From Verrucomicrobiota bacterium (lineage in GTDB: Bacteria > Verrucomicrobiota > Verrucomicrobiia > Limisphaerales > SXTU01): a stretch of 64,000 bases of DNA. The stretch is taken from positions 1-64,000 of the forward strand of contig VHDH01000002.1 of the NCBI GenBank assembly GCA_016871445.1. The letters are read 5' to 3'. The notes beneath the pieces were generated by a model. That model did no database searches. It was not told the DNA's origin and worked only from the letters and a program-made list of their open reading frames with translations. Below, one piece after another: positions 1-64,000 of this stretch; the first letter of the stretch is position 1, and every line of letters begins with the position of its first letter. Made by a program: the position numbers and the translations under genes.

Positions 1-331
1 ACCGGCGCGCGCCGAAACGTAGCGCACCAATATGCGGAATGAGCACCAGCAGGAGAAGTAGGATGCTGGCCCAGTAGCCCAGATAAGACCAGCGCGCCAA
101 CGTCTGGTAAGGGATGAGGCACGTCATCGCCAGCGCGCCGAGCCCCAGCGTGTAAAAGACAGCCTGGCGAAAATGAAGTTGCTTGAACCAAGGCACCCCC
201 GCGCTGGACTCGGTCGCATAACGCGCGCTATGGATGAACAAGACACCTAAAGCCATTAGCCCAAGCAGCGCGCAAAGCAGCACCCAGTCAATCCGGGCAG
301 GCTTCTCAGCGATATTGGTGCGGGCGAGCAT
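1..331 (-). CDS. rodA: RodA, peptidoglycan glycosyltransferase of the elongasome (N-terminal part, cut by window edge)
   Basis: SEDS-family membrane glycosyltransferase that polymerises lipid II during cell elongation, paired with PBP2. Only the first 110 codons lie in the window. The translation starts MLARTNIAEKPARIDW, has a first hydrophobic span, then an outward segment containing HSARYATES, then further membrane spans. It reaches RFGARRW-like sequence at the edge, and the GARRW motif is a hallmark of RodA/FtsW. It follows mrdA on the same strand, as in many rod operons. The ATG at 329-331 overlaps the stop of a doubtful small reading frame between it and mrdA. Identity is secure; the rest of the gene lies outside the window. 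Confidence 0.88.
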   Translation of the reverse strand, partial: MLARTNIAEKPARIDWVLLCALLGLMALGVLFIHSARYATESSAGVPWFKQLHFRQAVFYTLGLGALAMTCLIPYQTLARWSYLGYWASILLLLLVLIPHIGALRFGARR

Positions 332-621
332 CAGGCAGTTGGCAAGTGATGGGTGTCGAGTGACTTGGGACGGAGGTTCGGATCTAAAAAGCGCGGCCTC
401 TTGCTTTTTGCCTCAACCCGATTCTTTCCCACCGGGGAAGGGAGAATGATAGCTAGCGCGCGGCTGATTATAGTGTTGTGTTCATCAGAGATTGGACTGC
501 TTTTTTCCCTATCGCCACGAGCGAGAGCCAATGCAAGCGAGAGCGTTGGCAACGAGTTCTCCCTAGCTTCGGACGTAACCGGCCGAGTCGCATTTACCCG
601 CATGGTCGTTTCTCGCCGCAT
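331..621 (-). CDS. Doubtful 96-codon reading frame between mrdA and rodA
   Basis: An open frame fills the whole mrdA-rodA space. Its ATG overlaps the mrdA stop (TAATG) and its TGA overlaps the rodA ATG (TGATG), an arrangement that would suit translational coupling. Against it being a gene: the product resembles no family I know, has no domain or membrane span, is compositionally bland, and its second half reads through an intergenic-style repeat at 411-448. An open frame of this length is also easy to get by chance in GC-rich DNA. It may serve as a translated spacer that passes ribosomes from mrdA to rodA, but noncoding sequence is more likely. Confidence 0.2.
   Translation of the reverse strand: MRRETTMRVNATRPVTSEARENSLPTLSLALALARGDREKSSPISDEHNTIISRALAIILPSPVGKNRVEAKSKRPRFLDPNLRPKSLDTHHLPTA
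411..448. repeat. Intergenic-style G/C-skewed repeat with hairpin arms
   Basis: On the minus strand this reads as a CTCCCTTCCCC arm, then GGTGGGAAAGA, then CGGGTTGAGG. The layout of pyrimidine arm, complementary purine arm and a GGGTTGAGG-like tail resembles the sequence at 51602-51644, inside the leader of the large pseudopilin-type gene. Similar but more degenerate sequence occurs at 53296-53334 and 54282-54330. It looks like a dispersed, degenerate intergenic repeat. Membership is judged by eye. Confidence 0.4.
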
Positions 622-2576
622 TAGTTCGTTTGGGCTAAGACTGCGTTTTTTTGCCCGCCGTCGCGCTCGTGCTTAAGCAAAGCCTCATAAATCAAGCGTG
701 CGATCGGGGCGCAGGTTTTGCCGCCGGACGCGCCGCTCTCGACCATTACAACGACCGCCCACTTGGGCCGGTCCACTGGTGCAAATGAGGCGAACCAAGT
801 CGTCTTGTCCACCACCCTGCCGCCCTGCTCAATTTCCGCCGTTCCAGTCTTGCCGCCAATCTTGAGGCCCCGAATGGTGGCCCCAACACCGGTGCCGCCC
901 GCTTCCTCCACTTCCGCGAGCATCGCTTCGTGGATCAGTCGCAAGTTCTCCGGTTTCACGCCTAGTTCGTCGCGCACTTTCACCGGGAACTCATTCGCCT
1001 GATCGCCGGACTGCGGGTCGCTCGGCTCCGTCCTCAGCACTAGGCGCGGTGAGAGAACCTTCCCACCATTGGCAATCGCAGCCGTCATCACGGCAATTTG
1101 CAACGGGCTGACGGACACTTTGCCTTGGCCAATAGCCAGGTTGGCCGTGTCGCCGGGTTGCCAGCGGCGCAGCAAGTCGGTCTGGTCGGGAAATTCTCCG
1201 GCGGTCTCTTGACGGGGCAGGATCCCCGTACGCTCGCCGAGGTGAAACTTCTCACCGAGCAGAATCATCTTTTGCAGCACGCCCGGCTTGAGTGCTTGGT
1301 GAATGAAATAGGCGTTCGAGGAGTGCATCAGCGCCTTCTTGAAATCGTAGGGACCGGCCGCGACGGTATCCTTCACTTTCCGGTTACCCACGTGATAGCA
1401 ACCCTTGCCAGGCCGCTCAGGGTCTTCCACGACGTTAAAAACCTCCTTAGGGTCAAGCCGCTCCAACTCGAGGGCGGCCAGGCCGGTAAGCATCTTAAGC
1501 ACCGAGCCAGGGTGGTAGTTCTCCTGCGTGGCGCGGTTGAGCATTGGTCGCTGCACGGGGTGGTTCAGCACGTTGGTCCAACGCTCGGTCGCAATGTGGC
1601 CCATGAACTCTACCGGCTCAAAGGTCGGCGCGGAGGCCATCGCCAGCACATCGCCATTGTGGACGTCCAACACCACCGCCGCGCCGCGCGTCTGCGCGCC
1701 AAACAGGGACGTAACGAGGGCAGCCTCAGCTGCACGCTGAAGCCGGAAGTCGAGCGTGAGCACGAGATGATTACCTGGCTCGGGCGCGCGCAGCATAATC
1801 TCCTGCTGCCGATAACCAAGGCGGTTCACGGTCATGGACTTCGTGCCTGCAGTGCCGCGCAACTGCACGTCGAAAATCCCCTCCATGCCGGTCATGCCCC
1901 TCCAATCAGGCAGGCGGTAGTGATAGAAGGCGTCCTCTTCCACCTGCGAACTCTGGTCGCGCGTAAGCGTGCCGAGGACCTGTGCAGCCAAGCCGCCGTG
2001 GGGATAAACGCGCAGCGGCTGGATCTCTAGGTCGAGGCCGGGAAACACGCCGGGCCGTTCGGCGAAGCGCGCGACCTGCCCGGGGTTAAGGTTTTGCAGC
2101 AAGGGGATGGGCAGCGCACGTACCTCGTTGTAATGCCGCTGAAACCGGCGCTGATCGATGACCTGCGGCTGTTGAAGCCAGTCGCTTACCTGCGCGGTGA
2201 TGTTGCTGACCACGTTGTAGCGCGCAGCCCATTCCAGGGACTCGCGCTCCGCCCGAGTGAGGCGCACGCCGGCTGGCCGGAGACGGACATATTCAGTTTG
2301 GAAGTGCTTGCCTAGCTCAGCAAGGTAAAGCTCGACGTTGTAGGTCGGGCGGTTCTCTGCGAACGCCTGGCCATGGCGGTCGAGAATCTTCCCGCGCACA
2401 GCCGGCAGTCGCACAGTGCGCACGGCCTGGTCCTCAAGGCTGTCAGCAAACTTCTTCGAGGAGAACACCTGCACATACCACAACCCCGCCAGCAGCACGC
2501 CGAACCCACCGCCCATCAGGATGGCGAGTACGCGAAGCTGCGTGTCGGGCGGCTTGGTTGGGTTAACGGGAACCAT
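621..2576 (-). CDS. mrdA: Penicillin-binding protein 2, elongation-specific transpeptidase
   Basis: Class B PBP that cross-links peptidoglycan during elongation in complex with RodA and MreC. The 651-residue length is normal for PBP2. A single N-terminal membrane anchor spans about residues 15-37, followed by the PBP dimerisation domain (RGKILDRHG near 61-69) and the transpeptidase domain. All three catalytic motifs are present: SVLK at about 358-361, SSN at about 419-421 and KTGT at about 576-579. The ATG at 2576 fits the usual short cytoplasmic tail. It lies downstream of mreD (170-base gap) and upstream of rodA, the standard mreBCD-mrdA-rodA order. Confidence 0.95.
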   Translation of the reverse strand: MVPVNPTKPPDTQLRVLAILMGGGFGVLLAGLWYVQVFSSKKFADSLEDQAVRTVRLPAVRGKILDRHGQAFAENRPTYNVELYLAELGKHFQTEYVRLRPAGVRLTRAERESLEWAARYNVVSNITAQVSDWLQQPQVIDQRRFQRHYNEVRALPIPLLQNLNPGQVARFAERPGVFPGLDLEIQPLRVYPHGGLAAQVLGTLTRDQSSQVEEDAFYHYRLPDWRGMTGMEGIFDVQLRGTAGTKSMTVNRLGYRQQEIMLRAPEPGNHLVLTLDFRLQRAAEAALVTSLFGAQTRGAAVVLDVHNGDVLAMASAPTFEPVEFMGHIATERWTNVLNHPVQRPMLNRATQENYHPGSVLKMLTGLAALELERLDPKEVFNVVEDPERPGKGCYHVGNRKVKDTVAAGPYDFKKALMHSSNAYFIHQALKPGVLQKMILLGEKFHLGERTGILPRQETAGEFPDQTDLLRRWQPGDTANLAIGQGKVSVSPLQIAVMTAAIANGGKVLSPRLVLRTEPSDPQSGDQANEFPVKVRDELGVKPENLRLIHEAMLAEVEEAGGTGVGATIRGLKIGGKTGTAEIEQGGRVVDKTTWFASFAPVDRPKWAVVVMVESGASGGKTCAPIARLIYEALLKHERDGGQKNAVLAQTN

Positions 2577-2746
2577 GGGCTATTGGGCGGAAAAAATTAA
2601 GTTGAGGAGACAAGCCGGCGGGTGGCTGCGGTTGGCTGACAAAGGGGGAACACGCGAACTGCACAAAGCATACGCAACACACAGCAAGCAGCACGCGCTG
2701 GTGGTTTAACGTCTGATATTCATGCTTAACCATATTCATCAGTAGT

Positions 2747-3298
2747 TCAAAATCTGGTTCGCTTGATTTGCCGTGTCTCGCTGTAGTGCGATTCCGGCAC
2801 GGGCTGATAGGCAAACAGCTGTTTCACCTGCGCGAAGAGCCGGAAGACCAGCGGCGTCACGAGCGCTCCGCCCGCCGCCATCACGAGCCACTGCCCGAGC
2901 AGCCGCCAAGACAGCGGCACCGGGTGGTGCGTGTTCATCAACACAACCATGACGCACGCGGGCACCAACGAGCTGGCGAGGAAACCTGTCATCACCTGCG
3001 CGTAAAGTTGGTCGCGTAGCACAAGGTCGCGCTGGCGATGCAACATGAAGCCGGTTAGCGACAGCGCAAGCGTGGTGACCCCGAGCGGATTAGCGGAGAA
3101 AGCGTCCTGCATCAGCCCGCCCACAACGGCGAGCATCGCCATGGTCGGGAGCGAGGAGGAGAGCGCGACATAGACCATCAGCGCGGGCAGCAGGCTGAAC
3201 TGCGCACCGAGTGTGGAGCGGAAGCCGTTGAACGTAATCTCGAACGCAACCGCGAGCCACGCAGCGAGCAGGATAGCAATGGATTCAAGACGATTCAC
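2747..3298 (-). CDS. mreD: Rod shape-determining protein MreD
   Basis: Small polytopic membrane protein of the elongasome. The 183 residues are almost entirely hydrophobic, with about five or six predicted spans. The segment GLMQDAFSANPLGVTTLAL matches the characteristic MreD motif (G-x-x-Q-D-x-x-x-x-x-P-L-G), followed by a basic loop. The start appears to be GTG at 3296-3298; I see no good Shine-Dalgarno and no nearby ATG that keeps the first span. It lies between mreC (94-base gap) and mrdA. The family is weakly conserved, so the call rests on the motif, topology and position. Confidence 0.9.
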   Translation of the reverse strand: MNRLESIAILLAAWLAVAFEITFNGFRSTLGAQFSLLPALMVYVALSSSLPTMAMLAVVGGLMQDAFSANPLGVTTLALSLTGFMLHRQRDLVLRDQLYAQVMTGFLASSLVPACVMVVLMNTHHPVPLSWRLLGQWLVMAAGGALVTPLVFRLFAQVKQLFAYQPVPESHYSETRQIKRTRF

Positions 3299-3392
3299 GG
3301 CAGAGAGGGAGGATTGGAATAAAGCGAGAGAGAGACGGCCGCATTGGCGTTCTTGCCCTTGGTCGAGGTCTTAATCTTGCTTCTCTGGGTCT

Positions 3393-4229
3393 TCATTGCA
3401 CCACTACCCATACTCGGTCGAGGGAGTTAAGGTTCACAGCGAGTTTCACACGCGCTTCTTGGTAAAGGCCGAAGCCGACGTTGCGCACGTCCACGATTTC
3501 TCCGATGCGGATGCCACTTGGGAACACGCCGCCGAGGCCGCTGGTGAGGACGGCGTTGCCGGGTTTCAACTCCAGCCCGCTCGTCACAATGGTCTGGCCG
3601 CCCTTCACCGGGCTACCGCGAGAGAGATAGGTGAGCGTCACGACGGCGGGGTCGGCAGCGTAGGGCATGATGATACCGTTTTCGGCGGTTTCCTTGACCA
3701 GCGCGGCCACGCGACAGTTCTGGTCACCGAGCAACACGACCTGCGACCGCGTCGAGCCGACGGCGGCGACCCGGCCCACGAGGCCATCGGGTGCGATGAC
3801 TGGCATGTCTGCGCGCACGCCGTCACGGCTGCCCACGTCAATGAACACGGTGCGCCACCAGTTCGCCGGGTCGCGGGCGATTACGCGCGCGGGCTTGAGT
3901 TGCCACGGCACGCGGGCGGGCAAGCCGGCGTGCTGGCGGAGTTGCTCGTTTTCACGGAGGGCTCCTTGCGCTTGGGCGAGGTTGAACTCGAGCTTCTGCT
4001 TTTCGGCGCGAAGCTGCTCGAGTTCGCGCACAAGGTCTTCGCGGGGAACAATGGCGTTACCCGTGCGACGGGCGGCACTTTGAGTAGCCTCGGTGAGGCC
4101 AAAGAGCGGGAGGAACAGGCCGGTTAACGCGAGCTTGACGCGATTGGTCGTGGACTCCGGCAGGCTGAGGAATATCAGCCCAACCAGCGCCACGAATCCG
4201 AGCGCGATATATTGCGACTTGCGTAGCAT
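3393..4229 (-). CDS. mreC: Cell shape protein MreC
   Basis: Periplasmic scaffold that joins the MreB filament to PBP2. There is an N-terminal membrane span at about residues 6-25, then a coiled-coil stretch at about 65-97 rich in Glu, Leu and Gln (LVRELEQLRAEKQKLEF). The beta-barrel domain that follows contains the family motif DGVRADMPVIAPDGLVGRV. I place the start at the ATG at 4229; a TTG three codons upstream is less likely. The length (278) is typical. It begins 32 bases after mreB and is surely cotranscribed with it. Confidence 0.94.
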   Translation of the reverse strand: MLRKSQYIALGFVALVGLIFLSLPESTTNRVKLALTGLFLPLFGLTEATQSAARRTGNAIVPREDLVRELEQLRAEKQKLEFNLAQAQGALRENEQLRQHAGLPARVPWQLKPARVIARDPANWWRTVFIDVGSRDGVRADMPVIAPDGLVGRVAAVGSTRSQVVLLGDQNCRVAALVKETAENGIIMPYAADPAVVTLTYLSRGSPVKGGQTIVTSGLELKPGNAVLTSGLGGVFPSGIRIGEIVDVRNVGFGLYQEARVKLAVNLNSLDRVWVVVQ

Positions 4230-4261
4230 GGCCCGCAAACAAATGCGGGCGAACGAACTGA

Positions 4262-5290
4262 TCAGCCTTGGCTGGAGGTGGCGACGCGCTTGAGGAACTG
4301 CAGATTTTGGAGGACTTGGCCGGTGCCTTCGGCTACGGCGGTAAGCGGGTCGTCGGCAATATGAACCGGCAAGCCGGTCTCCTGCGCGACGAGCCGATCT
4401 ATGTTCCGCAGCAATGCGCCGCCGCCAGCCATGACGATGCCGCGGTCAATCAAGTCCGCGGACAGTTCAGGTGGGCAGCGTTCCAGCGTGATGCGGATCG
4501 ACTCCAAGATGCTCGATAACGGTTCCTTCAGGGCTTCGCGAATCTCTTCTGAGCGGATGGTGATGGTCTTGGGTAGTCCCGCGCTCAAGTCGCGGCCCTT
4601 AACCTCCATCGTGAGTTCCTGCTCCAGCGGAAAGGCCGAACCGACGCGGATTTTGATCTCTTCCGCGGTCCGTTCGCCAATCATCAAATTGTAGGTGCGC
4701 TTCATGTGCGCGACGATGGTCTCGTCAAACTCGTCTCCGCCCACGCGGAGACTCCGGCTGAACACGATGCCCGCGAGTGAGATAATCGCGATCTCGCATG
4801 TGCCGCCGCCTATATCCACGATCATGTTGCCCGCCGGCTCATGAACCGGCAGGCCGACGCCGATGGCCGAGGCCATCGGCTGCTCGATTAAATAGACTTC
4901 CCGCGCCCCGGCATGGGTGGCCGAGTCTTTTACCGCGCGACGCTCCACTTCAGTGATGCCCGAAGGGACGGCGACGACCACGCGCGGCGCGATCAACTTG
5001 CGATGGTGAACCTTCTGTATGAAGTGCCGCAACATCGCCTCCACGATTTCGAAGTCGGCGATGACGCCGTCTTTCATCGGACGAATGGCGAGGATGTGTC
5101 CGGGAGTGCGACCGAGCATTCGCTTGGCCTCCTCTCCGACGGCTAGCACATTGGTCGTCCCCGCTTGGATGGCAACGACAGACGGTTCCCGTAAGACAAT
5201 GCCTTGATCACGCAAGTAAACCAGGGAATTTGCAGTCCCTAGGTCTATTCCGATATCGTTGGAAAACAGGCTTTTAACTTGCGACAACAT
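4262..5290 (-). CDS. mreB: Rod shape-determining actin homologue MreB
   Basis: Bacterial actin that forms membrane-bound filaments and positions the elongation machinery. The N-terminus carries the nucleotide-binding phosphate 1 loop ([14 protein letters not shown]). Further on are the phosphate 2 motif ([18 protein letters not shown]) and the adenosine motif ([15 protein letters not shown]). At 342 residues it is full length. It heads the mreB-mreC-mreD-mrdA-rodA operon. Upstream there is a TTGACA hexamer (minus strand, 5362-5367), but I see no convincing -10 at the expected spacing, so no promoter is called. Confidence 0.97.
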
Positions 5291-5393
5291 GAAATGCGCC
5301 TAGCAATGTCGACAGCGTATGGGTCCGCTGGAGGGGCGGCAAGCCATTTCAAGGCTCAGAGTGTCAAGTTCCACCGGGCGGCGAAACCGTGCT

Positions 5394-6437
5394 TTAAGGC
5401 GACTGTAATTCGCTCAGGGCGATGGACTTCTCAAGCTGCACTTGGGCATTCACGTCGAGGATTTGCAAGGTCAGGCGCGGCTCGGCGCGCTGCCAGTCAA
5501 TACGCAAGCGGCCCACATTCGCTTCATGAAAGGTCTTCGCGTCGTGGCGGTACCGGTTGGGTGTAGGTGTCTGGCGCGGGTGCCGCTGCGTCATCGCGCT
5601 GGCAGTGAGGTCGTAAAGCGGGTAGCCGGCCGGGCTATCCATGCGGGAAAGCTCGCACCAGTGACGGTCGCCGCTGACGAAGAGGACGCCGTTGGCGCGG
5701 GTGCGGCGGAGGAGTTCGAGGAAGCGCTGCTTCTCGCGCGGGAAGTTCGCCCAAGACTCGCAGCCGGCGAATTCCGCGACGAACTGGATGCTCGACGCGA
5801 TGAGCCGCACCTCCGCCGGTTGGCGCAACTGCTCCTCCAGCCAGCGCCATTGGGCGTCGCCGAGCACGGTGGCCTGCGGGTCTGGGCTGGGCACGTAGGG
5901 GCCGCCGCTGGGTTCCGCGCCGTGGTCGCCGCGCACGAGCGGGCTGCGGAAGTAACGGGTGTCCAAGAGAATGACCTGCACGCGCCGGCCAACCGGACCG
6001 AAGATTTGCGCATGGTAAATGCCCTCCTGCTTGCGACGTGTTGAATCGGCGGGCTCGTCCAGCCAGTTGAAGAATTCCAACTGCGACTCGCGGCGCATCG
6101 GGTAGGACGCGCCGGCGTCGTTCATGCCGTAATCATGATCATCCCACGTCGCGAGCACGGGAGCTTTGCGGCGGACAGTCTGAAAGAACGGCGTAGCCTT
6201 CAGCGAATTGTATTTGGCGCGCATCACCATCATGTTCGTGGTGTCGGCGTAGATATTGTCCCCGAGGAAGACGAAGAGGTCCATCGGCAGTTTGGCCGCG
6301 CGGTCGAGCATGGGGTGCTCGGTTTTGTTCAGGCAGGAGCCGAAGAGAATGTCGCGCAGTGGGCGGTCGGCGGAGCGCGGCGTGGTTCCGCAACCAGCAA
6401 GGAGAGCGGCGGCGAGGAGCAAGAGGAGAAGGCGCAT
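5394..6437 (-). CDS. PhoD-like metallophosphoesterase lipoprotein
   Basis: Alkaline phosphatase D / phospholipase D-type phosphoesterase, probably attached to the envelope as a lipoprotein. The ATG at 6437 gives a classic lipoprotein signal: a run of Leu and Ala ending in the lipobox LLAGC, so the mature protein would start at the Cys near residue 16. Metal-binding and catalytic motifs of the PhoD family follow: FLGDNIYAD, ATWDDHDYG and SGDRHWCE. The length is 347 residues. A longer reading frame continues upstream, but its extra 23 residues come from repeat-like DNA (6451-6509). It lies 81 bases downstream of the permease gene on the same strand, which hints at cotranscription; the substrate is unknown. 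Confidence 0.85.
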   Translation of the reverse strand: MRLLLLLLAAALLAGCGTTPRSADRPLRDILFGSCLNKTEHPMLDRAAKLPMDLFVFLGDNIYADTTNMMVMRAKYNSLKATPFFQTVRRKAPVLATWDDHDYGMNDAGASYPMRRESQLEFFNWLDEPADSTRRKQEGIYHAQIFGPVGRRVQVILLDTRYFRSPLVRGDHGAEPSGGPYVPSPDPQATVLGDAQWRWLEEQLRQPAEVRLIASSIQFVAEFAGCESWANFPREKQRFLELLRRTRANGVLFVSGDRHWCELSRMDSPAGYPLYDLTASAMTQRHPRQTPTPNRYRHDAKTFHEANVGRLRIDWQRAEPRLTLQILDVNAQVQLEKSIALSELQSP

Positions 6438-6450
6438 GACGGTGAAGCAA

Positions 6451-6509
6451 CTGGTGATTAGTTGGCGGAAAGCGTCACGACGCGAGCGGAGGAAACGACT
6501 AATCACTAG
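6451..6509. repeat. Imperfect inverted repeat upstream of the PhoD-like gene
   Basis: CTGGTGATTAGTTG at 6451-6464 and CGACTAATCACTAG at 6496-6509 are inverted copies with 12 of 14 positions matching, separated by 31 bases. The pair sits between the permease stop and the lipoprotein start, just upstream of the likely ATG. It could fold in the mRNA and act as a weak attenuator, or it may simply be debris of an ACTAATCACT-type low-complexity repeat. Confidence 0.5.
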
Positions 6510-6518
6510 TCTTTTCCC

Positions 6519-8048
6519 TCACTGCCCTGGCTTGCCCATCGGAAACGGGATGACCAGCGAGAGCAGCCACGTGGCAAGCATTCCGACGAACGAGTTAACC
6601 GTGAGTAATACGGACCAAGTCTTGAGGGTTTCAGCTTCCGTAAGACCACCGAGCTTGCTCACGACCCAGAACCCGCTGTCATTCATCCACGAGAAGCCAA
6701 AGCCGCCGAAGCCGATGGCGAGGAACAGATAAATCGGGTCGTAAGGCAGCGGAGTGCCACCGGTGATAATGGGATACATCATCGCGCTAGTGGTGAGCAT
6801 CGCCACCGTGGCGGAGCCTTGGGCAATACGGATAACGACGGCAACCATGAAGGAAAGCCAAAGCATCGAGATGTCGTGGCCCGTCGCGGCGGCCTTGATG
6901 GCGTCGCCTACGCCAGCGTTGCGGAGCATGAGGCCGAACGCGCCGCCCGCCGCCGTGATGAGGATGATGGTGCCTGAGGTCTCTAGCGGCGGGCCAATCA
7001 ACTCACATATTTTCGCGACGCTATAGCCCCTTTGCCGCGCGAGCACGAACATCGAGACCAGCGTGCCGATGAGCAACGCGACGTTCTTGTTACCGATGAA
7101 CTCAACCGCCGCGAACGTGGACGCGAAGGCTTCCCGGCCCCCGAGCAGTTTCACAAAGGCTTCGTTCTCCTTCCCGATGACCATGAACGACGAGAGGCTG
7201 ATGAGAAAAATCGGCAGGATGACTGGGGTGATGGACCACGCGAAAGACGGCAACTCCGACTCTGGTTTGTCCACGATGGACCGCAACTCGGCAAGCGAGG
7301 TGCCGGGCGTCTCACGCATCGGGACGTCGAACTTGCGGTTTAGCCACTGGCAGACGAACCACCCCACCGCCAGCGGGAACAGCCCGACGGCCATGCCCGC
7401 AAGGATCGATACACCGACGTCAATCTTCAGGTTCTCGACCATTGCCAGCGGCCCCGGATGCGGCACGGTCATCGAGTGCGTGATCACGCCACCGCAGCAC
7501 ACCGCCATGACGTAGAGCAGGTAGTCCTTGCCCGTCCGCAGCCGCAGCGCCCGCGCCAGCGGCACCATGAGCATGAACATCGTGTCGAAGAAGATGGGCA
7601 CGGAAAGAACGTAGGTGCTCAACAGCAGCGCGATACCCGCATTCTTTTCACCAAAAAATGCGAGGAAACGCCGCACCACCTTGTCTGCCGCACCGCTTTC
7701 CATCAGGCACATGGAAATAATGGTGGCCAAGCCGATGACGATCGCGATGCCGCCCGCCGTTCGTCCGAACTCGATGCTCGTCAGTTCCACGGCCTGCACC
7801 CAGTGGTTTTTGAGCGGCTTGCCGTCGGGCGAGACCACCGGTGAATCGGGCTTCGGCACGCGGGCCTTTGCGCCAGGCAGTTGCTCCGCCATGAGGCCGG
7901 CGAAGATTGCCGCAAGGATGAGTGCGAGAAACGCGTGCGCGCGAACGACCGAGATCATCGCCACGACGAACGCAACGGAGATAACCAATACGGCCAAGGG
8001 CCAAAGGCTGACTTCGCCGGCCGCAAAAAGACCAAAGGGCATGGACAT
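6519..8048 (-). CDS. GntP-family permease (gluconate or related organic acid : H+ symporter)
   Basis: Polytopic inner-membrane transporter of the GntP/gluconate permease family. The 509-residue protein has many hydrophobic segments. Characteristic stretches include EFGRTAGGIAIVIGLATIIS, PIFFDTMFMLMVPLARAL and ITHSMTVPHPGPLAMVENL, the last with the conserved P-H-P-G-P. It is somewhat longer than the usual 440-450 residues because of a hydrophilic insert near residues 55-85. Substrate cannot be read from sequence; gluconate, other sugar acids and related organic acids are all possible. The PhoD-like gene follows on the same strand. Confidence 0.88.
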   Translation of the reverse strand: MSMPFGLFAAGEVSLWPLAVLVISVAFVVAMISVVRAHAFLALILAAIFAGLMAEQLPGAKARVPKPDSPVVSPDGKPLKNHWVQAVELTSIEFGRTAGGIAIVIGLATIISMCLMESGAADKVVRRFLAFFGEKNAGIALLLSTYVLSVPIFFDTMFMLMVPLARALRLRTGKDYLLYVMAVCCGGVITHSMTVPHPGPLAMVENLKIDVGVSILAGMAVGLFPLAVGWFVCQWLNRKFDVPMRETPGTSLAELRSIVDKPESELPSFAWSITPVILPIFLISLSSFMVIGKENEAFVKLLGGREAFASTFAAVEFIGNKNVALLIGTLVSMFVLARQRGYSVAKICELIGPPLETSGTIILITAAGGAFGLMLRNAGVGDAIKAAATGHDISMLWLSFMVAVVIRIAQGSATVAMLTTSAMMYPIITGGTPLPYDPIYLFLAIGFGGFGFSWMNDSGFWVVSKLGGLTEAETLKTWSVLLTVNSFVGMLATWLLSLVIPFPMGKPGQ

Positions 8049-8343
8049 CGGATTGATGAGTCCAGTTCACCAGAGGCCGCGCAGCGCGGTCAAGGCTGGA
8101 GGCCAAGCAAATGGGTAAATTACGCATCCTCTTGAACACGGCGGGGGCAGCGTGACCACCTGTTTAAGTTGAGCCGTAATATATCCTGCCGCAGGGCCAG
8201 CGCGCTGTCGTTTAAGAACAGCATGGCTGGGCGCGGCATCGCTCTGACTACAAACCTGAGTTTCTAGCGCAGCGATGCCGTCAAAGTTTTATTCTCTACG
8301 GCTGGGTTGCTCAGCGGGGGAAATCTTGATTAATCTTACGCCA
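8049..8343. other. Divergent intergenic region between permease and PQQ-propeller genes
   Basis: About 295 bases between two divergently transcribed genes, so promoters for both probably lie here, but no clear -35/-10 pair is visible. One notable feature is a perfect 9-bp inverted repeat, GGCATCGCT (8235-8243) and AGCGATGCC (8271-8279), separated by 27 bases. It could be an operator or a structured 5' leader for the plus-strand gene. Confidence 0.35.
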
Positions 8344-9657
8344 ATGAAATTTACCTTGTTGTTGTCCGCGCTCGTAAGCACCGCCTCGTGCGCCCTCGCC
8401 GCCGATCACTGGCCGCAATTCCGTGGCCCGACAGGCGACGGCAAGTCCGAAGCCAAGGGCTTGCCGGTGCAATGGAGCGATACCGAGAAAGTGAAATGGA
8501 AGACGCCCATCCATGACAAAGGCTGGTCCTCTCCCGTCATCTGGGGCGACCAAATTTGGCTCACCACCGCCACAAGTAACGGTACCGAGCTCTACGTCCT
8601 CATGCTCGACAAGAACTCCGGAAAAATTGTTCGCGACGTAAAGCTGTTCGACGCGCAGCAGCCAGAGCTGTGGATGCGCTACAACAGCTACGCCTCTCCT
8701 ACGCCGGTCATCGAGGCGGGGCGGATTTACGTGACGTTCGGCGAAGCAGGCACAGCGTGCCTGGACACCAAGACGGGTGTGAAGCTGTGGGAACGACGCG
8801 ACTTGAAGTGCAACCATTATCGCGGCGCAGGCTCATCCCCAATTCTCTTTAACAATCTGCTCATCCTTCACTTCGATGGCGCGGATGATCAGTTCATCGT
8901 CGCGTTGGACAAGCAAACAGGCAAAGACGCCTGGAAGGTAAAACGCTCGACGGACTATCGCGATCTTGACGCCGCTGGAAAACCGAAGGCCGAGGGCGAC
9001 CTTCGCAAGGCCTACGGTACGCCGCAAATCGCGACCCTTGAAGGCAAACCCGTCCTCCTGAGCAACGGCGCAAAGGCGCATTACGGCTACGATCCGCTGA
9101 CCGGCAAGGAACTATGGCAGGTGGAGTATCAGCCATTCCACTCCTCGGGCGCGCGGCCCATTTTTGGCCACGGGCTATTATTTTTCGCCGCCGGTTTCTC
9201 GAAGGGCCACTTCTACGCCATCCGGCCACCGCCTGCATCCGCGTGGAGGGCGGGTAACATTCTCGACGCGGCAAAGGAGTCCGAGCCCGCGACCGGCAAG
9301 CCGCAACTGGTTTGGAAACTCATCAAGGGTGTTCCGGAGACTCCCTCGCCCGTCCTGCACGGCGAGCACCTTTATCTCTTGGACAACAACGGTTTTGCCA
9401 GCGCTGTCGAAGCCAAAACCGGCAAGGTGCTGTGGTCGGAGCGCGTGCTGAAGGCGGTGTATGCCTCACCCGTGTTTGCCGAGGGCCGCATCTACGCCGC
9501 CGACCGCGAGGGCAAGTGTGTGGTGTTTGCCGCCGCGCCAGAGTTCAAGCTGCTGGGTGAGAGCAAGCTCGACGGCCCCATCGAGGCCTCGCCGGCCATC
9601 AGCGGTAAGGCACTCTACCTCCGCACGGCCAAGACGCTATATCGCATCGAGCAGTAA
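8344..9657 (+). CDS. Secreted PQQ-type beta-propeller repeat protein
   Basis: Exported WD/PQQ-like propeller protein. The ATG at 8344 gives a clean signal peptide (MKFTLLLSALVSTASCALAA), with the mature protein starting at DHWPQFRGP. This W-x-Q-F-R-G-P opening is typical of the PQQ-repeat proteins abundant in Planctomycetes and Verrucomicrobia. Blades recur as (A/S)SPV(I/L)-x-G-x-(I/L)Y followed by D-x-x-(T/S)GK. No catalytic motif of a quinoprotein dehydrogenase is evident, so a scaffold or binding role is as likely as enzyme activity. The length is 437 residues. A longer frame upstream is not needed. Confidence 0.85.
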   Translation: MKFTLLLSALVSTASCALAADHWPQFRGPTGDGKSEAKGLPVQWSDTEKVKWKTPIHDKGWSSPVIWGDQIWLTTATSNGTELYVLMLDKNSGKIVRDVKLFDAQQPELWMRYNSYASPTPVIEAGRIYVTFGEAGTACLDTKTGVKLWERRDLKCNHYRGAGSSPILFNNLLILHFDGADDQFIVALDKQTGKDAWKVKRSTDYRDLDAAGKPKAEGDLRKAYGTPQIATLEGKPVLLSNGAKAHYGYDPLTGKELWQVEYQPFHSSGARPIFGHGLLFFAAGFSKGHFYAIRPPPASAWRAGNILDAAKESEPATGKPQLVWKLIKGVPETPSPVLHGEHLYLLDNNGFASAVEAKTGKVLWSERVLKAVYASPVFAEGRIYAADREGKCVVFAAAPEFKLLGESKLDGPIEASPAISGKALYLRTAKTLYRIEQ

Positions 9658-9689
9658 GAGGAGCGCGGTGACTATACTGGTGGGCTGCT

Positions 9690-10196
9690 TCACAGGAGAA
9701 ACAGCAGACTCGCCAAGTTCACGTAGAGCGCCGCCAGCAGGTCATCTACTGTCACGCCCCAGCCGCCTGGGAGCGACTGGCTCTGGCGCACCGGCCACGG
9801 CTTCCAGATGTCAACGAGACGGAAAGCAGCGAAGATCAGGGCGGTTCCAATCCAATGATTTCCGTCGAAGAAGTAGCCGACCTCGGGCATTCGACCGGTG
9901 TTGTTTGCCACGCTCAACAACCACGCACTAAAACACAGCGGGACAGCGATAATTTCATCCAGCACCACGGAGCCGGGATCTTTCTCACCCAGCGCTTTTT
10001 CCGCCTCGCCACAAATCCATGCGCACAGTGGGATGCTCAAAATAATGCCGCCGAAAAATCCCCACAACGAACCGGTCGCCACCAACCCAGCGAACCACGC
10101 CACCCCGACTAGTGAACCCCATGTCCCCGGGCCAGGCTTGAGCCGACCGGAACCAAATCCTTGCGCCACCCACACGGCGGGATCAAATCCGCTCAC
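9690..10196 (-). CDS. pgpA: Phosphatidylglycerophosphatase A
   Basis: Membrane phosphatase that converts phosphatidylglycerophosphate to phosphatidylglycerol, the step after PgsA. Motifs include the N-terminal GFGSGRLKPGPGTWGSL and DPGSVVLDEIIAVPL, plus RLVDIWKPWP near the C-terminus, all characteristic of PgpA. I choose GTG at 10194-10196: it lies four bases after a GGAGG Shine-Dalgarno, overlaps the pgsA stop (ATGTGA) and gives the normal length of 168 residues. A longer frame would run far into pgsA. The overlap implies translational coupling of the two consecutive pathway enzymes. Confidence 0.9.
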   Translation of the reverse strand: MSGFDPAVWVAQGFGSGRLKPGPGTWGSLVGVAWFAGLVATGSLWGFFGGIILSIPLCAWICGEAEKALGEKDPGSVVLDEIIAVPLCFSAWLLSVANNTGRMPEVGYFFDGNHWIGTALIFAAFRLVDIWKPWPVRQSQSLPGGWGVTVDDLLAALYVNLASLLFLL

Positions 10197-10804
10197 ATGT
10201 CCTCCAGGTAAATCTGGCGGTTCTTCCAGAGGTAAATCGCGCCGGAGGTGAACGTGAGGAGCACCGTTACCCAAAGCGAGAGATGCGCAAACCACGGTAA
10301 CAACAAACCGAAGAAATCTCTTAGCCACGGCCACCACTCGACATGCGCATCTAGCACTAGCAGCGCGATGACGGCGGTGATTTGGGAAATGGTCTTGTGC
10401 TTGCCGAAACGCTCAGCCGCAAGCGTCACGCCCTTCGACGCCGCAAGCAAGCGCAGGCCAGTGATGGCTAATTCGCGCGCGACGATGAGCACCGCCATCC
10501 ACGCTTCAACATGCACGGCCGGCAGCGACCCGCCTGAGCCGGGATCAAACCGCCCGCGTGCAACCAACGCGATGAATGCGGAGCAGGTGAGAATTTTATC
10601 TGCCAGCGGATCCATGAGGATGCCAAAGCTGGTGATGAGCTTGCGCTCGCGCGCGAGCTTGCCGTCGAGGTAATCCGTCAACCCAGCGATGCTGAACAAT
10701 ACCAGTGCGATAGTATCATTCACCGGCGAGCGCGAGAACATCGCCACGAGGAACAAACCCGTGAGGACAAAGCGCGAGACGGTGAGTTTGTTGGGGAGGT
10801 TCAA
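10193..10804 (-). CDS. pgsA: CDP-diacylglycerol--glycerol-3-phosphate 3-phosphatidyltransferase
   Basis: Integral membrane enzyme of phospholipid synthesis that makes phosphatidylglycerophosphate. The CDP-alcohol phosphotransferase signature D-G-x2-A-R-x8-G-x3-D-x3-D is complete (DGKLAR, then G, DPLAD). Membrane spans fill the rest. The start is uncertain: TTG at 10804 yields MNLPNKLTVSR, which matches the family's usual opening, and another TTG six codons upstream is possible. pgpA follows with a four-base overlap, so this is a phosphatidylglycerol operon. Confidence 0.92.
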   Translation of the reverse strand: MNLPNKLTVSRFVLTGLFLVAMFSRSPVNDTIALVLFSIAGLTDYLDGKLARERKLITSFGILMDPLADKILTCSAFIALVARGRFDPGSGGSLPAVHVEAWMAVLIVARELAITGLRLLAASKGVTLAAERFGKHKTISQITAVIALLVLDAHVEWWPWLRDFFGLLLPWFAHLSLWVTVLLTFTSGAIYLWKNRQIYLEDM

Positions 10805-10823
10805 GTGAGTGCTCGGCAGCAAC

Positions 10824-10882
10824 TTACGTTTTGCATCTCATTCTTACGCCGGACCGTAAACAATTTGAAACGCAAAACGTAA
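10824..10882. repeat. Perfect 11-bp inverted repeat between rimO and pgsA
   Basis: TTACGTTTTGC at 10824-10834 and GCAAAACGTAA at 10872-10882 are exact inverted copies with a 37-base loop. They lie between the rimO stop (10911) and the pgsA start on the minus strand. There is no U-tract, so a standard intrinsic terminator is doubtful. The sequence also resembles the ACGTAATGCG-type low-complexity filler seen in other gaps of this window. Confidence 0.5.
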
Positions 10883-10910
10883 TGCGTGACGCGCAACTGG
10901 ATGCCATCGG

Positions 10911-12575
10911 TCACGCCGGCTCGGCCATCAAATCGTAGTCGGTATGGCCGATGATTTTGACGCGGGCGAACTGGCCAAGAGGCAGCTTGCCGCGCACATA
11001 GACACGGCCGTCAATGTCCGGCGCGTCCGCCTCGCCACGGGCCACGAGATAGCGGCCTTTGAGTTGGGCCAGATCCTTGTCGGCTCCGCGAATTAATCCG
11101 TGCTCCCAAGAGGCGACTTTCGCGGCCTTGAGTTCCTTGGCTGACGCTTTTCCCTCAATGAGCACCTTAAGCGTTTTGCCCCCGAAGCGTTCCGCAACGG
11201 TGCGGGCGACCTCGTGCTGCGCGGCCATCGCTTGCTCACGGCGGTATTGCTTCACCTTGTCACTAAGTTGGCTGGTCATCTTGCCAGCGATCGTGCCGTC
11301 CTCTTTTGAGTAGGTGAAGACGCCAAGCCGCTCGAACTGCGTATCCCGAATAAAGTCGAGCAACGTTTGGAAATGCGCATCCGTCTCACCGGGGAAGCCA
11401 ACGATAAACGTGGTCCGTAAGGCGATGCCTGGAACGCCAGCGCGGATGCGCCTAATAAGGTCGCGGATGTATTGGCCGGAGGTTTCGCGGCGCATGCGGG
11501 TAAGCAGGTCGTCATGGATGTGCTGGAGCGGCATGTCCACGTAGCGCGCGACCTTCTTGCACTCAGCGATGGTGGTAATGAGGTCATCCGTCCAATGCGC
11601 GGGGTGGGTGTAAAGTAAGCGGATCCAAAAGTCGCCGCGCAGCGCATTTAATTCGCGTATAAGGGTGCAAAGCGTGGTGGCATCGGCGGCCAACGACTTC
11701 GTGGCGGCCTTGAATTTTTCCGGTGAGGAAATCGCGCGGCTGTGGTTCGTGCGGAGGTCGAGGCCGTAATAGGTCGAGTCCTGAGAAATGAGATTCAACT
11801 CCTTCACGCCATCTTTGATAAGTGCCTTTGCTTCGGCCACGACGTCCGCCTGCGTGCGGCTGCGGTGGCCGCCCCGCATCCGAGGGATGATACAAAAGCT
11901 GCACGGGTGATTGCAGCCCTCGGCAATCTTCACGTAGGCGAAGTGACGCGGCGTGAGGCGGAAGCGGGGAGTGGCGTAGTCGGGGATGTAAAAAGGGCGC
12001 GGAGTGACATCCAAAAGAGGGAATGGGGAATGGGAGATGGGAGATGGGGCGGAAGTAAGGACGGTTTTGGTTTTCCCGAAGGCGCCTGTGCCACGGAGAG
12101 ATTCGTCGAGGTCGTGGCCGAAGGGTTTGGCCTTGTCCATTTTGGCGATGGTTCGCGCGACTTTGGACTTCAGACCTTGGACTTTGGAATTTAGCCCCGC
12201 TTGAACTTTCGCCTGCCGACGCGCCATCGCGTCACGGACGAGTTCGCCCACCTGCGCGACCTGGTCAATGCCCATAAAAGCGTCCACCTCGGGCAGGAGC
12301 TTCGGCAGTTCCTCGCGAAAACGCTGGCTCAGGCAGCCAGACACAATGAGCGCTTGGCCTCGCTGATTTGCCTCGCGGACGGCGGCGGAGTCGAGAATGG
12401 CGTCCACGCTTTCCTCCTGCGCAGCGTCAATGAATGAGCACGTGTTGACGATGACAGCGTCAGCCGTGGCCGGGTCGTTGGTGATTTCTGCCCCGGACTT
12501 GAGCAACGTGCCGAGCATGATCTCGGCGTCCACGAGGTTCTTGGCACAACCGAGGGAAATCATGCCGACCCGCAC
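10911..12575 (-). CDS. rimO: Ribosomal protein S12 methylthiotransferase RimO, with an expanded linker
   Basis: Radical-SAM enzyme that methylthiolates an Asp of ribosomal protein S12. The N-terminal UPF0004 domain has its three cluster cysteines in the contexts SLGCAKN, NTCSF and SGCLS. The radical-SAM motif is GCNHPCSFC, and a C-terminal TRAM domain follows. I start at GTG 12575, which gives MRVGMISLGCAKN; an ATG at 12563 would cut into the first strand, and the longer frame upstream is repeat-derived. The odd part is the linker between the UPF0004 and radical-SAM domains: about 65 extra residues, including SKVQGLKSK and SPISHSPFPLL, that come from low-complexity repeats. The gene follows a RodZ-like gene on the same strand. 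Confidence 0.92.
   Translation of the reverse strand: MRVGMISLGCAKNLVDAEIMLGTLLKSGAEITNDPATADAVIVNTCSFIDAAQEESVDAILDSAAVREANQRGQALIVSGCLSQRFREELPKLLPEVDAFMGIDQVAQVGELVRDAMARRQAKVQAGLNSKVQGLKSKVARTIAKMDKAKPFGHDLDESLRGTGAFGKTKTVLTSAPSPISHSPFPLLDVTPRPFYIPDYATPRFRLTPRHFAYVKIAEGCNHPCSFCIIPRMRGGHRSRTQADVVAEAKALIKDGVKELNLISQDSTYYGLDLRTNHSRAISSPEKFKAATKSLAADATTLCTLIRELNALRGDFWIRLLYTHPAHWTDDLITTIAECKKVARYVDMPLQHIHDDLLTRMRRETSGQYIRDLIRRIRAGVPGIALRTTFIVGFPGETDAHFQTLLDFIRDTQFERLGVFTYSKEDGTIAGKMTSQLSDKVKQYRREQAMAAQHEVARTVAERFGGKTLKVLIEGKASAKELKAAKVASWEHGLIRGADKDLAQLKGRYLVARGEADAPDIDGRVYVRGKLPLGQFARVKIIGHTDYDLMAEPA
12016..12196. repeat. Low-complexity repeats embedded in frame in rimO
   Basis: Within the rimO linker the DNA contains two tandem-like stretches: GGGAATGGGAGATGGGAGA-type sequence at about 12019-12050, and alternating ACTTTGGACTTCAGACC / TTGGACTTTGG at about 12160-12192. 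Both look like the word-like filler found between genes elsewhere here. Both are read through without breaking the frame and lie between, not inside, the conserved domains. Confidence 0.65.
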
Positions 12576-12605
12576 GGGCTGAACGGAGGTAGATTTGCGA
12601 TTATC

Positions 12606-12672
12606 TGTCACGGGACGAAGCGAAGAATGACCAATTGCGAGATGTCCAATGACCAATCAATGCGCAATTCCC
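12606..12672. repeat. GGTCATTGG-type low-complexity repeat upstream of rimO
   Basis: On the minus strand the sequence alternates TTGGTCATTGG, CAATTGGTCATTC and AATTGCGCATTGATTGG. It fills the space between the RodZ-like gene and rimO. It is open in the rimO frame, which artificially lengthens the N-terminus, but it adds no recognisable protein sequence. Confidence 0.55.
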
Positions 12673-12741
12673 AAAGCCCTCAGGGCGGCCGCATTCAGCT
12701 GGTAATTGAGCATTGTAACTTGGTCGTCCATCGAAACCAGG

Positions 12742-13287
12742 TCATGGGGCATTGGGCGTTTTCGCCGGCGCGTTGGTCGGCACGGCTCCTGGCGGAAAAG
12801 AGAGGTATTCTACGACACTCTTCTCCGGCGGCAATTTGTAGTAACCGGGGCCAAGGTTCAGGAGCGGGTCGATGGACTGCTGGCGTCGCCACGCGCCATA
12901 GGCCCAGACAACCAAGCCGATGCACAGGGCGAGGAGGATGAGCGGCAGCAACAAGCGGAGATTGAGCTTCGAAAACTGAAGCATGATCCAGTCGAGCACG
13001 CCCTTCTCACGCGGAATGAGGCTGGGCGGCTCGGCAAACTTTTCCGTGCGCGCCAATTCAGCGTCGAGGGCGGCAAGGACGTTAGACCGGTCGAGGTGAT
13101 AGTGGCGCACGAGCGACTTAACATGACCGCGGATGTAAACTGGCGCGCTAAAGGGATTGAAGTCGCCCGCCTCAAGGGCCGTGATATGGTCGGACTTGAT
13201 CTTAGTGGCGTCGGCCACCTGCGACACGGTGAGGCGGCGCGACTCGCGCGCTTTCCGAAGCAGTTCACCCACATTGCTGCTAACCAT
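12742..13287 (-). CDS. RodZ-like helix-turn-helix membrane protein
   Basis: Resembles RodZ, which ties MreB to the membrane. The ATG at 13287 gives 181 residues: a cytoplasmic helix-turn-helix domain at about residues 5-70 (GELLRKARESRRLTVSQVA, then ITALEAGDFNPF and YIRGHVKSL, the usual RodZ pattern), a basic stretch, and one membrane span at about 110-132. A short Pro-rich outer tail of about 45 residues follows. The tail is shorter than in E. coli RodZ and lacks the large beta-domain. It lies between ftsH and rimO on one strand. A membrane-bound regulator is an alternative, but the RodZ fold fits best. Confidence 0.78.
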   Translation of the reverse strand: MVSSNVGELLRKARESRRLTVSQVADATKIKSDHITALEAGDFNPFSAPVYIRGHVKSLVRHYHLDRSNVLAALDAELARTEKFAEPPSLIPREKGVLDWIMLQFSKLNLRLLLPLILLALCIGLVVWAYGAWRRQQSIDPLLNLGPGYYKLPPEKSVVEYLSFPPGAVPTNAPAKTPNAP

Positions 13288-13504
13288 GCTCGGAAAGGAA
13301 AGCAGTTCATCGCTAGGGAAAGCAACAACGGAAACCACCGCTGCGGGGAGGGGAGCCGGCCGAGCTGATGTGGAATGTTTACCTCATTTGACCATTGGAC
13401 CAGCAACTCAGCCGATCAACACACATCAAGCAGTAGCACCTGGGCCTAAAGATGTGCAGGCGAGAGCGAGCAATTTGCGAACTGGCGACAAAGTTGGCGC
13501 CGCC

Positions 13505-15553
13505 TCAAATCGGTGCTGGCGCAGGGGCGCCAAGGCCGGGTTCGAGCGGCGGGGGGGTGGGTTTGGGTAACTCGGGAACTGACGTGCCAGCGGGTGCCCC
13601 AACAGGAGCCGAGGGAGCGAGTGACGCGGGCGGCGGCGGATTGCTCATCCTGCCAGTGCGAACGATCTCGTCGACTTGGGCGCCTTCCAGCGTTTCGAAT
13701 TCAAGCAAAGCCTTTGCGATGGCCTCAAGCTTGTCGCGGTGCTCATTAATAATGCGCGTGGCGACGGCGTAACCTTCGTCGATGATGCGTTTCACCTCCG
13801 CGTCAATGGCCTGCGCGGTATGCTCGCTGTAATCCTTGCCCCGGCCCAACTCGCGGCCGAGGAAGCGCTCGTCCTCGCCGGCATATAGAACCATGCCTAG
13901 CTTGTCGCTCATGCCGAACTGGCAGACCATCGCGCGCACCATGCCCGTGGCCTGCTGGATGTCGCCAGCGGCCCCGGTGGAGATGTCCTCCGAGACAATC
14001 TCCTCCGCGATGCGGCCGGCCATTGTGACAGCGACCATGTCGAGCATCTCCTTGCGGCGGCGGCTATGAATGTCGTCCTTGGGCAAATACATCGTCGCGC
14101 CAAGCGCTTGGCCGCGCGGGATGATGGTCACTTTGTGTAGTGGATGAGTGTGCTGGAGTAAGACATTGACCAGCGCGTGACCAGCTTCATGCCAAGCGGT
14201 ATTTTTTTTCTCCTCGTCGGTCATGGCGAGGCTACGGCGCTCGCGGCCCCAGCGGACTTTGTCGCGCGCCTCTTCTAACTCCTTCATGGTCACGGCTTTC
14301 TTGTTTTGACGGGCAGCGAGGAGGGCGGCCTCATTCAACAAATTTGCCAGTTCGGCACCAGAAAATCCCGGCGTGCCGCGCGCGATGACCGAAAGGTCGG
14401 CGGCGGGGTCAAGTTTGACGTTGCGAGCGTGAACTTTCAAAATCGCCTCGCGCCCACGCACGTCGGGAAGATTCACGGTCAGTTGGCGGTCGAAGCGGCC
14501 GGGGCGCAGCAGCGCGGGGTCGAGAACATCAGGGCGATTCGTGGCCGCGATGATGATGATGCCTTCTTGCGTGTCGAAACCATCCATCTCAACCAGCAGG
14601 GCATTGAGCGTTTGCTCGCGCTCGTCGTTGCCGCCACCGAGACCGATGCCGCGGCTACGTCCCACGGCGTCAATTTCATCAATGAAGATGAGGCATGGCG
14701 TATTCTTACGGGCCTGCTCGAACATATCACGCACTCGACTTGCACCAACGCCGACAAACATTTCGACAAAGTCAGACCCGCTGATGCTAAAAAAACTTGC
14801 GTCCGCCTCGCCAGCGATGGCCTTGGCAAGCAGCGTTTTGCCCGTGCCCGGCGCGCCAATCATGAGGATGCCCTTGGGGATGCGACCGCCAAGCTTTTGG
14901 AACTTTTTGGGGTCTTTGAGAAACTCGACCAACTCGACGACCTCATCTTTAGCCTCCTCGACGCCAGCCACGTCCTTAAAGGTGGTTTTGTTCTTGTCCT
15001 TGGCGAGCATGCGAGCCTTGCTTTTCCCAAAGCTTAAGGCGCTTTTGCCTGCCATCTTCAAGTTGCGGATGAAGACGAAGTAAATGAATACACCGATGAG
15101 AATGATGGGTAACAGGCTGATCACCATCGACCAGAACAACGTGTTCGGCTCCTTGGTCACGAACAACCCGCTCTCAAGAAGCTTCTCAACCATTTTGTCC
15201 GTGACGGGAATACGGATTCGAAAGGGAACCTCCTCCTTATCGCCTTTGGCATTAAGCTTCTCTTTGAGGTTGCTGTCGGTTCGGATGTATGTGCCAGAGA
15301 TTTCGCGAAGGTCGGAGGTTTGGGGATTATAGGTAATGACACCGTTGCGAATGAGTTTGTTGTCCACCTTTTGGATGAAGTCCGGGTAAGTGAGGACTTC
15401 CGGCCCGGGCTGACCGGGCTTGCGAAAGACCATCAACACGGTGATGGTCGCCGCGATTCCCAGCCACACGAAGAGTGTGTTGCGTCCGCCCAGCTTGGAC
15501 TCTTCGTTCTGGTCGTTTTTGCCGTTTTCCGGACTGCGATTTGGATCAGACAT
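13505..15553 (-). CDS. ftsH: ATP-dependent zinc metalloprotease FtsH
   Basis: Membrane-anchored AAA+ protease that degrades misfolded membrane proteins and selected regulators. From the ATG at 15553 the protein has 682 residues, two membrane spans (about 26-43 and 140-162) enclosing a periplasmic domain, and then the AAA module with Walker A GAPGTGKT at 233-240, Walker B LIFIDE at 288-293 and the second region of homology ([21 protein letters not shown], split by normal spacing). The zinc site HEAGH is at 455-459. An unusual feature is a Pro/Ala-rich C-terminal tail of about 45 residues. The extra 30 codons upstream look untranslated. Confidence 0.96.
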
Positions 15554-15768
15554 TTTTTTAGTTAAGCGAAAATAGCACCCAAAGCGGGAGGAGGCAACAC
15601 CGGCGTTGGCGGGACTTTTGCGGAGAGTAAGGTGGAAAACCAACTCTACCTAGTTAGCCCCAGAAAGCAGGACGTTGAGACGAAGCAACACGTTTAGGTT
15701 CAGCGTGCTGAGGGTTCGCCCTTGGGGGATCCAGCTGTCGTCACGCGATCTCGAAAACGCAACGCGTT

Positions 15769-18417
15769 TTATCGACCACTCAACTGAACCGGTTCGCTCC
15801 AATGGCTCCAACGCCCGGTGTTATCCCGGTAGCGGGCGCGCACGCGCAGCACTCCGGCGTCTGCGAAGGCTTCCTTCGGCAGTTTCGTTTGCACGTCCAT
15901 GCGAAGGAGCTCGCCGCTGTCCCAGTGCGGCTCGATTTCGTAGCGCCACGGCTTGCCGGGCTCCCCACCCGGCTGCCCGGGCGCGGTGCTTCGGCCCACG
16001 CGCCACTGCACGGCGGCGAAGCTGTTCGTGGCCGACGGCGTGGCGAAGGGCGAAATTTGAAAGACCTGCGCGCCCTTCTTCTCCGCGCCGAGGTGCCGGA
16101 TGACCGGGCGCTCGGGGATGTTTGCGTCACGCGATTCCCACCAGAGGTGGCCCCAGCCGTAGCCATTCATGTTGCCGTCGTTGGGCGCGTAGTTCCGGTT
16201 CGTGCGCGTATCAGTGCAGAAGTCGGTGATGACCTTGCAAAAGCCATTGAAGTCGGGCGTCGGCAACACGCGGCGGAAGTTGCCGCCCATCATGCCTTGA
16301 TCGTAGGGCGTTTGGTAAAACGCGCCCTTGCTGCTCGTGCGCGGGTGGTGGTTCCACATCGCCATGTCCAGTTCGCTCCAAGTGCGCTCATGGCCGGCTG
16401 GGCGGATGGCGCGGGCGAGTTCCTCGACGAGTTGCCCAACCTGCCCGCCACGCGGCGAGTTGTCGGCGCAAAAGAGGTCGAGGATTTCGCGCGCGCGGTT
16501 CTGGTATTCGCGGCGCAGCGTGGCGAGGTCGAGGCAGCGCGCCTGGTCGGTGATGCCCGGCCAGTGCGTTTTCGGGATGAACATCATGTCTAGATCCCAG
16601 GGCACCGGAGACCAACCTGCGCGCGGCGAGTGGTAAAGAAAGTGGTTCGCGCCGTGGCGGAGGTCCACGTTCGAGACGACGCGGTTGACCGCGTGAAAGC
16701 TGTAATAATCAGGCAGGTTTAAGTTCTCGCGCCACCAATCCTCGGCCTTCGTTGTGCGTGAGCCGTGCATGAATTGGTTGAAGTCCGAGCCGTCGCGCGG
16801 CAGACCGCCGCCGAGATGCTTGCGGCCGGTCTCGGGACTAAACGTGTTGCCATCAGGTAGCCCGCGCTCCTTGAGCCATGGCCCATCGGGGTCTTGCACG
16901 ACGAGATACAAGCCCCACAAGTCGCCTTCGTATTGGCTCTTCGCGCTTGCCTCGTCCGCGCGCGAGACGACGCGCCAGTGAATCCAGTGCGTGTTCGGAC
17001 TCGGCACGCCCGCGAGGTGATACGCGCGGAAGGACACGGCCTCGTCCATGCCCGCCATGCCGCGGTTCACCTGCACCCACGGGCTGGCGCACCCGCTCAG
17101 GTTGAGATGGTCCCACGGGCGCACGTAAGGTTCGCCCCAGTGGTTCTTCGGCGTGAACTCGTGCCCGCGTGGGAAGTGGATGCCCCACTTCGTCTTGCCG
17201 CTGACATAGGTGCTGCCCTGACCACGATTCTGAAACAGCACGTGGTCGAAGACCTGTCCGTCGCACACGAACGTGCCGAACAGCCGACGCTTGTTGTAGC
17301 CGCCATCCCACTGGCTGCGCTCCACGTCCTCGTGCCGTGCGAGCAGATGATACACGGGCAAGGTGGTGAGGAAGGCGCTGGAGAACTGAATCGGCGGCGT
17401 CTTGCCCGGCTGGCTTGCGCCGGTCCACGCAGGCACGCCGTCGTAACAAAACCAAGCAAAGTTCGGCGACTCGTCGTCTGCGCCGGGCAGTCGCATCGTT
17501 ACACCGCCACGGTCGGTGAACACAACGCGATAACGCAGCAGCCAACGGTGCTTCTGAAAGTCACTCGGCACCACCGCCGTGAACGTGTTGTCCTGCGCGT
17601 GCGCGTCGCCGTCCTTGCCATCATCGTGTAGCGGGAACTCGCGCCAGCCTTGTTCGTAGCTCGGGTCGGACTTGCGGATGTATTGGCCCGGTTCGACGGC
17701 CTGCACGAGCAACTTCGCCGTGTGCCCGCGCGCCTCCGCGAGCCGCACGGTCACGGTGACGGGTTGGCCCGAGCGTGGCTGCTGTGGTGCATGCGCGACA
17801 GCTTCGACGGCTGGCGGTTGCGTGGCGGAATACACCGAATTGGTCTTGCCGGGCGTGGGCGATTTGTTGCCGATGGAGCCATCGAGCTTGAAGCCCGACG
17901 CGCGCCACGAACTGGCGACTGACGACGAGAAATTGGGATGCACACGCTCCAGCGAGGAGCCGCCGCCGAGCGTCGCTGTCGGCCACGGCGGTGTCACGCC
18001 GTAGCGGACCTCATCTACCACGCGCCCGGCGGCATCGCGCACGGCGAGGCGCTCGCCCTCATTGCGAAGCTTGCCCGGCAGCGGGCCGAGCGGCGCGAAG
18101 CCGAAGGCTTTTTGAAACGCCGCCGGATCCGCTGCCACCACGATGAAGCCGCCGGGCGCAAGCACGTGCACCGCGCCAAAGCGGAACTTACCAAGCTGCC
18201 AGCCGTTGAGCTGAGCTTCGCTGGTACCCGCATTATGTAGCTCGACGAACTCCAGCGGCTTCTTCTCCGCCGGATCAAAATGGATTTCGTTAATGACCAC
18301 GCGCGACTGAGGCACCGCGGCCAGCACGCCGCTAAACAAGGCCAGCGGTGCAAGCCACCTTCGCCATGGTCCGGCAACCGGATTCCAACTCGGCGGTGGC
18401 GTTTGTTGTGGGCGCAT
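15769..18417 (-). CDS. Secreted lamin-tail-domain / CotH kinase-family protein
   Basis: Large exported protein of 882 residues from the ATG at 18417. After a basic N-terminus and a hydrophobic signal (WLAPLALFSGVLAAVP) comes a lamin-tail domain at about residues 43-155, opening RVVINEIHFDPAEKK and continuing EFVELHNAG. The middle and C-terminal parts show a CotH-type kinase domain, with FQNRGQGSTYVSGKTKW and the metal-binding motif WDLDMMF. CotH proteins are atypical protein kinases first known from spore coats. In Verrucomicrobia and Planctomycetes the LTD-CotH combination is common, with unknown targets. It diverges from the MNIO gene. Confidence 0.82.
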   Translation of the reverse strand: MRPQQTPPPSWNPVAGPWRRWLAPLALFSGVLAAVPQSRVVINEIHFDPAEKKPLEFVELHNAGTSEAQLNGWQLGKFRFGAVHVLAPGGFIVVAADPAAFQKAFGFAPLGPLPGKLRNEGERLAVRDAAGRVVDEVRYGVTPPWPTATLGGGSSLERVHPNFSSSVASSWRASGFKLDGSIGNKSPTPGKTNSVYSATQPPAVEAVAHAPQQPRSGQPVTVTVRLAEARGHTAKLLVQAVEPGQYIRKSDPSYEQGWREFPLHDDGKDGDAHAQDNTFTAVVPSDFQKHRWLLRYRVVFTDRGGVTMRLPGADDESPNFAWFCYDGVPAWTGASQPGKTPPIQFSSAFLTTLPVYHLLARHEDVERSQWDGGYNKRRLFGTFVCDGQVFDHVLFQNRGQGSTYVSGKTKWGIHFPRGHEFTPKNHWGEPYVRPWDHLNLSGCASPWVQVNRGMAGMDEAVSFRAYHLAGVPSPNTHWIHWRVVSRADEASAKSQYEGDLWGLYLVVQDPDGPWLKERGLPDGNTFSPETGRKHLGGGLPRDGSDFNQFMHGSRTTKAEDWWRENLNLPDYYSFHAVNRVVSNVDLRHGANHFLYHSPRAGWSPVPWDLDMMFIPKTHWPGITDQARCLDLATLRREYQNRAREILDLFCADNSPRGGQVGQLVEELARAIRPAGHERTWSELDMAMWNHHPRTSSKGAFYQTPYDQGMMGGNFRRVLPTPDFNGFCKVITDFCTDTRTNRNYAPNDGNMNGYGWGHLWWESRDANIPERPVIRHLGAEKKGAQVFQISPFATPSATNSFAAVQWRVGRSTAPGQPGGEPGKPWRYEIEPHWDSGELLRMDVQTKLPKEAFADAGVLRVRARYRDNTGRWSHWSEPVQLSGR

Positions 18418-18573
18418 GCGGCGCGCAGCCTTTCGATGGTTGATTGCGTTGGCAACGGGAATTTTCCTTGGCGTGCGGGGCAGGCAGCCTAAAGAATTGG
18501 GCAATGGACTTAAAAACATGTCCCGACCGCAGCGCACAGGCGTGGTCTCGCGGTGTAAAAGCTTGACCGACCC

Positions 18574-19434
18574 GTGGGCCAAAAGACCGAAATATCGAAC
18601 CTGCTCGCCAATCTCCCGCGCCTCGGGGCGGGGTTGACCTATCACGAGCCGTTCCTCGCCGACCTGTTGCAAAAGCAGCCAGAGGTGGATTTTCTGGAAG
18701 TTCACGGCGACCGCTACCTTGACGCTCCGCCCGCGCGGATGGACGAGTTGGCGATGCTGGCCGAGCATTTTACGGTGATACCACACTTCACGGGGCTTTC
18801 GCTGGGCAGCGCGGAGGGTTTGGACGCCGTGTATTTGGAGAACGTGGCCCACCTGATCAAACAGCTGAAATCACCGTGGTGGAGCGAACATATCGGCTAC
18901 ACCCGCGCCAACGGAATATTGTTGGGTCAGCCGGCGCCGCTGCCATTCACCAAGGAAGGCATCGAGGTGATGACGCGCAACATCGTCACAGCACGCCGTG
19001 CCATAGCCGCGCCTTTGATCCTAGAAAATGTTTTTGGGCCATTGGTCTGGCCTGGCAGCGAGATGGACCCAGCGAGATTCATCGGCGAAGTGCTCGGCTT
19101 CGGCGGCGTCGGGCTTCTGCTGGACGTGGCTGACCTGTTTACCTACGCGCCAGGCCTAGGCATCGATCCAATAAAGCTTCTCGATCGCCTCCCGCTGGAC
19201 CGCGTAGTACAGGTGCATTTTTCCAGTTCCCACGATTCGCAAGCGGACTCCTCCGAGAGCCGCGTGCAGCCGGTAGCTGAAGGCGTATGGCAATTGCTTA
19301 ACGCCGTCGTGACCCGCGCGCCGGTGCGCTGCCTATGCCTCGAACTAAATGATAATCCCCCGCCGCTTGGGGATGCGCTCAAGGAAGTGGAGCGCGCCCG
19401 CACGGTTGGGCGGCAGTACAAGCGATGGAACTGA
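18574..19434 (+). CDS. MNIO-family (DUF692) non-heme iron enzyme
   Basis: TIM-barrel enzyme of the multinuclear non-heme iron oxidative family (DUF692, relatives of MbnB, BufB and TglH), which modify cysteines of ribosomal peptides. The 286-residue protein shows the family's likely metal ligands: H71 in PHFTGLSLG, E105-H106 in SEHIGY, E151-N152 in ILENVFG, D184 in LLLDVADLF and H215 in VQVHFSSSHD. The usual A-G-H after the last His is replaced by S-S-H. The start is GTG at 18574 with no clear ribosome-binding site. The next gene overlaps by ten bases, the typical MNIO-plus-partner layout. I found no convincing precursor peptide nearby. Confidence 0.85.
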   Translation: MGQKTEISNLLANLPRLGAGLTYHEPFLADLLQKQPEVDFLEVHGDRYLDAPPARMDELAMLAEHFTVIPHFTGLSLGSAEGLDAVYLENVAHLIKQLKSPWWSEHIGYTRANGILLGQPAPLPFTKEGIEVMTRNIVTARRAIAAPLILENVFGPLVWPGSEMDPARFIGEVLGFGGVGLLLDVADLFTYAPGLGIDPIKLLDRLPLDRVVQVHFSSSHDSQADSSESRVQPVAEGVWQLLNAVVTRAPVRCLCLELNDNPPPLGDALKEVERARTVGRQYKRWN

Positions 19435-20006
19435 TCCGCCAACAAAAGCTCGTCGTCCAGCTTTGCACCGACCACGCGTTGCTCGAGGAATTTCTCGCGG
19501 CCCCGGCGCAGGTCACCACCCGCGAGGGGCTGACGGTGGGAGCCGAGAGCCTGGCTAAACTAAATCCGGGGCAGCTCCGGCAGTTCGCGCGGCTGCTGCG
19601 CATGCGCCGACTGGGAGAGGCGGGTACCGCGTTGCCGTTGACGCGCCGCGCGCTTGGCCACCGCTTCGCCGAACTGTTTACGGCCTACGCGCTCCAAAAT
19701 CCGCCGCCCGGCAAGCGACTAGGTCAGGATGCGATTGCCTTCGTGAACTACCTGCTGCAAAGCAATCCGACAAAGCCGCTGAACCCGGTTTGGTTGATGT
19801 CACTTGCGAGTTACGAGGCGGCACGGGTGGAGGTCGAGTGGCTGGGGCAGCGAAAGCTCCTCGTGCGTAAGTTTCCGCACGCCCTGCGCCGGCTGTTAAC
19901 AGCATTCGAGGCCGACGGGGTACCCAAAGGCGATTTTTCTGGGTGGACCTTGGCGGTCTGGTGCAGCTCATCGTCCGGCCGGCAGCCGAGGCATTGGCTT
20001 TGGTGA
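19425..20006 (+). CDS. Uncharacterised partner of the MNIO enzyme, apparently frameshifted near its 3' end
   Basis: Starts inside the end of the MNIO gene (ATG at 19425; that gene stops at 19432-19434), so the two are translationally coupled. MNIO enzymes usually have such a partner (MbnC or BufC-like, DUF2063-like), which helps bind the precursor peptide; I infer the same role here. The N-terminal part is helical, with the segments LLEEFLAAPAQ and LNPGQLRQFARLLRMRRL. As read, it ends in the un-protein-like CSSSSGRQPRHWLW. One extra base at the T5 run at 19934-19938 would join a much more natural tail ending at 20065, so the full product is probably about 213 residues. Confidence 0.65.
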   Translation: MELIRQQKLVVQLCTDHALLEEFLAAPAQVTTREGLTVGAESLAKLNPGQLRQFARLLRMRRLGEAGTALPLTRRALGHRFAELFTAYALQNPPPGKRLGQDAIAFVNYLLQSNPTKPLNPVWLMSLASYEAARVEVEWLGQRKLLVRKFPHALRRLLTAFEADGVPKGDFSGWTLAVWCSSSSGRQPRHWLW

Positions 20007-20065
20007 GAGCAAGCGAGGGTGTGCCCTGGGCAAAGGTTGCCTCTCCGCCGCGGGGGAGACTTTAG
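19934..20065 (+). other. Out-of-frame continuation of the MNIO partner gene
   Basis: In the frame reached by adding one T to the five-T run at 19934-19938, the sequence reads GDFFWVDLGGLVQLIVRP, then AAEALALVRASEGVPWAKV, and stops at TAG 20063-20065. This is ordinary amphipathic protein sequence, whereas the current frame degenerates. It may be a sequencing or assembly error in a homopolymer, a genuine pseudogene lesion, or slippage. Confidence 0.6.
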
Positions 20066-20313
20066 GATGGCAGACTCTTATTGAGATTTGGGGGAGGTAA
20101 TGCAGAAAAAATAGGATTGCCAGCTTGCTGCTGGCTGCTACTTTGCGCCCTCTTTTCGCCAGAAACGGCGGAAAGTAACGGCCTTAAACCAAACAGCCGC
20201 AGCCCGTGTGGGCGGCGGTGGCCACCGTAACACCAAATCCAATCCCGAGTTCTGCGGGATGGCCCACCGCGCATTGCGGCCGTGGCTCGTAACCAACCGG
20301 AACAGCTAGAAAC
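20066..20313 (+). promoter_or_regulatory. Upstream region and probable 5' leader of rpsB-tsf
   Basis: About 250 bases with no supported gene. It contains self-complementary patches, for example GCCAGCTTGCTGCTGGC near 20116-20132 and TTTTCGCCAGAAACGGCGGAAAG near 20154-20176. rpsB leaders in many bacteria are structured and bound by S2 for autoregulation, so a leader of that kind is plausible, but I cannot match it to a known consensus. The -35/-10 elements are not clear. Confidence 0.35.
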
Positions 20314-21099
20314 ATGATGACCATCGGTATTAAGGAACTGCTCGAGGCGGGCGTCCACTTCGGCCACCAAACCAAGCGTTGGAACCCCAAGATGAAGCGC
20401 TTCATCTTCGAGGCCCGCAACGGCATTCACATCATTGACCTCAGCCAAACAGCGCAACAATTTCAAAATGCCTGCAAATACCTCGGGGACCTCGTGCGCG
20501 GTGGCGGCAGCGTCCTTTTTGTCGGCACCAAGAAGCAGGCCCAAGAGGCGATCCGCGAGTCCGCCAAGGCTTGCGGCCAGATGCACGTCACCGAGCGCTG
20601 GCTCGGCGGCACCCTCACCAACTACAAAACCCTGAAGCGCTCGCTTGCTCGCTACAAGAAACTCGAGGCCATGTTCACGGATGGCTCCGCTGGCAAATAC
20701 GGCAAAAAGGAGCAGTCCTCCCTGCAGCGTGAACTGGACCGCCTGGTCAAGAACCTCGAAGGCCTCCGCTCACTCGACAAAATGCCCGACGCCATGTTCG
20801 TCGTGGACATTAAGCGTGAGCACAATGCGGTGGCCGAGGCCCGCAAGCTCCGTATACCCATCGTCGCCATCGTGGACACCAACGCCGACCCTGACTTGGT
20901 GGACTACCCCATCGCCGGCAATGATGACGCCCTCCGCTCCGTGCGCCTCATTCTCGCCGGTGTGACCGAGGCCTGCGGCAAAGCCCGCGCCGAGTACGAG
21001 GCCAAGCACGGCCGCAACAAGCCCGCCGAGCTGACGCCCGAGCCGGCCCCGGCCGTCACCCCAGAGGCGCTCGCCACTGTCGCCACGCCCGCCGCCTGA
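20314..21099 (+). CDS. rpsB: 30S ribosomal protein S2
   Basis: Small-subunit protein needed for S1 attachment and translation initiation. The N-terminus [24 protein letters not shown] is diagnostic (family signature, read here in parts as [10 protein letters not shown] and RWNPKM). [12 protein letters not shown] and the second S2 signature [19 protein letters not shown] follow, as does [15 protein letters not shown]. The length is 261 residues, ending in a Pro/Ala/Thr-rich tail. The start is ATG at 20314, with a second ATG immediately after. tsf follows, the near-universal order. Confidence 0.98.
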
Positions 21100-21184
21100 T
21101 CAACCGAAGTTAAGTTGACGCGCCGGCTCAACGCCCGGCGTGCTCTCAACCCTCAAACAGCAACTCTCAAAACTATTTAATCAC

Positions 21185-22024
21185 ATGGCTGAAATCACTG
21201 CCGCAACCGTAGGGAAACTCCGCGAGATGACCGGCGCAGGCTTGATGGATTGTAAAAAGGCCCTCACCGAGAACAATGGCGACCTCGACCTTGCCGTCGA
21301 CTGGCTTCGCAAAAAAGGCGTCGCCAGCGCCGCGAAAAAGGCCGACCGCGCCGCCAACGAGGGCGTCATTGCCCAGCACATCGCGCCCGGCTCCAAGACC
21401 GGCGTCCTCCTCGAAGTCAATTGCGAGACCGACTTCGTGGCCAAGAACGATCAGTTCAAAGCCTTCTGTGACGAGCTGGCCAAGAAAATCGCCAGCAACC
21501 CGAGCGTGGACCTCGAGTCGGACCGCGTTGCCGCCGTCGCCAAGATCGGCGAGAACATCCGCATCAACCGTCATGTGCGTTGGGAAGTCAGCGGCAACGG
21601 CCTCATCGCCGCCTACATCCACACCGGCGCGAAAGTCGGCGTGCTCGTCGAAGTGGGCGCAGGCCGGGAAGCCACCGTCGGCAGCGACGCCTTCAAAGAA
21701 CTCGTGCGCGATATTACCCTGCAAATCGCCGCCGGTAACCCCACTGCGGTGAGCCGCGACCAGGTTCCCGCCGAAGTCCTGGAGAAGGAGGACGAGATCG
21801 CCCGCAACTCCGACGCCCTGAAGGGCAAACCCGCTGCCGCCATGGCCAACATCCTGAAGGGCAAACGCGAGAAATACTTCCAGACCGTCTGCCTCGTGGA
21901 GCAGGGCTTCGTGAAGAAGAACGGCGAAGTCACCGTGCGCGAGCACATCGCCACGGTTGGCAAAGCCCTGGGCGACGAGATCAATGTCCGCCGCTTTCTT
22001 CGCTATCAAGTCGGCTTAGCCTGA
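21185..22024 (+). CDS. tsf: Elongation factor Ts
   Basis: Guanine nucleotide exchange factor for EF-Tu. The protein opens MAEITAATVGKLREMTGAG, with the signature LREMTGAGLMDCKKAL, then the second signature VNCETDFVAKNDQFK at about residues 75-90 and EVGAGREATV further on. The ATG at 21185 gives 279 residues, the usual size; an in-frame start 45 bases upstream adds nothing family-like. It is cotranscribed with rpsB (85-base gap, with a small CGCCGG/CCGGCG hairpin) and ended by the terminator at 22045. Confidence 0.98.
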   Translation: MAEITAATVGKLREMTGAGLMDCKKALTENNGDLDLAVDWLRKKGVASAAKKADRAANEGVIAQHIAPGSKTGVLLEVNCETDFVAKNDQFKAFCDELAKKIASNPSVDLESDRVAAVAKIGENIRINRHVRWEVSGNGLIAAYIHTGAKVGVLVEVGAGREATVGSDAFKELVRDITLQIAAGNPTAVSRDQVPAEVLEKEDEIARNSDALKGKPAAAMANILKGKREKYFQTVCLVEQGFVKKNGEVTVREHIATVGKALGDEINVRRFLRYQVGLA

Positions 22025-22044
22025 GCCTTTAACTCACCTAGTGC

Positions 22045-22079
22045 AAACGGGCGTTCCGTAGGGAACGCCCGTTTTGCTT
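22045..22079 (+). terminator. Intrinsic terminator after tsf
   Basis: Perfect hairpin: AAACGGGCGTTCC (22045-22057), loop GTAG, then GGAACGCCCGTTT (22062-22074), followed by TGCTTT. The 13-bp stem is GC-rich. The A-rich foot lets it also serve the minus-strand pilin gene that ends at 22103, so it may be bidirectional. Confidence 0.88.
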
Positions 22080-22102
22080 TGTGGGTGAAAGATTCGCTGA
22101 CC

Positions 22103-22933
22103 TCAGAACTGGAAGAAGTTAGTTTGGCCGAGCGTCGTGCTGTTGATGAAGCGGGCATTGTGCGGGCCCGTGGCGTCAACTGGCTTGGCCTTTACCACCG
22201 CGCCGTCCATCAACGTCCAGTGGAGCCGGCCACCGTGGGCGCCCCGCCTGGCCAACTGGCCCGTGAAGCGCGTGGGATCTTGATAATAACCGGGCGGCGC
22301 ATTGGCATCGTGGCCCACGACGTTGGTGCTCATGTCGGAGGTGACGAAGTTTCGGTTGGGCTGGGGCCATTGCTGCACGCGCTTGCTCGGCGCCCACGCA
22401 GCGGTCGCGCCGGTGAAGGCGTTGACGCCATTGAGCCGGCCCCACATAAGGGTGACGTTGGCGTTGCGCTCGTCCACCGGGCGGTCGTTAAAGCGCATTT
22501 CGTAGCGGCTGACCGCATTGCGAAAGTTTCCCGCAAAGCGAGACTCACCATCCAGTGCCGGACAACGCGCCACTTTCACTTCCTGCGCGGTCGTGGTCCA
22601 AGCGTTGGTTGGCGGGATGCCGAGATAACCACGGAGGAAGAACGCGCCATAAACGCGGTCGGTCAGGTCAGTGTCCTGCCGCATATATCGTGGGTAAAAC
22701 GCTGTGCTCATGCCGCCGGGGAGGAAATCGTCGTGGTCCCCGTGGTAGAGGTTCACCGCGAGAATGACCTGCTTGCTGTTGTTGGCACAAACGGCCCCCT
22801 TGCCGGCCTGCTTGGCCTTGGCCAGCGCAGGCAAGAGCATTCCCGCGAGGATGGCGATGATGGCGATGACGACGAGAAGTTCAATGAGGGTGAAAGCCTC
22901 GGTAAAAGGCTGGTTGGGTCGCATGGGTTTCAT
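22103..22933 (-). CDS. Stand-alone prepilin-like secreted protein (H-X9-DG type)
   Basis: Type IV pilin-like protein. The start at ATG 22933 gives [10 protein letters not shown], then the cleavage and methylation motif [19 protein letters not shown] with Glu at +5 of the mature form, so prepilin peptidase would process it. The remaining 250 residues are soluble, and the C-terminal [12 protein letters not shown] matches the H-X9-DG motif of this large verrucomicrobial/planctomycete family (DUF1559-like). Such proteins are present in many copies per genome and are not typical structural pilins. It is isolated between tsf and tilS, convergent with tsf. Confidence 0.85.
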
Positions 22934-23062
22934 GGCCAATCAGTTCGTGACTATGCAAGCATAGTAAGGGGGGGGGAACTTAGTCCGTCAACGGGAAGTT
23001 TTGCCGCGTGATCGACCGGCAATGGGCTTGTGCAAGGGCGCGCGGCTACGCAGCATCACGCC

Positions 23063-24427
23063 ATGCATGCGCTTGTGGCACAAGTGACAGCCGCCGTCCG
23101 CCAACGCGGTCTGCTGGCCGAGGGCGCGGGGGTGCTGGTGGCGGTGTCCGGCGGCGTGGACTCGATGGTGCTGCTACGGGTGTTGCACGCGCTAGCGGCC
23201 GGGCTCAGCGTGCGTCTGGTGGTGGGGCATTTTAATCACAAGCTGCGCGGCACGTACAGCGAGGGTGACGCGCGGTTTGTGGAGCGAACAGCGCGGCAGC
23301 TGGGCTTGAAGTGCGTGGTGGAGTCAGGCGATGTGCGTGGGCTGGCGCACAAGCGGGGGTGCTCGGTGGAGATGGCGGCGCGGGAGTTGCGGCATGAGTT
23401 TTTGGCGCGGACAGCGCGGCGACTGGGTCTGGGCGCGGTGGCACTAGCTCACCATGCGGATGACCAAGTGGAATTGTTTTTTCTCCGGCTCTTGCGCGGG
23501 GCAGGTGGCGGTTTGGCAGGGATGAAATGGCGCAATCCTTCGCCAGCTGACAAAACAGTGCTGCTGGTCCGGCCGCTGCTCGACCAGCCGAAGGCCGGGC
23601 TGCTGGCGTTCGCGCGGTCAGAGAAGATTCGTTTCCGCGAAGACGCCTCAAACAATTCAGTGGATATCCTGCGTAACCGCGTGCGGCACGAGCTGCTCCC
23701 GTTGTTGCGGCGGCATTACGCACCGGCAGTTGGGCGCACGGTGTTACGAGCAATGGAAACCATCGGGGACGAGGCGGCGTTTGTGCAGGCGGCCGCGCGC
23801 GGCTGGCTAAGACAACGGCAATGCAAGCCGTTCGCGAAGCTGCCGGTAGCGGTGCAGCGGCAGTGCGTGTGCGTGGAACTCGCGCGGCTTGGCTTGGCCG
23901 CCGAGTTTGAATTGGTAGAGCGACTGAGGCTGCGCCCGGGCGTGCGGCATTCGTGGCAGGACGCTTGGCTCGTGCGCAATGCGGCGACGGCACGGGTGAC
24001 GTGGCTGCGGGCAGAGGCGGTGGTCGATTCCGGTGAGCAGCAAATTAAACTGCGGGCCACGAGCGGCACGGCTGGGCTCGCAAGCGTTGAGGTGAAATGG
24101 CGACTCTTGCCACACGTTACCAAAAGGCCAATTAATCAGTCGCGGAATTGTGAGCGCTTTGACGCGGACGCGGTCGGACCATGCATTCTGTTGCGACACT
24201 GGCAGCCTGGCGACCGATTCCAACCCAGCGGCATGGCGCGCCCAGTGAAACTGCAGGATTTGTTCACGAACGCAAAAGTGCCAGCAGGCGAGCGGCGGCG
24301 GCGGCTGGTGGCCGTGGCTGTGGACGGGCAGATTTTCTGGGTGGAAGGGCTGCGGATTTCTGAACCGTTCAAATTAGGGACGGCGACGCGCAGAGAATTG
24401 GTCTGGCGATGGCGACGCGTGGGGTGA
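23063..24427 (+). CDS. tilS: tRNA(Ile)-lysidine synthase
   Basis: Modifies C34 of the CAU-anticodon tRNA-Ile to lysidine, changing it from Met to Ile reading. The PP-loop motif SGGVDS is at residues 29-34, and LVVGHFNHKLRG and LAHHADDQVELFFLRLLRG are further N-N-type ATPase landmarks. The C-terminal half has the TilS substrate-binding domain ending KLQDLFTNAKVPAGERRR and GQIFWVEGLRI. The start is ATG 23063 (454 residues), eleven codons inside the longest possible frame. It is followed by a probable terminator. Confidence 0.95.
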   Translation: MHALVAQVTAAVRQRGLLAEGAGVLVAVSGGVDSMVLLRVLHALAAGLSVRLVVGHFNHKLRGTYSEGDARFVERTARQLGLKCVVESGDVRGLAHKRGCSVEMAARELRHEFLARTARRLGLGAVALAHHADDQVELFFLRLLRGAGGGLAGMKWRNPSPADKTVLLVRPLLDQPKAGLLAFARSEKIRFREDASNNSVDILRNRVRHELLPLLRRHYAPAVGRTVLRAMETIGDEAAFVQAAARGWLRQRQCKPFAKLPVAVQRQCVCVELARLGLAAEFELVERLRLRPGVRHSWQDAWLVRNAATARVTWLRAEAVVDSGEQQIKLRATSGTAGLASVEVKWRLLPHVTKRPINQSRNCERFDADAVGPCILLRHWQPGDRFQPSGMARPVKLQDLFTNAKVPAGERRRRLVAVAVDGQIFWVEGLRISEPFKLGTATRRELVWRWRRVG

Positions 24428-24481
24428 ACGGCAAAAACTCGAGCGCGATCACGATTCCACTTCAGCTTGGAGACAAAGGGG

Positions 24482-24534
24482 AGGCAGCCGTGCACACCGC
24501 CGTTTCGTAAGGAACACGGGCTGTCTTTTCCCCG
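24482..24534 (+). terminator. Probable intrinsic terminator after tilS
   Basis: AGGCAGCC-GTG (24482-24492) pairs with CAC-G-GGCTGTCT (24515-24526) with one bulged base and a G-T pair, around a 22-base loop. TTTTCC follows. It sits 55 bases after the tilS stop and before the DUF1501 gene. Confidence 0.45.
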
Positions 24535-24638
24535 CGGCAAAAGGCTTCAAGCATACGTAAAAAAATCCTTTGACCTCGAATAAGGCCCATCCAACTCCGT
24601 CAGCCAATGTGGACGAGCAAATAAAAATAACGACCCGT

Positions 24639-25961
24639 ATGAGCATTCATCAACCTCGCTGGTGCAACTCGGCTGAACACAGCTTTTACACCTCTCGCCG
24701 CAACTTTCTCCAAGTGGGAGCCCTGGGAACTCTCGGGCTGTCGCTGGGCGACGTCTTTAAGGCACAGGCTTACGAGGCAGCCCCCTCCAAGGAAGGCAAG
24801 GCCAAGAATGTCATCAACATTTATCTGCCCGGTGGTATGGCGCATCAGGAGTCTTTTGACCCCAAGATGTATGCCCCAATCGAGTATCGCGGGCCGATGG
24901 GCACCGTGAAGACAAAGCTCGATGGCGTGTATTTCTCCGAGTTGATGAAGCAGACCGCGAAGGTCGCGGACAAGATCACGGTCGTCCGCTCCATGACCCA
25001 CGGCGAGGCGGCGCATGAGCGCGGCACGCACAACATGATGACGGGTGTCCGCCCCAGTCCGGCGCTGGTGTATCCGAGCTTTGGCTCGGTGGTGTCGCAC
25101 GAACTCGGGCCACGCAACAACCTCCCGCCCTATGTGGCCATCCCCTCGGTCACTGCGAACGGTGGCACGGGTTATCTCGGCTCGGCCTTTGCGCCCTTCA
25201 GCCTCGGCTCGGATCCCGCAAGCGCCGGCTACAAGGTGCGCGACCTGACGTTGCCCACGGGCATTGATGACAAGCGATTCGCCACCCGCCGCTCCATGCG
25301 TGCAGCCGTGGACGAGCACTTCTCGAAGCTGGAGAAGACCGACGCGCTGGACGGAATGGACACCTTCTATCAGCGCGCTTACAGCCTCATTTCCTCCGAA
25401 AAGGCGCGCGAGGCGTTTGACATCGAGAAGGAATCGGCCCAGTTGCGCGACGAATACGGCCGCAACACCGCCGGCCAGCGAATGCTGCTGGCCCGTCGCC
25501 TCGTCGAGTCGGGCGTGCGTTTCGTCTCCCTGACCTACGGCGGCTGGGACATGCACGATGGCATCAAGCGGGCGATGGAGAACCAGATGCCCAGCTTTGA
25601 CCAGGCCTTTGCGCGGCTGATCCGCGACTTGGACGATCGCGGCTTGCTCGACAGCACGCTGGTGTATGTGACGTCCGAGTTCGGCCGCACGCCTAAAATC
25701 AACCAAACCGCCGGCCGCGACCATTGGCCCAAGGTGTTCTCCATCGTCATGGCGGGCGGCGGCATCAAGCGCGGCTACATCCACGGTTCCTCGGATGCCC
25801 AAGGCGCGGAGCCGGAGAACGATCCGCTCACGGTCAGCGATTACAGCGCGACGATTTACAGCCTCATCGGCATTGACCCGGAGAAGCGCCTCATGTCGCC
25901 CGGCGGCAGGCCGCAGGCAGTCGTCATCGACGGCCACGTCCAGAAGGACTTGCTCGCCTGA
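24639..25961 (+). CDS. DUF1501 family protein with twin-arginine-type signal
   Basis: Member of the DUF1501 family, alkaline-phosphatase/sulfatase-fold proteins that are very common in Planctomycetes and Verrucomicrobia. The ATG at 24639 gives 440 residues, with an N-terminal SRRNFLQVGALGTLGLS that fits a Tat export signal. Family landmarks are INIYLPGGMAHQESFDPK, ERGTHNMMTGVRPS, GGWDMHDG and VTSEFGRTPKINQ, then GRDHWPKVF. DUF1501 genes are usually paired with DUF1549/DUF1553 genes, and one lies two genes downstream. The role is unknown; hydrolysis of a sulfated or phosphorylated extracellular substrate is an inference from fold. Confidence 0.88.
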   Translation: MSIHQPRWCNSAEHSFYTSRRNFLQVGALGTLGLSLGDVFKAQAYEAAPSKEGKAKNVINIYLPGGMAHQESFDPKMYAPIEYRGPMGTVKTKLDGVYFSELMKQTAKVADKITVVRSMTHGEAAHERGTHNMMTGVRPSPALVYPSFGSVVSHELGPRNNLPPYVAIPSVTANGGTGYLGSAFAPFSLGSDPASAGYKVRDLTLPTGIDDKRFATRRSMRAAVDEHFSKLEKTDALDGMDTFYQRAYSLISSEKAREAFDIEKESAQLRDEYGRNTAGQRMLLARRLVESGVRFVSLTYGGWDMHDGIKRAMENQMPSFDQAFARLIRDLDDRGLLDSTLVYVTSEFGRTPKINQTAGRDHWPKVFSIVMAGGGIKRGYIHGSSDAQGAEPENDPLTVSDYSATIYSLIGIDPEKRLMSPGGRPQAVVIDGHVQKDLLA

Positions 25962-25995
25962 GCGGAATGGTGCTCCGAGCGAAGGTCTGATTCCC

Positions 25996-26037
25996 AACGG
26001 GGCAATGTCCGAAAATCGGCATTGCCCCGTTGCTCTT
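25996..26037 (+). terminator. Strong hairpin between the DUF1501 and PPC genes
   Basis: AACGGGGCAATG (25996-26007) and CATTGCCCCGTT (26020-26031) pair perfectly over 12 bp. Inside, CCGA and TCGG extend the stem around an AAA loop after one bulged T. The following GCTCTT is only a weak U-tract. It lies 35 bases after the DUF1501 stop and suggests termination or attenuation before the next gene of the cluster. Confidence 0.7.
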
Positions 26038-26158
26038 AAAACCATGAACAGCGGGAGCAAAATTGAGATTAGGATGAAGAGGAGGAACTGGGTTCCGATT
26101 CGCGCTTTCTCTTTTTGCTCCCAACTTTACGCCTAGTTCTGATTCTCCCTCTCTCCGC

Positions 26159-28543
26159 ATGAATACCCGCACCCTCTCCCTCACCCTGCTCGCTGCCTCC
26201 GCGCTCACCGCCGGGGCCGTTGCCCCCTCGTTACAAAGCACCACGCCCAACGGCGTGCAACGCGGCACAGAGGTTGAGTTGAAGTTCAACGGAGCCCGGC
26301 TCACGGATGCCGAAGAAGTTTTCCTTTATGAACCCGGCGTCAAGGTGTTGGAACTCAAAGAGGTTAAGGAAAGCTTCGTGCTCGCGCGCGTGAAAATTGA
26401 TGCCGACTGTCCGCTCGGCGAGCACAAGGTTCGCATCCGCACCAAGACGGGCGTCTCCGATTTCCGCACTTTTACCGTGGGCGCGTATGCGCAGGTGGAC
26501 GAGACGGAGCCAAACACCACGCTCGACAAGGCGCAAAAGGTGGCCATGAACTCCACCGTGCTCGGCACGGTGTCCAACGAGGATGTGGATTATTATCGAG
26601 TCGAGGCCAAGAAGGGCGACCCCATCGCCGTGGAGGTTGAGGGCATCCGTTTGGGCCGCACGTTTTTCGATCCCTACGTCGCCATCCTCGACAAGAACGG
26701 CAAGGTGCTAGCCAAGGCCGACGATACGGCCCTATTGATTCAGGACTCCTTTGCGACCATCGTCGCGCCTGCCGACGGCGAGTACGTCATTGAGGTCCGC
26801 GAAACGAGCTACGGTGGCGGCGGCAATCCTTATCGTGTTCATATCGGTAATTTCCCCCGGCCCAGCGCGGTCTTCCCGCCCGGCGGCAAGGCTGGCGAAT
26901 CGCTGGAAGTGAAATTCTTGGGCGACGCTGCCGGTGAGTTCAACCAGACCTTCAGCCTGCCGCAGCCCAACCGCTTCAAATACGGCGTGTTCGCGGAGCG
27001 CAAGGGCCTCACTGCCCCCTCTTCTAACTTGGTTCGCATCTCGCCCTTCGCAAATGTGATGGAGAAGGAGCCAAACGACGACGTGAAGGCAGCAGCCGTT
27101 GCGGCCGGCGACCTCCCACTCGCCTTCAACGGCATCATCGGCAAAAAGGGCGACGTGGATTGGTTCCGCTTCAAAGCCAAGAAGGGCGAGACGTTCGACA
27201 TCAACGTCTATGCCCGCCGCATCCGCTCGCAACTCGACACCGTGCTACACATTTGCGACGCCGACGGCAAGTCACTGGGCAATAACGACGATAGCGGCGG
27301 GGCCGACAGCAAATTACGCTTCACGTTCCCAGGGGATGGCGAGTTCACCATCAAGATCACCGACCACCTCGGTTACGGCGGGCCGGAATGCACCTACCGG
27401 GTTGAATTCACGCCGGTGGTGCCCGAAGTCAGCACCTTCATCGCGGATACGGCGCGTTATGACGCGCAAACGCGTAAATCCATCGTGGTTGCGCGGGGCA
27501 ACCGCTTCGCCTCGCTGCAATCCGTCCGCCGCACCGACCTGCCCAGCGACTCAAGCGACCTGGAGTTTGCGATGGAAGACTTCCCGTCCGGCATCTCGAT
27601 GCAGGCTGTGACCGTGCCGCGCGACCAGACGACCTGGCCGGTGGTGTTCGAAGCTCGCGCGGATGCCCCCATTGCGGGCAAGCTGGCGAACCTTGCCGTC
27701 CGCACCACGGCCGAGGCGAAGACGCCCGCTAAGGGAGGCATTTGGCAGAACTACGACCTAGTCCAGGACGGCAACAACGGCGTTTATTATCAGACTTGGA
27801 CTGACAAGATAGCCGTAGCCGTAGTGGACGAACTTCCGTTTAAGATATCGCTTGAGCCGGTTAAGGCCCCGCTCGTGCAGAGCGGCTCACTCGACGTAAA
27901 GATTCTCGTCGAGCGCAAAGAAGGCTTCGACGAGCCTATCCGCGTCATTAATTTGTACAACCCGCCCGGCACCGGCAGCACGCCGGAAATCACAATCCCG
28001 AAGGGCGAAAAATCCGCCGTTTATAGCCTCAACGCCAACGGCAACGCGACGACCAAGGTTTGGAAGATCGCTTTTCTAGGTTCCGCCACCGTGAGCGGCG
28101 GCACTGCCTATGCCTCCACGCAGCTCGCTGACCTAGAGGTTGCCCCGGCGTTTGTGAACGGTAAACTAACTCAGACCAATGCCGTTGTCGGCACGCCTGT
28201 GAAGTTCATTTGTACGCTCGACCAAAAAACCCCGTTCGAGGGCCGCGCCGAAGTCATGCTCACGGGCTTACCTGCCGGGGTGACGGCCGGATCTAAATCC
28301 ATAACCAAAGACGACAAAGAAATCGTGTTCGACGTGAACGTTGCTACCAACGCCATCAAGGGCATGCACCGCACTGTTTTCGTGGCGATGAACATGAAGT
28401 TCAACGGTCAGCAAATCGGACAGAGCTTTGCCAGCGGCGGTTCACTGCGCATTGACCCCGTTCGGCAACCAATCGCGGAAGCTAAACCCGCCGCCAAAGC
28501 AGTAACTCCTGCGGTCAAGCCGACGCCCAAGACCGGCAACTGA
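26159..28543 (+). CDS. Secreted protein with pre-peptidase C-terminal (PPC) domains
   Basis: Exported 794-residue protein, with the signal peptide MNTRTLSLTLLAASALTAGA. After an IPT/Ig-like N-terminal segment (SLQSTTPNGVQRGTEVELKF) there are two PPC-type beta-sandwich domains, each introduced by E-x-N and a D-V-D-(Y/W) motif: ETEPNTTLDKA with NEDVDYYRVEAKKGD, and EKEPNDDVKAA with GDVDWFRFKAKKGE. The C-terminal 350 residues look like further beta-rich domains. PPC domains bind matrix or polymer rather than catalyse. The gene sits between DUF1501 and DUF1549 genes, a familiar association. The ATG at 26159 lacks a clear Shine-Dalgarno. Confidence 0.82.
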   Translation: MNTRTLSLTLLAASALTAGAVAPSLQSTTPNGVQRGTEVELKFNGARLTDAEEVFLYEPGVKVLELKEVKESFVLARVKIDADCPLGEHKVRIRTKTGVSDFRTFTVGAYAQVDETEPNTTLDKAQKVAMNSTVLGTVSNEDVDYYRVEAKKGDPIAVEVEGIRLGRTFFDPYVAILDKNGKVLAKADDTALLIQDSFATIVAPADGEYVIEVRETSYGGGGNPYRVHIGNFPRPSAVFPPGGKAGESLEVKFLGDAAGEFNQTFSLPQPNRFKYGVFAERKGLTAPSSNLVRISPFANVMEKEPNDDVKAAAVAAGDLPLAFNGIIGKKGDVDWFRFKAKKGETFDINVYARRIRSQLDTVLHICDADGKSLGNNDDSGGADSKLRFTFPGDGEFTIKITDHLGYGGPECTYRVEFTPVVPEVSTFIADTARYDAQTRKSIVVARGNRFASLQSVRRTDLPSDSSDLEFAMEDFPSGISMQAVTVPRDQTTWPVVFEARADAPIAGKLANLAVRTTAEAKTPAKGGIWQNYDLVQDGNNGVYYQTWTDKIAVAVVDELPFKISLEPVKAPLVQSGSLDVKILVERKEGFDEPIRVINLYNPPGTGSTPEITIPKGEKSAVYSLNANGNATTKVWKIAFLGSATVSGGTAYASTQLADLEVAPAFVNGKLTQTNAVVGTPVKFICTLDQKTPFEGRAEVMLTGLPAGVTAGSKSITKDDKEIVFDVNVATNAIKGMHRTVFVAMNMKFNGQQIGQSFASGGSLRIDPVRQPIAEAKPAAKAVTPAVKPTPKTGN

Positions 28544-28579
28544 CCACTACACTAAGCACTAATTGACCTTCACCCTTCC

Positions 28580-31006
28580 ATGAGATCCCTCCTCACCCTC
28601 ACGCTCGCGCTGCCACTCGCTGCGCTCGCCGCTCCGTCGCTTGTCGAGGTCCGCGTGTTCCCACCGGACATCACCCTTAACTCGAAGCAAGACCTCCAGT
28701 CAGTCATCGTGCAGGCTATTTATTCCGACAGCACCACACGTGACGTGACCACGCAGGCACAGTTCTCCCTCTCGGATAAGACGCTCGCGCGGATGGAGAA
28801 GTCAGTCATTCGTCCAGTCGCAGACGGCAAGACAGAGCTAACCGCGAAGTTTGAGTCTAAGACCGTGACGCTACCGGTAAAAATCGAAAAGTCCGCCATC
28901 ACTCCGCCCATCGCCTTCAGCTTGGACGTGATGCCCGTCTTCACCAAAGCCGGCTGTAACACCGGCTCCTGCCACGGCTCCGCACGCGGCAAAGACGGCT
29001 TTCACCTGTCACTTTTCGGCTACGACCCCGCCGGCGACTACGACAAAATCACTCGTCAGATGCTCGGCCGCCGCATCAACCTCGCATTGCCCGAGGAAAG
29101 CCTGCTGCTCACGAAGGCATCCGGCGCCGTGCAACACACCGGCGGGAAGCTCATCGAGCCAAAGGACGACCTTTACCGCACGCTGGTGCAATGGTTGGAA
29201 GCTGGCGCCCCACCCGACCCCAAGGACACTCCACAAGTCACAAGCATCGAAATTTTCCCCGTGCAAGCCGTGTTAGAGGGCTCCGGCGCGACGCAACAGT
29301 TCACCGTGCGCGCCAAGTACTCCGATGGTACTGACCGCGACGTGACCAAAATCGCGAGCTTCGTGAGCAACAACGACGTGAGTGCCAAAGTCACCAAGTT
29401 CGGCTTGGTAACTTCCGATAAACCCGGCGAAGCATTCGTCATGGCACGCTTCGACGCATTTACGGTGGGCGCGCAGATTTTGGCGATTCCCCGCGCGGCG
29501 AACTTCGTTTTTCCAAAGGTGGCTGAGCATAACTACATTGACTCGCTCATCCACAATAAGCTGAGGAAAATTCGTATCACGCCCAGCGAGGTAGCCGACG
29601 ATGCGACCTTCCTGCGCCGCGTGACGCTCGACATCACCGGCACCATGCCCGCGCCCGACGAGGTCCGCGCATTTCTCGCCGACAAGAACCCGAACAAGCG
29701 CGAGAAAAAAGTGGATGATTTGCTGGAGCGACCGGAATTCACCGAGCTGTGGGTGATGAAGTTCGCCGAGTTGCTGCAAATTCGAACCGATAACAACCAG
29801 TTCCAATACAAGTCCGCGCTTCAATACTACGATTGGCTCAAAGATCAGTTTACCCGGAACATCCCGATGGACAAACTCACGCAAGAGTTGCTCACAGCAA
29901 AAGGTGGCACTTTTGCCAACCCAGCGGCGAACTTCTACAAGGTAGAGACCGACGTGCTGAAACTTTCCGAGAACGTCGCGCAGGTCTTCATGGGCATGCG
30001 GATGCAGTGCGCGCAGTGCCACAACCATCCCTTCGACCGCTGGACGATGAACGACTACTACGGCTTCGCCGCGTTCTTCGCGCAGGTGGGCCGCAAGACG
30101 GGCGAGGACCAGCGCGAGACCGTGGTGTTTGACCGCGGCAGCGGCGGCGTCCGGCATCCCGTGGGCAACCGCGACATCCCGCCCAAGTTCCTCGGCGCGG
30201 ACGGCGGCAAGCCCGACGCAGGCCAGGATCGCCGCGAGGTCATGGCCAAGTGGCTCGCCTCACCGCAGAATCCGTTCTTTGCCAAGAACCTCGCCAACAT
30301 CGTCTGGGCGCATTTCTTTGGGAAAGGCATTGTGGAACCGGTGGACGATGTGCGGATCAGCAACCCACCGTCGAACCCCGAATTGCTAGACGAGCTGGGT
30401 AAACGTTTCACCGATTCGAACTATAATTTCAAAAAACTCGTCCGCGATCTGTGCACCAGCCGCACCTATCAACTCACGCCCAAGTCCAACGCGACCAACG
30501 CCGAGGACACGCGTAATTTTGCCAAGGGCTCCATCCGCCGCCTGCGGGCCGAGATTCTGCTCGACGCCATCAACCAGGTGACCATGCGGCAGGACAAGTT
30601 CCGCGGCCTGCCGTTGGGCGCGCGCGCCGTGGAGATCGTGGACGGCCGCACCACCACTTACTTCCTCACCACTTTTGGCCGGGCCAACCGCGACACCGTC
30701 TGCGCATGCGAGGTCAAGATGGAGCCTAATCTCTCACAAGCCCTTCATCTTTTGAATGGCGACACCGTCAACTCCAAGATTCAAGGTGGCGGCCTCGTGG
30801 CCTCCTTAATGAAGGAAAACAAGTCCGATGCCCAAATCATCGAGGAGTTCTACTGGCGTGCGCTCTCCCGCCCGCCGACGCAGACCGAACAAACCAAGCT
30901 AGCGGAGTACTTTGCCGATGCCAAGACTCCCGCTGAAAGGGCATCGGTCCTCAATGACATATTCTGGGCTGTGCTCAACTCGAAGGAGTTTATCTTCAAC
31001 CACTGA
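28580..31006 (+). CDS. Secreted DUF1549/DUF1553 protein with Ig-like domains and cytochrome-type motifs
   Basis: Large exported protein of 808 residues, signal peptide MRSLLTLTLALPLAALAA. Domain order: a bacterial Ig-like domain (about 20-105), a segment with GCNTGSCHGSARGKDGFHLSL (about 125-145), a second Ig-like domain (about 225-305), DUF1549 (about 320-510, containing CAQCHNHPFDRW, a heme c or metal motif), and DUF1553 (about 540-790). The GCN-x-G-x-CHG form of the first Cys motif is family-typical although it is CX4CH, not CXXCH. These genes pair with DUF1501 genes; the role is unknown, perhaps extracellular redox or degradation. The 36-base gap from the PPC gene suggests cotranscription. 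Confidence 0.87.
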   Translation: MRSLLTLTLALPLAALAAPSLVEVRVFPPDITLNSKQDLQSVIVQAIYSDSTTRDVTTQAQFSLSDKTLARMEKSVIRPVADGKTELTAKFESKTVTLPVKIEKSAITPPIAFSLDVMPVFTKAGCNTGSCHGSARGKDGFHLSLFGYDPAGDYDKITRQMLGRRINLALPEESLLLTKASGAVQHTGGKLIEPKDDLYRTLVQWLEAGAPPDPKDTPQVTSIEIFPVQAVLEGSGATQQFTVRAKYSDGTDRDVTKIASFVSNNDVSAKVTKFGLVTSDKPGEAFVMARFDAFTVGAQILAIPRAANFVFPKVAEHNYIDSLIHNKLRKIRITPSEVADDATFLRRVTLDITGTMPAPDEVRAFLADKNPNKREKKVDDLLERPEFTELWVMKFAELLQIRTDNNQFQYKSALQYYDWLKDQFTRNIPMDKLTQELLTAKGGTFANPAANFYKVETDVLKLSENVAQVFMGMRMQCAQCHNHPFDRWTMNDYYGFAAFFAQVGRKTGEDQRETVVFDRGSGGVRHPVGNRDIPPKFLGADGGKPDAGQDRREVMAKWLASPQNPFFAKNLANIVWAHFFGKGIVEPVDDVRISNPPSNPELLDELGKRFTDSNYNFKKLVRDLCTSRTYQLTPKSNATNAEDTRNFAKGSIRRLRAEILLDAINQVTMRQDKFRGLPLGARAVEIVDGRTTTYFLTTFGRANRDTVCACEVKMEPNLSQALHLLNGDTVNSKIQGGGLVASLMKENKSDAQIIEEFYWRALSRPPTQTEQTKLAEYFADAKTPAERASVLNDIFWAVLNSKEFIFNH

Positions 31007-31101
31007 TCCAGAAAATGATCCTGCGGATTGAAATCAACATCATAATAAAAAGCCCGACCCAAGCGGCCTGATCCTAATCTTTCTGCTCCGCCCACCCTGC
31101 C

Positions 31102-33108
31102 ATGAAGACGCCGAAGCTTCTCCTTGCCGCTGCCGCGCTTGCCCTCCCGTTGAGTTTGCACGCGCAAAAAATTACTTACGACGAGCACATTCTTCCGCTT
31201 TTCAAGAACCAATGCCTCAAGTGCCACAATTCCGACAAACCCAAGGCCGACGTAGACCTCTCCACCTATGGCGCGCTCATGCGGGGCGGTAGTTCGGGCA
31301 GCATCGTGACTGGCGGCGACCCGGACGGCTCCGTCCTTTACAAGGTCACCACGCATGCGGCAGAGCCAACCATGCCGCCCAAAAACAAGCTGGCCGATAA
31401 AGAACTTGATCTCATCAAGAAGTGGATCGCTGGTGGCCTGCTCGAGAACTCCGGCAGCAAAGCCGTCACCTCCAACCGCCCAAAAGTGGATCTGAGCCTC
31501 AGCGGGGCGTCGTTCGATAAGCCCGAGGGCGCGCCGCCCATGCCCGGCGACCTATTGTTAGAGCCGGTCCTCCGCACTCCGCGCACCAGCGCCAGCACGG
31601 CGTTGGCCGCCAGCCCGTGGGCGCCGCTTGCCGCACTAGGCGGTCAAAAACAAGTGCTGCTCTACAACACGGACACGCTCCAGCTCGCGGGAGTGCTCCC
31701 GTTTCCAGAGGGCTTTCCGCATGACGTCAAGTTCAGCCGAAACGGCAAGCTATTGCTCGCCAGTGGCGGGCGCGGCGCGAACAAGGGATTGGCCGCTGTC
31801 TGGGACATCACCACCGGCGAACGTATCCTCACCGCCGGTGATGAGCTCGATGTGGCGCTTACGGCTGACATTTCCTCGAACCAGAAGTGGATCGCCCTCG
31901 GCGGACCGGACCGGCTGGTAAAAATTTACGCCACCGCGACCGGCGAACAGCTCTACAAAATGAAGAAGCATACCGACTGGGTGCTCGCCGCCGAGTTCAA
32001 CCACACGAGCACCTACCTCGCAACCGGTGACCGTAATGGCGGCGTGATCGTGTGGGACGCCGAGGCCGGCCAAGAGGTGCAAACCTTCACTGGCCATCGC
32101 GCCGCCATCACCTCGCTGGCATGGCGCTCGCCAGACCTGCTCGTTTCCGCCAGCGAAGATGGCACCGTCAAGACTTGGAGTGTGAAAGAGGCCGTGCAGG
32201 TCAAGACCGTCAACGCTCACAACAGCGTGACCGGCCTACGCCTGACCGTGGACGGCGCGATGGCCACCTGCGGTCGCGACAAGACCATTTCGACTTGGGA
32301 CAAAGAAGGTAACAAGGGCAAAACCTTCACCCTCACCAACGACGTGCCCGTTCGCGCGACGCTGACCCACGACGGCAAACGCGTCATCGCGACCGACTGG
32401 ACAGGTAAGGTGTACGCTTGGAACGTCGCCGACGGCAAGGAACTCACGGGCCTTTCACTCAATCCGCCCACCATCGCTGAACAGCAGCAAATCGTGGCCG
32501 AAAATATCTCCGCTCTGGAAGCCGCACTATTAAAACTCAACGCCACGCTCACCGAGAGCACCGTTGCCGTCGGAAAAGCCAAGACCGACCTTGAGGCCGC
32601 AAAAGACGACAACGCGAAACGCTCCCTCACCCTCGCCGCCGAAGTCGCTACCAAGAAGCAAGCCGACGCCAAACTCGCTCTTGAACAAGCAGACGCCGAG
32701 TTAAAAAATGCAAGGAGTGGGGTGGATCGCCTCAAGCTAGGCGCGTTCTACGCGAAGTTCTGGCGCGCAAAGGAAGATTTCACCGCAAAGAAAGACGAGC
32801 AGAAGCGACTCCTCGCCACCGTCGAGTCCGCCAACGCCGCCATCAAACAAGCTGAGACCGACCTAAAGGCTGCCAAGAAAGTTAAGACCACGACTAAGGA
32901 GGAGAAGAACCAGCTTGCGAAACGCATCACAGATTTAGAGAAGAGCATCACGGACAACAAGAAGCTTGCCTCCAACTCAAAGTCCGCTGCTGAGAAGTTA
33001 GTCAAGCCGTTAGCTACTGAGGAGAAAAGGGTACAGGCCATGGCCGCCGAATATCAGAAGCTAAAGGCCGTCTCCATCCCAGCTTCGGTCAAATCCGCCA
33101 AGCTTTAG
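31102..33108 (+). CDS. Secreted c-type cytochrome / WD40 propeller protein with coiled-coil tail
   Basis: Exported 668-residue protein: signal peptide to about residue 21, then a Planctomycete-type cytochrome c domain with heme motif CLKCH at 38-42 and a distal Met candidate in EPTMPPK. A WD40 propeller of about seven blades follows (for example VWDITTGE, VWDAEAGQEVQTFTGH, TWSVKEAVQVKT). The last 200 residues are a long Lys/Ala/Glu-rich coiled coil beginning near TIAEQQQIVAE. It completes the DUF1501-PPC-DUF1549-cytochrome group. Electron transfer plus a protein-protein platform is the likely role; the partner is not evident. Confidence 0.86.
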   Translation: MKTPKLLLAAAALALPLSLHAQKITYDEHILPLFKNQCLKCHNSDKPKADVDLSTYGALMRGGSSGSIVTGGDPDGSVLYKVTTHAAEPTMPPKNKLADKELDLIKKWIAGGLLENSGSKAVTSNRPKVDLSLSGASFDKPEGAPPMPGDLLLEPVLRTPRTSASTALAASPWAPLAALGGQKQVLLYNTDTLQLAGVLPFPEGFPHDVKFSRNGKLLLASGGRGANKGLAAVWDITTGERILTAGDELDVALTADISSNQKWIALGGPDRLVKIYATATGEQLYKMKKHTDWVLAAEFNHTSTYLATGDRNGGVIVWDAEAGQEVQTFTGHRAAITSLAWRSPDLLVSASEDGTVKTWSVKEAVQVKTVNAHNSVTGLRLTVDGAMATCGRDKTISTWDKEGNKGKTFTLTNDVPVRATLTHDGKRVIATDWTGKVYAWNVADGKELTGLSLNPPTIAEQQQIVAENISALEAALLKLNATLTESTVAVGKAKTDLEAAKDDNAKRSLTLAAEVATKKQADAKLALEQADAELKNARSGVDRLKLGAFYAKFWRAKEDFTAKKDEQKRLLATVESANAAIKQAETDLKAAKKVKTTTKEEKNQLAKRITDLEKSITDNKKLASNSKSAAEKLVKPLATEEKRVQAMAAEYQKLKAVSIPASVKSAKL

Positions 33109-33513
33109 AAGGGGGAATGCCCGGGGACAGGTCGACACTTTCTGTTGCTCCGTTTTTCGTGGGCGATGTTGAGTCTGAGTTCCACCTAATCAAGCTACAA
33201 GGGATGGTCAACTTTACGTCCTCATAAATTACCCGAGGCTCAGAGCTATTTCATGAATAGTAGGATTACAGAACTGTGCGTGGGCGAGGCGGCTGGTCCA
33301 TTGGGAAACTATGCGAACTTCACCCCGGACGACATGGTGGTTCCTATGCCCTAAATTTTCCACTGGCAATTCGGAGGCGTGCGGACTAGGAGTAATCCGT
33401 AAGTTTGGTGTTGTACCCGACGTTCCCATTAACGTCGCAATGGGAACTCAGCCAGCCGTGAGCGGCTGGGCGCAAGCTAAGGGTCCTATTTTCAAAATGA
33501 CTGCCGCACGAAC
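33109..33513 (+). promoter_or_regulatory. 405-base intergenic region with two adjacent hairpins before a pilin-like gene
   Basis: No gene is supported here. Near its 3' end are two consecutive perfect hairpins: GTTCCCATT (33422-33430) with AATGGGAAC (33439-33447), and CCAGCCG (33452-33458) with CGGCTGG (33463-33469). They lie 45-92 bases before the ATG at 33514. Neither is followed by a U-tract, so they look like 5'-leader structure rather than terminators. Confidence 0.45.
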
Positions 33514-34272
33514 ATGAAAAGCAAATCACCAAATAACTCCCACGCGGGGTTTACGCTCATCGAACTTCTCGTCGTCATCGCCATCATCGCGATTCTGGCG
33601 GGCATGCTGCTACCGGCGCTGAGCAAGGCCAAAGCCAAGGCCCACGACGTGTCTTGCAAAAACAACCTGAAAACCTTGGCCTTGGCATCGGTGCTTTACG
33701 GGCAGGACTATGACGACATTACCCCGATTACCTTCGGACCCACTACAGGGCCTACATCAATCGGCGCTTCGGGCGTCTGGTATCGCTCGCTGGGATTTTA
33801 TGTTGGTAAAGCAGGTAACTTGGCAGCTGGACGCGCAGGCAAAGTCTTCGAGTGCCCAGGCTTTAAACCCTTTGCGGCGCAAAATACGCCCGGTTTCATC
33901 GCCGGCATTGGCATCACTTACGCCCAGAATCGCTACCTGACACAATACCCAAACCCAATCGTGAGATTTGCTCAGATTGACGATCCCACCGAGACTCAGA
34001 TCCACGCGGACACCGATGGCTATAATGCGGTGAACTACCAAGACAACTTGGCATCCTTTCCATCGGGCATTAACACCACGCTCTACCGACACAACGGCGG
34101 AACGGAGATGAGCAGTCTGGGCAACCAATACACCAGACCGCCTCCGGTTGGCTTAGGACTTCCACAGGGGCCACGGTCGGGTTCCGCGAATCTCAACTGG
34201 GTGGATGGTCACGTGTCTCAGCTCAAGTGGACCAACAACATCACCCGGCTTTTCACGATCCAACGCGACTAA
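33514..34272 (+). CDS. Stand-alone prepilin-like secreted protein
   Basis: Begins [12 protein letters not shown], then the prepilin motif [19 protein letters not shown], with a normal Gly before the cut and Glu at +5. Basic residues (KAKAKAHD) and CKNNLK follow, as usual for the verrucomicrobial DUF1559-like/H-X9-DG family. The C-terminus has [16 protein letters not shown], the DG signature. The length is 252 residues. It would be cut by prepilin peptidase and displayed or secreted. It is not next to pilus assembly genes; it follows the DUF1501 cluster and is convergent with the next gene. Confidence 0.85.
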
Positions 34273-34285
34273 TCGTCGGGTAGCA

Positions 34286-35467
34286 TTAAAGACCACGCCA
34301 GATCAGCTCCAACGAGATGAGTGCGTAGCTGGTAGTCAGTGCGGTCTCCTTTTCCCACCAGCGGGCATTAGCGTTTTCCCAAGAACCATCCCGCTGCTGT
34401 AGGTTCATCAGGCGCAGGGCGACTTCGCGACGCCAGTTGACCTTCCGGCCGTCCTTCAGTTCCAGTTCCCACACCTGCGCCGCGCTCAGGCCTTTGGTAA
34501 GCAGGTGCAGGTAGTAGTAAAGGCCCTGCGGCCCCATGCCGGGGTTTTCCTCTAGCGTGTAGTTGGCGCGCAACCAGTCCAGCACGGCGGTCACGCGAGT
34601 GTCATCCCGTTTGAGGTCGGCGTAAATGTAGCTGAGCAGGCCCGCGTAGCTCGCGCTGCCATAAGATCGGAGCGCCACGCGGCCGGTCTGCGAGTTGGTC
34701 ACCCCGCCGGCCATGCTGTGGCCGGGGTAGTAAATGAAGCCGCCCTTGTTGGCCGGGTCTGCGGAAGCCCATGACTCGGGGTTCGAACCGGGTAGGTTCT
34801 GGCAATGCTGGAGGAACCGGATGGCCGCCTGCCAGTCGAGGTCCTTCGCATCCGCCGCCTGCGAGTCGGCCACGAGGCGCTTGCTGTGATGGAGTGCCTC
34901 CAGGGCCATGAGCGTGTTGTTCAGATCCGAGTGCGCATACTTGTTCCCATAGCCCACGCCGCCGTCGAAAGGCGTGTCTAGCCGGCCCTTCTCCCCGAAG
35001 TCAACCTGCGTGCCGACAATGAAGGCGCGGGCTCGGCGGGCAACGGCGTCGTATTCGGGACGGTTCGCAGAGACGAGGGCCAGCAGGGCGAGCGAGGTGT
35101 TGTAATTCGCCATGTTGGTGGCGTAGATGCCGCCGTCGAGCTTGGCGCTGGCGAGCAGGTGCGCGTAGCCGCGCCGGATCTGCGGGGTGGGCTGCTGAAG
35201 GAACTTTCCCGAAGGCTCACCGTTCAGGGCGATGAGCGGCAAGGCCGTGACCGCAGGATGATCGGGGGTGGTCCACCAACCGTTGGAATTCTGATTGGCC
35301 AGCAGCCAGGCAATGCCCCGGTCAATGGCTCGCTGGACCTCGTGCCGAAGAGACTCGTCGTGGCCGAACGCCACGGGCACAGGAGCGCGCTTCGGGGCAT
35401 CGGCGGCGAAGGCTGGCACCGCAAGCAGCGTGGCGAGGGCAAACTTGGCGGAAAGTTTCAGATTCAT
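34286..35467 (-). CDS. Exported terpene-cyclase-fold (prenyltransferase/squalene-oxidase repeat) protein
   Basis: Alpha/alpha-barrel protein of the squalene-hopene cyclase-like repeat class. The start is ATG 35467 (393 residues; a TTG five codons upstream is less likely), with a signal peptide ending near PAFAADA. QW-type repeats are visible: GIAWLLANQNSNGWW, LDGGIYATNMANYNTSLALLAL and NLQQRDGSWENANARWW. The DXDD motif of true cyclases is missing, so a cyclase reaction is unlikely; these exported relatives are widespread in Planctomycetes and Verrucomicrobia with no known function. Convergent with the pilin gene, 13 bases apart. Confidence 0.75.
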   Translation of the reverse strand: MNLKLSAKFALATLLAVPAFAADAPKRAPVPVAFGHDESLRHEVQRAIDRGIAWLLANQNSNGWWTTPDHPAVTALPLIALNGEPSGKFLQQPTPQIRRGYAHLLASAKLDGGIYATNMANYNTSLALLALVSANRPEYDAVARRARAFIVGTQVDFGEKGRLDTPFDGGVGYGNKYAHSDLNNTLMALEALHHSKRLVADSQAADAKDLDWQAAIRFLQHCQNLPGSNPESWASADPANKGGFIYYPGHSMAGGVTNSQTGRVALRSYGSASYAGLLSYIYADLKRDDTRVTAVLDWLRANYTLEENPGMGPQGLYYYLHLLTKGLSAAQVWELELKDGRKVNWRREVALRLMNLQQRDGSWENANARWWEKETALTTSYALISLELIWRGL

Positions 35468-35985
35468 GGCAAATGCATTCAACAGTGGGGACTGCTATCA
35501 CAACTAAATGTTTAACGCGAGCGAGAAGGTGTGTAGCCATGCGATGGGTGAATTGACTTCGCACGCGGCTTCGCGGACAAATTCGTCGTGACCAAGAGCC
35601 ATACCGCTCATAAGCCTACCGCAAATTCGCGGGATACGGGGGAACCGCATGGAACTGCATCTTACTTTTGCTTGATCCGGCATGCACGGACAGTGGGTGA
35701 ACCAATCGACCTATACGTCGATAAGGCTCGTCGGCAGGCGGCGGGTAACTGGGCGGCACGGCAACTGAGCAAACTCAAAGCGAGCTGGGCGATGCCTGTT
35801 CCGGCCCGGAATTTTTACGCCGTCACTAATAGCGACACCGTTCGTGTGAACGACCAATTCCTCCCCCAATCCGCACCGCGTAGGAGACGAAGTGATGGGT
35901 ATCCATTTGGATTCCACCTTTCGCCTTTCACCCTTCACCTGGGCCAGGGCCTGCTTGCGTCAGCCCTTACCCTGGAGGACGTGCC
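35468..35985. other. 518-base region without a supported gene
   Basis: It lies between divergently transcribed genes and must hold promoters, but none is clear. An open frame of 133 codons (35588-35989, GTG start) crosses it and overlaps the next gene's TTG start by four bases. Its product is not protein-like and ends by reading the low-complexity stretch TTCGCCTTTCACCCTTCACC (35922-35941). I treat it as noncoding. A GGAGG at 35974-35978 is the ribosome-binding site of the following gene. Confidence 0.4.
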
Positions 35986-38178
35986 TTGACAACTTGGTCT
36001 TTCGCCTCATCACCGTGGCTCATTTTACTCGGCGCAGCTGTATGGTGCGGGGCAGCGTGGCTGTGCTGGCAGAATGCCGCGCGACGCGGCGGCAAAGCAG
36101 CGGCGTTCATGGAAGCGCTGAGGCTGTTGATCATGACGCTGCTGGTCTTCACGCTATTCCGGCCCGAGCTAGTGCGGCGCATTGAGCGCAAAGAGTCGCC
36201 GCAAATCGCTGTGCTGCTCGACGCTTCCGGCAGCATGGCCACACGCGACGTGCGCGGCTACTCGAACGTGCTGACCCGCGCTGAATGGCTCGCCGACCGG
36301 CGCGCAACGAACGCTTGGAAACCACTCGAAAAGTCCGGCAAGGTGATCATCGAAGACTTCTCCGCGCCACCGGCGGACACAAATTTTGCAGTGCAGGCAG
36401 AGGCTGGCACGGACTTGAGCGCGGCTCTGGAAACATCACTGCAACGGCACCAGAACCTCCGCGCCGTGCTGGTGCTAACCGACGGTGATTGGAACGTTGG
36501 CAAGCCGCCGCTGCTCGCTGCGTCGCGGTTCCGGGAGACGGACACGCCCATATTTGCCGTGGGCGTCGGCGCGGAACAGCCTTTGCCGGATTTGATTTTA
36601 GAGCGCGCCACCGCGCCAAGCTACGGCCTGATCGGTGAACAGATTTCCATCCCGTTCCGCATCGCAAGCTACCTGCCGCGCGAGGTGAAGACGCAACTCA
36701 TCATTGACGCGGGAGATGGTGAAGAAGTGCGTAAGGAGATCACCATTCCGGCGGGCGGGCAGTTGCAGGACGCCATCGTCTGGTCACCCCGCAAGGTCGG
36801 CGAGCAAACCGTCGCGCTGCGCCTGCCACCCGAGACTGACGAGACATTGGCGGACAATAACGCGCAACAGTTCCGCATCGCCGTGCGATCAGAGACGCTC
36901 AAGGTACTCGTGGTGGACTCGCTGCCGCGCTGGGAATACCGCTACCTCCGCAACGCCCTCGAACGCGACCCCGGCGTGGAATTGCAGTGCGTGTTGTTCC
37001 ATCCGTCGCTTGGGCCGGGCGGCGGGCGCAGCTATCTCTCCGCCTTCCCGGGCACGAAGGAGCAACTCCAGCGCTACGATGTAATTTTCCTCGGCGACGT
37101 GGGCCTCGGCGAAGGCGAATTGAAGGAGTCCGACACCGCGCTGATTCGCGGCCTCATCGAGCAACAAGGCAGCGGCCTCATCTTCCTGCCGGGCCGACGC
37201 GGACGGCAAATGTCCCTGCTCAACAGCCCGCTCGCGGACCTTGTGCCCGTGCAGCTCGATGACAAGCGCCCCGACGGCGTCGCGTTGCAAAACGAAGTCC
37301 CGCTGCTGCTTTCGGCCACCGGCAAGGGCCATTTGCTCACGCGCTTCGATGGTGACGAAAACCGCAACGACGAGATTTGGAAGAATCTGCCCGGCTTTTA
37401 CTGGAGCGCCGCCGTGGAAAAAAGTCGGCCCGGCAGTGAGGTGCTGGCTGTGCATGCCTCAATGCGCAATGCGTGGGGCCGGGTGCCATTGCTAGTCACG
37501 CGCCCCGCGGGCAGCGGCAAGGTGCTCTTTATGGGCACAGACAGCGCGTGGCGCTGGCGGCGCGGCGTCGAGGACAAGTGGCATTACCGCTTTTGGAGCC
37601 AGGTCGTGCGCTGGATGTCCCACCAGCGCCACCTCGCCGAGCGCGCGGGCATGCGGCTCACCTTCAGCCCCGAAACGCCGAACGCCGGCGACACCGTCTT
37701 CCTCCAAGCCACGGTGCTCGATGCAAGCGGCTTCCCACTGGAAAAGGGCAAGGTCGACGGCAAAATCATTTCGCCCGGCGGCCGCACTGAGCGACTCGAT
37801 TTCGCCGCGCTCGATGGCGGCTGGGGCGTGTTCAAATCTGGCTTCGTGCCCAAGCAGGGTGGCCCGCACAAAATTCTCCTCACCGCCGATGCCGCCGGTC
37901 GCAAGCTGGAGACCGAAATCAACGTAACGCAGCCCGTGCGCGAGAAAGTCGGCCAACCCGCTAACTTCTCTGCCTTGCGCGAACTCGCCTCACTCACCGG
38001 CGGGGCCATCGGCCCGACCGCTGAACTCGCCAGGGTAATCGAGCAAATCACGCTGCTGCCCGAGCCAAAACCATTAGAACAACGCATTCGCCTTTGGGCC
38101 GACCCATGGTGGGCCGGGAGTATGCTCTTCTTGCTGACGGTCTATTGGGTGAGCCGAAAGCTAGCTGGGATGGTGTAG
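35986..38178 (+). CDS. Membrane-anchored von Willebrand factor A / glutamine-amidotransferase-like protein
   Basis: The 730-residue protein starts at TTG 35986, seven bases after a strong GGAGG. Two N-terminal membrane spans (PWLILLGAAVWCGAAWLCW, then LLIMTLLVFTLF) precede a VWA domain with the MIDAS motif LLDASGSMA and the later LTDGDW. The middle part, with DVIFLGDVGLGEG and LIFLPGRRG, resembles the class-I amidotransferase-like fold found in these proteins. A last span (GSMLFLLTVYWVSRK) ends the protein. Relatives normally sit in MoxR/DUF58/Bat-type operons, which are absent here, so this copy is an orphan. The function is unknown; metal-dependent protein binding at the membrane is inferred. 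Confidence 0.82.
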   Translation: MTTWSFASSPWLILLGAAVWCGAAWLCWQNAARRGGKAAAFMEALRLLIMTLLVFTLFRPELVRRIERKESPQIAVLLDASGSMATRDVRGYSNVLTRAEWLADRRATNAWKPLEKSGKVIIEDFSAPPADTNFAVQAEAGTDLSAALETSLQRHQNLRAVLVLTDGDWNVGKPPLLAASRFRETDTPIFAVGVGAEQPLPDLILERATAPSYGLIGEQISIPFRIASYLPREVKTQLIIDAGDGEEVRKEITIPAGGQLQDAIVWSPRKVGEQTVALRLPPETDETLADNNAQQFRIAVRSETLKVLVVDSLPRWEYRYLRNALERDPGVELQCVLFHPSLGPGGGRSYLSAFPGTKEQLQRYDVIFLGDVGLGEGELKESDTALIRGLIEQQGSGLIFLPGRRGRQMSLLNSPLADLVPVQLDDKRPDGVALQNEVPLLLSATGKGHLLTRFDGDENRNDEIWKNLPGFYWSAAVEKSRPGSEVLAVHASMRNAWGRVPLLVTRPAGSGKVLFMGTDSAWRWRRGVEDKWHYRFWSQVVRWMSHQRHLAERAGMRLTFSPETPNAGDTVFLQATVLDASGFPLEKGKVDGKIISPGGRTERLDFAALDGGWGVFKSGFVPKQGGPHKILLTADAAGRKLETEINVTQPVREKVGQPANFSALRELASLTGGAIGPTAELARVIEQITLLPEPKPLEQRIRLWADPWWAGSMLFLLTVYWVSRKLAGMV

Positions 38179-38234
38179 TCCGCAGAGACCTGTTGCCTAA
38201 AAATGGCATCAATTCTTGTCGGAAAAGTCCGGGC

Positions 38235-41200
38235 TTAGGGCACCACCAAGAACCGGTAGTAAAGGTTCTTGTTCGTCAGTGCACCGGAGTGGATGAAGCT
38301 GATCACCCCATCCAGCGGGGCGGTGAGGTTCGTCAGTACCGTCCAATCGGTGGCGGCCAAATTGGTACGATATTGGACCTGATATTTCTCACCGGGGACG
38401 CCGTTGAGGCCAAAGCCGAAGCCCGTGCCGCCGGTGAGCATGCTGGCACCGGGCGGGCGAACGATCTGGAGCGGGGTACTCCCGACCAGCACGCCATTGA
38501 CCGATTGCCGGGCCATAATGTTGTAGGTCACATGCGTCGTGCCAGGGTTCAGCACGCCGAAATACCAATCGCCAGCCAAGCTCGGCAGGCTCGCATTGGT
38601 GCGGAGGCTGATCCATTCCGGGGCGTTGTTCGAACGGGCATTGCCAAAATCGTAGGTCGTCGCGAGCGGGAAGGCGTTGCGGCGCACCACGAGATCGCCG
38701 TTGCCGTTGAGGCCGGTCACCTCGAAGAGCAGCGCCTTTTCCTCGGCGGGCACGTTAAGCTTGTAGAGGGTATTGGGCGCGTTGCCGGGGCTGGTGACGC
38801 CTGCGTGCGTCTGGCCGTTGGCGGAAGTGACAACGGTGTAAGGCGTGGCGTTGGTGACGGTGGCGCGCACGGTGAAGTTCACGGGCGCGTTGTGTGCATT
38901 ATGGACGCCCAGCAGCCACGTGCCCGGCGTGAGCGCGTTGGTGGACGCGCCGTTGGTCACGAGGAAGATCTGCTCCGTGCCGACGAACGGGTTGGCGCTG
39001 GCGTAATCGAAGCCACCGGGCCCAGGCAGCGATGCTGGACCGTTGGAGCGGCGCAGGTAGAGGTTCACGTTGCCGCTGGCGGCGGTGATCTCGAAAAGCG
39101 CAGCGGAGGCGTTGGGCGGGACGACGAACGCGTAGCGGTTCACGGTGGCGTTCGCAAGCGCGAGGCCGTTGACGGGCACGCCGACGGCCAAGTCGGTGAT
39201 CTGCGGCGGCAGTTCCGTGCGGTCAAAGCTGACCTCCACGGTTACTTCGACGGACGCGCCGAGGTTCATCGGCGTGATGGCCACGTAATACTCGCTGCCG
39301 GGGCGCAGCCGGGCAAGCGCGTTGGCGTTAGTGGAAACAACGAACGAGCCGGTGGAAGCACCGCTAAACATCTCACGCGTGCCGGGCTCACCGTCCGCAG
39401 GCACACCAGACGCGTGGAATGAAACGCGCACCGGCCCATTTGCGGTGACGAGGTTGGTGGCGGCGGTGGCAGCGGAGGGCACGGGCACGCGGAAATACCT
39501 CGGCCCAGTGGAGAGGGTGATGGGCGGGAAGGCGGAGCCGGGAGGCAGCGTGAGCGCCACGGTGTTGCTGGCCGCGTAGGAGAAGTTGAGACTCCACGAG
39601 AGCACCATGCCATTGGTGCCGACCACGTTCGTGCCGCCCGCGCGCGTGTCGGTGATCTGCAGCCGCCACGCGGTGTTGGTGATTAGAACGTTGGTAGTGT
39701 TCGTGTAGAAGACGCTCGTACCCCAAGTGGTGTCGCCCACGAATACGTTCAACGACTCCTCGGGTTGATAGAAGTTCTTTGCACGATAACGGAAGATGGC
39801 AGCCTGCCGGTCGCTGGGGTTACCATCCCCGGGGCCTTCCACGGCCACGTAAATGTCCACGCCATCGGTGGTAATGGCCTTCCCGAAGTTCAGGCCGTTG
39901 GTGATGTTGTTCGTGATGACCGAGATGACCGCGAGGGTCTGGAGGTCAATTTCCATCAGAAAGGCGTCGCTCGTCGCGCCACTGCCCACCGTGCCGACAG
40001 CATAGGCGCGATCCAACTCCTCGATGGCGATCAAGCCACTCAACTGACTCGGCCGACCCGTACCGAAGCTGTAACTGGTCGTCAATCGCGGCGTGCCCGC
40101 CAACGTCCAGCTCTCGATGAGGCAATTACTGGCTGCCACACTGCCAGCAAAATAAGTCGCGCCGGCGGCGAGGATGTTCGTGCCATTCACAGCCACAGCA
40201 TTGTAGTGGCCGCTGGTCAGCGAGTTGGTGGCCCAGCGCAGCGTGCCGTTGGTGGTTTCCAAACACAGAAGGAACGGCTGGTTGTTCGTGGTCGACACTA
40301 CGTCACTTATGTTCGTGAAGCCGGCAGCCACGACGTTCGAGCCGTGCATGACGGCGAGCGCGTGGCCGGGCATGTGCAGCGAAGTCGGGGCCTGGACATA
40401 CACACGTGGGGCAACGAACGGCCCGGCCAGCGGCATGGCGGGAGCGGAGATGCTCGTGACCACGCCGGCGGTGAGGCCAACCGTCACGGCAATATTACGG
40501 TTGGCCGGAGTGGGATTGAGCGGGTCGTGGATCCTCACCACCGGTGCGGTGGTATAACCTGCGCCCCCAGAGCCAATTACTAGATTCGTGATCGCCCCCG
40601 AGCCATTGGTCACGGCGCGGATGGATGCCGCCGGCAGATGCCCGTAGGTCCAAACCGGCTGACCGTTGGTGGCAAACTTGGTGAGAAACATGCGGTCATA
40701 TGCGGCAAACCCGCCCACGGAGTTCGTGCTGAACTGCGCGGAGCCGACAGCATAAAGCCAGTTCGTGCCGACCCCGTTAGTGCCGAGGTGTCGGTACGAG
40801 GCGATGCCAGTGAAGGTGTCGCGGCTGGCCGGGCTGTTGCCAGCCAACTCGGTGCCGAACACTGAGTTCGTGATGCCACGCGAAATGAATACGGGCGGCG
40901 CTCCCATGATGGGGCTATTAGTCGGTCCGTTGAAGGGGAAATAGGCTACGAAAGCATTCGTCGGCATGCCAGTTTGGTAGGGTGCGACGACGCGGATGCT
41001 ATTGTTTCCCGAGTCGGCGACGAAGAGCGTGCCAAAGCGGTCCGCCACCAGACCACGCGGAGTATTCAACCGGGCGGTGGTCCCGATTTCGTTGTTTACA
41101 TTGCCCGAAGAACTGCCGGCTATGGTCTGCACCTCTCCGGAGACCGTCACGCGGCGAAGGCGGTGCGACCCAGCGTCAGAGACATAAAGGTTGCCATAGC

Positions 41201-44200
41201 CGTCACGGGCAATACCGGAGGGCTGGTTGAACCGGGCCGACCCTCCCACGCCATCGGTGGTGCCCGCTGTACCAGTTAACCCGGCTAGCACAGAACCCAA
41301 ACCAGACAACGAGACTATGCGGTGGTTCCCGGTGTCCGCGACATAAACGTTGGTGCCGACCACGGTCACAGCTCGTGGCAAATTGAGGCCCAACAACGCG
41401 ACGGGCAGCGTGACACGGCCCACGGTTCCGTTCGTGTCAATGGTGCGGATCAGGCCATTGCCGGTGTCCGCGATGTAGAGAACTCCGTTGTTACCGAGGT
41501 GCAGGCCACGCGGGGCATTAAAGCGGCCTGCGGCAAAGGACGGGGTATCATTGCTGCCGGCGTTTGCTGGCGGGGCCACCGCAGTATCGCCCCAGACCTG
41601 CAAGAAGGTGCCATTACCACTGTAACGCTTGATGAGGTTATTGCCGGTGTCGGCTACATAGATGTCGCCGTTGGTGGCCACGGCCAAGGCCGCCGGCGAG
41701 TTAAGGGTGGCGAACGACGCGGGCACGGCGGGGGCCAGCGTCAGCGGTTCATAGGTGCCGTTTGTATCGGCCGCGTTGGGCGTGTTGAACGGATTGGGCA
41801 GCGTGAGGGCTTGGCGAAACTTGAGGATACGGTTGTTAGCCGTATCCGCGACATAGACCATATTCGAGGCGTCTAACACCACGCCCTGTGGCCCACTCAA
41901 GGTGTTCGGGGTGGGCGCGGCAGTTGCGGGCGGCGGCCGGATGGCGCCGGACACGAAGTTGTCCACAGCAAAGGTCACGCCGTTGCTGCGGAGAACGGTG
42001 AGGGTGTTGGTCCAGGTCGAACCGGCGGCTGCGTTCGCCGTTGGGTTCATCGCCACGCGCAGGAATCGAGAAGACCCGCGATAAACCAAATTGGTGGTAA
42101 AATTTACCGGAGCCGGAGCGAGGTCCATGAGAGTGCGACCTTCATATTGCACGAGGATGTGATCGGGATTCGTATCAGAGAAGTGGGCCAGATCGACGGA
42201 GCCCGACGTGGATCCAAGGTCGATATCATAGACCTGCCGCGTGTTGGTGCCAGACCAGGTAAGTGCGGTGGGTGGGAAATAGTTACGGGTCTGGCCCACG
42301 GCGAAGACGCCGTCCACGTTCAGCGCCACGCCGTTAAAAAAGGTCTGTTCGGCCAGCGGTGTGGTGGTGCCGTTGTTGGTGCCACGATAACCGCTCAGGG
42401 AGCCGGGCCAGAAGTTGGTCACGGTCCAATTAGTAACGGGGAAAAAGGACAGGTTAGTCGAAGTCGGGGTGGTCACCAGGTTTGAGGTGTACCGATTGGT
42501 CACAATCGGAGTCACATAAGCGGCCACGAAACCATCATTGGTACTGTTGCGGTTAACCTTGCCAGCCGTGACAAGCTGCTGGCCGAAGTGCGCTAGCCCG
42601 CCGGGCGACTCGTGCGGCGAAGTTACCATCGCGCCGTGGCCAAAGAGCAAGTTAGTCATGCTGGTGACCAGCGACGGCGGCGAGACGACGGCGGAATACG
42701 GCGCGGGCACGAACTTGATGGGCTGTAAGCGGCCGAGGTTGTGGAAACCGTTGGCGGCGCTGCCATTGGTGTCAATGTGGGTCACGAAGTTCGTGTTCTC
42801 CGTGAAGTTGGCGCGCAGGTCGGCGGTGGTGACGCCGTTGGTGCCGCCCCGGTTTTCGAAGAGTAATGCCTTGCGGCCGCTGGGCGCGACCAAGTGCAGC
42901 ACCAGGTCAGAAATACGCGGGTGACGGATGGCCACGCCCACATCGAGGCCCGCGATAACCCGGTTATCCGGAACGTTTAAAAAGAGGTTGGTGGTGTATT
43001 CGTCGAGGAGCGGAATGGCGACGTTGGTGTAATTGAACGAGACATCGGCCGTGGCGAGATTCACGCCTAGGGTGTAGCGCAACGTGAGGGTGAGCATGCT
43101 CGCCGAGTTGTTCACGATCCGGAAGTTCCAAGGACCCGGCGAGAGCGGGGGCGAAGAGATGGGCGAAATGCGCAGATGCGGAAAGAGGGTGGCATCGAGG
43201 TTATCTAGGTCGAAGGTGCCCAAGCCGTTAGAGCCCGAGGTAGGCACGCCCGCGCTGGGTGCACTGGCCAGAATATCCACCCCGTTGCTGGAGGCGGGAC
43301 CGGGCACACCGGCCAAGCCGCCCACGATGTCCACATCAAGGTTAGTTGCGTAGCTCGGCACATTGAAGAAATCCACGAAGGACTGGCCGGCCGCGAGATC
43401 GAAGGTGCGAAAGAAGACGTTGGGATTAGTGCTGCTGGATTGACCAATGAACGGGACGATAAAGAGATCCGCGGTGGTCACCCTGCCGGTCAGGAACGGC
43501 GCGTTGTCGTAAATCTCAAAAATCCACAAACCCACACCGTCCTGCCCCAAGAAGTCGGTCACATCGCCGGGGCCGTCGGCCGGGTTACGGAAAGAGTCAT
43601 AGACGAGGTTGTTGGTGACGTAGCCGCCGGGGGGGGTGGCCCCTAGGCCCACAGAGTGGTTATTCAGGGTGACAACCGTGCCATTGTGCGTGAGCGTGCC
43701 CACGAGATCGCCAAGGTTTTCATGTACGATGATGTTCGACATCGTGATGTTTTGCATGATGACGTTGGTGGGCAAGATGCCATAAAGCGTGACGCCGCCG
43801 GGGTTTTCGGGCGTGCCATCAGGGATATCCATGGGCACGGGGAACAAGACAACCTGAAAACCGCGGTTGGTGCCGTTGGTGTTGTTGAAGAAAGGGAACG
43901 GAGCCGACGCGCCGAAGAAGCCGTAAGTGCCGCCCTGCTGGTCCTCAGACTTAATGCCGACATAAAAGACCTCTCCAAGGGAAGAATTAGTAACGCTGAA
44001 CAGCTCATAGCCGCCGCGGTTGGTGGAGCGGAAGGTGTTGGCATGCGAAAGGACGGCGGGGTCGAGATTGGTCAACCCAGCAGCTCCAGAGCCTGGATAC
44101 CCCAGCGAACTGCGCGTGACGTAGAGGTCAATGTCCGCGTCGCCGTTACGGGCGCGGGCGAGGTTGGGCGGCAAGAAGGTGGAGAAGGCCACGAACGGCC

Positions 44201-46919
44201 CGCCAATGACGTTGGGCAACTGAACGACGTTGGTAATTATATTCGTAACGCCGGCAGTGATGTTGGTAGAGAGGTTGGTGACCGTGGGGCTGGGCGCGTT
44301 CTGGTTGGTAAACACGTAGAAGTTCCACTGGTTGGTCAGACCGTTGGTGTTTGCGTTCGCCGTGCCGTTGAGGGTGAACAACGGCGAGTTAGCCCCGACA
44401 CGCTCGTTGAGATAGGGAATGCCGTTGGTGACAACGTTGACGGGGCGGTTGGTGAAGCCGTAGCCACCGCCTGCCGCTGGGAAGGTGACGGTCACGCTAG
44501 TGGCCGGGTTGTCCGTGGAGATAACCAGCGAGTAATCCTGCGCGACCTGGTTGGTATTCCCAGAAACGGCGTTGACGTTGACCTTCCGGCCAATGACATA
44601 CACGCGGTAAACGTTGGCAGCCGTGTTCGTGAGGGAGATGAAGACGTTCTCCACGTTGTTAACCGAGTCGCGCTGGCTGATGCTGCTGGGCGTGGTGGGC
44701 TGGGAGACAACGCTACCGGGGGCAATATTGTTGCCCTCGAACTGTGAGCCGTTGACCACCAAGTTGGTGACGTAAAGGTCAAGGTCGTTGACCAGTTTGA
44801 CGGACGAGATCGGGTTGCCCGGCGGATCCGTCCACGCCAACGTGATCTTGAGGTTGTTCGTGCCGCCGGGGATGGGGGGGACGGAGACATCAAAGGCGTG
44901 GTACTCGCCAGAGGCGACGTGATTGGTGAGGAAGGCGTTCTCCTCGACCAGCACGATGGGCGCGGTGGCCGAGGCGGAGGCGGACAGCAGGGCGATCCCG
45001 GCGACGGACGGCAGCGTATTGCTGACCGATGGGATGCCCCAGCCTTGGTGTGTGACGGGGTTGTTAACCGCAAAGTCATAGGCGGGACCGAGGGACTGGG
45101 CGCGGTTGATGAGGAGCGCCTTATTCAACGAGGGGCGCAGTCCGTTGGTCCGACCAAAGTTCGAGCGGAAGAACTCCTCCACCAGCGCGAGTACGCCGGA
45201 GACCTTGCCAGCCGCAAGGCTGGTGCCGGACTCGTATCGCCACTGTGAATTGCCCAAGGCCGCGTCCGCCGGCTGCGGGTTGGTGAAGGTTGACGCGCGC
45301 AGGGTGGCGATGTACTGGCCGGGAGCAACTAGGTCGGGTTTGAAGCGGCCCGCCGTGCCTTCGATGCCAACGCCCACGTTACCGCGGCTGGAAAAATCGG
45401 AGACTTGGCCAAAGCTGTCGGAGCGGGCGTTGGCCTGCGGGTCGTTGGTTGAGTTGGGTACGAGGCGGAACAACTCGGAGGACCCGACGGTGATCACGTT
45501 CTTGGCGTTGCCGGGCGAGGCGATGCTGTCGGCCGCGCCGCCGAGGCCGCCGGAGTTGGCGTTGCCCGCGTTGCCGGCGGCGAAGACATGCGTTTGCGGT
45601 TGGATATTGGTGCGCCAGTCGAGCGCGTCGCGCACCTTCTCGTCGTAGAGCGCGGAATTGATGTCGTAAGTCGAGACCGGATAGCCCCAACTGTTGTTGA
45701 CGATGAAGATGTTGGTGGCGAGGTAACCGTTGGTGATGAGCCAAAGGTTGCCGTAGTTGGTGTAGTCGGTGGCGTAGATCGAGAGCGGGTAAAGCCGGGC
45801 GCCGGGGGCGATGCCGCGATAGGTCGCGCCCGCGATGGAGCCGTTGGTGGCGGTAGGTGCGGTGCTATCCGTGCCGACGATGGAACCGGCGACCGCCGTG
45901 CCATGGCCGTCCGCGTCGGCCGACGGGCTGAACGCATTCACAAAAGTGCGGCCGGAAAGCTGCGGGTGCGCCAAGTCGACCCCCGAGTCCACATGCGCGA
46001 TGAAGACGCCGGCGCCAGTCAAGCCGAGCCAGTTGCCGCCCGACGTGCCCGTGGACACATCCAAGCGCACGCGGGAGAGATCGTTCATCAACACGGGCGA
46101 GTGCCACGCCTCGATGTTCTGCACGGCGGGCATCTGCGCCAGCGCCACGAGGCTGCCGGCGGGCGGCGCGATGGTAACGACATGGCCGAAGGGGAACGGC
46201 TGCTCGGCCTTCACCTCTGCGCCGAGCGCGGCAAGGTCAGCCTTCGCGCGAGCCTGTGTGCCATTAAACAACACCAGGTTCAACCAGCGGCCGGCGGGCA
46301 TGGGCTCCTGTCGCACGGCCAGCGGAAGCAACTGCATGTCCAGCTTATAGAACGGCTCAAAGGGCAGCACGCTGTGCACGCGCGGGGCCACGCGAAGCTG
46401 CTGGGCGACGCTGGCACTGGCGCGGACGAGGTAGGTGTTGTTGGGGACGTAACTGACGATTTCTGCCCCCGCGCCCCGCAAGACTTCACGGAACTTGCCG
46501 TCAATGCTCCCACGCGCCTGCACCAGCCAGCTCCCCGGATCGCCCTGCGCGCGCAGGTGCGGTGGGATGTTCAGACGCACCGGTTCGCGGGTCTCAACCA
46601 GCGCGTTGCGAAGCAGCACGGCGGTGTCGCTGCGGAACAATTCGGCATCGGGCCGGACAGTATTGCGGACGCGGAAAGGTAAGTGTGGGTCATCGCCCAG
46701 CGACTTAACGTGCGCGGTGGACGGCGCGGCGGCGGGGACGGCCGGGGCGACAGCGGGGCGGCGACCCGTGAAGCGTTCCCACAGGCCTGGAGCTGCTGGT
46801 ATAGCGGCAGTGCCAGCGGCGGCCTGCTCGCGCGCGCGGCGGCGCTCCCCCTCGCGAAAGAGCAGTGCGGCTCCGATTAGGAGCAGCAATCCGGCCAAAA
46901 ACCAGTTACGGCTTTTCAT
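38235..46919 (-). CDS. Giant modular subtilase with P-domains, NHL propeller and PPC domains
   Basis: 2894-residue exported serine protease. An N-terminal signal/anchor (about 7-20) is followed by a propeptide-like region and an S8 peptidase domain at about 300-620, with Asp311 in AHVDSGVD, His339 in DGHGTAVAG, oxyanion Asn450 in FAAGNAGN and Ser567 in SGTSLAAG. The Pro normally following the Ser motif is Gly. Next are two proprotein-convertase-type P-domains (about 1045-1160 and 1300-1425), a six- or seven-blade NHL propeller at about 1665-1985 with repeats of the YVADTGNN(R/L)I type, a further propeller-like part, two PPC domains (about 2570-2800) and a C-terminal domain (GEKYQVQYRTNL). It lies downstream of the pseudopilin operon on the same strand and may be its cargo (inference). 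Confidence 0.85.
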   Translation of the reverse strand: MKSRNWFLAGLLLLIGAALLFREGERRRAREQAAAGTAAIPAAPGLWERFTGRRPAVAPAVPAAAPSTAHVKSLGDDPHLPFRVRNTVRPDAELFRSDTAVLLRNALVETREPVRLNIPPHLRAQGDPGSWLVQARGSIDGKFREVLRGAGAEIVSYVPNNTYLVRASASVAQQLRVAPRVHSVLPFEPFYKLDMQLLPLAVRQEPMPAGRWLNLVLFNGTQARAKADLAALGAEVKAEQPFPFGHVVTIAPPAGSLVALAQMPAVQNIEAWHSPVLMNDLSRVRLDVSTGTSGGNWLGLTGAGVFIAHVDSGVDLAHPQLSGRTFVNAFSPSADADGHGTAVAGSIVGTDSTAPTATNGSIAGATYRGIAPGARLYPLSIYATDYTNYGNLWLITNGYLATNIFIVNNSWGYPVSTYDINSALYDEKVRDALDWRTNIQPQTHVFAAGNAGNANSGGLGGAADSIASPGNAKNVITVGSSELFRLVPNSTNDPQANARSDSFGQVSDFSSRGNVGVGIEGTAGRFKPDLVAPGQYIATLRASTFTNPQPADAALGNSQWRYESGTSLAAGKVSGVLALVEEFFRSNFGRTNGLRPSLNKALLINRAQSLGPAYDFAVNNPVTHQGWGIPSVSNTLPSVAGIALLSASASATAPIVLVEENAFLTNHVASGEYHAFDVSVPPIPGGTNNLKITLAWTDPPGNPISSVKLVNDLDLYVTNLVVNGSQFEGNNIAPGSVVSQPTTPSSISQRDSVNNVENVFISLTNTAANVYRVYVIGRKVNVNAVSGNTNQVAQDYSLVISTDNPATSVTVTFPAAGGGYGFTNRPVNVVTNGIPYLNERVGANSPLFTLNGTANANTNGLTNQWNFYVFTNQNAPSPTVTNLSTNITAGVTNIITNVVQLPNVIGGPFVAFSTFLPPNLARARNGDADIDLYVTRSSLGYPGSGAAGLTNLDPAVLSHANTFRSTNRGGYELFSVTNSSLGEVFYVGIKSEDQQGGTYGFFGASAPFPFFNNTNGTNRGFQVVLFPVPMDIPDGTPENPGGVTLYGILPTNVIMQNITMSNIIVHENLGDLVGTLTHNGTVVTLNNHSVGLGATPPGGYVTNNLVYDSFRNPADGPGDVTDFLGQDGVGLWIFEIYDNAPFLTGRVTTADLFIVPFIGQSSSTNPNVFFRTFDLAAGQSFVDFFNVPSYATNLDVDIVGGLAGVPGPASSNGVDILASAPSAGVPTSGSNGLGTFDLDNLDATLFPHLRISPISSPPLSPGPWNFRIVNNSASMLTLTLRYTLGVNLATADVSFNYTNVAIPLLDEYTTNLFLNVPDNRVIAGLDVGVAIRHPRISDLVLHLVAPSGRKALLFENRGGTNGVTTADLRANFTENTNFVTHIDTNGSAANGFHNLGRLQPIKFVPAPYSAVVSPPSLVTSMTNLLFGHGAMVTSPHESPGGLAHFGQQLVTAGKVNRNSTNDGFVAAYVTPIVTNRYTSNLVTTPTSTNLSFFPVTNWTVTNFWPGSLSGYRGTNNGTTTPLAEQTFFNGVALNVDGVFAVGQTRNYFPPTALTWSGTNTRQVYDIDLGSTSGSVDLAHFSDTNPDHILVQYEGRTLMDLAPAPVNFTTNLVYRGSSRFLRVAMNPTANAAAGSTWTNTLTVLRSNGVTFAVDNFVSGAIRPPPATAAPTPNTLSGPQGVVLDASNMVYVADTANNRILKFRQALTLPNPFNTPNAADTNGTYEPLTLAPAVPASFATLNSPAALAVATNGDIYVADTGNNLIKRYSGNGTFLQVWGDTAVAPPANAGSNDTPSFAAGRFNAPRGLHLGNNGVLYIADTGNGLIRTIDTNGTVGRVTLPVALLGLNLPRAVTVVGTNVYVADTGNHRIVSLSGLGSVLAGLTGTAGTTDGVGGSARFNQPSGIARDGYGNLYVSDAGSHRLRRVTVSGEVQTIAGSSSGNVNNEIGTTARLNTPRGLVADRFGTLFVADSGNNSIRVVAPYQTGMPTNAFVAYFPFNGPTNSPIMGAPPVFISRGITNSVFGTELAGNSPASRDTFTGIASYRHLGTNGVGTNWLYAVGSAQFSTNSVGGFAAYDRMFLTKFATNGQPVWTYGHLPAASIRAVTNGSGAITNLVIGSGGAGYTTAPVVRIHDPLNPTPANRNIAVTVGLTAGVVTSISAPAMPLAGPFVAPRVYVQAPTSLHMPGHALAVMHGSNVVAAGFTNISDVVSTTNNQPFLLCLETTNGTLRWATNSLTSGHYNAVAVNGTNILAAGATYFAGSVAASNCLIESWTLAGTPRLTTSYSFGTGRPSQLSGLIAIEELDRAYAVGTVGSGATSDAFLMEIDLQTLAVISVITNNITNGLNFGKAITTDGVDIYVAVEGPGDGNPSDRQAAIFRYRAKNFYQPEESLNVFVGDTTWGTSVFYTNTTNVLITNTAWRLQITDTRAGGTNVVGTNGMVLSWSLNFSYAASNTVALTLPPGSAFPPITLSTGPRYFRVPVPSAATAATNLVTANGPVRVSFHASGVPADGEPGTREMFSGASTGSFVVSTNANALARLRPGSEYYVAITPMNLGASVEVTVEVSFDRTELPPQITDLAVGVPVNGLALANATVNRYAFVVPPNASAALFEITAASGNVNLYLRRSNGPASLPGPGGFDYASANPFVGTEQIFLVTNGASTNALTPGTWLLGVHNAHNAPVNFTVRATVTNATPYTVVTSANGQTHAGVTSPGNAPNTLYKLNVPAEEKALLFEVTGLNGNGDLVVRRNAFPLATTYDFGNARSNNAPEWISLRTNASLPSLAGDWYFGVLNPGTTHVTYNIMARQSVNGVLVGSTPLQIVRPPGASMLTGGTGFGFGLNGVPGEKYQVQYRTNLAATDWTVLTNLTAPLDGVISFIHSGALTNKNLYYRFLVVP

Positions 46920-47173
46920 CGGGACTCTCGCGACGGTGGTAAGAACTTAGTCCCGGCGGGAACAAGCCAACAATACGGTGGATTGCTGAACCGGAAGCAC
47001 GTTGACTCCCCTGCCCTTGATCCTGCCCCCGACATTGGGCGGGGTAGATTAAGAGTGGGAGAAAAGAATACAGCGCTGGTGAGGGAGAACGGCCCTAACG
47101 ACCAAAGCCACGCTCCCCGCGGACGGCCGGGCGACGGCGCTCGCTGAATTATCTGACTCGCACTCATGGCTGA
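46920..47173 (-). other. 254-base gap between the large pseudopilin-type gene and the giant subtilase gene
   Basis: An 83-codon open frame (46916-47167) fills it, starting six bases after the upstream stop and ending with ATGA overlap on the subtilase start. Its product is not protein-like (Pro-, Ser- and Arg-rich, no domain). No terminator is seen, so read-through from the pseudopilin operon into the subtilase gene is possible. Confidence 0.35.
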
Positions 47174-50100
47174 TTAAAATTCAGGCAGTTGTCTGAGACT
47201 CTCGATATAGATCCGCGGCGTGACCACAGGTGGCGCGCCGGCGGGTAGGCGCGGCAAGAGGCCTGGCTCCGGCAAACCCTCCACACGCACCAACGCCCGC
47301 ACCGCAGATTCACCAGTAATTTGGTAATTCGTGACCATTAGCGAGTAAGGGCCACCAGCCACATACACGCCGCGCTCGGCCGGGCGCAGCGACTGGCCAT
47401 AGGCGTAAATCACCATGCGGGGATGTTCTTCAAGGTACATTAGCCCAAGCGTCTGCTGCGGGATGCGCTCGATGGCAACGTCATTAATGGGGTAAGGCAT
47501 CGGTGTCCAATATTGATCATTAGGATCGCCGGTGGGATACTGATTATTGTTCGCTTGCCGCGACTGGTAATACCAGCCTTTCACGTAGGCGAGTTCTCCA
47601 TTCCCGTAGAGCCTAAACGCGTAAGTCTTAGGAACGCCCAAAAATGGCGACTGCACGCTCAACTCCGGCGTGCTGAGGATGCTGCCCACCTTAGTAAAGG
47701 AGCGCTGCGGGAACGACTCCCAGTCCGTCGGCACCGCCTCTGGCGGGCCGGCCGGGCCGCTGCGCAGCGCGTAAAAAGACGTACCCAACCGTTCGACCAA
47801 ATCACCCATGTTATAGATGCCTGCGGGGTTCCATGAAGCGAGTGTGGTCCAATTAGCAAAGTTACCGACACTGACCTGCGTGAACGGGTTCTGGTTTATT
47901 GGAATCGTACCGGCGACCGCCCGGTAGTAGCTCACGAAACCGTACGGACCGTTAAAGTAGGCCACCATGTCCCCAGCACTATAGTTTAGGGTTGGCTGCC
48001 ACATGGGGATGCGCTGCTTGGCTTGGATCAGGCCATTGGTGAGGCTACCGATGAGGTTGGAAAGCGGCGCGGAAGCCGGTTCGATGGTGATGGGGACTAG
48101 AGTAACGCCGCTATTGGACAGGACAAGCGTACCACCCAACGCTGCTGCCCAAGCGAGGCTGTTGGTCTGATTGACGGAGAGCAGGCCGCGCGTGGCATCT
48201 GCATTGATGGCCGTGGTGAAGACGTCCACCAGCCGCCAATCGTTGGTCGGCATGGTGCCTGTGCTGCGCGCCCAATAGAACCAGTTGGTCGAGTTCGGGA
48301 TGTCGGACTTGAGGTAGAAGGTTTGCCACGGTGTGCCGCGATGCACGCGCCCGATCCAGCCAAGGTTTGCGAACTTGCGCTGCGGAAAATCCCAGGCATC
48401 AGAATTCCAAGCCCCCGGGTCTTTCAGGCGCATATCGAAAGCCGTGGGTAGAAGATACGGGTTGGGAAGCCCCACTCGGCCGGCCAAGTTTGGCGGCCTT
48501 CCCCAAGGACTATAAAAGTTGTTCGTTCCACCGCTGGGCCGGTAAGTATTTCCCGGGCCAAAATCCAATCTGTAAATTGTTCCCGGCGGGGCCGGCGCAA
48601 AGTTTGGCCTGACTAACTCGACGGTGCTGGATTGGAAAGGATCAGAGATGTCGCGAGTGGTGTGGTGTACCAGCGGGTCGTTGACTTCCCACGACGTATT
48701 AAAAACCACAGTGCGGGTTGGGCTAAAGGGAGCCTGGACGCTAAGGACATTAGGGTTAAGGCTTTGGTTTGGCGGTATGCTTGGTACTCCAGAGAGGCCC
48801 ATCCAGCGCCTAAACCGGTCAACTTGCTGCAGCACATTTGGGCTCGGACTACCGCTTCGCCAACGCTGAATGTTGGGAAGGATCAAATTGGTGGCGACGG
48901 CAATCTGATTGCTGATGCCCCGTGTAATCCCGAACGGCGCGGGTCCCGTTCGATTCGCTGCCCAAAAATCTCCCATATCCAGGCGATCCAAGACCGCAGC
49001 GGCGGGGTTCGTAACCAAAGGACCCGGACCTGCAACCCGAAGCGCGGCGGCGAGGTTCATGCTGGCGGTAAGGTTGGTGAGGTTGACGAAGTCAACCACA
49101 CGGTTGTTGTCCACGAGCGCGAAGATAATTGAGTTAGTGATCGTGATGCTCAGCCGCAGGTCGGGGAATCCGTTGGAGCGGTTGAAGATGCTTGGGCCAC
49201 CGGAGGCAGAACCGGCCGGGATGAAGCCGCCGTTGGTGAAACCCGCGAGCGGCGGATAGTTGGTGGCATAGGCGTAACCTTGCGCCAAGTTGGTCAAGGA
49301 GAGCTGCGGGACGTTGGTAAAAAAGAAGCTCTTGAACGCCGCATACCCGCTCGCCGTGCCGGCCCAGTTGGAATAGGACTGGCTTAGGCTGTTGGTGGTG
49401 ACATTGGTGTAAATGGGGCCGAACTCGTTGTTCAGGACTAAGCGGGCGATATTGGTGGCCACCAACTGAAGCGGGCGCGGATAAGCTGAGGAATAGGAGT
49501 TCCACGCCTCGAAGCCATAGACGTTGGTCAGCCCAATGATCAGCGACTCGTTGGTCTGAACAATGGCGGTGGCGCTGAAGTTGGTGGCATTTGTCTTCAC
49601 GAACTCCAGCCGGCGCGTGACCGAAAAGCGAGTTTGCACGCCGAACTCGTTAAAATTTGGATACCCCTTTTTAACGCCGATGATGACCGGCGTGCCGGCG
49701 AAGTGGCACAGATCCGGCCCGCCGATCGTGCCGGCCGGGGTGCTATACATCAGCATCCGCGCGTTCGGATCGCTGAGGTCATACACCGGCAGGCTCAGCA
49801 GGTTCGTAGCGTCCGTGCCGTTGGTGGTGTAGCCAATGATGTTGACGAAGTCGTTGCTGGGCCAGAGGTTGGTGTTGGCGAAGCCGAAGAGCGGCCGCCA
49901 CACCGTCGGGTAGGCGGGGGAGTTCCCGTCCGATGTGGTTGCATCGTAAAGGTTGGCGGTCAACTGGAGCAGGCGGTGAACCTCCGGCAGGTAGTAACTG
50001 AACGGGAAGATCGGAATGTTGGTAAGGCTGAGGGTCGCGTTGAGGTTGGTGCTGATAAAATTGGTGCCAAGGTAGAAGTTGGTAGCCACGATGTTAGTGT

Positions 50101-51703
50101 CCGCGCCGCCAAAGCCGGTCCAGTTTGCATTCAAATTCACGCTGGGGGTGAGACTGGCGCGCAGCATCAGCTCGGCGGCGAACGGGAAGAAGGTGTTCGG
50201 GTGCCAGTTGGTGAAGCCGGACGCCTCGCCGCCCACCGAGTCGAACCGTAAGTTCGGCGCGACGTAGCTCACGTTGGGCCAGTTGAGGTTGAATTTGTTG
50301 CTCACCGGCCAAGACTCCGTGCCCAGCACCTCCATCAGCCGGTAGGGCGCACGGCGCAGGGCGTCACCCGCCAGCGTGGGGGCGAGGTTAATGGCAAGGT
50401 TGCTCAGGTTTACGGTGAACGGCTGGTAATTTGGCCGCGTGGCCGAGAACAGCTCAGTCAAGTCAAAGTAATGACGCGCCTGGGGATGGGAGTTGGTGCC
50501 TCCGGGCCATGGAATGTTCGTGGCATCAACATTGTTTATGAACGCGGTGGAGTTCATCAGCGGGCCGTCACCTAAAACATCGAAGTTCGCGTTAGCCAAG
50601 GACAAGGCCGGCCCCGCGCCGAATAGGGCGGCGAGCGTGGGGCGATTGGCGTAACTGTCGTTGTTGCGGTAGTTCAGCAACAGGAGCGCATCGCGAAACG
50701 CATCCCTCCCGATAGGCGTCGCGGAACTCGGGGCGCCGGCAAGAGCGTAATTGTACAGATAATAGGCTGGGCCCAACTCGGTTAGCATTGCCGCGAGGTT
50801 AAATTCTTGCGGGCCAAGACCGAGGTTTCGGTAGTAACCCTCGGTGTTCAGGCCCAGACGCTTGGCTTGGTTGTGGATAAGATTGAGGTCCATCGCCTTG
50901 CCCGCGGGCGCAATGAGGTAAGCATAACGGCTCACGAAGCGGTTGTTTGGCCCATGTGGCTGGTCGGGATTTTCGAGCTGCCCGATCCAGTGCGGGTCGC
51001 CGGGGTTACGGCGATCCGTCGGGTCAAAGATGCCGTTACGGTTGAAGTCGAGGTAAAAGCGGCCAGCGCGAGACTCACTCAAGAGAACGTTGTTCGGGAA
51101 ACCGGGTGCAGGAAAGGCGCGGTTGTTGGTGAAACTAGGAGAGAATACGGGAACGCGAGGTTTGTATTGGAGGTTGCCGAGATTGACGAGCCACGGATTC
51201 AGGCCGGCGGCCATCGCGTTGGTGTGGTTAACGTTGGTGGGGCTGCTCACCGCCGGGAGAAAGCCCGCCAGGTTCTCGTAGTTGGTGGACACCATCACGC
51301 CGTAATTCCACTTGTCGCCGCTGATGAGCAGGCGCGCGAGGAGGTCCGCTTGGGCGAAATTAAGCGCAGCGTCGCGCGCGACTTGCGACTCACCTTGAGA
51401 GGTGATGGCCTCAATGGCACGGCGCTCGCGTCGCGCCACGCCTAAAAAGGCCACGACCATGAACGTGACGAGCGAGAGCATGATGAGCGTGGCCACTAAG
51501 GCAACGCCGGCGCGCCCGACTCCTTCTCCCTTTGGGCTGCGGGGGAAAAAGCTAGCCGCAGACCGGATCAGGGGGGCGGCCGCTTGTGCCATCGCAACCA
51601 ACCCTTCAACCCGGCCCTCTCCCCCCACTCCGCAAAGGGAGTGGATAAAACGATGCGACGGCCGAGCCTTCAAACCAGGATTAACTTGGCGGGGCAGCTT
51701 CAT
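47174..51703 (-). CDS. Large GspK/PilX-like protein, Verru_Chthon cassette protein A type
   Basis: 1509 residues. After a long leader comes GVALVATLIMLSLVTFMVVAFLG (about 66-88), a pilin-like hydrophobic helix resembling the GspK/PilX start (no Glu at +5), then about 1400 residues of extracytoplasmic beta-rich sequence full of Thr-Asn pairs. Size, position and N-terminus match Verru_Chthon cassette protein A, a family defined in Verrucomicrobium and Chthoniobacter. The ATG at 51703 overlaps the upstream stop (ATGA), so translation of the leader is likely. That leader contains repeat-derived sequence (HSLCGVGGEGRVEGL and FFPRSPKGEGVGRAG). Likely tip or minor component of a pseudopilus; the function is unproven. 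Confidence 0.75.
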   Translation of the reverse strand: MKLPRQVNPGLKARPSHRFIHSLCGVGGEGRVEGLVAMAQAAAPLIRSAASFFPRSPKGEGVGRAGVALVATLIMLSLVTFMVVAFLGVARRERRAIEAITSQGESQVARDAALNFAQADLLARLLISGDKWNYGVMVSTNYENLAGFLPAVSSPTNVNHTNAMAAGLNPWLVNLGNLQYKPRVPVFSPSFTNNRAFPAPGFPNNVLLSESRAGRFYLDFNRNGIFDPTDRRNPGDPHWIGQLENPDQPHGPNNRFVSRYAYLIAPAGKAMDLNLIHNQAKRLGLNTEGYYRNLGLGPQEFNLAAMLTELGPAYYLYNYALAGAPSSATPIGRDAFRDALLLLNYRNNDSYANRPTLAALFGAGPALSLANANFDVLGDGPLMNSTAFINNVDATNIPWPGGTNSHPQARHYFDLTELFSATRPNYQPFTVNLSNLAINLAPTLAGDALRRAPYRLMEVLGTESWPVSNKFNLNWPNVSYVAPNLRFDSVGGEASGFTNWHPNTFFPFAAELMLRASLTPSVNLNANWTGFGGADTNIVATNFYLGTNFISTNLNATLSLTNIPIFPFSYYLPEVHRLLQLTANLYDATTSDGNSPAYPTVWRPLFGFANTNLWPSNDFVNIIGYTTNGTDATNLLSLPVYDLSDPNARMLMYSTPAGTIGGPDLCHFAGTPVIIGVKKGYPNFNEFGVQTRFSVTRRLEFVKTNATNFSATAIVQTNESLIIGLTNVYGFEAWNSYSSAYPRPLQLVATNIARLVLNNEFGPIYTNVTTNSLSQSYSNWAGTASGYAAFKSFFFTNVPQLSLTNLAQGYAYATNYPPLAGFTNGGFIPAGSASGGPSIFNRSNGFPDLRLSITITNSIIFALVDNNRVVDFVNLTNLTASMNLAAALRVAGPGPLVTNPAAAVLDRLDMGDFWAANRTGPAPFGITRGISNQIAVATNLILPNIQRWRSGSPSPNVLQQVDRFRRWMGLSGVPSIPPNQSLNPNVLSVQAPFSPTRTVVFNTSWEVNDPLVHHTTRDISDPFQSSTVELVRPNFAPAPPGTIYRLDFGPGNTYRPSGGTNNFYSPWGRPPNLAGRVGLPNPYLLPTAFDMRLKDPGAWNSDAWDFPQRKFANLGWIGRVHRGTPWQTFYLKSDIPNSTNWFYWARSTGTMPTNDWRLVDVFTTAINADATRGLLSVNQTNSLAWAAALGGTLVLSNSGVTLVPITIEPASAPLSNLIGSLTNGLIQAKQRIPMWQPTLNYSAGDMVAYFNGPYGFVSYYRAVAGTIPINQNPFTQVSVGNFANWTTLASWNPAGIYNMGDLVERLGTSFYALRSGPAGPPEAVPTDWESFPQRSFTKVGSILSTPELSVQSPFLGVPKTYAFRLYGNGELAYVKGWYYQSRQANNNQYPTGDPNDQYWTPMPYPINDVAIERIPQQTLGLMYLEEHPRMVIYAYGQSLRPAERGVYVAGGPYSLMVTNYQITGESAVRALVRVEGLPEPGLLPRLPAGAPPVVTPRIYIESLRQLPEF
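51519..51644. repeat. Two intergenic-style repeat pieces inside the leader of the large pseudopilin-type gene
   Basis: On the minus strand, CACTCCCTTTGCGGAGTG forms a perfect 6-bp hairpin, followed by GGGGAGAGGGCCGGGTTGAAGGG (51602-51644). The second piece, at 51519-51546, reads CCCGCAGCCCAAAGGGAGAAGGAG. Related sequence lies in the leaders of the next two upstream pseudopilin-type genes bearing long leaders (53296-53334 and 54282-54330) and between mrdA and rodA. Confidence 0.55.
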
Positions 51704-52533
51704 TGCAGGCCGGTACGGATGGGCACGTGCAGGTGGAACATGTGCACGGCGTCAACATTAGTAGCGAGGTAAGTCTTAGCGAGGTTGATATTGGGCAGGT
51801 AAACCCGGGCGCGCTCGGCGGTGCGATTATCCACGAACCCTAGTTCGACCTCCACATAAGAGGGGAGCGCATGGTTGGTCAGCACGGCGGCCCACGTCGC
51901 CGTGGGTACGGCAACATTGGTCGCCATCACCGGCACGCCGCTGGTGACGGCGGTGACGCGGAAGTGAATGACGTTGTCCGCGACGCGCTGCCAATAGGCT
52001 GGCGGCGGGAGCTGCAAGAAGAGCCGATTTTGGAGGCTCTGGTCAAAACGGTTTGCGTTGGTGGTCCAGCGCCAAAGCGTGCCCAGCCCGTAGGCGGCGG
52101 GCTGGGTTGGGTCGTTGGGGTCGGCCACACGGTAGCTCACGCCCATCCAGTTGAAGGGCGTAGCGGCTGGATCGAGCGAGATGAAGTAGAGGTCCTGCAA
52201 GAGGTTCTGCTGCACGACGTTCGTCCCGTTGTTGATCATCGCGAATGAGCCGGCAGACCAGTTGGTGCTGGTATAGAAGTTGACCGCCAGCATGCCGGCC
52301 GCAGAATGCCCAGCCGCCATCTGCGAAACATCCCGCTGGATTAGGTGCGCCGCCGCACGACCGGTCTCAAACTTGTCCACCTCACGTACCGCCTTGCGCA
52401 TCTGCGTCTGCGTGCGATCGAACATCTGGTAGAGCGCCAGAATGATGAACGAGATGAGACTCACCGCCACGAGCAATTCGAGGACGGTCACGGCGCGAAC
52501 GCTGGGACGAAAAATCTGGCGGTGGAGGTTCAT
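51700..52533 (-). CDS. GspJ/PilW-like pseudopilin, Verru_Chthon cassette protein C type
   Basis: 277 residues with a short leader and a type IV prepilin motif: MNLHRQIFRPSVRA, then VTVLELLVAVSLISFIILALY with Glu at +5. The length, and the region after the helix (QMFDRTQTQMRKAVREVDKFETGRAAAHLIQRDVSQM, read in parts), are typical of GspJ/PilW minor pseudopilins. Start and stop each overlap the neighbouring genes by four bases (ATGA), so it is translated with them. It is probably a minor pseudopilin in a complex with the genes on either side; the assignment to cassette protein C rests on size and neighbours. Confidence 0.78.
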   Translation of the reverse strand: MNLHRQIFRPSVRAVTVLELLVAVSLISFIILALYQMFDRTQTQMRKAVREVDKFETGRAAAHLIQRDVSQMAAGHSAAGMLAVNFYTSTNWSAGSFAMINNGTNVVQQNLLQDLYFISLDPAATPFNWMGVSYRVADPNDPTQPAAYGLGTLWRWTTNANRFDQSLQNRLFLQLPPPAYWQRVADNVIHFRVTAVTSGVPVMATNVAVPTATWAAVLTNHALPSYVEVELGFVDNRTAERARVYLPNINLAKTYLATNVDAVHMFHLHVPIRTGLQ

Positions 52534-53384
52534 TGGCCCCGGTAGGTTGTGCTATGGAACAACTGTCCGCCGTAGGTGCTCACCTCTAACTGTCCGCTGA
52601 CGAGCGTACGCACCACTACTTGGCGCTCGCCCACTCTCCAAGGGGTCGAGGTTGAGTCATACACCGGCCAGGAAAAGGTAAGCTTTACTTCATATAGATT
52701 GTTAACGAGGAAGGTCGTGTGACCACCATCGTTGGTTCGACCGCGCGGATACTCTAATTGCAGGGGGTCCCCCGCGTGGCGACTCACCTCAGAGGTCACG
52801 ACGTAGCTGAACGCCATGTTGGTACCCGCGAGGGCCGAGTCCCCCAAGTTCCCGCTGAGGGCGCGAAAATGCGCCCGGTTCAGGCCACCGTTAGTTGAGT
52901 TGGTCGTGTCCCAGCGAGGGATGCTCAGGCGCGCGATCACATCCAGCGGCGTCCACGCGCCCGCCGGCGGCACGGACGGCCCGCTAAAGCCAAGCAACGA
53001 GCTAGAGAGCACGGTTAGCCCCGCGCTGTTGGGACCGCCCCGGATGGCCTCCAGCAGCAACGCCGCGTCTTGCGAGATTATAGTGTCCTCCCGGTTCTCT
53101 TTCTGCACGTTCAACCCAAACGGCATCACGCCAATGATGGCGACCATTGCAAATGCCACGATGGCGAGGCTCAACGCGACCTCGACCATCGTGAAGGCGC
53201 GAGTGCGGTGGGGATGGCCTTGGGCCTTCACGTAACGAGGAGAAAAAGTGGCCGCCGAACGCATGAGGGTTGTGACCTCCAACGCCAACACGGGCACCTC
53301 CTCACCCCTAGCTTCGCAAACGGCAAGGGAGGAATGTCCACCGCAGGTGCGCGGGGCAGTTAAAGATGGCAGCTTCACCTTCAT
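52530..53384 (-). CDS. GspI/PilV-like pseudopilin, Verru_Chthon cassette protein B type, with long leader
   Basis: 284 residues. The mature protein would begin at Phe64 in RAFTMVEVALSLAIVAFAM, with Glu at +5. The 63-residue leader is far longer than the usual 6-25. It contains LMRSAATFSPR, which matches LIRSAASFFPR in the leader of the large cassette gene, and it spans repeat-like DNA at 53296-53334. ATGA overlaps at both ends support the chosen ATG at 53384, although an internal start nearer the helix cannot be excluded. Probably a minor pseudopilin needed for priming the filament. Confidence 0.76.
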   Translation of the reverse strand: MKVKLPSLTAPRTCGGHSSLAVCEARGEEVPVLALEVTTLMRSAATFSPRYVKAQGHPHRTRAFTMVEVALSLAIVAFAMVAIIGVMPFGLNVQKENREDTIISQDAALLLEAIRGGPNSAGLTVLSSSLLGFSGPSVPPAGAWTPLDVIARLSIPRWDTTNSTNGGLNRAHFRALSGNLGDSALAGTNMAFSYVVTSEVSRHAGDPLQLEYPRGRTNDGGHTTFLVNNLYEVKLTFSWPVYDSTSTPWRVGERQVVVRTLVSGQLEVSTYGGQLFHSTTYRGQ

Positions 53385-54388
53385 TGGATTTGAGGGCGGA
53401 TGGCGCGGCCCCGCCCGGTCACACGATCCAGTCGCACGCCGTAAAGCTCCACTACTCGGGGCGAGCCTCCCACCGGGGCGTAGTTGCCGCTGGCCAGCGT
53501 GCCACGAAAGGTTCGGCCCGCCAGATAGGTCGTCGCGCCATACTGAACGGACGACCCTGGCATGCCGGCCACGAGATACTCGATGTTCGGCACGATGCCG
53601 CCCGCCGGCACGGACACAGCGACCTCAATGGCATCGGTGGGTTCCACGATGTTGCGTGGACCGTTGGCTTCCTTACGGTGTAGGACGCTGCCTTGGATAA
53701 TCGGCAGAGTTATGTCGCCGGGGTGGCGGTGCAGTTGGCCCTGCTCATCGAAGGCAATGAACGGCAGCGGCAGCGCCCACGCGCCGGCCGACTCCTCCAC
53801 TGGGAAACTATAGGTTAGCGGACTGCCCGCAACGTTGTGGAAAATGTTGGGATTGTAGAACGCACTGGTGGGAATGAATGCGCCGTCCGGCAGGGAGTGC
53901 CATTCTGTGAGGTAACGCGGCGTATTCTGGCCCGGTTGGTCGCCCACCTGCCGGGGCGTGAAAACCACGTAACTAGTCAACTGCCCGCCGATCACGCTGT
54001 TCGCAGCCTGATTGGTGAAAAGATAATTGGTTTGAAACGCGGTGAGGCTGCCGAACCAAGACAAGTCGGGTGCGAAGACTACATACACCTTCGTACGCCC
54101 GCTCATGGCCTTGAGCCGAGCGAGGGCCAAGTCGTCCTGCAACTGCCGGGTGGCGGACTCCAATGCTTCACCCTTCTTTCCCGCTTTCGTGAACGACGGC
54201 ACGGTCATCGCTGCCAACATGCCGATGATGCCCAACACCACCAACATCTCGATGAGGGTGAAGGCAGCTACTCTCGAACCCGTCAGCCCCCCCCTCGCCC
54301 CATCCCCCTCCCCTCCTCCAAGGAAGTGAGCGGGCGCCCGCAGTGCGGGTGAAAAGTGGCTCGTCGATTGAGGGGAGGCCACGTTCAT
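53381..54388 (-). CDS. GspH-like pseudopilin, Verru_Chthon cassette protein D type
   Basis: 335 residues. The prepilin motif is AAFTLIEMLVVLGIIGMLAAM, with Phe43 as mature residue 1, Glu47 at +5 and Ala instead of Gly at -1. The 42-residue leader contains HFLGGGEGDGARGGL, a translated stretch of the repeat-like DNA at 54282-54330. After the helix, SATRQLQDDLALARLKAMSGR is typical of GspH/FimT minor pseudopilins. It starts four bases after the upstream gene's stop and overlaps the next start by four. It is part of a six-gene pseudopilin run. Confidence 0.78.
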   Translation of the reverse strand: MNVASPQSTSHFSPALRAPAHFLGGGEGDGARGGLTGSRVAAFTLIEMLVVLGIIGMLAAMTVPSFTKAGKKGEALESATRQLQDDLALARLKAMSGRTKVYVVFAPDLSWFGSLTAFQTNYLFTNQAANSVIGGQLTSYVVFTPRQVGDQPGQNTPRYLTEWHSLPDGAFIPTSAFYNPNIFHNVAGSPLTYSFPVEESAGAWALPLPFIAFDEQGQLHRHPGDITLPIIQGSVLHRKEANGPRNIVEPTDAIEVAVSVPAGGIVPNIEYLVAGMPGSSVQYGATTYLAGRTFRGTLASGNYAPVGGSPRVVELYGVRLDRVTGRGRAIRPQIQ

Positions 54389-54392
54389 AAAC

Positions 54393-55121
54393 TTACTTCC
54401 AACTTAGGATATTGTCCTTATTCGGCTCCGCATTTGCAGCAGTGGATGTGCTAAACATTCCATCCGGACCGAAGGAGAAGACCATCGCAGAGTCCTTAAG
54501 CGCCCAGTTGCCACCGAACTGGACCAATCCCGCGCCCCCTACACTCACGGTGCTGAGGCCATAAACCGGATTGGAAACCCAGCCATCGTAGTTTAAGTCT
54601 AAGGAGACGATGTATGGACTACCCCACGGGTCACGCATCACGCCGTCGGTGCCCAGGCCCGCGCCTGAGGCAGCCCCAGAGGACTTGGCATTAAAATAAG
54701 GAGTGCGCCGCGGGTTTTTGGCATTGCCTTGGATCGAGGCATGGGGCGTGTAGCCCGGGAAGGTTCCAGCCGTGAGGATGACCATCAGTTCCGCGTTGCT
54801 GGCCTGATAGCCGGTGCCGTTGACGATGTTCGTGCCGTAGCCGGTGCCCGTGGTGCCATACGTAAAGTCGCTGCCCACGCCCGCCGCCGCGCTGGATGCC
54901 GGCAGGCGGCTATAGTCGTTCTGATATAAGCTAATGGCACTCTTGATGTCCGCCGAGTCTTTCTGACCCTGCACGGTCTTGGCCCTTTTCTTTACATTGC
55001 CCACGGCGGGCAGAATGAGGCCGGCAAGCACGCCAATAATACTGATGACCACCAGCAACTCGATCAGGGACATGGCCTGCCGAGGTTTGCAGATGCGGGT
55101 GAGATAAGGATTAAGTTTCAT
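54393..55121 (-). CDS. GspG-like pseudopilin
   Basis: From the ATG at 55121 it has 242 residues: leader MKLNPYLTRICKPRQA, then [23 protein letters not shown], with Glu at +5 and Ala before the cut. KDSADIKSAISLYQNDYSRLPA is the major-pseudopilin (GspG) landmark after the helix. Near the end are DGVMRDPWGSPYIVSLDLNYDG and VFSFGPDGMF, the GspG-type C-terminal pattern with a Ca-binding-like DPWG-x-P. The longer in-frame extension upstream overlaps the preceding gene and is unlikely. Together with the next gene this gives the operon two GspG-like subunits. Confidence 0.83.
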   Translation of the reverse strand: MKLNPYLTRICKPRQAMSLIELLVVISIIGVLAGLILPAVGNVKKRAKTVQGQKDSADIKSAISLYQNDYSRLPASSAAAGVGSDFTYGTTGTGYGTNIVNGTGYQASNAELMVILTAGTFPGYTPHASIQGNAKNPRRTPYFNAKSSGAASGAGLGTDGVMRDPWGSPYIVSLDLNYDGWVSNPVYGLSTVSVGGAGLVQFGGNWALKDSAMVFSFGPDGMFSTSTAANAEPNKDNILSWK

Positions 55122-55135
55122 ATGGGTTATTGAAA

Positions 55136-55807
55136 TCAGTTCCAGTTGCCGATGATGTTGGTGCCGCCGCCTCGCCGCTTGAACTCGGCCCAAAGGTCGA
55201 AACTCTTCGGATTGCGACCGTTAACCGGATACGCACGGTAGCGCCAGACGTTGGTGACGCCCATGGGATGCTCGGCGGGAACCCGCAGGAACATCGCGGC
55301 GTTAGCGATGCCAGAAACGGCGTTGGTGACATAAACGAAGGTAGCATTTTCTCCCGAGCCGCCACCGGTGATGAAGGAACGTGCTTTCCCGCTCGGGGGG
55401 GTGACGTTCACGAAGCCAGCCACCGCAAAATAATGATTAACCTCATTTGGACCGGCCGTGCGAATGGTGTGGGCCGGATCCAATTCAGAGGTGAAGTTTG
55501 CACCTGACCGCCGCACGCCACCCAACTCGTAGGCAAGCGGGTTCCAAGCAGGGTTGTTGGAGGCCATTATCGGGTTGTCCGGCGGATAAGCCCCGTACTG
55601 CTTCTTATAACTCTCGATGGCCAGCACGAGTTTGGCGAGTTGAGTCTTTATTGCCGCCTCCTCCTTTTTGCCGCGCGCCGCGGCCAGGCCCACCACCGTG
55701 AGGCTAGCAATGATGCCGATAATCGAGATTACCATCAGCAATTCTATAAGCGTAAATGCCCGCCAGCCGCACCCTAATTGTCCCTTGTTGCTCGTCATCA
55801 TTCTCAT
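55136..55807 (-). CDS. GspG-like pseudopilin, first pseudopilin gene of the operon
   Basis: 223 residues: leader MRMMTSNKGQLGCGWRA, mature start at Phe18 in FTLIELLMVISIIGIIASLTV, Glu at +5. LAKLVLAIESYKKQYGAYPPDNP is the GspG-type segment after the helix. The C-terminal part has FDLWAEFKRRGG and lacks a clear DPWG motif, so it may be the less typical of the two. The ATG at 55807 overlaps the stop of the antitoxin-like gene (ATGA); a second ATG pair two codons on could also be used. It opens the run of six pseudopilin-type genes. Confidence 0.82.
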   Translation of the reverse strand: MRMMTSNKGQLGCGWRAFTLIELLMVISIIGIIASLTVVGLAAARGKKEEAAIKTQLAKLVLAIESYKKQYGAYPPDNPIMASNNPAWNPLAYELGGVRRSGANFTSELDPAHTIRTAGPNEVNHYFAVAGFVNVTPPSGKARSFITGGGSGENATFVYVTNAVSGIANAAMFLRVPAEHPMGVTNVWRYRAYPVNGRNPKSFDLWAEFKRRGGGTNIIGNWN

Positions 55808-56088
55808 CGTATTGCCTTATCTTTGAGTTCTTGTTCCATTCGTTCGCTTAACCACTGCTTGACCATGCTCTGATAGTTCAAAAAGCGCGATCGTGCTAGG
55901 CGCTTGATGCGCGAGAGCATCCGCGGATCCATCCGCAAGGTGACCGTCACCGACTCCGTCGATTCCGCGCCCGCCACCACCGCTGCATCCATCAGCCTCA
56001 GGTCCAACCGATGCTGCTGCCAAAAATCCGCCTCGTCGCCCTCGCTCTCGAAGGCCGGCACCAAGTCCCAATTGGAAATCACCGTCAT
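55804..56088 (-). CDS. BrnA/CopG-type antitoxin
   Basis: 94 residues from the ATG at 56088 (a GTG three codons earlier is an alternative). The C-terminal half has a ribbon-helix-helix-like pattern, VTVTLRMDPRMLSRIKRLA, then NYQSMVKQWLSERMEQEL, which is typical of CopG/BrnA antitoxins found with BrnT toxins. The N-terminal part, with DEADFWQQHRLDLRLM, would wrap the toxin. It starts one base after the toxin stop (TAA-A-ATG) and its own stop overlaps the first pseudopilin gene. It is likely to autorepress the pair, and by position could affect pseudopilin transcription. Confidence 0.72.
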   Translation of the reverse strand: MTVISNWDLVPAFESEGDEADFWQQHRLDLRLMDAAVVAGAESTESVTVTLRMDPRMLSRIKRLARSRFLNYQSMVKQWLSERMEQELKDKAIR

Positions 56089-56089
56089 T

Positions 56090-56383
56090 TTAATCACGCG
56101 TTTCCAGCAGTTGCGTCACGCGCCGCTTGTAAAAGAACTGCTCTTCCTGCAAAAACTCCCGCGCGTAGATTACCCGTACCTGCTTGCCGTTCGTGCGATA
56201 CACGCTGAACACGCCCACCCCACGCGCCGAACGACCCAGATTAAAATAGCGCGCCTGACCCGCAAATCGCGGGGAGTCCGGCAGCAACCGCACCACAAAG
56301 GCGTCTTCAAAGGAATCCTCTACGTCCTGTTGCGTCAGCTCACCCGTTGGGGTGAACGAGGGTTGATTCCAATCAAAATCCAT
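56090..56383 (-). CDS. BrnT-like toxin (DUF497)
   Basis: 97 residues, RelE/BrnT-like small toxin. It opens MDFDWNQPSFTP and ends with the RelE-like strands and basic helix: RYFNLGRSARGVGVFSVYR, then KQVRVIYAREFLQEEQFFYKRR. The R-V-I-x-A-R-E motif followed by a basic helix is the DUF497 signature. BrnT is an mRNA-cutting RNase. The N-terminal K-x-x-x-N-x-x-K-H-G motif of many BrnT proteins is not present, so this is a divergent member. Gene order toxin then antitoxin is normal for brnTA. The 282-base gap upstream should hold the promoter. Confidence 0.7.
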   Translation of the reverse strand: MDFDWNQPSFTPTGELTQQDVEDSFEDAFVVRLLPDSPRFAGQARYFNLGRSARGVGVFSVYRTNGKQVRVIYAREFLQEEQFFYKRRVTQLLETRD

Positions 56384-56665
56384 GAGAAATGCGCTATGCG
56401 ATGAATCTCCAATGAACGTCCGGTGTCACGACAATGTATTTACCGACCTGAGCATGGGTGGTCAAACCGGGTTTTCACCTTAGATTCTCAAAAATGACTG
56501 TTTTAAGCCTTTCCGCCAAATATCCACTGGCACCTGTGCTTTAGTGAGCTTTTTCAGTGACAAAATCGAATCTCTACACCTTTTGGGTCCAACTACAGGC
56601 TAAGCTCAGGGAAATGAAGCCTTGCGCTAAGGTGTTTTACCTTTTCAATTCCGCCCTTAATTGAA

Positions 56666-58555
56666 ATGAGCGGCCATCCCGGATTCGGTGCCCACACCGA
56701 CCCCAGCTTCAAATCGAAGCCGCGCTCGACCAGCGAGGTCGTGCGGCGCGTGGGCGTTTATTTGCTGCCCTACAAGTTAATGGCGCTTGGCACCATCGCC
56801 TTCGCGCTGCTCTCGCTTGCCGCCGCCTTCACCTACCCGAAACTCACCCAGCACGTTATTGACGAGGTCATCACCAAGAAAAACACCGCCAGCCTTGCGC
56901 CTGTGATGGCCTTACTCATTGGTGCGTTCTTTCTCCGCGAATTGTTCAACGGCTTACGCATTCGCCTTAACAACGGCTTGGAGCAATTGGTCATCCTCGA
57001 CATCCGCCGCGATGTGTATGCCCGCCTGCAGCGCCTGCCGGTCGGCTGGTTCGACCAGCGTGCATCCGGTGACCTGATGACTCGCGTCATCGAAGACGTA
57101 AACAGCATGGAGCGCCTGCTCATTGACGGCACAGAGCAAGGCACCGTCGCCGTCCTGAGTATTGGCGGCGTCCTGACGATTCTGTTTTGGACCAATCCCG
57201 TGCTAGCCGGCGTCGCACTCCTGCCGCTGCCCGTCCTCATTGGTGGCGCCCTCTGGTATACGCTCACCGCCCACCAGCGGTACCGCGCGCAACGCCAGGC
57301 CGCAAGTGCCATGAACGCCCTGCTCATGGACAACCTTCAAGGCATCCGCCAAATTAAATCCTTTGGCCGCGAGCGTCACGAGGACGCACGCTTTGGCGCC
57401 CGTGCGGAGGAACTCCGCCAAGGCACGCTGACCGTCATGCGCGCTTGGTCCATCTACTCCCCCGCAATGGCCTTTGCCTCCTCGCTTGGGATCGGCTTGG
57501 TGCTCTGGTTTGGCGGAACACAAGTTCTCGCGAATAAGATGACCGTTGGTGAGTTGGTGCAATTTCTCCTCTACCTCGGCCTCTTCTACGAGCCGATTAG
57601 TCGTCTGCATGGCCTAAACCAAATGCTCCAATCCGCCCGTGCCGCCGCCGAGCGCGTTTTCGACATTATGGATGCAACGGAAGAACGCGAGGTATCGGCC
57701 GACACAAGAAGGCGCCTTTCGAACGCGGAAAACGAAAAGGGGCAGGCAGGATCCAATGGAAGCCTCCTCAGGGCGGAAGCACCACGCATGCGCGGCGAGG
57801 TCCACTACGAAAACGTCGGTTTCCAATATAGTCCCGAACGCGTCGTGCTGAAATCTGTCTCCCTCCATGCCCGGCCCGGGCAGATGACCGCGCTCGTCGG
57901 CCCCACTGGCTCAGGGAAATCCACACTCGTCAACCTCCTCCCCGCCTTTTACCAAGCCACAGCAGGCCGAGTTCTTATTGATGGTAGAGACACCCGCGAG
58001 TTGCCGTTGGAAACGCTGCGCGAACAAATCAGCGTGGTCGCGCAGGAGCCGTTCCTCTTCAACGGCACCATCCGCGAGAACATCCTCTACGGCCGCCTTG
58101 ACGCCACCGAAGCCGACCTTCACGCCGCCGCGAAGGCCGCCAACTGCCACGACTTCATCACCCGCCTGCCCGACGGCTACGACGCGCGCGTGGGCGAGCG
58201 GGGCGTAAAATTGAGCGTTGGGGAAAAACAGCGCGTGAGCATTGCCCGCGCGCTGGTCAAAAACGCGCCCATCCTCATCCTCGACGAAGCTACTGCCAGC
58301 GTGGACACCCAGACTGAAAAGCTAATTCAACAAGCGCTGGAACGCCTCATGGCTGGCCGCACCAGCTTCGTAATCGCCCACCGCCTGAGCACCATTCGCA
58401 CCGCCGACCAAATCCTCGTCCTTCGCCAAGGGGAAATTGTCGAGCGCGGCACGCACGAGGAACTCCTGGCCGCCGACGGCCTCTACGCAAAACTCGCGCG
58501 CATCCAAAACACTACTTTCATCGAGGAAAGCTTCGAGAGGCTCGCGGTGAATTAA
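56666..58555 (+). CDS. ABC exporter, fused permease and ATPase (MsbA-like)
   Basis: 629-residue half-transporter. Six membrane helices lie in about residues 30-320, with the coupling segment RLQRLPVGWFDQRASGDLMTR. The ATPase domain has Walker A GPTGSGKS at about 411-418, a variant signature LSVGEKQR (normally LSGGQ), Walker B ILILDEAT and the switch His in IAHRLSTIR. The linker between the two halves (about 345-375) carries extra hydrophilic residues (RRRLSNAENEKGQAGSNG). Such proteins form homodimers and move lipids or hydrophobic compounds outward. The gene stands alone and is convergent with the following one. Confidence 0.93.
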   Translation: MSGHPGFGAHTDPSFKSKPRSTSEVVRRVGVYLLPYKLMALGTIAFALLSLAAAFTYPKLTQHVIDEVITKKNTASLAPVMALLIGAFFLRELFNGLRIRLNNGLEQLVILDIRRDVYARLQRLPVGWFDQRASGDLMTRVIEDVNSMERLLIDGTEQGTVAVLSIGGVLTILFWTNPVLAGVALLPLPVLIGGALWYTLTAHQRYRAQRQAASAMNALLMDNLQGIRQIKSFGRERHEDARFGARAEELRQGTLTVMRAWSIYSPAMAFASSLGIGLVLWFGGTQVLANKMTVGELVQFLLYLGLFYEPISRLHGLNQMLQSARAAAERVFDIMDATEEREVSADTRRRLSNAENEKGQAGSNGSLLRAEAPRMRGEVHYENVGFQYSPERVVLKSVSLHARPGQMTALVGPTGSGKSTLVNLLPAFYQATAGRVLIDGRDTRELPLETLREQISVVAQEPFLFNGTIRENILYGRLDATEADLHAAAKAANCHDFITRLPDGYDARVGERGVKLSVGEKQRVSIARALVKNAPILILDEATASVDTQTEKLIQQALERLMAGRTSFVIAHRLSTIRTADQILVLRQGEIVERGTHEELLAADGLYAKLARIQNTTFIEESFERLAVN

Positions 58556-58659
58556 CGTTTGCCCGCGGGTAAGGCGATGACTCAGTTGTAATGACCGTCG
58601 CCTTCCACAACGCCTTCTTATCACCCTGAATCCGCTATATCAGCGGGCACTCCTTCGTG

Positions 58660-59526
58660 TCAGCCCGCCAATTCTGCTGAACTCCAACGTTCGCCCGCCT
58701 GCAATACCCGGCACTTCTGCCCCAGCTTCCCGCACTCCGCCACGAACTCCTCAGGCGAAGCCGTGTTGAACGTGAACATGTCGTAGTGCATCGGGATCAC
58801 GAGCTTCGCGCCAATGGCCTTGGCCAGTTGCGCCGCCTCGCGACCGTCCAGATTCCCCGCGACCTTGCGCTCCGGTTTGTCGCCGTTGATGGGCAACAGC
58901 GCCACGTCCACGCGGAACGGGCGCACCCAGTCCTCGATACCCTCGTAGTGCTTCGTGTCGCCGGCGTGATAGATGCGCCATGGACCGAACTGCAGCAGGA
59001 AACCGAGGAATTTGTGATTGCCCGCTGCGTCCACCTCCAACTCATTGTGTGCCGCAGGAATGCCGTTGAACGTGAACCCGCCTGCTGACTTCACGTCGCC
59101 CGCGCGCACGCCGATGAGGTTCGCCGCCTTAAGACCCAGCCCGATGCGGAACGCACCCGCACCCTTGTTCGCCTCGGGCAGCACCAGTGGCAGTGTGGGC
59201 TTTGCCGCGAGCAACGGCTTGAGCGTATCCGGGTCGAAGTGATCGGTGTGGTTGTGGCTGCTCGTCACCACATCCACGAAGCCCAGCCGCTCCGGCGCGA
59301 TGACGCGCGCGGTCATGCGCACGTGCGGCTTGTCGGTTGCGGCATACTTCGCGGTGAGCGAGTCGGAGAGATAAGGGTCCAGTAGTGCGTGCCGTCCGTT
59401 GAACTGCACGAGAAATCCACTCTGCCCCAGCCACCATAGGCGGAAGTTAGGCCGGTCCGGCTTGGCAGCCTCAATGTCACCGAGCAACGCATCCTCTTGG
59501 AGCAACGGTTTGATCATCGGAGCCAT
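58660..59526 (-). CDS. UlaG-like metallo-beta-lactamase-fold hydrolase
   Basis: 288-residue metal-dependent hydrolase. The zinc motif HNHTDH is at residues 91-96, with supporting motifs WWLGQSGFLVQFNG, then LLDPYLSDS, GIPAAHNELE, RIYHAGDTKHYEG and LVIPMHYDMF, the pattern of the UlaG/YtnP-type branch. Usual substrates are lactones or phosphodiesters, but nothing in the sequence identifies one. It is the last of three genes on this strand (SIS protein, core-MetE-like, this), with a 116-base gap. Cytoplasmic, no signal peptide. Confidence 0.87.
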   Translation of the reverse strand: MAPMIKPLLQEDALLGDIEAAKPDRPNFRLWWLGQSGFLVQFNGRHALLDPYLSDSLTAKYAATDKPHVRMTARVIAPERLGFVDVVTSSHNHTDHFDPDTLKPLLAAKPTLPLVLPEANKGAGAFRIGLGLKAANLIGVRAGDVKSAGGFTFNGIPAAHNELEVDAAGNHKFLGFLLQFGPWRIYHAGDTKHYEGIEDWVRPFRVDVALLPINGDKPERKVAGNLDGREAAQLAKAIGAKLVIPMHYDMFTFNTASPEEFVAECGKLGQKCRVLQAGERWSSAELAG

Positions 59527-59642
59527 TTAGTCATGCGTTGAGTGAAAAAAGAAACTCCGATATCGCAAAGCTTGGCGAAGGTTTGCAGCTGGTTGGTCAA
59601 CCTGCCCTCGCGGAACAGTGAACTCCACCGCGGCCAACGACC

Positions 59643-60698
59643 TTAACACCCTAGCTCATCCCGCACGCGTTTAACCCCGGTCACCATGTTTACCAACTTT
59701 TGCTTCGCTGCCCAACGGGCCGTTTGGCTCAGTCCACAATCCGGCGCGAAGGCTAATCGTTCAGCCGGCGCGAGCTGCAAACATGACTTTACCCTTGCGG
59801 CGATGTCCTCGGGCGTTTCGATGTAGTAACTCTTCACGTCCACGATGCCGACGGCGGCGATATGCCGCTTCGCGATTTCACGGATGACCTCCAGCTCCGC
59901 AAACTCGCGGCCCGCCATCTCGACGTGAATTTCATCCACGTGCAACTCAAGGAAGGCCGGGAACATGGGCGCGTAGCGGCGCATCCCCACGGCGCGGCCC
60001 TTATAGTTGCCAAAGCAAAGGTGTGAACTGAGGTGGCACCGGCCTACGATCGGCTCGACGGTGCGGTTGAAGATGTTCACGAAGCGCTTCGGGTCCTCGC
60101 GGTGCGCATAGCAGCTCATACTCGGCTCATCCACGCAGATTTCTTTGCAACCCGCACGCACGAGCGCATCCAGCTCCGCGCGCACCAAGGGCAATAATGC
60201 CTCGGTCAGCTCCCAACGATTTTTGTATTGGTCATTAGGCAGCAGGCGACCCGAGAGCGTGTACGGGCCCGGCACCGATGCTTTTAAGACGACTGGCGAT
60301 GGCTGATGGTTGTTTGCCGACTGTGCGATGCGCTTCAGTCGCGCGAAATCCTCCACTGTACCGAGGCCGCGCGGGGCGCGCAGTTCACCCACGACCTTGT
60401 GCTTTCCACGTTGATCGTGCGCGGGCGGACCAAAGCGGCGCGGCGGTGCGCTCTCCAGTTCAATGCCCTCGATAAAGCCGTAAAAACTGAGGTTAAAGTC
60501 CAACCGCGTCTGTTCGCCGTCGGTGATGACATCCAGGCCAGCGTCACGCTGATCTTTCACAGCGACGGCGACGGCGTCGTCAACCAACTCCGCGCGATCC
60601 GCATCGCCGAACTGGTCAAGATGTTGGCAGGCGAATTCCAGCCAGCCGGGGAATGGGTAGCTGCCGATGACAGTGGTGCGGAGCGGTTGGGGTTTCAT
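59643..60698 (-). CDS. Core-MetE-like methyltransferase (C-terminal MetE domain only)
   Basis: 351 residues corresponding to the catalytic C-terminal barrel of cobalamin-independent methionine synthase; the N-terminal half of MetE is absent. Zinc ligands are visible: His226 and Cys228 in SSHLCFGNY, Glu260 in IHVEMAGRE and Cys321 in FAPDCGLSQT. The N-terminus has TTVIGSYPFPGW, typical of the family. Stand-alone forms are thought to use other methyl donors than methyl-tetrahydrofolate-polyglutamate, or to act in methylthio or methylcobamide metabolism. It lies between a SIS sugar-phosphate protein and an MBL-fold hydrolase on one strand. Confidence 0.86.
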   Translation of the reverse strand: MKPQPLRTTVIGSYPFPGWLEFACQHLDQFGDADRAELVDDAVAVAVKDQRDAGLDVITDGEQTRLDFNLSFYGFIEGIELESAPPRRFGPPAHDQRGKHKVVGELRAPRGLGTVEDFARLKRIAQSANNHQPSPVVLKASVPGPYTLSGRLLPNDQYKNRWELTEALLPLVRAELDALVRAGCKEICVDEPSMSCYAHREDPKRFVNIFNRTVEPIVGRCHLSSHLCFGNYKGRAVGMRRYAPMFPAFLELHVDEIHVEMAGREFAELEVIREIAKRHIAAVGIVDVKSYYIETPEDIAARVKSCLQLAPAERLAFAPDCGLSQTARWAAKQKLVNMVTGVKRVRDELGC

Positions 60699-60785
60699 GT
60701 TTTAGATTTGCCGGCAAAAAGGTACAAGAGATGCAAAAGAAGACTTTCGATTGTTACCTCCGGGCATTGTTGTGGCTCAAATTGA

Positions 60786-61571
60786 CTAGCCCAAGTTTTC
60801 GTAAAGCTTTGCCATGCGGCGCGCGTGTTCATCATAAGCCGCCTCGAACAACTCAGTGGCCTTTGCAGCTCCAGCCACGGCTCCTGCGGTGAGCACCTTC
60901 GGCGGCTGACCCGCCTGCGTGAGCCGCGCGGCAACCTCGGCTTTGAGTGCGTTGACCAGCGCGCAACCGCCGATGGTCGAGCCGGGTGCGACCGGTGTGT
61001 CCAATCCAGGCACGCGCACCATCGCGTCGCCCGCGGGTGCGCCCGTGTCGAGCACGAGATCGGCGAAGTCCTGAAGCTTCTTTCCGCCCGGGTGCCGACT
61101 GGTGCTCGCCTTGCTGTGCGCGCGGCTGATGATGGCAACGACTTTCACCCCGCGCTTCCGAAACTGCTCCGCCATCTCGATGGACACAACGTTGCAGCCA
61201 GACGAGGACGCTACGAGCGCACAATCCTGCGCGGACAAATCGAAGTTACGTAGGATGCGCTCGGCGAGGCCGGGGACATTTTCGAGGAACATCGCCTGCC
61301 GCTGGCCGTTCGCGCCAACGACGAGATTGTGGAAGGACAGGGACAACTCGACGATGGGGTTGAAACCCGGGAACGACCCATAGCGCGGCCACATCTCCTC
61401 GACGAGGATGCGGCTGTGGCCTGAGCCAAACAGGTGTACCATCCGGCCCGCAAGAATGGTCTGCGAGAACCAGCTTGCCGCCTGCTCGAGGGCAGGGGCC
61501 TGACGCTCCACCACTTCGAGCAGGGCGCGGCAGTGCTGGAGATAATCGGCGGTTAAAGATGGCATCGGCAT
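60786..61571 (-). CDS. SIS-domain sugar-phosphate isomerase-like protein (UPF0309-like)
   Basis: 261 residues. The sugar isomerase fold shows VHLFGSGHSRILVEEM near residues 45-60 and CALVASSSGCNVVSIEMAEQFRKRG with the nucleotide/sugar-phosphate loop SSSG. ISRAHSKASTSRHP then KLQDFADLVLDTGAPAGDA closes the domain. It is close to the single-SIS-domain proteins of unknown substrate, not GlmS or GmhA. The start is ATG at 61571, two codons before a second ATG. It probably heads a three-gene unit with the MetE-like and MBL genes. Confidence 0.85.
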   Translation of the reverse strand: MPMPSLTADYLQHCRALLEVVERQAPALEQAASWFSQTILAGRMVHLFGSGHSRILVEEMWPRYGSFPGFNPIVELSLSFHNLVVGANGQRQAMFLENVPGLAERILRNFDLSAQDCALVASSSGCNVVSIEMAEQFRKRGVKVVAIISRAHSKASTSRHPGGKKLQDFADLVLDTGAPAGDAMVRVPGLDTPVAPGSTIGGCALVNALKAEVAARLTQAGQPPKVLTAGAVAGAAKATELFEAAYDEHARRMAKLYENLG

Positions 61572-61790
61572 TACGAGGACTAGTCATAGCAGGCCAGACC
61601 GTCAGCTGAATAGCTCAGAAGACCTTTCAGCAGGGAGAAAACGCTCTCCTCGCCGCCCTATTCCGCACCTCCATCAGCGCTCTGGGCAAACAAATCTGCG
61701 GATTTTATTGCCATTTTAGGCGGCATTTTTGCTATTGCTTGGATTTGGCTGGCCGGTATGTTGTCGCGCTCTATCTGATAGCCATTTAGC

Positions 61791-62033
61791 ATGAATCCTG
61801 AACTTGTTCGCAAAGCCATCGAAAAGGTCGGCAACCCTAACGTGCTGACCAACCTCGTCTCACGCCGTGTGCGCCAGCTCAATTCCGGCAATCGCCCACT
61901 GCTGGTCCTGCCGCCCACCACCGGCGCGGCGGATATTGCACTGCACGAACTGGTCGAGGACAAAATGCTATGGGACGCACCCGAGACGCCCGAGGCGGCG
62001 GAACCGCCCCGCAAGAAGCGCCGCAAGAACTGA
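61791..62033 (+). CDS. rpoZ: RNA polymerase omega subunit
   Basis: Small 80-residue protein that assists RNA polymerase assembly. It has the omega pattern: LVRKAIEKVGNPNVLTNLVSRR near the N-terminus (residues 5-26), RVRQLNSGNRPLL, and ALHELVEDKM where canonical omega has ALREIAEGKI. A Lys/Arg-rich tail ends it. It is divergent from the E. coli protein but typical for this phylum. It begins at ATG 61791 and lies 62 bases before smpB, so the two may be cotranscribed. Confidence 0.82.
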   Translation: MNPELVRKAIEKVGNPNVLTNLVSRRVRQLNSGNRPLLVLPPTTGAADIALHELVEDKMLWDAPETPEAAEPPRKKRRKN

Positions 62034-62095
62034 GCCGCGGCGGCTGACCCTTTCCGCGCCCGCCAGAAGGTTCCCCCTTCTGGCTGTTTTCGTTT

Positions 62096-62551
62096 ATGGC
62101 CGACATTGTCTCCAACTCGAAGGCACGCCGCGACTACCACATCCTTGAGACCTACGAGGCCGGGCTGGTGCTGCGCGGCACCGAGGTGAAGGCCATCCGC
62201 GCCGGCCATGTGCAGATCAGCGACGCCTTCGCTCGCATTGACCGCGGCGAGGCTTGGCTACACAACGCGCACATTGACGAATATTCTCACGGCAACCGCG
62301 AAAACCACGTTCCTAAAGCCGCGCGCAAGTTGCTCCTCCACCAGTCTGAGCTCCGGAAACTACACGAGGCCACGGCCGTGAAGGGCAATCAACTAGTGCC
62401 GCTGTCCTTCTACTGGAAGAATGGTCGGGTGAAAGTCGCCCTAGCCGTCGGCAAATCCAAGGCGCAGTTCGACAAGCGCGAGGACATCAAGCGTCGGGAC
62501 GCCGATCGCGAAATGAAACGCGCGACGATGCAACGGATGAAGGGTCGGTGA
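62096..62551 (+). CDS. smpB: SsrA-binding protein SmpB
   Basis: tmRNA-binding protein needed for trans-translation of stalled ribosomes. At 151 residues it is normal length. Motifs: NSKARRDYHILETYEAGLVLRGTE (read in parts as DYHI and YEAGLVLRGTEVKAIR), the KLLLH strand, and KVALAVGKSKAQFDKREDIKRRD near the end with the basic tail. The start is ATG 62096. No tmRNA gene (ssrA) is recognisable in the bases that follow, where only 20 bases separate it from the next, convergent, gene. Confidence 0.96.
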   Translation: MADIVSNSKARRDYHILETYEAGLVLRGTEVKAIRAGHVQISDAFARIDRGEAWLHNAHIDEYSHGNRENHVPKAARKLLLHQSELRKLHEATAVKGNQLVPLSFYWKNGRVKVALAVGKSKAQFDKREDIKRRDADREMKRATMQRMKGR

Positions 62552-62571
62552 AAGCGCCCTGAGTCAGCTGC

Positions 62572-64000
62572 TTACACCACTTCCACCGGGCACTTGGGAA
62601 TCGCATCGAGAAACGCTTGACCATAGCGTTTGTTAAGCACGCGGTTGTCGAGCACCACTACGATGCCGGCATCGGTCTTGGTGCGGATGAGACGACCCAC
62701 GCCCTGGCGGAATTTTAGAATAGCCTCGGGCAAACTGAACTCGCTAAAGGCATTTCCCCCACGCGCCTCGATGGCTTCAATACGCGCCTCGATCAGCGGG
62801 TGGTCCGGCACAGCAAAGGGCAAACGAGTAATGATGACGTTGGAAAGTGCCTCGCCGGGCACATCCACGCCCTGCCAGAAGCTATCGGTGCCGAAAAGCA
62901 CGCTGTCCACGTCATCTTTGAATTTCTCCAGCATGGTTGAGCGCGGCGTGCCGGTGCCTTGAATGAAGCATTCCACACCCAATTTCTGGAAGAACGGTTG
63001 CATCCGCTCGCCCAACTCCTGCATGAGCTTGTAGTTGGTGAAGAGGACAAAGGCCTTGCCATGCGTTTGCCGGATGAAGTGCTCAATCCAGTGCTCCAAG
63101 GCTTCGCGATAGCCGGCGTCGCGTGGATCGGGCATCTTATTGGCGACATAAACTTTCATTTGCCGCTCATAATCGAAGGGCGAACCGAGTTGGACGGCTG
63201 TAGCTGATTCTGCACCGATGCGGCGAATGAAGTAACTCAGGCCAGGAGCAGGGACGGACTTTTGCGTATTGCGTGAGGCGGGTTGCGGGTTTTCAGGCTC
63301 AGAGCAAGGGGCGCGCGATACGCTCGTTCCCAAAGTGGCGCTTGTCATGACGACGCTGGTTTCGCTCTCAAAAAGCCGCCGCCGCAGGTAGTCCGCTACG
63401 TCCACCGGCGCGGCATTGAGCGAGAGGTTGCGCTGTGACTTGCCGCCGCGCTCAACCCAATAAACATAGTCTTGCCCTTCCTGGCTCAGAAAAGCCGCGA
63501 TAGCTTGACGCAGTTCCAACAAGCGGCGATTACATTCCATCAACTCCTGCCCTGTGTCCGAATCTTCGGAGCTCTTAATAAGTTCGCTCACCGACTCGCG
63601 CAGCCGCTGAATGGGCAGTGTGACGTTATCCTTGACCAAATCAGCTTGGCGAATGCGGAGTTCCTTCCAGTCCCGGCGCGAACCTTCACCGGAGCCGAAG
63701 CGAGTGCGAGACTCCGAATCCCGATTCCGCGCATTCAACGCGTCGCAGGCTTCCTCGACCTGCTGAAAAAACTTTTCTGATTCGCCGAGTAGTTGATCCA
63801 CAAGCGTCACCGCTTTGCCCTGCCGCAACGTCGCCAGCAGGCCCTTGCCGGACTTGGGATTCCACAGCCGTCCAAGGGCGAAGCGGAGCTGGCCGCTCGA
63901 AACGCTCAGGCCCACGTGCTTGGCCGCGACATTTTCTACCGTGTGCGCTTCGTCAAAGATGAGGAAGTCGTTCTTAAAAAGGATGCCGCCCTCCTGCTCC
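62572..64000 (-). CDS. dinG: DinG-like superfamily 2 DNA helicase (C-terminal part; continues beyond window)
   Basis: ATP-dependent helicase of the DinG/XPD group. The window holds the last 476 codons. The DEAH box appears near the edge (FDEAHTVEN, about 63941-63958), followed by an arch-like region, the VMTSATLG motif, then FVLFTNYKLMQELGERM, LFGTDSFWQGVDVPGEAL and the motif VI segment LKFRQGVGRLIRTKTDAG. After the TSATL motif about 25 extra residues are inserted (SRAPCSEPENPQPASRNTQKS), coming from low-complexity DNA at about 63255-63310. Whether the upstream part has an iron-sulfur cluster domain cannot be seen. Confidence 0.9.
   Translation of the reverse strand, partial: EQEGGILFKNDFLIFDEAHTVENVAAKHVGLSVSSGQLRFALGRLWNPKSGKGLLATLRQGKAVTLVDQLLGESEKFFQQVEEACDALNARNRDSESRTRFGSGEGSRRDWKELRIRQADLVKDNVTLPIQRLRESVSELIKSSEDSDTGQELMECNRRLLELRQAIAAFLSQEGQDYVYWVERGGKSQRNLSLNAAPVDVADYLRRRLFESETSVVMTSATLGTSVSRAPCSEPENPQPASRNTQKSVPAPGLSYFIRRIGAESATAVQLGSPFDYERQMKVYVANKMPDPRDAGYREALEHWIEHFIRQTHGKAFVLFTNYKLMQELGERMQPFFQKLGVECFIQGTGTPRSTMLEKFKDDVDSVLFGTDSFWQGVDVPGEALSNVIITRLPFAVPDHPLIEARIEAIEARGGNAFSEFSLPEAILKFRQGVGRLIRTKTDAGIVVVLDNRVLNKRYGQAFLDAIPKCPVEVV

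Follow-up and report, generated by a model that had tools for sequence, protein, structure and literature searches.

Why do three pseudopilin-type genes of a single cassette carry long leaders, and why does repeat-like DNA lie within them? An earlier note raised this question for the window (the whole stretch of DNA analysed here, 64,000 nucleotides) and offered two answers: the leader regions might be a tolerated landing site for repeats, or the long leaders might have been adopted for targeting or timing. The cassette lies on the minus strand at 47-56 kb of the window, as do all leader features, and runs from two GspG-like genes through D, B and C to A. The features are listed below in the order of transcription.

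55136-55807, minus strand: GspG-like pseudopilin with an ordinary leader (TIGR01710, E=4e-9).
54393-55121, minus strand: GspG-like pseudopilin with an ordinary leader (TIGR01710, E=5e-11).
53381-54388, minus strand: gene D, cassette D / GspH-like (TIGR01708, E=3e-8; TIGR02596, E=6e-8).
54388-54263, minus strand: leader of gene D, 42 residues, predicted cleavage site A/FTLIEM.
54282-54330, minus strand: one decayed unit in the D leader that is similar to the element core (two overlapping core matches, 2 mismatches).
52530-53384, minus strand: gene B, cassette B-like (TIGR02598, E=3e-5 at 63-92).
53384-53196, minus strand: leader of gene B, 63 residues, predicted cleavage site A/FTMVEV.
53220-53334, minus strand: older, decayed copy of the A-leader element, in the B leader (nhmmer with the A leader, E=0.003).
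51700-52533, minus strand: gene C, cassette C / GspJ-like (TIGR02599, E=4e-6), with an ordinary leader of 14 residues.
47174-51703, minus strand: gene A, Verru_Chthon cassette protein A-like and GspK/PilX-like, without Glu+5 (TIGR02600 and ortholog search).
51703-51506, minus strand: leader of gene A, 66 residues; the helix starts VALVATLIML.
51519-51644, minus strand: palindromic element in the A leader, made up of a triplex-like core half (51602-51644) and a second half (51519-51571).

The long leaders on three genes, A, B and D, were thus borne out. However, the three are not strictly successive as had been stated, since B is separated from A by gene C (52533-51700) with its short leader. 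Genes A and B each begin with an ATG that runs into the stop codon of the preceding gene (ATGA; for A this is gene C), and the D start lies 4 nt past the stop of the gene before it. All four proteins A-D have the Gly or Ala ahead of a hydrophobic helix, usually with Glu+5, by which prepilins and pseudopilins are recognised; B, C and D carry Glu+5 and A does not. PF07963 matched D above its cut-off and B just under it, with no match to A or C. Gene content, gene order and N-terminal helices agree with the Verru_Chthon cassette A-D (TIGR02600, 02598, 02599, 02596), although only the N-terminal part of each protein matches and none of the four reaches the curated NCBIfam cut-off (scores 24-33 bits); for gene A the match covers residues 66-120 (E=6e-6).

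Two neighbouring features were also observed on the minus strand. Gene A is closely followed by the gene of a 2894-residue protein (window 38235-46919) that has subtilase, P-domain and NHL repeats. Two small overlapping ORFs (window 55804-56383) immediately precede the cassette, the downstream one overlapping the start of the first GspG-like gene; the pair is a candidate toxin-antitoxin of BrnT/BrnA type.

A palindrome of about 120 nt, built as an inverted pair, is present in the leaders of both A and B; its core corresponds to the bacterial "intrastrand triplex" repeat. The common segment is about 115 nt long (A positions 65-180 against 53323-53220). When folding was compared with shuffled sequences, the A-leader copy formed one long imperfect hairpin (z=-2.8), although it is degenerate relative to the published triplex core, and the B-leader copy, which is decayed, gave z=-1.05. 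The unit in the D leader folds no differently from its shuffles (z=-0.05), so that its case depends on resemblance to the core. Hence the repeat-like DNA reported earlier stands for A and B, while in D it is weak. The peptide segment L(I/M)RSAA(S/T)F(F/S)PR, which had been noticed in two leaders, is the translated second half of the element. An exact 13-mer from this half has one match only in the genome of the window (G000) and is no high-copy repeat, which shows poor conservation of the second half there.

The earlier note had made its claim depend on further copies of the repeat in the genome, and these exist. The best unlinked copy (C46:11619-11741) is 74% identical to the A-leader element over 123 nt (E=1e-15), and the core GGGGAGAGGGNNGGGGTGAGGG, searched with up to 2 mismatches, has 9 matches in G000 against 0 for the reversed pattern used as control. 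G000 is a low-copy host: in the ten other genomes of the genus that were compared, 25 to 277 copies were found each, with G002 at the top, and the reversed control gave 0-8 across the genus. The element is therefore a short palindrome dispersed in many copies and arranged as inverted pairs, in the manner of REP/REPIN sequences. Two further repeat families found in leaders are likewise dispersed. CTCGGCGGCTACGGG has 81 matches in G010 against 12 for the control, and the family beginning GGTAGGGCG has 21-40 matches in G002, G003, G005 and G006 against 0; for both, the leader copies are among the genome-wide matches. Y1_Tnp domains occur in 8 of 11 genus genomes, with marginal matches in G000. 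The core was found in the flanks retrieved (about 1.5 kb) for 2 of 16 Y1_Tnp loci of the genus and was absent from those of the other 14; no clear link to a RAYT as the mobiliser emerged from these loci.

The same element also occurs inside proteins that have nothing to do with pili. In G000, the highly conserved cytosolic enzyme IspG (GcpE; locus L005, G000:C86:8570-11591) carries a 21-residue in-frame insert of the element, and an alignment with ten relatives revealed a clean empty site in all of them. Since the insert is confined to G000, the element has been mobile over evolutionary time. At another length-variable site, the G000 IspG contains a second variable repeat-like stretch, NSQFPISNSQFPF. 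The core is also read in frame in a GlcNAc 2-epimerase-like protein, an AcrB-type pump, a FabA/acyltransferase synthase and a GDSL/DUF7133 fusion of G000 (L003, L004, L006, L009). Thus, insertions are kept in frame in unrelated functional genes, the empty site having been demonstrated for IspG.

Orthologous cassettes from seven other genomes of the genus have differing content in the same leaders, including other dispersed palindromes. The B leaders of G002 and G005 contain the same element as the A and B leaders of the window; the G002 copy is 74% identical to the A-leader element over 123 nt, and the window B copy is read in the same peptide frame as both. In G005 a second palindrome is nested within the element (L066 3409-3664), where direct repeats of AAAAGGC type are joined by a CCTTTTT partner in inverted orientation and the frame is kept. 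The A leader of G002 and the C leader of G003 carry a GGTAGGGCG...CGCCCTACC palindrome, and the D leaders of G002, G007 and G010 as well as the B leader of G010 a GTAGCCGC...GCGGCTAC palindrome. The B leaders of G004 and G006 are short and free of repeats. On a tree of IspG and cassette proteins the carriers do not group together, and a single ancestral insertion in the B leader was rejected, G004 being the sister of G005 and lacking the element; repeated gains or losses follow from this distribution. A uniform spread of copies would place about 0.05 in the cassette leaders of the genus, a rough figure since selection against insertion in genes is ignored, versus at least 6 gene-and-family combinations seen. 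Repeats are also common to non-orthologous leaders, as with the window A and G002 B leaders above and in L160, where the C and D leaders match at 91% over 88 nt.

Other observations were made among these loci. In L147 and L156 the A and C leaders contain multi-copy repeats shared between loci (80-97% over 30-70 nt) that form tandem-like families, and in L072 (G018), at the start of gene D and upstream of it, the leader encodes a repeated FNVQCSTFNVQCS-type peptide, another low-complexity repeat family. Three public records with this Verrucomicrobiota cassette bear Klebsiella pneumoniae or Proteobacteria titles and are apparently mislabelled (L081, CALQJI020000015.1; L084 and L085, RFSE01 and RFVF01).

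About 90 non-duplicate cassettes, drawn from whole genomes and GTDB contigs and not fully independent as samples, were used for order-wide tests. The frame test was confined to overlap-start genes, in which the start codon shares bases with the stop of the preceding gene, and to those with no less than 120 nt between that stop and the helix. The start was in frame with the helix in 41 of 47 such leaders and the frame was open in 41 of these 41 (p=2.8e-14); with one leader per locus the count was 22 of 28 (p=1.2e-6). Of the six exceptions, four belong to gene D, which in the genus starts some bases past the overlap. When the gap was 180 nt or longer, 33 of 36 leaders were open in the helix frame, and 4 and 5 in the other two frames. 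Strong inverted repeats were present in 20 of 77 overlap-start leaders versus none of 225 mature windows of the same length (Fisher p=1.7e-13), and were far above shuffled sequences; mature regions are thus essentially free of them. Only about a quarter of the overlap-start leaders of at least 75 nt contain a strong inverted repeat, and the remaining long leaders are unexplained or decayed. All 182 leaders examined have Ala or Gly as residue -1, and the last 12 leader residues keep a positive net charge.

As a stand-alone control, the thirty best-scoring prepilin helices of G000, G002 and G005 were taken, a selection that may itself introduce bias. With the nearest ATG as start their leaders are mostly 8-21 residues long, and in the 29 that were scored, the sequence ahead of the helix held no strong inverted repeat. 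In this set, stand-alone pilin leaders were therefore dismissed as a second hotspot; as they are short and repeat-free, gene overlap rather than the prepilin leader as such appears to be the condition for the hotspot.

These data bear on three other explanations. The repeats could be untranslated spacers; the true starts would then be internal and close to the helix, and the long leaders would be annotation artefacts. Some leaders do contain internal ATG or GTG codons, and for intragenic REPs Di Nocera et al. pointed out that many NH2-terminal cases may be extragenic, with translation starting downstream (PMC3733652). Against this, 41 of 47 long gaps stay open in the frame of the overlapping start with the other frames mostly closed, and the start peptides MNL/MKL at the overlap are conserved in short- and long-leader orthologs alike. 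We consider internal starts quite unlikely, and the frame conservation supports the earlier argument that ATGA overlaps point to translated leaders. At about the same low level of probability we place the proposal that the long leaders are adaptive, a peptide or mRNA hairpin under selection setting targeting, timing or the relative output of minor pilins. The very stable fold of the A copy between coupled cistrons and the recurrence of repeats in the same leaders over many families speak for it. Against it, repeat families, positions, lengths and content vary between sister species, repeat-free short leaders occur in G004 and G006, the former beside G005, and the same element lies within unrelated proteins. 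The suggestion that long leaders were adopted for targeting or timing gains no support from these data.

It is extremely improbable that the leaders are ordinary low-complexity GC-rich sequence resembling a repeat by chance. Its one argument is the decay of the B and D copies, neither of which folds more stably than its shuffles, but the unlinked copy, the copy numbers in the genus far over controls and the excess of inverted repeats in leaders over shuffles are at odds with a chance origin. For A and B, the genome and genus copy numbers rule it out; the D copy, taken alone, is weak and could still be due to chance.

That palindromes inserted in frame are tolerated, and that overlapping prepilin leaders are a place where they land time and again, is in our judgement very probably the correct reading. 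The landing site that had been proposed is strongly supported by the different dispersed palindromes in the leaders of relatives, where frame and cleavage residue are kept, and by the near absence of inverted repeats from mature regions. According to this reading, short dispersed palindromic elements would insert around the genome. One that enters a junction of genes A-D would end up in the leader of the downstream gene, because there is almost no intergenic DNA, and only insertions that leave the frame open would survive, because the downstream gene starts at the upstream stop (ATGA). The element would then be translated as part of the leader from the ATGA start, leaving intact the essential leader end, a short basic stretch closing in Gly or Ala before the helix. 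The prepilin leader stays cytoplasmic and is removed by prepilin peptidase (PMC10191384), and extra leader residues hence need not reach the filament. Prepilin peptidase would remove the element-encoded peptide in the cytoplasm, and the mature subunit would be unchanged because that peptide is cut off. Repeat identity, copy number, open in-frame leaders, the kept Ala or Gly, the sparing of mature regions and the empty site in IspG are read directly from the sequence; leader translation, this cleavage and the neutrality of the inserts we infer. The leader would thus stand in for intergenic DNA where selfish elements that keep the frame can settle. A wider version, with leaders of coupled prepilins as a general 'safe harbour' in which some inserts were adopted, the hairpin or extended leader tuning minor pseudopilin output or membrane delivery, seems unlikely.

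Until now, in-frame palindromes were known mainly from Rickettsia and from scattered intragenic REPs, of which the N-terminal ones were doubted as annotation errors. Many repeat families in the same leaders across an order amount to a repeated natural experiment, which argues for translation. A pointer to why such insertions are tolerated is the expected removal of the peptide ahead of subunit assembly, and the limits on selfish DNA inside genes become directly testable. For annotation, the warning is that prepilin leaders of 40-100 residues can be real. The earlier note had not seen such leaders described. In the open-licence literature we found no precedent for inserts in pilin leaders, nor for the cassette name, and no report that several repeat families recur in overlapping prepilin leaders, with sequence-based indications of translation. 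The core itself is a known bacterial repeat.

That repeat is the intrastrand triplex motif (TM/TMECO; Holder et al. 2015, PMC4666352). Judged by sequence likeness, the core is essentially identical to it (GGGGAGAGGGCCGGGGTGAGGG with a CCCTCTCCC arm ahead), genomic copies follow the published order CCCTCTCCC-loop-GGGAGAGGG-loop-GGGGTGAGGG, and inverted pairs occur in both. In E. coli MG1655 the motif is always intergenic, whereas copies here frequently lie inside coding sequence. In their mode of insertion, the present elements are akin to Rickettsia palindromic elements, which are in-frame coding palindromes (RPE; Ogata et al. 2000, 2002, reviewed in PMC10969869): both are dispersed palindromes, in frame in unrelated genes and read as host protein. 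Unlike RPE, they belong to another phylum, and several families recur in overlapping prepilin leaders, from which the encoded peptide is expected to be removed. Intragenic GTAG/CGTC REPs are known from several phyla including Opitutus terrae (Verrucomicrobia), with N-terminal cases suspected to be extragenic (PMC3733652). The likeness is that palindromes occur within genes in a verrucomicrobial genome, in some cases at the N terminus; pilins are absent from the main text of that study, and the frame test here argues that prepilin leaders are translated. Finally, enterobacterial RU elements fused to ORFs (Delihas 2007, PMC2759123) are individual fusions, whereas the leaders described here constitute a recurrent site across a gene family.
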